Source: Methanomicrobiales archaeon
Lineage (GTDB): Archaea; Halobacteriota; Methanomicrobia; Methanomicrobiales; Methanospirillaceae
NCBI GenBank assembly: GCA_012729535.1
Contig: JAAYCY010000036.1
Location: 1 to 33,074 of the forward strand
DNA length: 33,074 nucleotides
Direction of reading: 5' to 3'
Part shown: piece by piece, positions 1 to 33,074 of the stretch
Position numbering within the stretch: the stretch's first letter is position 1
How the letters are laid out: every line of letters starts with the position of its first letter
Translations under genes and position numbers: made by a program
Notes under the pieces: model-generated
What the model saw: only the letters and a program-made list of their open reading frames with translations
Told to the model about the DNA's origin: nothing
Databases searched by the model: none

Positions 1-1144
1 CTAGTGTCCCGAAAATCATTGCTGTTTTTGCCATGCAGGGAACAGATATCGCAATCAGTGTAGCAGCAATAAACCGTTGTTTACGGGTTTCTAAAACCCG
101 TGTTGCAAGAATACCCGGAACATTGCAGCCAAGCCCCAAAAAAACCGGCACTATTCCATACCCATGCATCCCGACCCGGTGAAAGAACGTATCAGTCAGG
201 GTAGCAAGGCGGGGAAGATAGCCTGAATCCTCAAGTATGGCTGCAAGAATGTAAAAAACAATAACATACGGGAGGACTATACCAAACGGAACAAAAAGTC
301 CGGTTGTCAGGATGCCCATAGACTGTTCAAAATCTATCTGGCCATCGATTAATTCGCCAACAAGGATCTGTTGAATAAATCCCGGGCCTAGCCAATCAGA
401 AACCTGGGTGATAAGAGGAAGGTAATATGCAAAGATGGGATCGCTTACATACGTAATGATACTCTCTCCGGCAAAAATTACCGCCCAAAGTGAAACGAGT
501 ATTACAAAAAAGGCGATTGGGATTCCGGTAACCGGCTTTATCGTGACATCAGAGATCAAATCGCGAAGGGTATGATGCCGGTGGGTTATTGTCTGGACTT
601 CTGTGGTGATATGCCCTATCCTAACCCATTTTTCTTCATCACTCCAGGATTCATGAGGAGGAAGAGGAATTGGTTTGTACAAATACGATGCCAGATCAGC
701 TATCCCCTCCCCGGTCACTGCAACGGTTGGTATGACGGGAACACCAAGTAATTCTTCAAGACGCCTGACATCAATTTCTATTCCGGTATGCTTAGCCTCA
801 TCCCAGAGGTTTAATACAACAAGGAGAGGAATTCCACGGGATATCAGGTCAAGAGTGAGGATGAGATTTCGCTCAAGGTTCGTTGCATCAATGACATTAA
901 CCACCAGGTCTGCCTCATTCAGGATCCTCGATGATACTTCTTCTGCAGGATTAGAAGGTATCAATGAATACGTTCCGGGCGCATCAATAATAAAAACCCG
1001 TTCCTTATCAAGGCAGGTAGTTCCCTGGGAATAATCAACCGTGGTCCCAGGAAAATTGGATGTAATCACCTGTGTCCCGGTAAGGCGGGAAAAAACCACA
1101 CTCTTCCCGACATTGGGATTTCCCATGAGCACTATCTTTTTCAA
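1..1144 (-). CDS. feoB: Ferrous iron transport protein B (partial, C-terminus beyond left edge)
   Basis: FeoB is the inner-membrane Fe(II) transporter with an N-terminal cytosolic G domain. Translating the minus strand gives the G1 motif GNPNVGKS close to the N-terminus, G3 as DAPGTYS and G4 as NLWD. After about 165 residues come hydrophobic segments typical of the Gate domains, including GLGCNVPGILATR. The frame stays open to the left edge, so the C-terminal part of the channel is missing from the window. The start is uncertain: TTG at 1144 overlaps the feoA stop codon and gives the usual leader MKKIVLMGNPNVGKS, while GTG 1132 and ATG 1126 are alternatives. The overlap implies translational coupling with feoA. 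Identity is firm; only the start codon is open. Confidence 0.95.
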   Translation of the reverse strand, partial: MKKIVLMGNPNVGKSVVFSRLTGTQVITSNFPGTTVDYSQGTTCLDKERVFIIDAPGTYSLIPSNPAEEVSSRILNEADLVVNVIDATNLERNLILTLDLISRGIPLLVVLNLWDEAKHTGIEIDVRRLEELLGVPVIPTVAVTGEGIADLASYLYKPIPLPPHESWSDEEKWVRIGHITTEVQTITHRHHTLRDLISDVTIKPVTGIPIAFFVILVSLWAVIFAGESIITYVSDPIFAYYLPLITQVSDWLGPGFIQQILVGELIDGQIDFEQSMGILTTGLFVPFGIVLPYVIVFYILAAILEDSGYLPRLATLTDTFFHRVGMHGYGIVPVFLGLGCNVPGILATRVLETRKQRFIAATLIAISVPCMAKTAMIFGTL

Positions 1145-1374
1145 ACAGCCAACTCCACCATGATTCTACTGGCAAGACCTCTTCCAAGGCAAATCGTCTT
1201 CCCATCAACACGTATAACAACCGGACCCCTGAAAGGATGGAGGGTAACAACACAAATTTCCTTACTTTCGAGTATTCCTATTGAGCGTAACTGATTTTGT
1301 ACCCCGCATCCACCCAGGATTTCGATAATTTTTCCACGTTTACCTTCCTGAAGTTCAATCACCGGCACGATCAT
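1141..1374 (-). CDS. feoA: Ferrous iron transport protein A (FeoA, SH3-like)
   Basis: A 77-residue protein of the FeoA family, a small cytosolic SH3-like domain that associates with FeoB and is needed for full Fe(II) uptake. The family pattern is visible: an early glycine-rich stretch (EGKRGKIIEILGG), a central L-R-S-I-G-I-L segment, then HPFRGPVVIRVDGKTICLGRGLA near the C-terminus. The length is normal for FeoA. Its stop overlaps the likely TTG start of feoB, so the pair forms one operon. The 252 bases upstream carry a near-perfect palindrome but no recognisable gene. Confidence 0.93.
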   Translation of the reverse strand: MIVPVIELQEGKRGKIIEILGGCGVQNQLRSIGILESKEICVVTLHPFRGPVVIRVDGKTICLGRGLASRIMVELAV

Positions 1375-1506
1375 ATATATCAGAATTCCAACTGGTATAT
1401 TGAATTTTGAGACATCTAAAATTTTTCATCCAAACAAATACTTGAATCTTCGATAGATTATACAAAATAACTATTCAATAACAAGAGAAAATACAAAAAC
1501 CGGAGA

Positions 1507-1524
1507 AGGTCGGTTAATCGACCT
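1507..1524. promoter_or_regulatory. 18-bp near-perfect palindrome between nifX-like gene and feoA
   Basis: The sequence AGGTCGGTTAATCGACCT is an inverted repeat with 6-bp arms and a nearly symmetric TTAA centre (one mismatched pair). It lies about 130 bases upstream of the feoA start and about 100 bases beyond the end of the nifX-like gene. It could be an operator for a metal-dependent regulator of feoAB or a weak hairpin terminator for the upstream gene. No strong T-run follows on the minus strand, which favours a protein site. Function is inferred only. Confidence 0.35.
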
Positions 1525-1626
1525 GTTGAGGGAATTTTCCAGTTTATTTTTTGGAGTGATAATCTAGGAGGAGTGCGGTAACCACTTATTATTTCCTTAA
1601 GATTCTACCAAAGGGTTATAATTGGC

Positions 1627-1980
1627 TTAATGACCTGAGCACTCATGGTCATGATGATTACAAACACTGCCAGTTGATTTCAATCTCCCTGCAATGAAGT
1701 CCTGTGCAGCAACATCCACAGGCCCGCCCACTCCCAGAATTACTTCGATATTATTATCATTAAATAACTGGACTGCCCGGGCACCCATTCCACCGGCAAT
1801 AATCAGGTTTACACCATGTTCTGCCAGGAAAACCGGGAGCCGACCTGGTTCATGACCGGGGCTTTGCAGGGTTTCTGAAAATGCTATCACAGAATCTGTA
1901 GCATCATATATTGCATATCCTTCACAGTGTCCGAAATGTCCGGACACTTCTTTTCCATCACATGCGATTGCGATTTTCAT
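1627..1980 (-). CDS. NifX/NafY-type dinitrogenase iron-molybdenum cofactor-like protein
   Basis: This 117-residue protein belongs to the NifX/NifB-C-terminal/NafY superfamily (Di-nitrogenase Fe-Mo cofactor domain), small proteins that hold metal-sulfur clusters or cofactor precursors. Characteristic features are the start MKIAIACDGKEVSGHFGHC, a central LIIAGGMGARAVQLF motif and the segment LGVGGPVDVAAQDFIAGRL. The C-terminus ends in Cys, His and acidic residues (CNHHDHECSGH), a plausible metal ligand tail. It sits 20 bases after the DUF5320-like gene on the same strand. Methanogens and other anaerobes often carry such genes next to MinD-type ATPases outside nif clusters, so a nitrogenase role should not be assumed. 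A second family member lies at 4458-4790. Confidence 0.88.
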   Translation of the reverse strand: MKIAIACDGKEVSGHFGHCEGYAIYDATDSVIAFSETLQSPGHEPGRLPVFLAEHGVNLIIAGGMGARAVQLFNDNNIEVILGVGGPVDVAAQDFIAGRLKSTGSVCNHHDHECSGH

Positions 1981-2000
1981 GAATAATTTACCTGAATGAA

Positions 2001-2261
2001 CTAATTTCCTCTTCTGCCCATTCTTCTTCTATTTCCAAAGGGAAGTCCACTCTGACCTAAACCATATTTCGGCCTTTGATCTCCGGATTTATCCCCCTCT
2101 GGAGATACAGATTCATATGAACCCGGCAGATTGATGATATTGTCTTGAAAATTCCACCGGCCCCGTCTGGAAAATTTACGTTCTCCCAGCCATCTCGGAC
2201 CGGTGCCATCCAAATCAGGTATCGTTGTCACCTCCTGGTGCACAGCACCATTATTACTCAT
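2001..2261 (-). CDS. DUF5320-like small Gly/Arg-rich protein, uncertain start
   Basis: The open frame encodes up to 86 residues. From residue 14 on it reads IPDLDGTGPRWLGERKFSRR and ends in RRRMGRRGN, resembling the DUF5320 family, short Gly/Arg-rich proteins that usually begin M-P-x-x-D-G-T-G-P. The ATG at 2261 lies inside a palindrome next to the TATA-like element and has no Shine-Dalgarno. A perfect Shine-Dalgarno AGGAGGTGA (2236-2228) lies 5 bases before an ATA codon (2222-2220), exactly where family members have their ATG. Translation may therefore start at ATA, giving 73 residues. Members are often neighbours of NifX-like and MinD/ferredoxin genes, as here. Biochemical function is unknown. 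Confidence 0.6.
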   Translation of the reverse strand: MSNNGAVHQEVTTIPDLDGTGPRWLGERKFSRRGRWNFQDNIINLPGSYESVSPEGDKSGDQRPKYGLGQSGLPFGNRRRMGRRGN

Positions 2262-2282
2262 ATGAGTTAAAATATAAATAAT
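2256..2282 (-). promoter_or_regulatory. TATA element and CATATG-centred palindrome (site B) before DUF5320-like gene
   Basis: Reading the minus strand, an A/T-rich TATA-like element (TTTATATTTT, about 2270-2279) is followed at once by the perfect 12-bp palindrome ACTCATATGAGT (2256-2267). The usual TATA-to-start distance puts transcription start near 2250, so the palindrome lies between TATA and start, a classic place for an archaeal repressor to act. The core TTATT-R-CTCATATG is shared with site A at 4798-4823. Confidence 0.5.
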
Positions 2283-2292
2283 TTGCTGATTT

Positions 2293-2715
2293 TTATGAAG
2301 TATTTTCTTCACAATCATCAGATTTATCCAGAGGGAAATGGTGAGCATCCCGTGGACATAAATCGAATTTTTTTGGGCATTCATAGCCTCCACGGCGTGA
2401 GCAGCCAATGACCTCAATAACCTTACCATTGACCAGGGCGTCAGCTACTTTCCGCCTGGCTTCATGGAGATCTTTCCAGACCGTTCTTCTAGAAACCCCA
2501 AGAAATAACGCTGCCTCCTCCTGTTCCATCCCCTCAAGGTCAATCAGTCGCAGAACCTCAATCTCTTCCGGAAGCAGATTCACCGATTCTCGTTCATCCG
2601 GAATCTGACATCGTGGCCCATAACACCGAAGTGTTCCAGAATCTGAAACTCTCCTTTGTATTCTGGGTCTGCCTCTTCTTCGCTGTGGCCCGGGACCATT
2701 ATCCACCGACATCAT
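2293..2715 (-). CDS. DUF134 family DNA-binding protein
   Basis: A 140-residue protein of the DUF134 family. It has a basic N-terminus with RRRGRPRIQRRV, then a helix-turn-helix resembling sigma-factor region 4 (LLPEEIEVLRLIDLEGMEQEEAALFLGVSRRTVWKDLHEARRKVADAL in two halves, about residues 47-94). A Cys-containing C-terminus follows (CSRRGGYECPKKFDLCP), plus two Cys in CYGPRC. Such a fold suggests DNA binding, possibly metal- or redox-sensing through the cysteines. Its start overlaps the stop of the upstream MinD-type gene by 4 bases, so it is co-transcribed with the ATPases. It is the obvious candidate to bind the two CATATG palindromes of this cluster, but that is inference. ATG 2712 is an alternative start. 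Confidence 0.88.
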   Translation of the reverse strand: MMSVDNGPGPQRRRGRPRIQRRVSDSGTLRCYGPRCQIPDERESVNLLPEEIEVLRLIDLEGMEQEEAALFLGVSRRTVWKDLHEARRKVADALVNGKVIEVIGCSRRGGYECPKKFDLCPRDAHHFPLDKSDDCEENTS

Positions 2716-3581
2716 ACTTTCTCTAATTCATCATTCAGGTTCTTTGCTATCTCATGTATTGCTTTGGATGCAGGCCCTTCACTCTGGATGACCGGGATAC
2801 CGTTCCTGGTCGCATGAAGAACTAAAATATCATAGGGTATCTTTCCAAGCACATGGATTTTCATCTCGTCAGCCATCCTGACAATCTCCTGAGTTATATC
2901 CAGGTTCACATCATATCGGTTCACAACCAGGAACATTGTGACATGAAACGAGCGACAAAGAGTAATAAGTCTTGAAAGATCTGACTGCGCTGATTTGGAA
3001 GGTTCGGTAACAAGAACCGCTGCCTGAATTCCCGTAATTGTTGAAATTAACGGACATCCGATACCGGGAGGACCATCAATCAGAGTTAGAAATACATCAG
3101 GATGTCTTAAACCTGCTTCCTGCCTGAGCCGATGAACCAGTAAACCCGAATTTCCGGATCCTGGTGTCAGCGAACCATAGAGTAAGGGTCCGGCAGAGGA
3201 TTTGGCATAGTGAATCTTGCCGGTTATACGAGGCTGCATACTGACGGCATCTTCAGGACATACCAGGGTGCATGTCCCACACCCTTCACACCGGTATGGA
3301 ACAACCTCATATCGATCACCTGTCTTCCGGATGGCACCATATACACAGGCCTCCTGGCATAATCCACAACCGGAGCAGAGATTAGCATCAATAACTGCCC
3401 CATCCATACCTCTGAATTCATCAGAATGGATATCCTCCGGATTTAGAAGAAGAGAGAGATTGGCAGCATCAACATCGGCATCTATGAGAACCTTATCCTG
3501 GGGAAGAAGACACGCAAATGAAGCGGTAAGAATTGTTTTACCAGTTCCACCCTTCCCGCTAACAACAGCAACCTGGATCAT
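2712..3581 (-). CDS. MinD/ParA-type P-loop ATPase with inserted 2x[4Fe-4S] ferredoxin domain (copy 1)
   Basis: A 289-residue MinD-superfamily ATPase with a ferredoxin domain inserted after the first strands. The deviant Walker A SGKGGTGKT is at residues 8-16 and the IDADVDAANL segment at about 33-42. Two CxxCxxCxxxC motifs have cysteines at 69/72/75/79 and 98/101/104/108. The switch-like DGPPGIGCP follows near residue 169. The first cluster motif lacks the usual proline after its last Cys. Proteins of this architecture are cytosolic and thought to couple nucleotide hydrolysis to Fe-S or cofactor delivery; their substrate is unknown. The gene overlaps the second copy by 4 bases upstream and DUF134 by 4 bases downstream, so all three are translationally coupled. 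Confidence 0.92.
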   Translation of the reverse strand: MIQVAVVSGKGGTGKTILTASFACLLPQDKVLIDADVDAANLSLLLNPEDIHSDEFRGMDGAVIDANLCSGCGLCQEACVYGAIRKTGDRYEVVPYRCEGCGTCTLVCPEDAVSMQPRITGKIHYAKSSAGPLLYGSLTPGSGNSGLLVHRLRQEAGLRHPDVFLTLIDGPPGIGCPLISTITGIQAAVLVTEPSKSAQSDLSRLITLCRSFHVTMFLVVNRYDVNLDITQEIVRMADEMKIHVLGKIPYDILVLHATRNGIPVIQSEGPASKAIHEIAKNLNDELEKV

Positions 3582-4429
3582 ACATCACCCCTTGCATGGG
3601 CCAGGATTTTATCGCCCAGCTCGGAGAAGCGTAAAGACCATTCCGGATCCTCCCGGGAGATAAGAAATCCTGCATTCTGCTTTTTTAAAAGAGTAAAATC
3701 CAAGGGAATTTTCATAAGAATCGGGAGAGAATGCTCACTACAGTATCCTTCAATAATACTATCATTCCCATCGCTCCGGTTGATGACCACAGCAACTGGA
3801 ACCTTAAGTACCTGGAGCACATCAACCGCAACAGACAGGTCATGGAGGCCAAAAGGAGTCGGCTCAGTGACCAGTACACAAAGGAGAGCATCGTCAACCG
3901 TCTCAATAAACGGACATGCAGTCCCTGGTGGAGCATCGATAATGACAACCGGTTCATCTTTGACCTGCTCCCTGACTGCTCCGATAACCGCAGTTGTCCT
4001 AACGTCACCCTCTTTAAGCCTGCCAGTAACTAGTGTCAGTGAATCTGTGAGATGACATGTTTGTACCTCACCAACGAGGGCAGGAACTTTTTCCAGTGCT
4101 TCTGCAGGACAGACACGGAAACATCCACCGCAGGAATGGCATAACTGAGGGAAAAACAATACCTTGTCCTTCAGGACTGTGAGGGCTCCAAATCTGCAGA
4201 ATTCACCACATGCTCCACAATGGAGGCACTGGTCTTCAAGCACTTGCGGGATAATAACATGAATATCTCTGCATTCAGGAGAACAAGGGAAAAAAATGCC
4301 CAGGTTTGGTTCTTCCACATCACAGTCAGCCAGGGTTATTTTCTGTTTTAGAGATAAGACAAATCCTAAATTCGAAGCCACGGTTGTCTTCCCGGTTCCC
4401 CCTTTCCCACTCGCTATTACAATCTGCAT
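3578..4429 (-). CDS. MinD/ParA-type P-loop ATPase with inserted 2x[4Fe-4S] ferredoxin domain (copy 2)
   Basis: A 283-residue paralogue of the downstream neighbour with the same layout. Walker A SGKGGTGKT is at residues 7-15, ADCDVEEPNL near 34-43 and ferredoxin cysteines at 68/71/74/78 and 97/100/103/107. IDAPPGTACP is in the switch position. The two copies are clearly diverged in sequence, so this is an old duplication rather than a recent one. Tandem pairs of this type occur beside NifX-like and DUF134 genes in many anaerobes, and they probably act as a heterodimer (inference). The gene begins 28 bases after the NifX-like gene 4458-4790 and overlaps copy 1 by 4 bases. Confidence 0.92.
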   Translation of the reverse strand: MQIVIASGKGGTGKTTVASNLGFVLSLKQKITLADCDVEEPNLGIFFPCSPECRDIHVIIPQVLEDQCLHCGACGEFCRFGALTVLKDKVLFFPQLCHSCGGCFRVCPAEALEKVPALVGEVQTCHLTDSLTLVTGRLKEGDVRTTAVIGAVREQVKDEPVVIIDAPPGTACPFIETVDDALLCVLVTEPTPFGLHDLSVAVDVLQVLKVPVAVVINRSDGNDSIIEGYCSEHSLPILMKIPLDFTLLKKQNAGFLISREDPEWSLRFSELGDKILAHARGDV

Positions 4430-4457
4430 TACATACTCCGCAGACTATACCCGTTGT

Positions 4458-4790
4458 TCATGAAGAATTCTCAGAATTCTTCTTCCATGCTGAGTATGCA
4501 GCTTCAACGGTAACATCAGGGTTTTGCATGATTATGGTAATACCGGATGCCTTGAGAGCTCCATCTGCATTTCCACCAAGACGTGGTGCAATAAGAACCT
4601 TGACATCATTTTTTACCAGAAACTGTACGGCCATTGGACCAACGCCACCGGATCCGCCTGCGTGTGGGTTTGCCTCAATCCTTGAACTACCAGTCTCGGT
4701 ATCAAAAAATGCAAAGTACGGTGCACGTCCAAATCTATCATCCATCTGAGAGTCTACAGTCGGACCACTTGAGGGTATACTTACTATCAT
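4458..4790 (-). CDS. NifX/NafY-type dinitrogenase iron-molybdenum cofactor-like protein (second copy)
   Basis: A 110-residue member of the same superfamily as 1627-1980. It begins MIVSIPSSGPTVDSQMDDRFG, and the family motif R-F-G-R-A-P-Y-F is followed by a conserved central block (GPMAVQFLVKNDVKVLIAPRLGGNADGAL in overlapping parts). It has no cysteines and no His-rich tail, unlike the first copy, so the two are unlikely to be interchangeable. As first gene of the NifX-MinD-MinD-DUF134 unit it lies directly behind a 26-bp palindrome that almost touches its start codon. Its likely role is carriage or sensing of a metal cofactor, inferred from the family. Confidence 0.88.
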   Translation of the reverse strand: MIVSIPSSGPTVDSQMDDRFGRAPYFAFFDTETGSSRIEANPHAGGSGGVGPMAVQFLVKNDVKVLIAPRLGGNADGALKASGITIIMQNPDVTVEAAYSAWKKNSENSS

Positions 4791-4797
4791 ACCTGAT

Positions 4798-4823
4798 ATT
4801 TATTGCACATATGAGCAATAAAT
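4798..4823 (-). promoter_or_regulatory. 26-bp CATATG-centred palindrome (site A) at start of nifX-minD-minD-DUF134 unit
   Basis: Arms ATTTATTGC (4798-4806) and GCAATAAAT (4815-4823) flank ACATATGA, so only one central base pair breaks the symmetry. The site ends 8 bases from the ATG at 4790. A TATA-like stretch (TAAATAATAC on the minus strand, about 4860-4851) would place the transcription start near 4830. A bound protein would then cover the start region. On the appropriate strands it shares TTATT-R-CTCATATG with site B at 2256-2267. Confidence 0.55.
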
Positions 4824-4826
4824 GTT

Positions 4827-4851
4827 CTCTGAAAAAAAAGAAAAATCAGAG
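4827..4851 (-). terminator. Hairpin with T-rich loop after mrp
   Basis: CTCTGA and TCAGAG form a 6-bp stem around a loop that is almost all T on the minus strand. It lies immediately beyond the stop codon of the Mrp-type gene. The T-run is what archaeal termination needs, and the position separates the DUF2124-mrp transcript from the nifX-minD unit. Confidence 0.5.
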
Positions 4852-4856
4852 TAGTA

Positions 4857-5660
4857 TTATTTAATCTGCGAGATGAGTCTGTCAATTATGGCATAAATTG
4901 CCTGAAGTGCCGGGCTGTCCGCACTTTTCCCTACAAATGCCCACCCTTCATCACCTGACTGACGGATAGCGAGGTCCACTGGAATATTACCCAGGTATGG
5001 AACATCCATTTCATCGGCTATTTTTTCTCCGCCACCTTTCCCAAAGATATCCACTTCATTTTTACAGGATGGACAGATATAACCGCTCATATTTTCTATG
5101 ACACCGAGGACATCCATCCCAAGATCCCTGCTAAAGGTTATTGCCTTTGAGGAATCCAGGGTTGAAACAGACTGTGGCGTAGTAACAATTACTGCTCCGG
5201 CAATATTTGGCGCAGACTGAGCAATCGTCAGGGCCTCATCACCGGTTCCAGGAGGAAGATCCACGATCAAATAATCAAGCGGTTCCCAGGCAGTATCTTC
5301 CAGGAACTGGCGGATGGCATTGGATTTCATGGGCCCTCTCCAAATCACCGGGGAGTTGCGATGAGGGAGAAGAAATGCCATAGAAATAACCTGAAGATTC
5401 TCATTTACCTTCACAGGAACGATTTTATTATTTTCAGACATTAATTGATGCTTTTCAAGACCAAGCATCTTGGGAACATTTGGTCCGTGAATATCCAGGT
5501 CAAGAAGCCCGACCTGCATCCCTTTCATTGAAAGAGCATAGGCAAGATTTACAGATACCGTAGATTTTCCCACACCTCCTTTTCCTGAAAGAACAAGGAT
5601 TACATGTTTTACATCAATTTCAGCACGCTTTGGCAGGTTAGAACCCTTTTCATCAGTCAT
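4857..5660 (-). CDS. Mrp/NBP35-type iron-sulfur cluster carrier ATPase
   Basis: A 267-residue protein of the Mrp/NBP35 (ApbC) family, cytosolic homodimeric ATPases that bind a bridging Fe-S cluster and pass it to target proteins. The deviant Walker A SGKGGVGKS sits at residues 25-33, DLDIHGPNVPKMLG follows, then DLPPGTGDEALT. The conserved CxxC is present as ICPSCK, and those cysteines would bridge the cluster in the dimer. It lacks the N-terminal DUF59 domain of bacterial Mrp, normal for archaeal members. It follows DUF2124 by 19 bases and is followed by a hairpin terminator. With NifU and NifS further right, the window holds several parts of an Fe-S assembly system. Confidence 0.93.
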   Translation of the reverse strand: MTDEKGSNLPKRAEIDVKHVILVLSGKGGVGKSTVSVNLAYALSMKGMQVGLLDLDIHGPNVPKMLGLEKHQLMSENNKIVPVKVNENLQVISMAFLLPHRNSPVIWRGPMKSNAIRQFLEDTAWEPLDYLIVDLPPGTGDEALTIAQSAPNIAGAVIVTTPQSVSTLDSSKAITFSRDLGMDVLGVIENMSGYICPSCKNEVDIFGKGGGEKIADEMDVPYLGNIPVDLAIRQSGDEGWAFVGKSADSPALQAIYAIIDRLISQIK

Positions 5661-5679
5661 GATTTTAAAAAAACTTTGG

Positions 5680-6159
5680 TTATTCGGAAGTTACAACAAC
5701 AGAGATATCTGCATCTATCAGCAGGTCAAAATGCATCTTTTCAAGCCAGCCCGCTTTTTCAAACATGTGCATAAAGCATACACCAATGGTCGGTGCTCCT
5801 TTCCATTTTTCCAGAACAGCAGCCATATCATCAGCTGTAACTGGCATATTCGGCATGGCAAGTCCACCCATGATTACGACAACAGCCGGGTTTTTTGGAG
5901 AATACGGATCAGCTGCCTGAAATCCCACATCCGCTTTCATGATAAGTTTATGAGCTTTCTCTTCCGCTTTATAAGGAACAAAAATACAGGTGCAGGGAAG
6001 AGATCTGATGGAGAAACAGAGTAATTCAACAAAAGGAGTGCAAGTACCTGGTACACCATAAAAAACAATTTCAGAATCCTCAGTCAGTGACCATTTTTCA
6101 ATATATTCCTTGAAGGGTCGCAGGATGCCTGGAACCCCGGATAATGTTGTTTGTCCCAT
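5680..6159 (-). CDS. DUF2124 family protein, methanogen-specific
   Basis: A 159-residue protein that I assign to DUF2124, a family known mainly from methanogens and of unknown function. Recognisable stretches are SGVPGILRPFKEYIE, FYGVPGTCTPFVELL and VVIMGGLAMPNMPV. The Rossmann-like alternation of hydrophobic strands and the conserved Cys residues (GTCTPF, LPCTC, IGVCFMHMF) suggest a cytosolic ligand- or metal-binding fold, but no catalytic motif can be named. An in-frame ATG is preceded by GAGGTTTAATC, a fair Shine-Dalgarno. It is the first gene of the leftward cluster and lies divergently from the radical SAM gene, sharing a 184-base intergenic region. Confidence 0.72.
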   Translation of the reverse strand: MGQTTLSGVPGILRPFKEYIEKWSLTEDSEIVFYGVPGTCTPFVELLCFSIRSLPCTCIFVPYKAEEKAHKLIMKADVGFQAADPYSPKNPAVVVIMGGLAMPNMPVTADDMAAVLEKWKGAPTIGVCFMHMFEKAGWLEKMHFDLLIDADISVVVTSE

Positions 6160-6266
6160 GATTAAACCTCATAAACATATCTGACCATTAAAACCAGGTA
6201 CAGACATGATAATTATAGTGTAGACCTGAGTGACTTTAATATATTTCTAAGCTTATGAGAAATAAT

Positions 6267-6275
6267 TTATAAAAA
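6267..6275 (+). promoter_or_regulatory. TATA box for radical SAM gene
   Basis: The sequence TTTATAAAA in an A/T-rich context matches an archaeal TATA box. It lies about 70 bases before the ATG at 6344, predicting a transcription start near 6300 and a leader of roughly 45 bases. Confidence 0.45.
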
Positions 6276-6343
6276 AAGGGCAAGCCAGTAATATCATTCT
6301 TATGAGTATTTATCAGCAGGAAATTCAAACAATCATATAGAAC

Positions 6344-7666
6344 ATGAATAACCGGATGACAAAGGTGATGGTCGGTGCTCCCGATCTGTATACCTATGGA
6401 GCAATGCGAATCGGAGGAGTTATTCGTGACTCAGGATTTCATCCTATTATCACCCGTGATATCACGAAACTTTCCGGAGACATGGTTTTTCTCAGTTTAT
6501 ACAGCACTCTGCATCTTCTGGATCCGGTTGTGAAAAAAACCGTTCAAAAAATCAAACAGGAAGGTGGAACGGTAATTGTCGGAGGTCCGGTCTCCTCCGG
6601 TCCGGAGATGATTATGGGTGAACTCAGTCCGGACCTTATAGTATGTGGTGAAGGAGAAAAGGCTGTCTCCTGTATCATGAGCGGTCAGGAGATCAATGAA
6701 TGTCCGAACTGTGCATTTGTTGAAGATGAAAAACTGATTTTTTCCAGGCAACAGCGATCTGAAGAACTTGTCTGTCCTCTTCCTCTCATTCCGGATGATA
6801 TAGGAAATCAGGATATCAGGGGTGCCCAGACCTATATTGAAACTCACCGGGGTTGTTTTGGTCGGTGCGGATTCTGCCAGGTTCCACGGGTGTTTGGCAG
6901 AAGAATCAGAAGCCGGGAACTTGATGAAATTCTCCGGGAAGTAAAGGCTTTTCAAAAGAAAGGCGTCAGGAGAATTGCCCTAATCGGGGGTACAGGATCC
7001 CTCTACCGGTCAAAAGATGGTGAAGTGAATTCCTCTGCATTTATCAGTCTTCTTGAGGGGATATCATCCATAATGGGACCAAAAAATGTCTCATGTCCGG
7101 ATATCAGGGCGGATTGCATTACCGATGAAGTTCTGCAAGCCGTCCATACCCATACCATCGGATGGATTTTTTTTGGTATCGAATCCGGAAGTGAAAATAT
7201 TCTGAAGTCCATGCAGAAAGGAATCCCTCTTGATACCGTCAGGGATGCTGTTGAACGGTGCAGACAATTCGGAGTAAGACCGGCGGGAAGTTTTATTACC
7301 GGATATCCGGGGGAAAGTGAAGAAGATTTCATGGCGACAAAGGATTTTATGGAGGAACTTAGCCTAGACGATGTTTTTATTTCAATAGCCGAACCGATAC
7401 CAAAAACACCTTTGGCAGATATCGTCTGTGCTTTGAATCCTGAAGATGACCTCGTAAGTACTCCCCATATCGGAGAGTATGCTGCACTGCACCTGACCGA
7501 AGCAGAAGCAAGAGCCTTTGACCTGATGCTTCATGCAGATATGTGCAGACCAGTCCCCCGGATGACACAGGATGCCCAGTATAAGATATATCTGAACGAA
7601 ACTAGGAAACAGGGAACCGATATCCGAAATGTAACAAGGCTTTTGCGTCAGTATTATTCAGGGTAA
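6344..7666 (+). CDS. B12-binding domain radical SAM protein, candidate McrA glutamine C-methyltransferase
   Basis: A 440-residue class B-type radical SAM protein. Residues 1-110 form an alternating strand/helix domain with VIVGGPVSSGPE and LIVCGEGEKAV, as in cobalamin-binding domains that lack the DxHxxG motif. The SAM-cluster motif CxxxCxxC follows with Cys171, Cys175 and Cys178. Downstream come an IGGTGSLY stretch and GIESGSENILKSMQKG, typical of the TIM-barrel part. Methanogens use related enzymes to methylate residues of methyl-coenzyme M reductase; the glutamine Calpha-methyltransferase was characterised from a Methanomicrobiales member. I infer that role from architecture and from the location beside mtr, without an alignment. 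ATG 6356 is an alternative start. The gene is monocistronic, ending in a hairpin. Confidence 0.75.
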   Translation: MNNRMTKVMVGAPDLYTYGAMRIGGVIRDSGFHPIITRDITKLSGDMVFLSLYSTLHLLDPVVKKTVQKIKQEGGTVIVGGPVSSGPEMIMGELSPDLIVCGEGEKAVSCIMSGQEINECPNCAFVEDEKLIFSRQQRSEELVCPLPLIPDDIGNQDIRGAQTYIETHRGCFGRCGFCQVPRVFGRRIRSRELDEILREVKAFQKKGVRRIALIGGTGSLYRSKDGEVNSSAFISLLEGISSIMGPKNVSCPDIRADCITDEVLQAVHTHTIGWIFFGIESGSENILKSMQKGIPLDTVRDAVERCRQFGVRPAGSFITGYPGESEEDFMATKDFMEELSLDDVFISIAEPIPKTPLADIVCALNPEDDLVSTPHIGEYAALHLTEAEARAFDLMLHADMCRPVPRMTQDAQYKIYLNETRKQGTDIRNVTRLLRQYYSG

Positions 7667-7676
7667 TTCCCTGAAT
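7656..7676 (+). terminator. Hairpin terminator containing the radical SAM stop codon
   Basis: ATTCAGGG (7656-7663) and CCCTGAAT (7669-7676) form a perfect 8-bp stem with loop TAATT, followed by CTCTTTT. The TAA stop codon of the upstream gene lies inside the loop. Confidence 0.6.
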
Positions 7677-7927
7677 CTCTTTTCATAATATGAAGGGCTT
7701 TTCCCTGGAACTTATCAATAGTTCATGAGGAGTCCCAAATCAGGAAATGGAGTTTTTTTACAAAGTGAACGAGTAACTATTATTCTTACATGAGCGGGCA
7801 GTCCTGATTTATTCTCACTGGATAAGTATGAAGAAGACCTGTGAACCTGATGAATCATTACTCTGAAAACGAAGTTCACCAATAGGAATCATCTGACCTG
7901 GATACCCAGAAGAACATGGTAAGGTTG

Positions 7928-8113
7928 TTAATCAACCGGGGGATCCATTAACATCCGGTTCGCATAATAATAATCCACGGTAATAGGATTAATCGACGAT
8001 AAACGAATCTCACGCGCACAATCATCGATTCCCACGGTTTTTTTCACCGATTCATATTTATATAAGATCCGATTATTGGAAGAACAAATACTTTCTCCCT
8101 CTTGTCCGGTCAA
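7928..8113 (-). CDS. Possible small protein of 61 residues, unrecognised
   Basis: A TTG-initiated frame of 61 residues on the strand opposite to mtr. The middle and C-terminal part look protein-like (ILYKYESVKKTVGIDDC, then VDYYYANRMLMDPPVD). I do not recognise the family. In favour: an acidic/aromatic composition unlike random sequence and a small hairpin GGTTG-ATTAA-CAACC holding its stop codon. Against: no clear Shine-Dalgarno, a non-ATG start and codon choice richer in GCG, TCG and CGT than the neighbours. It could be a real divergent gene or a chance frame in the mtr leader. Confidence 0.3.
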   Translation of the reverse strand: MTGQEGESICSSNNRILYKYESVKKTVGIDDCAREIRLSSINPITVDYYYANRMLMDPPVD

Positions 8114-8213
8114 AATTTATTGCCCTGAAAACAATTTTTATTGATCTATTACAGATTCTCCTGATTGAAAACCGGCAATTTAACCCTCTTTTTTCCGGAC
8201 GAAGGAGAAACCC

Positions 8214-8221
8214 ATATAAAT
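8214..8221 (+). promoter_or_regulatory. Probable TATA box of the mtr operon
   Basis: ATATAAAT preceded by purine-rich GAGAAACCC (a BRE-like stretch) fits an archaeal promoter. Transcription would begin near 8245, leaving a leader of about 115 bases before mtrE. A second element, TTTATATAAG at 8057-8066, is a possible upstream promoter. Confidence 0.45.
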
Positions 8222-8359
8222 CGACTTAATTTCGAAACCTTTAATTCAGTACTGACCGAACATCTCAATTACCACAACAGGTCAGATATGCCATGTGTGT
8301 GGTATTGCAACGCGAGCACTCTTGTGTCTGATCTTGAGCTACGCAGGAGATAGGTTTAC

Positions 8360-9259
8360 ATGGAAGAGATTGTATTAGGCATTGGTATAACTGCATTGGC
8401 GGGAGCTCTTGCCACAGTTGCCGGTGCTGCGGAAGACACTGAATCTGATATCGGATCACAGGGTGACCCGAACTCTCAGGTTCAGCTGGCTCCGCAGATG
8501 GGTTATATTCACCGCATCTTTAACAAGGCAATCTCCGGAGAACCACCAGCATATGGAGCCTGGTGTGTCATCGGAGCAGGAGTTGCCTGGGCACTGATGC
8601 AGATTAACTACAACCCGGCACTTGCTATTATTCTCGGAGCAGTAATCGCAGTATTTGTACAGGGTATTTATTGTACATCCGGTTACCTGGGAAGAACCGC
8701 AAGTCTGGCAAAGTTCCAGCAACCGGTTTATATTGACATAATAAAGTCATTAACACCGGTCACTATGGCACATTCGTTCGTCGCGATCTTTTGTACGGTC
8801 GCGATGTGTTACCTGATGGCAACAGCACTCCATCATCCGTTTGCACTCCCCCTGCTCGGACTTGTATGGGGTATCGCTCTTGGTGCTGCAGGTTCAGCAA
8901 CCGGAAATCCGTTCTACGGAAAAGAACGCCAGTACCAGAACCAGAAGTTTGGTGCAGGTGTCCCCATTTCTGCATCGGGTAATATTGTCCGGTATGCTGA
9001 AGCAGGACAGCGTTCCTCTCTTGACAACGGCTGGTTCACCACCAAGTTCGCCGGCCCGGCATCAGGTATCTGTTTTGGTCTGATTGTTTTCCTTGAACTC
9101 TGGCGTACCGTCCTCTTTGAAAAGATGATGAGTGGCTGGGGAGCAATTATCATGGGAATTGTCTTGATCCTTATCTTCACATTCATCGACCGTTGGATTG
9201 AAGTCTGGGGCCGCAAGACCTACGGACCATACGGAACAACCGAGGAGGCCTCTTCATGA
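8360..9259 (+). CDS. mtrE: Tetrahydromethanopterin S-methyltransferase subunit E
   Basis: MtrE is one of the large integral membrane subunits of the Mtr complex, which transfers the methyl group from methyl-tetrahydromethanopterin (or its sarcinapterin form) to coenzyme M and pumps Na+ outward. The 299-residue product has about six hydrophobic segments, begins MEEIVLGIGITALAGALATV and contains the conserved GAAGSATGNPFYGKERQYQNQK loop in overlapping parts. Family length is about 295-305. An AGGAG Shine-Dalgarno about 10 bases before the ATG supports the start. It opens the mtrEDCBAF-(AG)-H operon, and its stop overlaps the mtrD start as ATGA. Confidence 0.96.
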   Translation: MEEIVLGIGITALAGALATVAGAAEDTESDIGSQGDPNSQVQLAPQMGYIHRIFNKAISGEPPAYGAWCVIGAGVAWALMQINYNPALAIILGAVIAVFVQGIYCTSGYLGRTASLAKFQQPVYIDIIKSLTPVTMAHSFVAIFCTVAMCYLMATALHHPFALPLLGLVWGIALGAAGSATGNPFYGKERQYQNQKFGAGVPISASGNIVRYAEAGQRSSLDNGWFTTKFAGPASGICFGLIVFLELWRTVLFEKMMSGWGAIIMGIVLILIFTFIDRWIEVWGRKTYGPYGTTEEASS

Positions 9260-10098
9260 GTGCACTCGGGGGAGCGGCAGCTGGTGGGGAAGGAATAAAC
9301 CCAACCGGAACCGTTGTAGGCATAGTAATTCTCCTCGTCTCGATCGCTGCAACATACGCACTTGGTTTTTCAATTATTCCACTCATAGGAATTATCATTG
9401 GTGGAGCACTCATTGGTTTTGGCGTTCACTTTGTGCCAGTCGGTGGTGCTCCTGCAGCAATGGGACAGGCTCCAGGTATTGCAACTGGTGTCGCAATGCT
9501 TGCCGCTGGTGCAGGTCTTGCAGGTCTTTTCGGAGGTGCCTGGGCATATGAGGCAACCGGAGACTTTGCAGTAGCTATCGCCGGCGGTGCTGTCGGTGGA
9601 GGTCTGATGATGGCAATCACCTGTATGATGGTCAACGCCACCTACGTCTTCGCCATGGGTATCCCGGCTGCATCAGGAAAAGTCGATAAAGACCCAATTA
9701 CCGGAGACACATTCCCGGCATATAAATCTCAGGGAACTGAAGGTCACGGTCTGCCATTCATTTCTTTCTTCGGAGGAGTTATCGGAGGACTTATTGCCGG
9801 TCTTGGTGGAACGCTCATTTACATCGAACTTCTTGAGATCTATCACGTGGGTCTGCCAGCAATCATGCAGGCAGATGCAGCAGCAATTGAACCACTGGCA
9901 ATCTCAATGGCAGGAATCCTTGCAATCGGATTCTTCCTGGTAAATGCAGTACTGGCAGCATACAACATCACCGGAACTATCGAGGGACCGCATGACCCTA
10001 AATTCAAGCGTGTTCCACGGGCAGTTATCGGATGTGCAGTCGCATCAGCCTTCTGTGGCTTTATCTCAATGTTGATTGTACTAAACACTGGAATGTGA
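9256..10098 (+). CDS. mtrD: Tetrahydromethanopterin S-methyltransferase subunit D
   Basis: A 280-residue integral membrane subunit with about six very Gly/Ala-rich transmembrane helices, as usual for MtrD. With MtrC and MtrE it forms the membrane core thought to hold the sodium path. Conserved stretches include HFVPVGGAPAAMGQAPG and the polar loop DKDPITGDTFPAYKSQGTEGHG in overlapping parts. The start ATG overlaps the mtrE stop by 4 bases, and the end is 10 bases from mtrC. MtrD is longer in many methanogens' annotations only through start choice; this length is close to the family norm of about 230-250 plus an N-terminal extension. Confidence 0.95.
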   Translation: MSALGGAAAGGEGINPTGTVVGIVILLVSIAATYALGFSIIPLIGIIIGGALIGFGVHFVPVGGAPAAMGQAPGIATGVAMLAAGAGLAGLFGGAWAYEATGDFAVAIAGGAVGGGLMMAITCMMVNATYVFAMGIPAASGKVDKDPITGDTFPAYKSQGTEGHGLPFISFFGGVIGGLIAGLGGTLIYIELLEIYHVGLPAIMQADAAAIEPLAISMAGILAIGFFLVNAVLAAYNITGTIEGPHDPKFKRVPRAVIGCAVASAFCGFISMLIVLNTGM

Positions 10099-10108
10099 GG
10101 AAAATACC

Positions 10109-11005
10109 ATGACAGTAAAAATGGAAGCATCAGAAGGGGGCATGCCACATAACACCCTGATGATCTATGGAATAGTAGTCGCCGTAGTAGGGACATACCT
10201 CACATATCTGAACGTTGTAACTGGCATTGCTGTATTCTCCTTCTTTGGTGGAATCGCCGCAATTGCCGCACTTTGGTGGGGTTCAGATACGATCAAGCAC
10301 CTTTGTAGTTATGGTCTTGGTACCGGAGTTCCATCTGCCGGAATGGTAGCATTCGGGTCCGGTGCAATAGCCATGATAGCAGGAACCAAATTTGGTCTTG
10401 CATCTCCGATCGTAACCCTCATTCTGGCAGCAATCCTTGGAGCCGTAATCGGATACATTGCTAACAGCATCATCAACATGAACATCCCGGTGATGGTAAC
10501 CTCCCTTATGGAGATGGCCGTTGTCGGAGCAATGACTATGCTTGGATTTGCAGCAATGTGCACGGGAACATTCATGTTCAGCGGCCTTGTTGTTGGAGGA
10601 ATGACACTCTCGATGGAGCCTTCTGCAGGAGCTGCCGGAGGAGCACAGACATTCCTGGTAACTGTGTTGCCGGAATTTGCAGGATCACTCATTGGAGGAG
10701 CTGCACTCGCAGTAATTTTCTTCCTTGGTGCAATGGCTCTCCAGCACCCGTTCAACGCTTGTCTTGGTCCAAACGAATCACAGGACAGAACACTCATGCT
10801 TGCAATCGAAGTTGGATTCCTTTCCATGTTCGTTGTGGCAGTCATGTCCTATGCATTCCTTGACCTGGTATCCGCTACAGTCGGAGTTGCTATTTCATTG
10901 ATTGGATGGTTCTACAGTTACAAGCAGTATATCGCACTTTCCAAGCGTGATGCTTATGACTGGCTTGACGCAAAGCCAATCCGTGAAGTCGGAGGTGACC
11001 AGTAA
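10109..11005 (+). CDS. mtrC: Tetrahydromethanopterin S-methyltransferase subunit C
   Basis: A 298-residue membrane subunit of Mtr with seven to eight predicted helices and a conserved, mostly Gly/Ala-rich core. Recognisable parts are FGGIAAIAALWWGSDTIKHL and MCTGTFMFSGLVVGG. It is about 30 residues longer than the roughly 267 of thermophilic homologues. The extra length lies mainly in a short polar N-terminus (MTVKMEASEGGMPHNT) and a cytosolic C-terminus. GAGG lies 8 bases before the ATG. Its stop TAA overlaps the mtrB start as TAATG. Confidence 0.95.
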   Translation: MTVKMEASEGGMPHNTLMIYGIVVAVVGTYLTYLNVVTGIAVFSFFGGIAAIAALWWGSDTIKHLCSYGLGTGVPSAGMVAFGSGAIAMIAGTKFGLASPIVTLILAAILGAVIGYIANSIINMNIPVMVTSLMEMAVVGAMTMLGFAAMCTGTFMFSGLVVGGMTLSMEPSAGAAGGAQTFLVTVLPEFAGSLIGGAALAVIFFLGAMALQHPFNACLGPNESQDRTLMLAIEVGFLSMFVVAVMSYAFLDLVSATVGVAISLIGWFYSYKQYIALSKRDAYDWLDAKPIREVGGDQ

Positions 11006-11289
11006 TGGCATGGATTCCGGTCCTTCCTGACTTTGGTCTTGGTTGTGATGTATTTGCAGGATTTGTCACCCAGCAGGGTGAATCACTGGCACCAGTCCTT
11101 GAACAGGTTAATACGCTCGAAAAAGTCACCGATGACATAGTAGGAATGCTCTCCGGAGAAGGAAGTTTCCTTGAAACATTCCCGCACCGTGAGCAGTCAC
11201 TCCTATTCGCCGGTGGAATTACTGCAGTGTTCTATGGACTTGCTGTCGGACTCCTGGTCGCCGGAATTATTGTTCTGGCATTAATGTGA
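11005..11289 (+). CDS. mtrB: Tetrahydromethanopterin S-methyltransferase subunit B
   Basis: MtrB is a small subunit with one C-terminal transmembrane helix that packs against the MtrCDE core. The 94-residue product has a soluble N-terminal part with two helices (residues 1-65) and a final hydrophobic segment, [21 protein letters not shown] and onward, matching the family length of about 95-110. The start overlaps the mtrC stop by one base, and 10 bases separate it from mtrA. Confidence 0.92.
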
Positions 11290-11299
11290 GGGGATAAAA

Positions 11300-12034
11300 A
11301 TGGCAAACAAAAAATCACCGGCCAGTGGATGGCCAATTGTTCAAGGTGACTTCCATACGGGAGACGCAAACAGCCCGGTGGCAGTTGTTACCATGGGATC
11401 CCACCTCGATGAAGCGGCAATCTGTAGTGCAGGAGCAGCCATCGCCGGATCCTGTAAAACCGAAAACCTCGGTCTGGAGAAAGTCATTGCAAATGTCATC
11501 TCCAACCCGAACATCAGGTTTGTAATTACCTGTGGTACCGAGGTTAAGGGTCACCTCTCCGGTCAAAGTCTTATCGCACTTCATCAAAATGGAGTGGAAG
11601 GAGGAAAGATCATCGGGACAAAAGGAGCAATCCCGTTTATCGAAAACCTCTCCGGAGATCACATCAAGCGGTTCCAGGAACAGGTCGAATTTGTTGACAT
11701 AATGGAATCTGAAGACATCGGAGCAATCTCTGCTAAGATAAAAGAACTGGAAAGTAGAGATCCCGGTGCATTCGACGCTGATCCCATGGTCATTGAGATC
11801 AAAGACGATTCAGGTGGAGCTGCTGAGGAAGGTGGCGAAGTCAGACCAATGTCTGCTGAAGTCGCACTTATCCATGCACGGATGAAAACCGTCCAGGGAA
11901 TGATCACCAATTTAGGTTTCTATGATAAATTTGCAGCTGGTGTATACGGTGGCAAAGTAGAAGGCCTGATGATTGGTCTGATTGTTTCATTTGTGATAGT
12001 AGGACTCCTGCTTGCTGGACATGGGGTGAGTTAA
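11300..12034 (+). CDS. mtrA: Tetrahydromethanopterin S-methyltransferase subunit A (corrinoid subunit, membrane-anchored)
   Basis: MtrA carries the corrinoid (5-hydroxybenzimidazolyl cobamide or related) that accepts the methyl group from MtrH and passes it to coenzyme M. The 244-residue product has the cytosolic Rossmann-like corrinoid domain at residues 10-165. His85, in [14 protein letters not shown], corresponds to the histidine that ligates cobalt in the family. A linker and an amphipathic segment ([18 protein letters not shown]) follow, then a C-terminal transmembrane anchor, [19 protein letters not shown]. This is the conventional MtrA. A GAGG Shine-Dalgarno precedes the ATG. A second, almost identical corrinoid domain is encoded at 12238. 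Confidence 0.96.
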
Positions 12035-12238
12035 GTGTCAGAAGAGAAGAAATCAGGTCCAATACGCATGGCAGCAATTGAAGCCATGGTGTCTGACATG
12101 AAATACAAGGGACAAATCCTTGCACGAACCAACAAACTTGAATCCGGTATCATGAACTCTGGTATGATTGGATTCTCCATTGGTCTTGCATTTGCCCTGG
12201 TTCTGGTTGTTCCAGTCGTTCTGCTGGGAGGATTCTAA
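12035..12238 (+). CDS. mtrF: Tetrahydromethanopterin S-methyltransferase subunit F
   Basis: A 67-residue subunit with a basic amphipathic N-terminal helix ([22 protein letters not shown]) and one transmembrane helix at the C-terminus ([19 protein letters not shown]). Both length and layout match MtrF of other methanogens (about 65-70). The start is GTG directly after the mtrA stop codon, and its own stop overlaps the next ATG as TAATG, showing tight coupling. MtrF is a minor stalk/anchor subunit whose exact role is not settled. Confidence 0.9.
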
Positions 12239-12984
12239 TGGCAGAAAAGGGAGAACCAGCAGCAGGCTGGCCGATTGTCCAGGGTGACTTCCACACTGGT
12301 GATCCAAAAAGCCCGGTGGCAGTTGTTACTATGGGGTCCCACCTCGATGAAGCGGCTATTTGCAGTGCAGGTGCCGCAATCGCTGGATCCTGTAAGACTG
12401 AAAACCTCGGTCTGGAGAAAGTTATTGCAAACGTCATCTCCAATCCGAACATCAGATTTGTCATTACCTGCGGCACTGAAGTCAAAGGACATCTCTCCGG
12501 GCAGAGCTTTATCGCACTTCACCAGAACGGTGTTGAGGGCGGTAAAATCATCGGGACAAAAGGAGCAATTCCGTTCATTGAGAACCTCACCGGAGACCAT
12601 ATCAAAAGGTTCCAGGAACAGGTCGAAGTTGTCGACATTATGGAGTCTGAAGATCTCGGAGCGATATCAGCAAAAATTAACGAACTGACAGCTCGGGATC
12701 CCGGAGCATTCCCAGGTGGGGCAATGGTTGTCGAGATCAAGGAAGAAGGTGGAGGCGGTGCTGGTGCAGCCAGTGCAACTGCGAATCCGCAGTTCCTTGA
12801 GATCGAGTCCAAGTTGGATGCAATTGAAACAAAACTCGAATTTGTCGAGGGTGAAATTGCCCAGCGGGTCGGACGTAAAGTCGGGCGTGATATCGGTATT
12901 CTCTACGGTATCGTAGCCGGACTGATGACCTACATAATCGTAACAGAATTACTGCCAAAATTGCTCGAAATACTCGCACATTAA
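12238..12984 (+). CDS. MtrA-MtrG fusion: second corrinoid domain joined to MtrG-like anchor
   Basis: This 248-residue protein repeats the MtrA corrinoid domain (residues 8-165, His85 conserved). By eye only 9 of 148 positions differ from the first MtrA over residues 11-158. It does not end with the MtrA anchor. After a Gly/Ala-rich linker (about 171-182) it continues as an MtrG-like segment: [20 protein letters not shown], then [15 protein letters not shown], then one transmembrane helix. No separate mtrG exists in the operon, and this gene occupies its usual place between mtrF and mtrH. The fused protein therefore most likely serves as MtrG while adding a second corrinoid site per unit of complex. 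That consequence is inference; the domain layout is seen directly. Confidence 0.88.
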
Positions 12985-12995
12985 GGTGATAACCC

Positions 12996-14018
12996 ATGTT
13001 CATGTTTGAAAAGGAACAGACGGTCCTCGACTTCAACGGCTATAAGCTCGGAGGACAGCCGGGAGAATACCCCCGGGCACTTGGTGCATCGATTTTCTAT
13101 AATAAGCACGAAACCGTGATCGATGACCACACAGGAAAGATTGACAAAGCAAAAGCAGAAGCACTCTGGAACCGGTGTTTAGAACTCTATGACACCACCG
13201 GGCACTGGTACTTCTGTCAGATTATTGGTGAATATCCAGAAGCATTTGAAAGTTACATTGACTGGTTCTGTGGTATTGATGACCAGTTCCCATTCCTTAT
13301 GGACTCATCTGCACCAGAAGCACTCGCTCATGCATGTAAGTATGTTACTGATGCAGGCGTTGCTGACCGTGCTGTTTACAACTCCATTAACGGATCCATT
13401 GGACCTGAGAACATTGAAGCACTCAAGAACAGTGATGTGAATGCGGCAATTGTGCTTGCATTCAACCCAGGTGATCCGACTGTTCGTGGTCGTGAGAAAG
13501 TGCTCGCAGAAGGTGGTGTTGCTGGTCAGGAGAAATCCATGATCGGAATCGCAGAAGAGTGTGGAATTACCCGCCCGATTCTCGATACTGCAGCAACTCC
13601 GCTTGGACTTGGATCAGGCGGTTCATTCCGTGAGATCCTTGCATGTAAGGCAATCCACGGACTGCCAACCGGTGGTGCATACCACAATATGACCGTCTCC
13701 TGGACCTGGCTCAAACGCTGGAGAAAGAGCGGCATTCTTGACCGGTACAAAGATGCAGGAGTTCTTCTCGAGCAGATGGGACACCACCACTTTGGTGGGG
13801 TAGAGGGTATCCGTCAGGCTGCCTGGTCCTCTGCAGATATCGGCTGTAACATTATGGCAGCAACTCTTGGTGCTGACCTTATCATGTTCGGTCCAATCGA
13901 GAACTGTGAGGCAACCGCAACCGCAATGGCATTTACTGACATTGTTCTTGCAGAAACCCTCCGTGAACTCGGTGGAGACATAAAAGCTGAAATCCACCCA
14001 ATTAACAAACTGGTATAA
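12996..14018 (+). CDS. mtrH: Tetrahydromethanopterin S-methyltransferase subunit H
   Basis: MtrH is the cytosolic TIM-barrel methyltransferase subunit that moves the methyl group from methyl-H4MPT/H4SPT onto the corrinoid of MtrA. The 340-residue product (family about 310-330) contains AVYNSINGSIGPENIEALK, LDTAATPLGLGSGGSFREIL and CNIMAATLGADLIMFGPIENCE in overlapping parts, all typical. GGTGAT lies a few bases before the ATG; ATG 13002 is an alternative. It is the last gene of the operon. A T-run (14027-14034) after the stop may terminate transcription, and a decayed hgcA/hgcB remnant follows at once. Confidence 0.96.
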   Translation: MFMFEKEQTVLDFNGYKLGGQPGEYPRALGASIFYNKHETVIDDHTGKIDKAKAEALWNRCLELYDTTGHWYFCQIIGEYPEAFESYIDWFCGIDDQFPFLMDSSAPEALAHACKYVTDAGVADRAVYNSINGSIGPENIEALKNSDVNAAIVLAFNPGDPTVRGREKVLAEGGVAGQEKSMIGIAEECGITRPILDTAATPLGLGSGGSFREILACKAIHGLPTGGAYHNMTVSWTWLKRWRKSGILDRYKDAGVLLEQMGHHHFGGVEGIRQAAWSSADIGCNIMAATLGADLIMFGPIENCEATATAMAFTDIVLAETLRELGGDIKAEIHPINKLV

Positions 14019-14039
14019 ACCCAGTACCTTTTTTCGTAA

Positions 14040-14272
14040 CCCATTCGGGTGAAATTTATCCATGAAAACAGGCTGGTTCTCTTACCAGTTGAAAACAGGT
14101 ATGTTTTTCTCCCAATGATTGGTGCAATCCTTTTTCCCTCCTTGTAGGTCCAGTTGCAGCTGCAGCAGTATTCATTGCAGCCCTGAGTGGAACGGTATTA
14201 TTTCCAGCTCTTCTTCCTATCATCCCGTTCACCGGCTTTAGTGTAAAAGGACTGAATATCGGGTTTATTATT
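14040..14272 (+). pseudogene. hgcA: Remnant of hgcA (C-terminal membrane part of corrinoid protein of mercury methylation)
   Basis: HgcA is a corrinoid protein with a C-terminal membrane domain that methylates Hg(II). Two reading frames here hold fragments resembling that membrane part. The first (14040-14144) reads IHENRLVLLPVENRYVFLP and stops at TAG 14145. The second (from 14141, shifted frame) reads VGPVAAAAVFIAALSGTVLF, then PALLPIIPFTGFSVKGLNIG, like the conserved LLPW-I-P-x-x-x-F-S-x-K-G end of HgcA. The corrinoid domain with its N-V/I-W-C-A-A-G-K motif is absent. At about 14262-14276 the frame runs straight into HgcB-like sequence, so an internal deletion removed the gene junction. 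The HgcA part alone would be a modest call; the attached HgcB relic makes it convincing. Confidence 0.6.
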
Positions 14273-14491
14273 GAAATATATCCTCACCAGGTCTTTATAC
14301 GGGAAGAAAAAGTAATTTGGCTTTCTCATCCACAACGATACATGGAATGTGTAGCATGTGCACAAAATTGTACTATTAAGGCTATTTCCGTTGAAAGTTG
14401 GATCAAGTGTGCATAGGCAATGGTATCTGCAGCCATTCAAGGAAAAAGCATGGATGAAGGGACCTGCGGGAGTGAGGATGGATGTTGCTGA
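14264..14491 (+). pseudogene. hgcB: Remnant of hgcB (ferredoxin of mercury methylation), with premature stop
   Basis: HgcB is a small ferredoxin with two CxxCxxCxxxC motifs, a further conserved Cys in a G-V-G-C-A context and a C-terminal Cys pair. The frame here reads IEIYPHQVFIREEKVIWL, matching the end of the first cluster motif (VCPHGVF) with Cys replaced by Tyr. Then comes RYMECVACAQNCTIKAISVE, matching CMECGACxxNCPxxAISV with the first Cys and the Pro lost. Next is SWIKCA, matching GVGCA. A TAG stop at 14414-14416 follows, and the same frame continues AMVSAAIQGKSMDEGTCGSE to DGCC and TGA at 14489-14491. The terminal Cys pair is thus still readable. No start codon remains. The gene is inactive but recently enough decayed to be recognised. 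Confidence 0.78.
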
Positions 14492-14675
14492 AAATTATAG
14501 TTCTATCATGAACACATCCATTCACCTCGCACAAATATTTATATATTATTTTTTTTTATAATGCAAAAAGTATTAGAGTAAGTTTTAGTAGTGCGAGAGA
14601 AAATATCTGATAAGTACTTCTCATACCATCTCACCAGAATTTAAAAAATCTAATATTTCATTGCTCTGATATAAA

Positions 14676-17273
14676 ATGCTACAAAACAAAATAATTAAAA
14701 AAATCTGTTTTATCTGCAATAGTGAATCAAAATACCTAAAAAGAACATCAAAGCTGCATCCGGATTCTAAAGGACCATCAGGAATTGTCGATCTGGATGG
14801 GCGTCCAAAAGAACTGACAGAATTTGTATTAAGATACTATCTTGAAGTCTGTCCTCATTGCGGAAATGTTGCTGAAAATATCGCAGATGAAACATCAATA
14901 AACGAGGACTATCTCAGATCTTCTGAATATCTCAGTCTTTGTGATGTCAAAGGTTCGTCATCTCCCAATCTTTTCCTGCGGGCTGCATATATTAAACTGG
15001 GTGAAAATAACCTGGAAAAGGCAACCGAATATTATCTGTATGCAGCCTGGTGTGCTGAAAGTCTGTTTAATCATGAATTATCTAGGTTCTGTAGAAAAAA
15101 TGTCATCTCACTAATTTTTGCCAACGGTAGATCATTTGCAGATATTCCTTCGAAAAAATGGATCAAGGTCATTGATATTATACGGAGAACTGGAGATTTT
15201 AACACCGCGATAAACCACTGTTTAAGTCTTCACAAAATTGCAGGCCCTATGCTTCAGGCTGGACTGGAATTCGAACTATTATGTGCAAAAAATGGTGATC
15301 AGGAGACCCATACAAATATCGACATTGCAAAGTTCATACAATATAAAAAAAACACGGGGAAAAAATACGAAGAATTTACAATGAGTGGGAAATCCTACTC
15401 AGTCGAAGAAAACTGCCATGGAGATGGATGGTACTGGATTGCAGATACAAGGACACTTACGCTCTCGAATTATCATGGATCAGAAATTTTTGCATCTGGT
15501 GATATTACTATTAAGGTTGAGCAATCAGACAACCAGATAAACAGCCATCACGGACCTGGAATTCATATTATCAACGGAAATCTTACGATAATTGCCCCTG
15601 GAATACTGTCGATACAAGGAGAAGCAGAGGGGATCCTAGTATCCCATGGGACTATAGAAATCAGCCAGACAGTACTAGACATCCAGACGAATGGATACGG
15701 GATTTATGCATCAGAAACGATATCCCTGATTAATGGCTGTGTAGTTGAGATTCATTCGAAATCAACCGGATTAAAATCAATTAAAGGTGGATTGAATGCC
15801 AATATGGGCACCGTTTTAATGCTATTCACCATAGAGACAGGAATAGACATTTCACAAGATGCCACCATTGTTACTGGTCTTTATCGCATAGAATCATCTG
15901 ATGGATTCGGAATACATATTCATCATGGATCTCTGTTATTATCAGACTGCGTCCTTGAAATCATTTGCAGGGAAACGTGTATTTTTATTGATGACGGGAA
16001 TCTTGTTTTCAAAGTTATGAGATGTACTCTGGATGGAGAATCAGGAATTCAAGTACATGGTTCATGTACCCTTGAGAATAGTATTATCTCAGTATCCGGA
16101 GAAAGTTTCGGATTGCTGGTCTTCACGGACATGACAGTTGAAGGTGGAAAATTAGAGGTTTTTGGAAAGACAGCCATATCAGTTCATGGAAAATTGCACA
16201 TATTAAATAGCAATATCTCTGCATCCGGGGAGACTGCAATACTATCAATGGGTGATGTGACTTTTTCCGGTGGTAACCTGATGCTGACCGGAGATGATGC
16301 AATGCGTGTTTCCCAGAACTTTGTTATTACTAACGGAATTCTAATAGGAGTCGGTAAAATCAGTGGTTTTTTTATAGACGGCACATATTCACAATCAGGA
16401 GGGGATGTATCTGTTTCCGGTGAAGCACAGTATGGGATGAAGATCTCAGGCAAAGAGATGGTAATGACTGGTGGTGCCCTCATGGTATCTGGGAGGGAAT
16501 GTGGACTGGAGGTTTCAGGAGACGTCCTGTTACTCGTCTTTACCCTCAAGACAACGGGAAATATCGGATTTAAAGTAGCCGGCTCCCTAAAAATGGACAA
16601 AGGAGAACTAAAGGTTTCAGGAGAAGAAATCGGTCTTTCCATAAAAGGAGGCACAATTCATGTTGGATCGACACTTTCTATACTCATAACAGGAAATACT
16701 GGCATATATGCCACAAATGACATTGAAATTTCCGGAGGAACTACACACATTAACAGCCAGTTGGGTGGAATTGTGCAGGAATCAGGAAACCTCATTATCT
16801 CTGGCGGGGTTATCGAAATAACTGCAGAGGAATTTGGTATTCTTCTTCAATCCGGTTCAATGTTTTGTCAGGGGGGAATAATATCAGTGACGAATACCCG
16901 TATGATGGACCTTGGTGGCTCTGGTATTGTGATTAGCCAGGGAAACCTGCTGGCAACCAGTCTTATGACCATCAAGGGTGAAAGTTATGGCATATCTGTC
17001 CCATGTGGCGATATTTTATTAAAACAAGGGCGGTTAAAAGTAGAAGCTATCCGATCAGCGATCACTGCTGATACACTCATGATAGATAATTTCACTTCAC
17101 TCACTGCCTATGGAAAGAAAAATAGTGCGATAGTTCTCAATAAAATGCATTTCGGGGATGATAAAAGAATACGTCTCTGGGCAGGAACATCAGAAAAAAC
17201 AGCGTTGGAAGATGTTTATTCAGGCCAGAGATATGTCCATGTATATACCATGGATGAAACAGGTACAATATGA
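14676..17273 (+). CDS. Large beta-helix repeat protein with N-terminal zinc-ribbon (DUF2225-like) domain
   Basis: An 865-residue protein of unknown role. Residues 1-80 resemble the start of DUF2225: an early CxxC (CFICN), then YYLEVCPHCGNVAENI, a likely zinc site. Residues about 95-215 look alpha-helical, with TPR-like features (LGENNLEKATEYYLYAAWCA). From about 250 to the end runs a long beta-solenoid of short Gly-rich strands such as GIHIINGNLTIIAPGILSI and GILLQSGSMFCQGGIISV, recurring about every 40-45 residues. There is no signal peptide or transmembrane segment, so it appears cytosolic, unusual for such a helix. Carbohydrate-binding Cthe_2159-like proteins share the repeat style. It ends 10 bases before the region of the membrane-protein gene, probably one transcript. 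Codon use is more A/T-rich than in mtr. Confidence 0.75.
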   Translation: MLQNKIIKKICFICNSESKYLKRTSKLHPDSKGPSGIVDLDGRPKELTEFVLRYYLEVCPHCGNVAENIADETSINEDYLRSSEYLSLCDVKGSSSPNLFLRAAYIKLGENNLEKATEYYLYAAWCAESLFNHELSRFCRKNVISLIFANGRSFADIPSKKWIKVIDIIRRTGDFNTAINHCLSLHKIAGPMLQAGLEFELLCAKNGDQETHTNIDIAKFIQYKKNTGKKYEEFTMSGKSYSVEENCHGDGWYWIADTRTLTLSNYHGSEIFASGDITIKVEQSDNQINSHHGPGIHIINGNLTIIAPGILSIQGEAEGILVSHGTIEISQTVLDIQTNGYGIYASETISLINGCVVEIHSKSTGLKSIKGGLNANMGTVLMLFTIETGIDISQDATIVTGLYRIESSDGFGIHIHHGSLLLSDCVLEIICRETCIFIDDGNLVFKVMRCTLDGESGIQVHGSCTLENSIISVSGESFGLLVFTDMTVEGGKLEVFGKTAISVHGKLHILNSNISASGETAILSMGDVTFSGGNLMLTGDDAMRVSQNFVITNGILIGVGKISGFFIDGTYSQSGGDVSVSGEAQYGMKISGKEMVMTGGALMVSGRECGLEVSGDVLLLVFTLKTTGNIGFKVAGSLKMDKGELKVSGEEIGLSIKGGTIHVGSTLSILITGNTGIYATNDIEISGGTTHINSQLGGIVQESGNLIISGGVIEITAEEFGILLQSGSMFCQGGIISVTNTRMMDLGGSGIVISQGNLLATSLMTIKGESYGISVPCGDILLKQGRLKVEAIRSAITADTLMIDNFTSLTAYGKKNSAIVLNKMHFGDDKRIRLWAGTSEKTALEDVYSGQRYVHVYTMDETGTI

Positions 17274-17342
17274 GATATTACCTTGATTCACAGAGGATCC
17301 TTCAATTCATACCAATCCCATATCGGGATTTTTGGAGATGAA

Positions 17343-18335
17343 ATGAAAGTAACCGGTGAGATTTGTAATTCTAATGGACTAACCCTTATTTATGCTGCAA
17401 GTCTTATTTTATTCACATTCAGCGTAGTACTGTTTCAGAATGGTCTGAAAACTGTAATGATATACCTTGACGGGTTTTATGGACTCCTGCTGATAATAGG
17501 AGCCCTTATTTTGCAGACAAATATTCATATTAAAGAAAAAGGAAATTTGAGATCTTCGTATACCTTCATTGTGGGATTATTCCTGATCATAATAGGTTAT
17601 GCAACTTGTTTTATACCGGGAATTTTTGAACCATATCCACAGATTATACTTATTGGATTCATCTGTTTTATCGCCATTATCTTTATCAGGCATATCTTGA
17701 TACATAAAAGAGAAGAGAAGAACCAGTTCGGTTATGTCCAGCAGATTTCTGATTCGGGGCTATCCCTTGACACTATTATGGAAATGCAATATGGACTTTA
17801 CATGCTTGCTCTTGGTTTTTTTCTTATTCCTGTAAACCTTGGGTTTTTACCATATTCGATGCATGCCATTCTGGGAGTTCTGGTGGTATTATTTGGAATT
17901 CAACTCCTGGTTTCCGGCCGAATTATGACATACACCTTTAAACGTTCCATAATTTCCTTCTTTTCAGCAACGGTTTTAATAATGGCAGGATCATATTCAG
18001 TTGCTGTTCAGAACATGAATATCTCTTTTCTGGGTTTATTTATTGGAATATTTATTATATCTGGCGGTTTGTATCTTTTCTACTACCTTTTCAGAACACT
18101 CATAACTACTAAACAGCCGACCACAAAACCTAAAGGAAAACATCTCCAGATTGTAATTATTCTGCTTATCCTTGCTTTTTTAACAGCCTTCCTCATGATT
18201 ATTTTCGGATTATCATTGCTTATTGTAAATTTGTTACCAGGTTTTTATACCGTTATTTTACTAATTTCATTTGGATTTTCTCAATTTGCCCTCATATATG
18301 CCCAGTCTCTTGAAAAAATGTACTACGAACGATGA
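17343..18335 (+). CDS. Multi-pass membrane protein of unknown function
   Basis: I do not recognise a family. The 330-residue product has about ten hydrophobic segments, short loops and one longer polar loop after the fourth segment (HKREEKNQFGYVQQISDSG). A second lies around residue 260 (TTKQPTTKPKGKH). No catalytic motif is evident. I chose ATG 17343 because GGAGATG lies just upstream; a TTG at 17283 would extend the N-terminus by 20 residues of non-membrane sequence. It directly follows the beta-helix protein on the same strand and is probably its operon partner, which suggests that the cytosolic repeat protein works at the membrane (inference). Confidence 0.7.
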   Translation: MKVTGEICNSNGLTLIYAASLILFTFSVVLFQNGLKTVMIYLDGFYGLLLIIGALILQTNIHIKEKGNLRSSYTFIVGLFLIIIGYATCFIPGIFEPYPQIILIGFICFIAIIFIRHILIHKREEKNQFGYVQQISDSGLSLDTIMEMQYGLYMLALGFFLIPVNLGFLPYSMHAILGVLVVLFGIQLLVSGRIMTYTFKRSIISFFSATVLIMAGSYSVAVQNMNISFLGLFIGIFIISGGLYLFYYLFRTLITTKQPTTKPKGKHLQIVIILLILAFLTAFLMIIFGLSLLIVNLLPGFYTVILLISFGFSQFALIYAQSLEKMYYER

Positions 18336-18522
18336 CGCACGATACACGCCATTAAGATAACCAAAACTGGTAATCTTCAGAATGAGGTCGCCATTGAAAT
18401 TTGATGGTAAAAATCTTTTTATAATAATAATTTTGTCCATACAATTTGTTTAAATACAAGACATGATCGAATAATTATTTATTAGATATATTTAAATAAT
18501 AATAAATCTGAGGATACAAAAC

Positions 18523-18531
18523 TTATAAATA
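18523..18531 (+). promoter_or_regulatory. TATA box for TPR gene, probable leaderless transcript
   Basis: TTATAAATA is centred about 27 bases before the ATG at 18554. The predicted transcription start falls at or within a few bases of the start codon, and no Shine-Dalgarno is present, so a leaderless mRNA is likely. Confidence 0.5.
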
Positions 18532-18553
18532 ATATTGAGATGCATGTGTATTC

Positions 18554-18925
18554 ATGGCAGAAGGGAGGGGATTCGTTACAGACACACGAATCATATCACT
18601 GCTTAATCCTCATGCAGAAATTTTACTGCATCAGGCGAACGAGCTGAAAACTCATGATGAGTATGAAAAGGCTATCGAACTGTATAATCAGATTCTGGCA
18701 ATTGAACCAAAAAATGCCAGGGCTCTCCATTCAAAAGGTAATACCCTGGATATGATGGGTTGTTATAAAGAGGCAATTTCATGCTATAACTCAGCGATTG
18801 AATGCGATCCTCATAATGCTGAATCCTGGTACAATAAAGGGATGAGCTTGCAGAAAATTGGAGAGATGGATGAGAGTTTCTCCTGTATTCAACAGGGACT
18901 TTACATCTATCTCGGAGTTGAATAA
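18554..18925 (+). CDS. Tetratricopeptide repeat protein
   Basis: A 123-residue protein made mostly of TPR units. Three repeats are visible: ILLHQANELKTHDEYEKAIE (from about residue 24), LHSKGNTLDMMGCYKEAISC and AESWYNKGMSLQKIGEMDES. They carry the usual small/large residue spacing and N-P or D-P at repeat ends (IEPKNA, CDPHNA). TPR proteins mediate protein-protein contacts; the partner is unknown. There is no signal peptide. It follows the membrane-protein gene by 218 A/T-rich bases and has its own TATA box. Confidence 0.82.
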   Translation: MAEGRGFVTDTRIISLLNPHAEILLHQANELKTHDEYEKAIELYNQILAIEPKNARALHSKGNTLDMMGCYKEAISCYNSAIECDPHNAESWYNKGMSLQKIGEMDESFSCIQQGLYIYLGVE

Positions 18926-19271
18926 ATAAGTATCAGGACTTGTGAACCGCCAGGTTGTATTCGCTAACATTAAGCCCAAATCTGAAAATTCGGGAGTTAA
19001 CTGGTGCGGATTCAAACTTTATTGTATGTTCTCATATCATGCCTTGCCAATTCAGGAAATTTGCTCAGGCCAAAACGCTCAAAAAAAGTGTTCATAAAAA
19101 TGGGTCTTTCCACTCTTTAAAAGACCCAATTATCTGTCTAAACTACCATCTGTTTATCCATGCAGCGTTACCATCACTTTTAGTTTATCAGCCTTATAAT
19201 TCAAAAGCAGTTTTATCTCCCTTTTTTACATTCTACCCGGCATGGAAATTTTTCAAAACAATAGTCCTGAA
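18926..19271. other. Non-coding stretch between TPR gene and winged-helix gene
   Basis: About 346 bases with no supported gene. Open frames on both strands lack start signals and family resemblance. The one clear structure is a 9-bp stem-loop at 19101-19128, listed separately. Confidence 0.5.
19101..19128. terminator. 9-bp stem-loop, possible terminator
   Basis: TGGGTCTTT (19101-19109) and AAAGACCCA (19120-19128) pair perfectly around a 10-base loop. It lies about 175 bases beyond the TPR gene and the same distance from the convergent winged-helix gene end. A bidirectional terminator or RNA-processing site is possible, but the following sequence lacks a strong T-run. Confidence 0.35.
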
Positions 19272-19640
19272 TTAATTACCGTACATATCAATCAGGTAAG
19301 AATAAAAGACCCGTAACTCTGATTCGCGTTGTTTCAGCACTTCCCGCTCTTTTTCAACCATTTCAATAACAAGAGACTGATTAGCGTGCCATATCGCAGC
19401 TCCACTTCGTGTCCTTTCTTTTGATATAAGACCATCAACCTCTAATTTTTTCAGATGTGTTTCTATCGAACCCTGAAACGAATATTTAAACACATCCTGC
19501 ATGTAAGTTTTTATTTTCGTCTCCCTGACCCCGTCAGGATAACTTGAAATGTAATATAAAATATCGTGTTCAGTATGACTTCGGCATAATTCTCGCCATT
19601 TTATCCTGCGGGCTTTAACCTCATCATCAGTAGGGGACAT
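19272..19640 (-). CDS. Winged helix-turn-helix transcriptional regulator-like protein
   Basis: A 122-residue protein predicted to be mostly helical with a central winged HTH. A helix HDILYYISSYPDGVRETKIK is followed by SFQGSIETHLKKLEVDGLIS as recognition helix and wing entry, then KERTRSGAAIWHANQ as the wing. A C-terminal charged helix (EMVEKEREVLKQRESELR) could form a coiled coil for dimerisation. No ligand domain is present. The gene lies divergently from the flavin-reductase-like gene with about 165 bases between them, so it may regulate that gene or itself. Specific target and effector are unknown. Confidence 0.72.
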   Translation of the reverse strand: MSPTDDEVKARRIKWRELCRSHTEHDILYYISSYPDGVRETKIKTYMQDVFKYSFQGSIETHLKKLEVDGLISKERTRSGAAIWHANQSLVIEMVEKEREVLKQRESELRVFYSYLIDMYGN

Positions 19641-19805
19641 AAATATTCTATCATATAAGTCCCATGTCCGGATAATTACTATTGGTCAGAACCTGAACTC
19701 ATCTGAAAATTATCAATCCAGTTGAGACTACAAGTAGGAGATAAGAAATTCATTCAGATATTTTTATGCTCATTCCTCCACAAATGGTTATTAAGAGTGA
19801 ATAAA

Positions 19806-20363
19806 ATGGAGAAAATTACGCTTGGTCCAATGCCGTACATGAGTGTTATGCCCACACTGCTTGTCGGGGCAAATGTGAAGGGAAAACCAAATTACATGAC
19901 CGCTGCCTGGGCTACTGTTGCCAGTATGGCACCACCCATGGTTTGCGTCGCAATTAACAAAATGCGATATACTGCAAAAGGAATTGAAGAGAATAAAACC
20001 TTCAGCCTGAATGTATCCAGTTCAAAACAGGTAATCGAAAGCGACTACTGTGGTATTGTCTCTGGATCCAAGGAAGACAAATCACAAGTATTCCACTCAT
20101 TTTACGGAAAAGTAAAAACTGCCCCACTTGCAGAAGAATGCCCGGTTAACATCGAATGCACACTCTTTGAATCTATAGACTGCGGGAGTCACCTCCTTTA
20201 TATCGGCAAAATTGAGGAAATTCATGCAGATAAGAGTGTTGTCACGGATGGCAAACCTGATATAACAAAGATAAATCCTATTGTATACGCTCATAGTGCC
20301 TATTTTGATGTGGGAAAAGAGATCGGAAAAGCATTTTCTGACGGAAAGAGGTACAAAAATTAG
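19806..20363 (+). CDS. Flavin reductase-like FMN-binding split-barrel protein
   Basis: A 185-residue protein of the flavin reductase/flavoredoxin-like family, which binds FMN in a split barrel and passes electrons, commonly in methanogens and sulfate reducers. The N-terminus MEKITLGPMPYMSVMPTLLV and the segment TAAWATVASMAPPMVCVAIN are characteristic of the flavin pocket. Later stretches ESDYCGIVSGSKEDKSQ and CPVNIECTLFE also fit. The ATG at 19806 is chosen because the conserved region begins right there; an upstream in-frame ATG at 19722 would add 28 residues with no resemblance. The gene stands alone and ends in a hairpin terminator. Electron donor and acceptor cannot be read from the sequence. 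Confidence 0.87.
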   Translation: MEKITLGPMPYMSVMPTLLVGANVKGKPNYMTAAWATVASMAPPMVCVAINKMRYTAKGIEENKTFSLNVSSSKQVIESDYCGIVSGSKEDKSQVFHSFYGKVKTAPLAEECPVNIECTLFESIDCGSHLLYIGKIEEIHADKSVVTDGKPDITKINPIVYAHSAYFDVGKEIGKAFSDGKRYKN

Positions 20364-20379
20364 GATACCTCTAATTTTT
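20355..20379 (+). terminator. Hairpin terminator containing the flavoprotein stop codon
   Basis: AAAAATTAG (20355-20363) and CTAATTTTT (20371-20379) form a 9-bp stem with loop GATACCT, followed by CTCTTTTTC. The TAG stop codon is the last triplet of the left arm. Confidence 0.65.
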
Positions 20380-20530
20380 CTCTTTTTCTATAACAATTAA
20401 AATTTCATCGCTTACACCGGTAAACACTGAAGAGGATTAAACCGGATTGCTGGAGAACTACTGTCCACACATAATAGATGCATAATCCTCGGGATATGAA
20501 TCGGAAAAATGTTAATCAAATGAATTCAGC

Positions 20531-21844
20531 CTATTCATCTGCAGATGGGGGGAGAGGAGTAATGAGGATTTTATCGATTCTATGGCCATCCATATCCATG
20601 ATTTCAAACTGATATCCATCCCAGGATAAAACATCACCTTCAACAGGAATTCTACCGGTTTTATAGAGAATAAATCCGGCCAGGGTTCTAAAAACACCTT
20701 TAACTGATTCCTCGGAACAAGTAATCCCAGTTAATTCGCAGAGTTGTTCAGGCGAGGTTCTTCCATCAACCAGCCATGAACCATCATGTCTTTTCGTAAC
20801 CAAGGGTTGCTCTTCCTCCTGGTCAACACGTGAAAGATCTCCAACTAATGCTTCAAGGAGATCATGAAGAGTTATGAGCCCGATAACAGAGCCATATTCA
20901 TCAATAATTATTGCAAGGGGTGATGTTGCAGTTTTAAACCGGTGAATAAGATCCAGGGCAGTTAGATGATCCGGAACGACCAGGATCTCTTTTGTAACAT
21001 TTAATAACTCAATATCGGCATTCTTTTGAGAATAAACCCACAAATCCCGGATAGACAATACTCCGATAATGGAATCGAGAGTATCTTTATAGACAGGATA
21101 TCGGGTATGCCCGGAATTTTCCATGATTTCAATATTTTTTGATAAGGGATCATCAATATCAAGAGCGGTGATATCCGGACGTGGTATCATCAGATCAACA
21201 ATCTGACTTTCACCAAATTCAAACACACTTTCAACCATGTCCTGCTCAGATTCATCAATAATACCTGATTCAGTTCCTTCTTCCAGAAGTAAGTGGATCT
21301 CTTCCTCGATAACCTCAGGCGACGATGTGTGAGAAATTCCAAAAACCTTCACCAGGGTATTGGTCAGTCTGGACGTAAGATAGGAAAACGGTGAAAAAAT
21401 GCGGGTAATAAGAACAAATATCGGGGCTATAGCACATGCAATTTTTTCCGGATTTGCAAGACCGATTCTTTTTGGGACGAGTTCTCCGATAACGATGGAA
21501 AAGTAGGTTATGCACAGAATAATGGCAGCCAGACTTATGGATGAACTATATGGGCTGATATAAGGAATTTTTTCAAATAAGGGTTCAAGTAATCCGGAAA
21601 ATCTCGCTCCCCCAAATGCTCCAGTGCAAATACCAACTAGTGTTATCCCAATCTGTATTGATGATAAAAATGAATTTTGATCCTCCATTAATGCGAGTGC
21701 AGCACTGGCTCCGGGTTTTTCTTCTGTCACCAGTTGCTTTACTTTAATTTTTCGCGATGAAACAAGGGCAAATTCAGCCATAGAAAAGAAACCATTGATG
21801 ATAATAAGAAAAACCAGGATAATAATATCGATAATTGTAGTCAT
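20531..21844 (-). CDS. CNNM/CorC-type membrane protein (DUF21, CBS pair, CorC_HlyC)
   Basis: A 437-residue protein of the HlyC/CorC/CNNM family, linked to Mg2+ or other cation efflux. The DUF21 membrane domain occupies residues 1-185 with about four hydrophobic segments, including the family signature FFSMAEFALVSSRK. A CBS-domain pair covers about 205-330, with MVESVFEFGESQIVDLMIPR and AIIIDEYGSVIGLITLHDLL. A C-terminal CorC_HlyC domain contains DGSWLVDGRTSPEQLCELTG and ends before residue 437. The order is standard. The start ATG lies about 26 bases after a TATA-like element with no Shine-Dalgarno, suggesting a leaderless transcript. It has no operon partner. Confidence 0.92.
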   Translation of the reverse strand: MTTIIDIIILVFLIIINGFFSMAEFALVSSRKIKVKQLVTEEKPGASAALALMEDQNSFLSSIQIGITLVGICTGAFGGARFSGLLEPLFEKIPYISPYSSSISLAAIILCITYFSIVIGELVPKRIGLANPEKIACAIAPIFVLITRIFSPFSYLTSRLTNTLVKVFGISHTSSPEVIEEEIHLLLEEGTESGIIDESEQDMVESVFEFGESQIVDLMIPRPDITALDIDDPLSKNIEIMENSGHTRYPVYKDTLDSIIGVLSIRDLWVYSQKNADIELLNVTKEILVVPDHLTALDLIHRFKTATSPLAIIIDEYGSVIGLITLHDLLEALVGDLSRVDQEEEQPLVTKRHDGSWLVDGRTSPEQLCELTGITCSEESVKGVFRTLAGFILYKTGRIPVEGDVLSWDGYQFEIMDMDGHRIDKILITPLPPSADE

Positions 21845-22112
21845 ACGACCATGAAAAGATAATTAAATATTTAGTTTTTCAGCAATAACTCTTTTTTGGT
21901 CAGGTGATTTGAAAAAAAATTATAAAAACCGGCATAGAGATCTACGTCGTACTGGTTTTTCTACCTCCAGGATGAGAACAAGTGAATAATTGAGTTTATT
22001 CGAAAGCTAATCTCCGTAAGGAAAGAAAAAATTACCTCATATCCCCCTCCCGATAGTACAATCAGGAGAGAATCTCACCCATCCCACTGAACGAATCATC
22101 CCGGGATCAACG
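21845..22112. other. Intergenic region with orphan plus-strand TATA element
   Basis: No intact gene is visible. A strong TATA-like sequence TTATAAAA (about 21920-21927) on the plus strand would start a transcript near 21950, some 390 bases before ncsA. An inverted repeat AAAAACC/GGTTTTT (21924-21930 and 21954-21960) surrounds that start point. The downstream broken ORF at 22113 and ncsA could share this transcript. Confidence 0.4.
21865..21876 (-). promoter_or_regulatory. TATA box for CNNM/CorC gene
   Basis: On the minus strand CTAAATATTTAA is centred about 26 bases before the ATG at 21844, with no Shine-Dalgarno between, consistent with a leaderless mRNA. Confidence 0.45.
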
Positions 22113-22350
22113 ATGGAAAAAAATTCAATTCTCTCTAAAATAAATAATAACTATCATACACCAGGGTACCTGACTCATTCAGACAAACTAAAATCAATGG
22201 TGTAGGCAAACATCGAGAGAAGAAGTACTTCTTACAAACGGCATTGATTCACTTACGAATTTCATTTCGAGAGGTGATGAAATAATACCAAAATACAAGC
22301 CAGAGAAAGACGAAAAGAGCAGAATTATCCGGATGTCACATGACAGGTAA
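22113..22350 (+). pseudogene. Frameshifted small ORF upstream of ncsA, unrecognised
   Basis: The first frame begins at ATG 22113, reads MEKNSILSKINNNYHTPGYL and THSDKLKSMV and stops at TAG 22203-22205. One base later the next frame reads on as RQTSREEVLLTNGIDSLTNF, then ISRGDEIIPKYKPEKDEKSR and IIRMSHDR, with stop TAA 22348-22350. Together they make a plausible 78-residue acidic protein whose end overlaps the ncsA start by 11 bases, as coupled operon genes often do. A single extra T at about 22203 would explain the break. The first frame is also open upstream to 22020, so the original start may have been earlier. I do not recognise the family. Sequencing error, true decay or a chance pairing of frames all remain possible. 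Confidence 0.35.
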
Positions 22351-23254
22351 CCGGATCCTCTGTGATCTCTGTTCTGCACCGGCAGTCTACCTTGACAGAA
22401 CCCGCGATTCTCACCTGTGCAAAGAACATCTCATAGGGCAGGTAGAGAAAGAGGTTAAAAACTACCTGAACAAACTTCCTGACCTTCCACAGACCATTGG
22501 AATAGCGTTCAGCGGGGGAAAGGATAGTACATCCTTACTAAAAGTCCTTTCGTGTATAACCGATGAAATTCCCTGCAAATTCATCGCTCTGACAGTTGAC
22601 GAAGGAATTGACGGGTATCGGGAGGACACTATCAAAGCAGCTCGTGAAACCTGTAAGATCCTTGGTGTCAGTCACCACATCATCAGGTTTTCTGATCTCT
22701 TTGGATCCTCTCTTGATAACCTGGTGTCTGGATCTGACCGGAATGCATGCACAATTTGTGGGATACTCCGCCGCCGTGCTCTTGAAATCCTGGCACAGCG
22801 CCATGGAATCCGGGTAATTGCAACAGGCCATAACCTGGACGACCATGCACAGACTGCCGTTATGAATGCCATATCAGGAGATACCAAAAAAATCTTTACT
22901 GGTCTTGGTTCTTCACAGTGGTATGCAAAAAGGATAAAACCATTTGCTCACGTCAGTGAACGCGAAGTTACACTTTATGCAATGCTCACCGGAATGTTTC
23001 GAAATTTACCCGAATGTCCGTATGCCATAACATCACTAAGGGGAGAAGTAAGAAGCCTCCTTTATCAATATGAACGAAAGCACCCAGGATCAATGAAAAA
23101 TGCAGCAAAATGTGAAGAGATACTAAGGGAAAAATTCGGGAATTCATTTGAGCGTGAACCCTACCGGGTATGTTCACGGTGTGGATGGCCAGGATCAGGT
23201 AATATTTGCCAGGTTTGTAATGTTCTGGACAATGACAGGACGAATTCGCAATAA
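22340..23254 (+). CDS. ncsA: tRNA 2-thiouridine synthetase, NcsA/CTU1 family (TtcA-like)
   Basis: A 304-residue cytosolic PP-loop ATPase of the NcsA/Ncs6/CTU1 group, which activates U34 of Lys/Glu/Gln tRNAs for 2-thiolation. An N-terminal zinc site uses Cys8/Cys11 and Cys27/His30. The PP-loop SGGKDS is at residues 58-63. Further motifs are the conserved CTICGILRRRALE with its catalytic Cys pair, ATGHNLDDHAQT and a C-terminal zinc ribbon (CSRCGWPGSGNICQVC). The length is normal. In archaea sulfur can come through a ubiquitin-like carrier (SAMP/ThiS type), and such a carrier is encoded at 24828. The gene overlaps the broken ORF upstream, and 17 bases separate it from the next gene. Confidence 0.9.
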   Translation: MTGNRILCDLCSAPAVYLDRTRDSHLCKEHLIGQVEKEVKNYLNKLPDLPQTIGIAFSGGKDSTSLLKVLSCITDEIPCKFIALTVDEGIDGYREDTIKAARETCKILGVSHHIIRFSDLFGSSLDNLVSGSDRNACTICGILRRRALEILAQRHGIRVIATGHNLDDHAQTAVMNAISGDTKKIFTGLGSSQWYAKRIKPFAHVSEREVTLYAMLTGMFRNLPECPYAITSLRGEVRSLLYQYERKHPGSMKNAAKCEEILREKFGNSFEREPYRVCSRCGWPGSGNICQVCNVLDNDRTNSQ

Positions 23255-23271
23255 TCGAGAGAGATCCTGGA

Positions 23272-23613
23272 GTGAAGATAAACAGAAATACCATGTATCA
23301 TTTGATTCACATGCACATTGTAGATAGAATAAAAACCTCAAAATGTATTGATGGAAACATTGTAAGCGAATATACACTCAGTAAACCGATAGATTCAGCA
23401 TTCCTCTCCATACTCGATATGATGGGTTTATTATCGATTAAAAAACTAGGAAACCTGCAAATGTTTACCTACAGGGAAGATGACTGGTTAACCATCAAGG
23501 GTATGACTGGAGATACTATGCTCTATGTAACACACTTGAAAAGCAAGAAAGAACGAACTGAAGAACGTATTACTTTTTTCCTGGAACAATATCGTAAAGA
23601 GGAGGAAGGGTAG
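23272..23613 (+). CDS. Hypothetical protein, probable operon partner of ncsA
   Basis: A 113-residue protein not assigned to any family. It starts with GTG after GAGAGA. ATG 23293 is an alternative that would begin MYHLIHMHIVDRIKTSKCID. The pattern is a helix, then an LSKPIDSAFLSILDMMGLLS stretch, a short beta region (NLQMFTYREDDWLTIKG) and a highly charged C-terminal helix (KSKKERTEERITFFLEQYRK). It has no signal peptide or membrane segment. It may be a small DNA- or RNA-associated protein, but nothing specific supports this. It lies 17 bases after ncsA on the same strand. Confidence 0.6.
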   Translation: MKINRNTMYHLIHMHIVDRIKTSKCIDGNIVSEYTLSKPIDSAFLSILDMMGLLSIKKLGNLQMFTYREDDWLTIKGMTGDTMLYVTHLKSKKERTEERITFFLEQYRKEEEG

Positions 23614-23763
23614 ACTCACACGTAAACGCTCACTCAGTTTTGCTATCGATGATATCAGGCCTACACAGACGAGGATTTTCCAATCTTTCAAATAACGATT
23701 ATCTATTCTAGCTCTTCTGATCTGGCACTCGATGTCAGGATATTTTAGAGGAGAGGTCTTATG

Positions 23764-24576
23764 CTATAAAATAACCTCATCCATACTCCCTGACCGGTAT
23801 CCACGGAGATCAAGAGTAATGTAAACAAATCCGAGTTTTTTAAACTGTTTAAGAACGGATTTCCGTGCGGAAAACACCATTTCCATCTCATCAGGAGGTA
23901 CTTCTATCCGGGCTATGGTTCCATGATGCCGGACACGAGGCTGCGAAATCCCAAGGTCTGACAAAATATCCTCTCCTACTTCTATCATTCGCAGTTTATC
24001 CTGGGTTATCTCGTCCCCGTATGGAATCCGGGAATATAAACAGGCTGATGACGGTTTATTCCAGAAAGACAACCCTTTGCTTTTAGCAATTTCCCTGATG
24101 TCCTGCTTGGTAATACCAGCCATGATAAACGGGTGAATAACACCACAGGAACCAAAGGCGTCTATTCCCGGGCGATTTTCACCAATATCAGATACATTTG
24201 CTCCATCTGCGATAGAATGACAGTGGTTTTTTTTCCTGGCAGATTCAAGGATCTCAAAATTTCCAAGTTTACAATACCTGCACCTATCCGAAGGATTCGT
24301 CTGCATCAAGTCTTCTGAAAGCAGCTTTCCGGATATGACATCCAGAGAAAGCCCAAATTCTTCTGCCTGCTTCAATGCTGCATGGAACGCTTTTCGAGAG
24401 ATTTCAGGCCCATCAATGAAGACACAATAAACGGATTCCGAACCAAGGATATCTGTTGCATGAACTGCAAGAAGAGAACTGTCAACTCCACCGGAGTAGG
24501 CGATAAGCAAAGGAGCATTTTTTTGAAGAATTTCCGTTAATAATTCACATTTTTTATTGATTGTCATTGCTATCAT
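23764..24576 (-). CDS. larE: LarE-type ATP-dependent sacrificial sulfur transferase
   Basis: A 270-residue protein of the LarE family: PP-loop enzymes that adenylate a substrate carboxylate and insert sulfur, known for building the nickel-pincer cofactor of lactate racemase. The PP-loop AYSGGVDSSLL is near the N-terminus. DRCRYCKLGNFE and WNKPSSACLYSRIPYGDEIT follow. The Cys in SSACLYSR matches the sulfur-donor or cluster Cys. Together with the CxxC of CRYCK this gives three cysteines, compatible with an Fe-S-dependent LarE variant (inference). I prefer ATG 24576, preceded by GGTG; GTG 24588 and ATG 24567 are alternatives. No larA, larB or larC is in the window, so its substrate here is open. 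It is divergent from the sulfur-carrier gene. Confidence 0.88.
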   Translation of the reverse strand: MIAMTINKKCELLTEILQKNAPLLIAYSGGVDSSLLAVHATDILGSESVYCVFIDGPEISRKAFHAALKQAEEFGLSLDVISGKLLSEDLMQTNPSDRCRYCKLGNFEILESARKKNHCHSIADGANVSDIGENRPGIDAFGSCGVIHPFIMAGITKQDIREIAKSKGLSFWNKPSSACLYSRIPYGDEITQDKLRMIEVGEDILSDLGISQPRVRHHGTIARIEVPPDEMEMVFSARKSVLKQFKKLGFVYITLDLRGYRSGSMDEVIL

Positions 24577-24800
24577 AATTTTTCGCACCAGATGTAGTTC
24601 ATCTTTATCGGCAAATTAGTGATAATTGATTACGGTTTGACTTCTGGATAGATAATAATCTGATCTCCATTTTTTCCCTTAAAAAATTCTGCCTGAAAAA
24701 GGGCGGATGTTTTATCTTACCTCTAAAATAAACTATATGATGATATATGTAACGAATATAATTCTATTTTTATTAAATTGCCATTATCATCACATCTATC

Positions 24801-24808
24801 TTAAATAA
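24801..24808 (+). promoter_or_regulatory. TATA box for sulfur-carrier gene, probable leaderless transcript
   Basis: TTAAATAA is centred about 24 bases before the ATG at 24828, with no Shine-Dalgarno in between. Transcription would begin at or very near the start codon. Confidence 0.4.
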
Positions 24809-24827
24809 CAAGCAAATATCTACAGCA

Positions 24828-25022
24828 ATGAACCTGATTCTTCCGGATAAAACTGAAATAAATCTCGAGGTGAAAGGAAAAAAAATTGAAGAAATCCTGC
24901 TTGACCAGAAATTAGATCCCCTAACAGTCCTGGTATCCAGGGGGGAAGAGATCATACCGGAAGATACCATTCCAGATGAAGATGACATCATCAGGGTAAT
25001 CCAGGTCTCACATGGAGGGTAA
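24828..25022 (+). CDS. ThiS/MoaD-type ubiquitin-like sulfur carrier protein
   Basis: A 64-residue beta-grasp protein ending in the diglycine needed for thiocarboxylate formation (VIQVSHGG). The pattern INLEVKGKKIEEILLDQKLD, then LTVLVSRGEEIIPEDTIPDE, then DDIIRVIQ is that of ThiS/MoaD/SAMP carriers. After activation by an E1-like enzyme it would deliver sulfur to tRNA thiolation, molybdopterin or thiazole synthesis. No E1-like adenylyltransferase is in this window. The proximity of ncsA, larE and nifS suggests tRNA thiolation or a related use. It lies about 190 bases before nifS. Confidence 0.9.
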   Translation: MNLILPDKTEINLEVKGKKIEEILLDQKLDPLTVLVSRGEEIIPEDTIPDEDDIIRVIQVSHGG

Positions 25023-25212
25023 ACAGGATGAACAAACACAGACTGTTGTAATGATTTACCTATTCGGGGGTGAAAGAAATCTTTGTAAGGTATGAAATAG
25101 TCTGGAATTCCGGTACATCCAGAATCCTGTTGGATGAGATGAATAATTGGGAATGAGAGCCCCCCGGCGATCTTCTCATCAGGTACTTACACTAAACATA
25201 TTTACGACGACA

Positions 25213-26400
25213 ATGGCCAACGAAAAACTCGTATACATGGATCACAGTGCTACCACGGCAACAGATCCTGAAGTGATACAGGCTATGCTTCCATGGTTTT
25301 CAGAGCATTACGGAAATCCATCTTCACTGTACCGCCTGGCCCGGGAATCAAGAACTGCTATTGAAGATGCACGAAAAAAAGTTGCTGTAGCAATCGGGGC
25401 AACCCCGGAAGAAATATTCTTTACATCAGGGGGGACTGAATCAGATAACTGGGCATTAATCGGCACCGCATTCAGTCACAAAAAAAAAGGAACGCACATA
25501 ATTACCACTGCCATTGAGCATCATGCAATCCTGCATACCTGTGAATATCTGAAGAAACAGGGTTTTTCAGTCACCTACCTTCCGCCAGATGAATCTGGAA
25601 AGATCCAAATTGAGGATATCAGAGCAGCAATTACCGAAAAGACCATTCTTATCTCGGTTATGTTTGCCAATAATGAGATCGGAACAATTCAACCGATCCA
25701 CGAAATCGGACATATCTGCAGGGAACGGGGAATTATATTTCACACCGATGCAGTCCAGGCAATCGGCAATGTTCCCATCAATGTTACTAACATGGACATT
25801 GACCTGCTCTCTCTTTCCGGACACAAATTCTATGGACCTAAAGGAACTGGTGCTCTGTATATCAGGAAAGGAGTCAGGATTGACAGTTACCTCCACGGTG
25901 GAGCACAGGAAAAGAGAAAACGGGCAGGGACAGAGAATGTTCCGGGAATTGTCGGACTTGGTGTTGCAATAGAAAAGGCGGTTCATGACCAGGAAGTTAA
26001 AACAAAGAGGATTCGTGACTTACGGGATCGGTTGCTCGAGCGAATTTTTACGGAAATCCCGAATTGCAGATTGAACGGCCATAAAACTGACAGACTTCCG
26101 GGAAACATCAATATATGTTTTGAGTTTATCGAGGGTGAATCCCTGATTCTTCTTCTTGACCATGCAGGTATCGCTGCTTCGACCGGGAGTGCCTGTTCGT
26201 CCGGATCGCTTGAACCATCTCATGTCCTTATGGCTATTGGTGTTCCGATAGAAATCGCCCATGGATCACTTCGTCTCACATTAGGACATGAGAATACCGA
26301 AGAACACGTTGAATATGTGTGCAAGGAGCTTAAAAAAGCCGTGGAAAAACTCCGTGCCATGTCACCCCTGTATGCAGATTACATGAAAAAGAGGCAATAA
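25213..26400 (+). CDS. nifS: Cysteine desulfurase, NifS/IscS type
   Basis: A PLP-dependent class V aminotransferase-fold enzyme of 395 residues that takes sulfur from cysteine, leaving alanine and an enzyme persulfide. It begins MANEKLVYMDHSATTATDPE. TSGGTESDNWALIG, DAVQAIGNVPINV and SLSGHKFYGPKGTG (with the PLP-binding Lys) are all present. The persulfide Cys lies in STGSACSSGS, the short-loop NifS/IscS group-I arrangement. I chose ATG 25213 because homology begins there; an upstream GTG-type extension at 25147 is not supported. The stop codon abuts the nifU start with no gap, so the two form a desulfurase-scaffold pair. Confidence 0.94.
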   Translation: MANEKLVYMDHSATTATDPEVIQAMLPWFSEHYGNPSSLYRLARESRTAIEDARKKVAVAIGATPEEIFFTSGGTESDNWALIGTAFSHKKKGTHIITTAIEHHAILHTCEYLKKQGFSVTYLPPDESGKIQIEDIRAAITEKTILISVMFANNEIGTIQPIHEIGHICRERGIIFHTDAVQAIGNVPINVTNMDIDLLSLSGHKFYGPKGTGALYIRKGVRIDSYLHGGAQEKRKRAGTENVPGIVGLGVAIEKAVHDQEVKTKRIRDLRDRLLERIFTEIPNCRLNGHKTDRLPGNINICFEFIEGESLILLLDHAGIAASTGSACSSGSLEPSHVLMAIGVPIEIAHGSLRLTLGHENTEEHVEYVCKELKKAVEKLRAMSPLYADYMKKRQ

Positions 26401-26829
26401 ATGTATAGCGAAAAAGTAATGGATCATTTTATGAACCCCCGGAACCAGGGGGAAATATCCGACGCCGATGGTGTTGGTGAGGTTGGAAATCCGTCATGCG
26501 GTGATATTATGCGGATTTTCATCAAGGTAAAAGATAATATCATCACCGATGTGAAGTTTCAGACTTTCGGGTGTGGTGCTGCCATTGCATCAAGCAGTAT
26601 GGCAACCGAACTAATCAAGGGAAAAACACTGGAAGAAGCCTGGGAAATGTCCAATAAGGCTGTTGTAGAGGCTCTTGAAGGACTACCACCGGTTAAGGTG
26701 CATTGTTCGGTACTTGCAGAAGACGGGATTCACCAGGCAATCAATGACTACCGGATAAAACAGGGACTTTCACCCTGGGAAGAAAAGGGGGGGCACACCC
26801 ACAGTCATGATGATGAAACCTGCGAATAA
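26401..26829 (+). CDS. nifU: Iron-sulfur cluster scaffold NifU/IscU (N-terminal type)
   Basis: A 142-residue IscU-like scaffold on which [2Fe-2S]/[4Fe-4S] clusters are built. The three ligand cysteines sit in VGNPSCGD, FQTFGCGAA and KVHCSVLAED, with the conserved Asp of CGD next to the first. It lacks the central [2Fe-2S] and C-terminal Nfu domains of nitrogen-fixation NifU and ends in a His/acidic tail (GGHTHSHDDETCE) that could hold iron. Its ATG directly follows the nifS stop. A short T-run (26834-26838) after the stop may terminate the unit. Confidence 0.94.
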   Translation: MYSEKVMDHFMNPRNQGEISDADGVGEVGNPSCGDIMRIFIKVKDNIITDVKFQTFGCGAAIASSSMATELIKGKTLEEAWEMSNKAVVEALEGLPPVKVHCSVLAEDGIHQAINDYRIKQGLSPWEEKGGHTHSHDDETCE

Positions 26830-26952
26830 TCCATTTTTAATAACACTTCTCATCTGGTAAGGCATGGCAGTAAATGCCCAGGTATAGTACTCGGGTATAC
26901 CTGACGAAAATGTTGAAAATTGTCACCTGTGATTGACAAATCAACAGGAAAA

Positions 26953-28341
26953 TCAGTCATCAATATTCTGATCCCGGAGATTTCCCCGGACAAGGGAGAA
27001 GAATATCCCCAGAATACAGAGCACGGAAAAGAACTGAAATCCGATACTCATAGCACTCATAAGTTGTCCTGACACATCCGGAGTAATCTCTACTTTTCCA
27101 ACGACGACGGCGATTATCATCATCGCTATTCCCATCGAGAACATCTGGCCCAAAAGCCGCATCGTTCCAAGGGTTCCGGATGCAATCCCATAATACCTTT
27201 TTTCTACCGAACTCATGATTGCATTGGTATTAGGGGAGGAGAAGAGTGCATATCCAAGGCCAATGACAGCAAGAATTACCATCAGGACAATCATGGAAGT
27301 TACAGGAGAGAGAAAACTAAGCGCAATGAGACCGACCGCTATTACCGCCATTCCTGCGGATGATATTTTTCCAGGTTCTATCCGGTCAGAGAGGCTTCCG
27401 GCATATGACGAAAAAGCAGCCTGAACAACGGGCTGTGCTACCAGGATAATCCCCGCCTCTAATGATCCAAATCCCCGGATATACTGGAGATAGAGACTTA
27501 AAAAGAACGTAATCGCAAAGGTAGAACCATAGTTAATGAGTGCGGCAAGATTTGAACAGGCAAAGACCCGGTTCTTACTGAATAACGAAAAGTGAATCAG
27601 GGGATATGGTTCACGGTGGTCATGGAAGATGAATAGCCCCATAATTATAAAACCAAGGGCCAGTGAGGCATATCCATGGATCTCCGGAAGCTCGGAAAAT
27701 CCGATCATAATTGCAGTCAGACTGATACCATAAAGGAGGGCCCCTTTCAGATCAAACCGTTCTCCGGCTGCATCTGCCCATTCTCCCCGGAGGAAGAGCG
27801 ATATCATGACAATAATACATAGACCGATGGGAATATTAATAAGAAAAATACTACGCCATCCAAACTCCGATACCAGGATACCCCCGAGGAATGGTCCGGC
27901 TGAAAGCCCAAGATAGACAGATGTTGTGTATATTCCAAGGACTTTTCCCCGTTTCATAGGATTTGTAACCGAGGTCAGGATGGCAACTGCAGTCCCATAG
28001 ATCATGGCAGCACCTATTCCCTGCAGTAACCGTGAGGAGAGGAGCATCCCGGAAGATGCCGATATTATCATGAGCCCGGAAGCGATAGTAAAGACAGTAA
28101 TTCCGATGTGAAGAACCTTCTTTCTCCCAAAAATATCTCCAATTTTCCCGAAGGGAACCAGAAATGCTGCAGAAGCCAGCAGGTAAATACTATTGAGCCA
28201 ACTTAATGACACCGCATCAAGAGAATATTCATCGGCGATGGAAGGCAGGGCAATATTTACCGCTGAAATATCAAAAGGAGTGAGAAAACCACAAAAAAGT
28301 GCGATGATGAGAGTATAGAGGGGAATATCAGGACGCTTCAT
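26953..28341 (-). CDS. MFS drug/solute exporter, DHA2 (EmrB/QacA, 14-TM) type
   Basis: A 462-residue major facilitator with about fourteen hydrophobic segments. The N-terminal part has DISAVNIALPSIADEY and the loop 2-3 signature FGKIGDIFGRKKVLHIG. The motif C region reads YLGLSAGPFLGGILVSEFGW, typical of antiporters that export drugs. The substrate cannot be predicted. The orientation is convergent with nifU, and 72 bases separate its start from the thiM stop, so it may share a transcript with thiM. There is nothing to tie it to methanogenesis. Confidence 0.9.
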   Translation of the reverse strand: MKRPDIPLYTLIIALFCGFLTPFDISAVNIALPSIADEYSLDAVSLSWLNSIYLLASAAFLVPFGKIGDIFGRKKVLHIGITVFTIASGLMIISASSGMLLSSRLLQGIGAAMIYGTAVAILTSVTNPMKRGKVLGIYTTSVYLGLSAGPFLGGILVSEFGWRSIFLINIPIGLCIIVMISLFLRGEWADAAGERFDLKGALLYGISLTAIMIGFSELPEIHGYASLALGFIIMGLFIFHDHREPYPLIHFSLFSKNRVFACSNLAALINYGSTFAITFFLSLYLQYIRGFGSLEAGIILVAQPVVQAAFSSYAGSLSDRIEPGKISSAGMAVIAVGLIALSFLSPVTSMIVLMVILAVIGLGYALFSSPNTNAIMSSVEKRYYGIASGTLGTMRLLGQMFSMGIAMMIIAVVVGKVEITPDVSGQLMSAMSIGFQFFSVLCILGIFFSLVRGNLRDQNIDD

Positions 28342-28413
28342 GAAGGGATGTAAATATAACTCAACATACTATCAATATTGTGAAATTATATCCGGCAGGA
28401 AGTGTTCCAGCGG

Positions 28414-29208
28414 TCACAGTTTCCTGATCCTTCCATACCGGTTGACATCATCTTCAGTAACTGTCGCCAAATGATCAAACAGGTGATATTTAAACGAACC
28501 CGGACCGGCAGCTTTGGCAGCAGCCCGCTCTCCGGCGATTCCAAATGCAGTGATTCCGGCGGCTGATGACCGGGAGTAATCTGATGAAACCGCAGCACAT
28601 GCCCCGATGATAGATGCTGCCATACATCCGGTTCCTGATAACCGGCCCATATATGGATGACCATTTTCACACTGTATAATACAGTTCCCATCGCTGACGA
28701 CATCGATGACCCCGCTCATCACAACGGTGCTGCCAAGTCTCTCTGCGAGCATCCGGGTAATTTCCACCGGATCCCCCATGACTCCCCCTGAATCAACACC
28801 TCTCACCTCTGATTGTATTCCGGCAAGTGTCCCTATTTCTCCGGCATTTCCCTTGAGAACCGAAATAGGTAGTTCCTGTATCATTCGCTGGGCTGTTTTT
28901 GTCCGAAAACCCGTGGCACCAGCACCGACCGGATCCAGGATGATGGGGATACCCTGTTTTCCAGCAGCTTTTCCGGCAAGAAACATACGGGTTATCTGCC
29001 TGGTGTCCAGTGTTCCGATATTCAGGACGAGAGCTCCAGCCATGGAAACCATCTCTTCAACCTCTTCTTCGGCATGGGCCATAACCGGAGAACCACCAAT
29101 ACAGAGAGTAATATTTGCACAATCGTTTACCGTGACGTAATTTGTAATATGATGAACGAGTGGAGTTCTTTCTCTAACAGAACTGATGATTGATCCAAGC
29201 ATTTCCAT
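28414..29208 (-). CDS. thiM: Hydroxyethylthiazole kinase
   Basis: ThiM phosphorylates 5-(2-hydroxyethyl)-4-methylthiazole, salvaging the thiazole half of thiamine. The 264-residue product shows [51 protein letters not shown] and the catalytic [12 protein letters not shown] motif with its Cys. The ATG at 29208 is preferred: GATGAGG precedes it and family similarity begins there. An earlier in-frame GTG-type start at 29253 would add a hydrophobic stretch with no counterpart. No thiE or thiD is adjacent. Confidence 0.92.
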
Positions 29209-29320
29209 ACTATCCTCATCTCTTCTCACGAGAATACATAAAAAACACACCATTCAGATTTCTTTACAACTTCAACCGTTCATCAAAAATATGAAAGAAA
29301 AGAACTAAAATAATAATTCC

Positions 29321-30124
29321 ATGATAAAACCTAACTTTTCAACCGAAATGAAAGATCCCGGATATGAAATTTTCATCGCAATTGTTTCAATCATCTCCAT
29401 TATTAACCTGGGAATACTCTGGATTCCGGGGCTGAATGAAGATACCCAGTCTCTCATTCTCATCATGAATACCGGACTTACCGCAATTTTCCTAATGGAT
29501 TTTATCTTCAGGATTATGACGGCAAGGTCAAAAAAGCATTATTTTATTCAGAACTGGGGGTGGGCAGATCTTCTTGCATGTGTTCCGGTTATGAGATTTT
29601 TGAGGCTTTTCAGGATTTTTAAAGCATACCGGATCATACACAATCTCGGATTACGTAATATCAAACGACACCTTTCAGAAAACCGTGCTGAAACGGCGAT
29701 TTACATCCTTGTTCTGATGGTATTTCTCATTATTGAATTTGGATCATTTTTCATTCTCCTGGCTGAAGGAGGAGCAGAAGATGCAAACATTACTAATGCA
29801 ACCGATGCCATCTGGTGGGTTTATGTAACAATTACGACCGTAGGATACGGGGATCATTACCCGGTGACCAATACAGGAAAAGCCATTGGAATTCTGGTGA
29901 TGACAACCGGCGTTGGGATATTTGCAACATTTGCCGGATACATTGCAAATAAACTTCTTTCATCAAAAAAAGAAGAGGAACCAATTGTTCAGGCTGACAG
30001 AGAGATATTGGAAAAACTTGATCTGCTCAAGATAACTATTGAAAGACAGGAAGCAGGATTTTCTGATATCACTTTGCGTTTACAACAGATTGAACAATAC
30101 CTGGGGCAAAATACCAGAAAATAA
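29321..30124 (+). CDS. Voltage-gated potassium channel-like ion transport protein
   Basis: A 267-residue membrane protein with six predicted helices. S1-S4 occupy about residues 14-110; S4 carries spaced positive residues (RFLRLFRIFKAYRII). The pore loop with selectivity filter TTVGYGDHYPVT lies near residue 175-186, followed by S6 (AIGILVMTTGVGIFATFAGYI). A short cytosolic C-terminus (REILEKLDLLKITIERQEA) could form a coiled coil. The TVGYGD filter predicts K+ selectivity. The gene is monocistronic, ending in a small hairpin. Confidence 0.88.
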   Translation: MIKPNFSTEMKDPGYEIFIAIVSIISIINLGILWIPGLNEDTQSLILIMNTGLTAIFLMDFIFRIMTARSKKHYFIQNWGWADLLACVPVMRFLRLFRIFKAYRIIHNLGLRNIKRHLSENRAETAIYILVLMVFLIIEFGSFFILLAEGGAEDANITNATDAIWWVYVTITTVGYGDHYPVTNTGKAIGILVMTTGVGIFATFAGYIANKLLSSKKEEEPIVQADREILEKLDLLKITIERQEAGFSDITLRLQQIEQYLGQNTRK

Positions 30125-30127
30125 AAT

Positions 30128-30143
30128 AACCGCCCCGGTTTTT
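30128..30143 (+). terminator. Hairpin terminator after channel gene
   Basis: AACCG (30128-30132) and CGGTT (30136-30140) form a 5-bp stem around CCC, followed by TTT. It lies just beyond the channel stop codon. Confidence 0.5.
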
Positions 30144-30190
30144 CATCTGCCTGTACCTTTTTACCCCGCAGCCCCTATTTATTCAGTGAA

Positions 30191-32815
30191 ATGCACGAGC
30201 CGGCTGTGAAAAAAACTCTTTATTGGTGTGAACACTGCAATATTCCACTCATCGCACGGAGTTGTAGTTGTGGGGGAGAGGGAAAAACCATTCCTCTTCT
30301 TCAGCCATACGACCTCCGGCCAGCTCTTTCTGCAGACCGGGATCTCATCTACGAACTAATAACATCCCAGTTTGGAGAGATCCCTCTTCCAAAAGTAATC
30401 CTCCTCAATAAAACCGGGGGGTATGACCGGGCAGAACTGGTCATCATTAACGGGGAACGGTTCGGATGGCTTACCTTTGATCCGGTTGCCAGGAAATTTA
30501 ATGTGGATATCGCCCCCGAAGCCCTTCCTTTTCTCTTGACCCATATCAGGAAAGGAATGGTGGATCTTACCCGGATAGTTGACCTGAAATCCGAAAAGGG
30601 GAGGATCGGCGGGAAAAAATTCAAATTATTAGAGCCTCTCTCTGACGGTACGGTTATTATTACCGCAAATGGAAAATATGGGACAGGAGTTGTAAAAGAA
30701 GGATATATCCGGGTTAAAGAACTCCTTCAGATAACTCCCCGGACATATCCTGACCCTGACTGGGACACTGTTATTGCACAGAATAAGTATCATCTGAAAA
30801 ACCTTGAGCGAAATGCAATCCGGACTATCAAGAGCCATATCAATGACCGGCCGACGGCAAATGTATCATTTTCAGGGGGAAAAGACAGCACTGCAATACT
30901 ACATCTTGCAAAAAAAGCAGGAGTTACAAAATCTTTTTTTATAGATACCGGACTTGAATTTCCCGAGACTATCCGGTTTATTGAGGAACAGGGAACAGAA
31001 ATTATCCGGAAAGGCGGCGATTTTTTTCAGGCGGTGGAGAAAGCAGGGCCTCCGGGTAAAGATAACCGGTGGTGTTGTAAACTACTAAAACTTCATCCCC
31101 TGAAGATATTCCTTGCTGATGTCGGCCCTTGTGTTACTATTCAGGGGAACCGCTGGTATGAATCCTGGAACCGGGCCGGTCTTGATGAAACCAGCCAGAA
31201 CCCGGCAAATCCCCTTCAGCTCAATATCTCACCAATCAGAAGTTGGAGAGCACTCGAAGTCTTCCTCTACCTCTGGTGGAAAGAGATTCCAATAAACCCT
31301 CTTTATGAAAGAGGAATTGAGCGAATCGGCTGCTATCTCTGTCCGGCCATGCTGGAGAGTGAATACGAGGGTATTAAAAAGACCCATCCGGAGATGACAA
31401 ACATGTGGGATAATTTCCTGGATAAATGGGCAGAGAAAAAACAGATGCCTGATGCATACACCGACTGGGGGCTCTGGAGGTGGCGGGCTCTCCCTCCCAA
31501 GATGCGTGAGTTATGCAGGAATATGGGTGTTTTGGTAAACGATGACTTTACTCTTGCAAAGGGGACACGAATAAAAAAGATAAAAGAACCCGTTCCTGAT
31601 CAAAATATCCCAATAAGGGAGCTGGAAATGATAGAACAGAATATTTTCAGGGAGATACGGCATGATTTTCCGATTCTTGGTGATGTCATTTACCTTGATA
31701 ATGCCGCTACCAGTTGTTCACCTGAACCGGTTGTCCAGGCACAGGTGGAGTTCGAACACCAGTACAGGTCCAATGTCGGAAGGGGAGTTCACCGGCTTAC
31801 CCGGATTGCAACCCAGCGATACTGGCATGCCCATGAAAAGATTTCAAAATTCATTGGGGGAAAAGAAGGTATCACGGTTTTTACAAAAAATACCACCGAA
31901 GCAATCAATATGGTTGCATATGGCCTTTCCTTAAGTCCGGGGGACAGGATTGTCACTACCATTCTGGAGCATCATTCAAACCTCCTTCCCTGGAAGGCTC
32001 TTGAAAATCAGGGAGTTATCGTTGAAATAATTGGCATAACTCCGGACTTCATGCTGGATATGGATGCTTTTAAAAATGCCCTCCAGACTCCGGTGAAACT
32101 GGTCGCAGTCACCCATGCATCAAATGTTCTTGGAACACTCCTTCCAGTGGAAGAGATTGCAGAAATTTGCAGGAAATGCGGAGCATTACTCCTTGTGGAC
32201 GGAGCACAGGCAGCTCCCCATATTCCGGTTGATGTGGCAAAGATTGGGTGTGACTTTTACTGTTTTTCCGGGCATAAAATGCTCGGGCCAACTGGAACCG
32301 GCGTTCTCTGGATGAGAGATCCAATCCTGAAACCGATGATGCTCGGAGGAGGGATGGTTGAATCTGTTACAGAAAAGGATGTCACCATGCTTGAGGGCTA
32401 TGAGCAGTATGAAGCCGGAACTCCCAATATATCAGGGGGAATTGCCCTTGGCATTGCGGTTGATTATCTTCAGAAGATCGGTATGGAAAAGATCCATGAA
32501 CATGAATCAGCCCTTACCACTCATCTTATAAGCACCCTGAAAACACTGGACAGAATAACAGTATTTACGCCACCTCTTCCTGAAAATCGTATCGGAGTTG
32601 TATCATTTACGGTAGAAGGAATGCATCCCCATGAAGTTGCCCAGCAACTTGATGAACATGATATTCTTGTCAGGTCCGGATTCCATTGCTGCCAACCCCT
32701 GATGCATGCTCTTGATCTTCCGGACGGGACTGTAAGAGTAAGCCTTGGTGTTTATACAACAAAAGATGACATTGACCTCCTTTTAGCAACATTAAAAGAG
32801 ATCATTGCCAGGTGA
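30191..32815 (+). CDS. Fusion of PAPS-reductase-type PP-loop protein and SufS-type cysteine desulfurase
   Basis: An 874-residue two-part enzyme. The N-terminal zinc ribbon has Cys13, Cys16, Cys25 and Cys27. Residues about 145-185 look like a PUA-type RNA-binding segment. The PP-loop domain has SGGKDS at 228-233, a Cys pair at 295-296 and Cys381/Cys384 (IGCYLCP), as in PAPS-reductase-family proteins of unknown substrate in methanogens. From about residue 490 a complete SufS-like desulfurase follows: LDNAATSCSPEPVV, the PLP Lys696 in FSGHKMLG and the catalytic Cys833 in SGFHCCQPL. The layout suggests that sulfur from cysteine is passed in cis to an adenylated substrate, perhaps RNA. It meets fdhD tail to tail with no gap. 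Confidence 0.88.
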   Translation: MHEPAVKKTLYWCEHCNIPLIARSCSCGGEGKTIPLLQPYDLRPALSADRDLIYELITSQFGEIPLPKVILLNKTGGYDRAELVIINGERFGWLTFDPVARKFNVDIAPEALPFLLTHIRKGMVDLTRIVDLKSEKGRIGGKKFKLLEPLSDGTVIITANGKYGTGVVKEGYIRVKELLQITPRTYPDPDWDTVIAQNKYHLKNLERNAIRTIKSHINDRPTANVSFSGGKDSTAILHLAKKAGVTKSFFIDTGLEFPETIRFIEEQGTEIIRKGGDFFQAVEKAGPPGKDNRWCCKLLKLHPLKIFLADVGPCVTIQGNRWYESWNRAGLDETSQNPANPLQLNISPIRSWRALEVFLYLWWKEIPINPLYERGIERIGCYLCPAMLESEYEGIKKTHPEMTNMWDNFLDKWAEKKQMPDAYTDWGLWRWRALPPKMRELCRNMGVLVNDDFTLAKGTRIKKIKEPVPDQNIPIRELEMIEQNIFREIRHDFPILGDVIYLDNAATSCSPEPVVQAQVEFEHQYRSNVGRGVHRLTRIATQRYWHAHEKISKFIGGKEGITVFTKNTTEAINMVAYGLSLSPGDRIVTTILEHHSNLLPWKALENQGVIVEIIGITPDFMLDMDAFKNALQTPVKLVAVTHASNVLGTLLPVEEIAEICRKCGALLLVDGAQAAPHIPVDVAKIGCDFYCFSGHKMLGPTGTGVLWMRDPILKPMMLGGGMVESVTEKDVTMLEGYEQYEAGTPNISGGIALGIAVDYLQKIGMEKIHEHESALTTHLISTLKTLDRITVFTPPLPENRIGVVSFTVEGMHPHEVAQQLDEHDILVRSGFHCCQPLMHALDLPDGTVRVSLGVYTTKDDIDLLLATLKEIIAR

Positions 32816-33074
32816 TCAACGGATTATCCGCTCTGGATGCGAATATACTAGTACTTGTTCATCGTGTATTCCTGCGATACACATCCCATTCTTTTGCCCA
32901 ATTTCCTGTGCAAGACCAGTCAGATGTCTGGTTGTAAGGAGAAGTGGAATTTTTACCATCAGACATTTTCTTACTATTTCCGAAGTAATAGTGGCAGAAC
33001 AGATACAATAAGCATGAGAAAAATCAATTGAACCGGTAAGGGCAGCTCCGATCATCCGATCAGTCACCTGATCA
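32816..33074 (-). CDS. fdhD: Formate dehydrogenase accessory sulfurtransferase FdhD (partial, N-terminus beyond right edge)
   Basis: FdhD passes sulfur from a cysteine desulfurase to the molybdenum/tungsten cofactor of formate dehydrogenase. Only the C-terminal 85 residues or so are in the window. They include DRMIGAALTGSIDFSHA, then SATITSEIVRKCLMVKIPLL and LTGLAQEIGQKNGMCIAGI, matching the FdhD C-terminal half (typically DKVIGAAL, SGRISSEMV and a final Y-S-x-x-E-R-I, here YSHPERI). The frame runs on through the right edge. The catalytic Cys pair lies outside. A desulfurase fusion as convergent neighbour is suggestive, and growth on formate would fit the inferred methanogen. Confidence 0.85.
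   Translation of the reverse strand, partial: DQVTDRMIGAALTGSIDFSHAYCICSATITSEIVRKCLMVKIPLLLTTRHLTGLAQEIGQKNGMCIAGIHDEQVLVYSHPERIIR

Follow-up and report, generated by a model that had tools for sequence, protein, structure and literature searches.

The segment at positions 14043-14491 of the window (the whole stretch of 33,074 nucleotides analyzed here) is, with high confidence, what remains of a second hgcAB pair, now a non-functional pseudogene; this pair would once have stood complete behind the mtr operon, and an intact hgcAB pair is kept on contig C17 of the same genome. There is good support for a real pseudogene, though one of an ordinary sort, derived from a known gene pair. The hgcAB pair is used as a marker for predicting methylmercury production in microbes. 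Its patchy occurrence is commonly credited to transfers and losses, and horizontal transfer together with the gain and loss of genes has been named as the cause (PMC7438021). In a remnant that can still be read, such a loss of hgcAB is physically and directly documented. No earlier report of an hgcAB pseudogene was found in a search confined to a collection of open-access papers.

The host genome (G000; 3.09 Mb in 86 contigs, 96.8% complete, 1.6% contamination) most probably belongs to Methanospirillum, the presumed source lineage of the window. Genomes G002, G007, and G009, of the same genus, were used in comparisons.

Homology and structure of the segment behind mtrH

The last gene of the mtr operon, mtrH, is intact and lies directly upstream at 12996-14018 on the plus strand (NCBIfam TIGR01114, E=2e-106). 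It is followed by a gap of 657 bases (14019-14675) before the next long ORF at 14676, and only 24 bases separate its stop from the start of the remnant. Both the gap length and the HgcA-like and HgcB-like peptides quoted in the sequence-only reading were recovered, all peptides lying at their given place in frame 14042+3n, as was the TAG at 14414-14416, after which the frame runs on to GCC-TGA (TGA at 14489-14491). Following masking of this stop, frame 14042+3n matched the HgcB profile NF040864 (E=2.2e-17, 62.7 bits, profile positions 17-93 of 93) and the HgcA profile NF040863 (E=6.5e-9, 35.4 bits, profile positions 208-259), with no other notable profile match in that frame. The same reading had named a missing HgcB match as grounds for giving up its proposal of an hgcA and hgcB fossil behind mtrH; the two matches, in the right order and orientation, bear the proposal out. 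Readthrough of mtrH into the remnant was considered and rejected, the frames being different and stops lying between them. No RNA family was found in the interval behind mtrH, and promoter- and terminator-like matches in it were uninformative, save for a possible weak mtrH terminator at 14009-14025.

The layout of the remnant was obtained by tblastn of the genome's own intact C17 proteins against the locus, resulting in three colinear blocks, all on the plus strand. The first HgcA segment (14043-14120, frame 14040+3n) covers the linker end and the start of the membrane domain, HgcA residues about 180-205, and reads IRVKFIHENRLVLLPVENRYVFLPMI. Against residues 181-205 of the intact C17 HgcA, 10 of 25 positions were identical (E=0.002); the segment was also detected against most Methanomicrobiales HgcA loci, at up to 56%. 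The HgcA stretch quoted earlier was thus correct, but the remnant starts before it, at 14043, with its first membrane segment in another frame. At 14121-14146, codon alignment gave 26 nt against the 30 (10 codons) of intact genes, and this net 4-nt loss produces a frameshift before 14147. The second HgcA segment (14147-14272, frame 14042+3n, HgcA profile NF040863) continues the membrane domain at residues about 214-257 and is 57% identical to the intact HgcA over 46 residues (tblastn). Finally, the HgcB remnant (14273-14491, same frame, placed by the HgcB profile NF040864 and by alignment to 105 intact loci) runs from codon 25 to the end of the gene and is 49% identical to the intact HgcB over 74 residues (tblastn).

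The second HgcA segment is fused directly to hgcB codon 25 at 14272/14273, in one frame. At this fusion the last ~87 hgcA codons and the first 24 hgcB codons are gone, roughly 340 bp as judged on the C17 pair, whose hgcA and hgcB overlap by one base. In addition, the first ~180 hgcA codons, including the corrinoid domain, are absent from 14019-14491. The internal deletion proposed earlier therefore holds for the hgcA-hgcB join, as does the point decay proposed with it, but not as a single event: there were at least two losses, of the 5′ corrinoid half and of the HgcA end together with the HgcB start, as well as a short indel that shifts the frame. Two imperfect direct repeats of 25 nt (72%; 14063-14087 and 14090-14114, noted as 27 nt apart) were also seen within the HgcA remnant and may be due to chance.

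Disabling changes and decay

The remnant shares with the hgcA and hgcB genes of Methanospirillum and other Methanomicrobiales (NF040863, NF040864) the gene order, the membrane-domain sequence, the region of the second HgcB cluster, the Cys-Ala motif, and the C-terminal Cys pair. Unlike them, it has no corrinoid domain, HgcA C-terminus, HgcB N-terminus, or start codon, lacks cluster cysteines, and carries a frameshift and a TAG. With residues 1 to about 180 absent, the cap-helix cysteine of N(V/I)WCAAGK is missing. Of the five-helix C-terminal membrane domain of HgcA, only residues about 180-257 are left, frameshifted and with the end deleted. Of the two CxxCxxCxxxCP motifs of HgcB, the first has lost its first three cysteines by deletion and its CPH now reads YPH, and the second, CMECGACxxNCP, reads YMECVACAQNCT; the two Cys to Tyr changes lie at 14279 and 14339. 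The Cys before Ala (Cys73 of ND132) and the C-terminal Cys pair are present as WIKCA and GCC-TGA, with the TAG between them. This TAG stands at the Trp codon of the Cys-Ala-Trp found in most intact HgcB. Across the open stretch 14093-14413, the sole ATG, GTG, or TTG is the ATG at 14342, 24 codons before the TAG. The NCBIfam curated cut-offs (275 bits for HgcA, 99 for HgcB) were not reached by the remnant, at 35.4 and 62.7 bits. Significant homology to both genes in order, combined with a frameshift, an in-frame stop, and no start, identifies the segment as a pseudogene.

Constraint was assessed at residue and codon level. In an alignment to the 105 loci having both genes, the remnant has lost 10 of the 45 residues conserved at ≥95% among intact homologs, including three glycines, the Pro that follows the final cluster Cys, and two [4Fe-4S] cysteines, each replaced by Tyr. 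At codon positions 1 and 2, the remnant differs from intact genes of the same genus about twice as often as these differ among themselves, while position 3 is similar. The ratio of third-position to first-plus-second-position differences is 0.76-0.93 for the remnant versus 1.12-2.13 between intact genes of the genus, showing relaxed constraint at positions 1 and 2. The terminal branch of the remnant measures 2.16 changes per site against a median of 0.22, ten times as long. The codon-position and branch data fit long evolution without constraint at the protein level. Decay is not extreme, since the ~450 bp hold just one frameshift and one in-frame stop and the second HgcA segment keeps most conserved residues.

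Two readings that would deny pseudogene status were weighed. Many ferredoxins match HgcB weakly, so that the similarity might be due to chance or to a generic ferredoxin or membrane protein. In a six-frame search of the whole genome, however, the remnant came second among the HgcB matches (62.3 bits), behind the intact gene, with about 68 further ferredoxin matches at 44.4 bits or less. As the 62 bits of the remnant stand far above the 44 or less of every ferredoxin in the genome outside the intact HgcB, chance similarity is excluded for practical purposes; the adjacent HgcA match is moreover specific, in order, and in the same direction. In the genome-wide HgcA search the remnant ranked third (34.4 bits), behind the intact gene and a gene on contig C80 with a match to the CdhD family as well. 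That the segment encodes a working short HgcA-HgcB fusion protein is also very unlikely. Both halves do share one open frame of 107 codons, and natural fused hgcAB exist, for example in Methanococcoides methylutens (PMC5893877), which likewise have HgcA and HgcB parts in one frame. Yet the join in the remnant, unlike that of natural fusions, is a deletion within both genes, and the fusion profile NF043039 gave no match to it. The HgcB part has no preceding start codon and has a TAG inside, its first three cluster cysteines are deleted and two more are changed, and the codon-position pattern is relaxed.

The intact hgcC-hgcA-hgcB set on contig C17

The sequence-only reading had suggested a possible loss of mercury methylation, unless an intact copy lay elsewhere. 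Such a copy is present: hgcA and hgcB were found at 26656-27917 of the 73-kb contig C17 with hgcC upstream, and the suggested loss is not supported. C17 hgcA scored 432 bits against NF040863 (cut-off 275), hgcB 115.6 bits against NF040864 (cut-off 99), and hgcC 125 bits against NF040962. The sequences carry the NVWCAAGK cap helix, both CxxCxxCxxxCP motifs, GCAW, and the C-terminal cysteines (GSCC), so that the pair is complete in all motifs. Mutation of HgcA Cys93 or HgcB Cys73 abolishes methylation in Desulfovibrio desulfuricans ND132 (PMC7305189), and the counterparts of both residues are present in the C17 pair. Methanospirillum hungatei JF-1, a carrier of hgcAB, methylates mercury in culture (PMC5893877), and the C17 pair would be expected to do so. 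Because the C17 pair is complete with its key residues, the remnant gives no ground for expecting loss of the trait, and the ability to make methylmercury has, judging from sequence, probably not been lost in this genome. A broken copy can sit beside a functional pair in one genome, so that short pieces of hgcA or hgcB recovered in surveys are no proof of the ability to methylate, nor of its absence.

At 1.6%, the contamination estimate for this genome does not exceed the values for the single-contig genomes of the genus (2-4%). The C17 gene secD has two copies in this genome; since it has two in the single-contig G001 as well, the doubling is neither evidence that C17 is foreign nor proof otherwise.

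The hgcC gene (AbrB/MazE-like, NF040962; L016:5991-6308, minus strand) lies directly upstream of hgcA in all compared members of the genus and in G017. The three genes form a conserved hgcC-hgcA-hgcB cassette at shifting positions, with differing surrounding genes.

Origin of the remnant

The genes behind mtrH vary across the genus and include serine acetyltransferase-like, cysteinyl-tRNA synthetase-like, DedA-like membrane protein, and TtuA/NcsA-like genes (names read from the sequences, TtuA/NcsA by profile match). The earlier reading had asked whether relatives carry a different intact small gene at this place; they carry unrelated full-size genes, with no trace of hgcA or hgcB in the stretches behind mtrH of 29 relatives (up to 1.5 kb, a few shorter at contig ends). 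Similarly, no mtr operon gene was found beside ~110 intact hgcAB loci, save for weak (30-39%) mtrA-like matches in two. A conserved hgcAB site behind mtrH is thus not supported, being absent from both ~29 mtrH loci and ~110 hgcAB loci. Among 61 genomes (its own plus relatives up to the order) searched at the DNA level, the same fossil occurred in no other genome, and among 108 genomes of the family searched at the protein level no other had a joined remnant, hgcA and hgcB matches being separate in the others. Genome G010 (3.7 Mb, 99% complete, MtrH 96% identical) has several of the window's downstream genes in another order and has no hgcA match at all, so that independent loss of hgcAB does occur in the genus. 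In another family member, hgcA was found split into three parts, the middle match containing a TAA (G026:C159:2374-3267, L043), which may be a younger pseudogene or an assembly error.

For the pseudogene reading, the following history is proposed. A complete hgcAB pair would have followed directly on the mtr operon in the Methanospirillum lineage of this genome; with no relative having intact hgcAB there, this parent copy is inferred rather than seen. A 5′ truncation up to the mtrH 3′ end would have removed the corrinoid domain and any hgcC, and a deletion of roughly 340 bp would have joined the middle of the HgcA membrane domain to hgcB codon 25. The rest would then have decayed via point changes and a small indel, with no HgcAB product made.

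The remnant belongs to the same family as the C17 set and has the same gene order. In contrast to the remnant, the C17 set is complete and motif-perfect; the two are 49-57% identical in protein and give no usable match at the DNA level. A recent duplication of the C17 pair was rejected on both grounds; at only about 50-58% identity, the remnant is no recent copy. Distances from the remnant to the various Methanomicrobiales HgcAB are all much alike (best 52%).

Two further accounts concern the origin of the pseudogene, not its status. The remnant could descend from a copy that never served as the main pair, either an ancient duplicate or a partial copy gained by horizontal transfer, an account that falls just short of an even chance. 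As no intact hgcAB occurs in ~29 mtrH loci, and none beside the mtr operon in ~110 hgcAB loci, the site does not appear to be an ancestral hgcAB place; the region from mtrH to the next shared genes also differs between species. Against this account, no donor-like sequence that would point to a parent stands out at the protein level. It is also possible, though rather unlikely, that the remnant represents the hgcAB first resident in the genome, later replaced through acquisition of the C17 pair (xenologous turnover). Besides the low protein identity between the two (49-57%), the pairing of C17 HgcA with G001 (87%, clade support 95/99) and not with G007 (72%), in spite of an MtrH closer to G007 (96%) than to G001 (94%), points this way. 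The surroundings of hgcAB, too, differ in each compared member of the genus, and only hgcC-hgcA-hgcB are kept together at varying positions. Against this, constrained trees for six candidate groups rejected no placement of the remnant (p-AU 0.27-0.51), and C17 secD is also closest to G001, so that the genome may be nearer G001 across much of its length. Two hgcAB generations in one genome, with the old, resident pair decaying behind mtrH and the functional pair acquired separately, are put forward as a tentative and doubtful scenario; if true, hgcAB turnover by replacement, not simple loss, would be directly visible in one methanogen genome.

Two other features of the window were noted. The ORF at 14676-17273 encodes a repetitive protein of 865 aa that looks like a beta-helix; it has no Pfam or NCBIfam match and no homolog in the mtrH regions of the genus sampled. 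Within the mtr operon, a small MtrG-like gene stands between two MtrA-like genes (11300-12034 and 12238-12984) whose products are nearly identical over the first 160 residues, and the same MtrA-like doubling is found in G007, G009, and G011.
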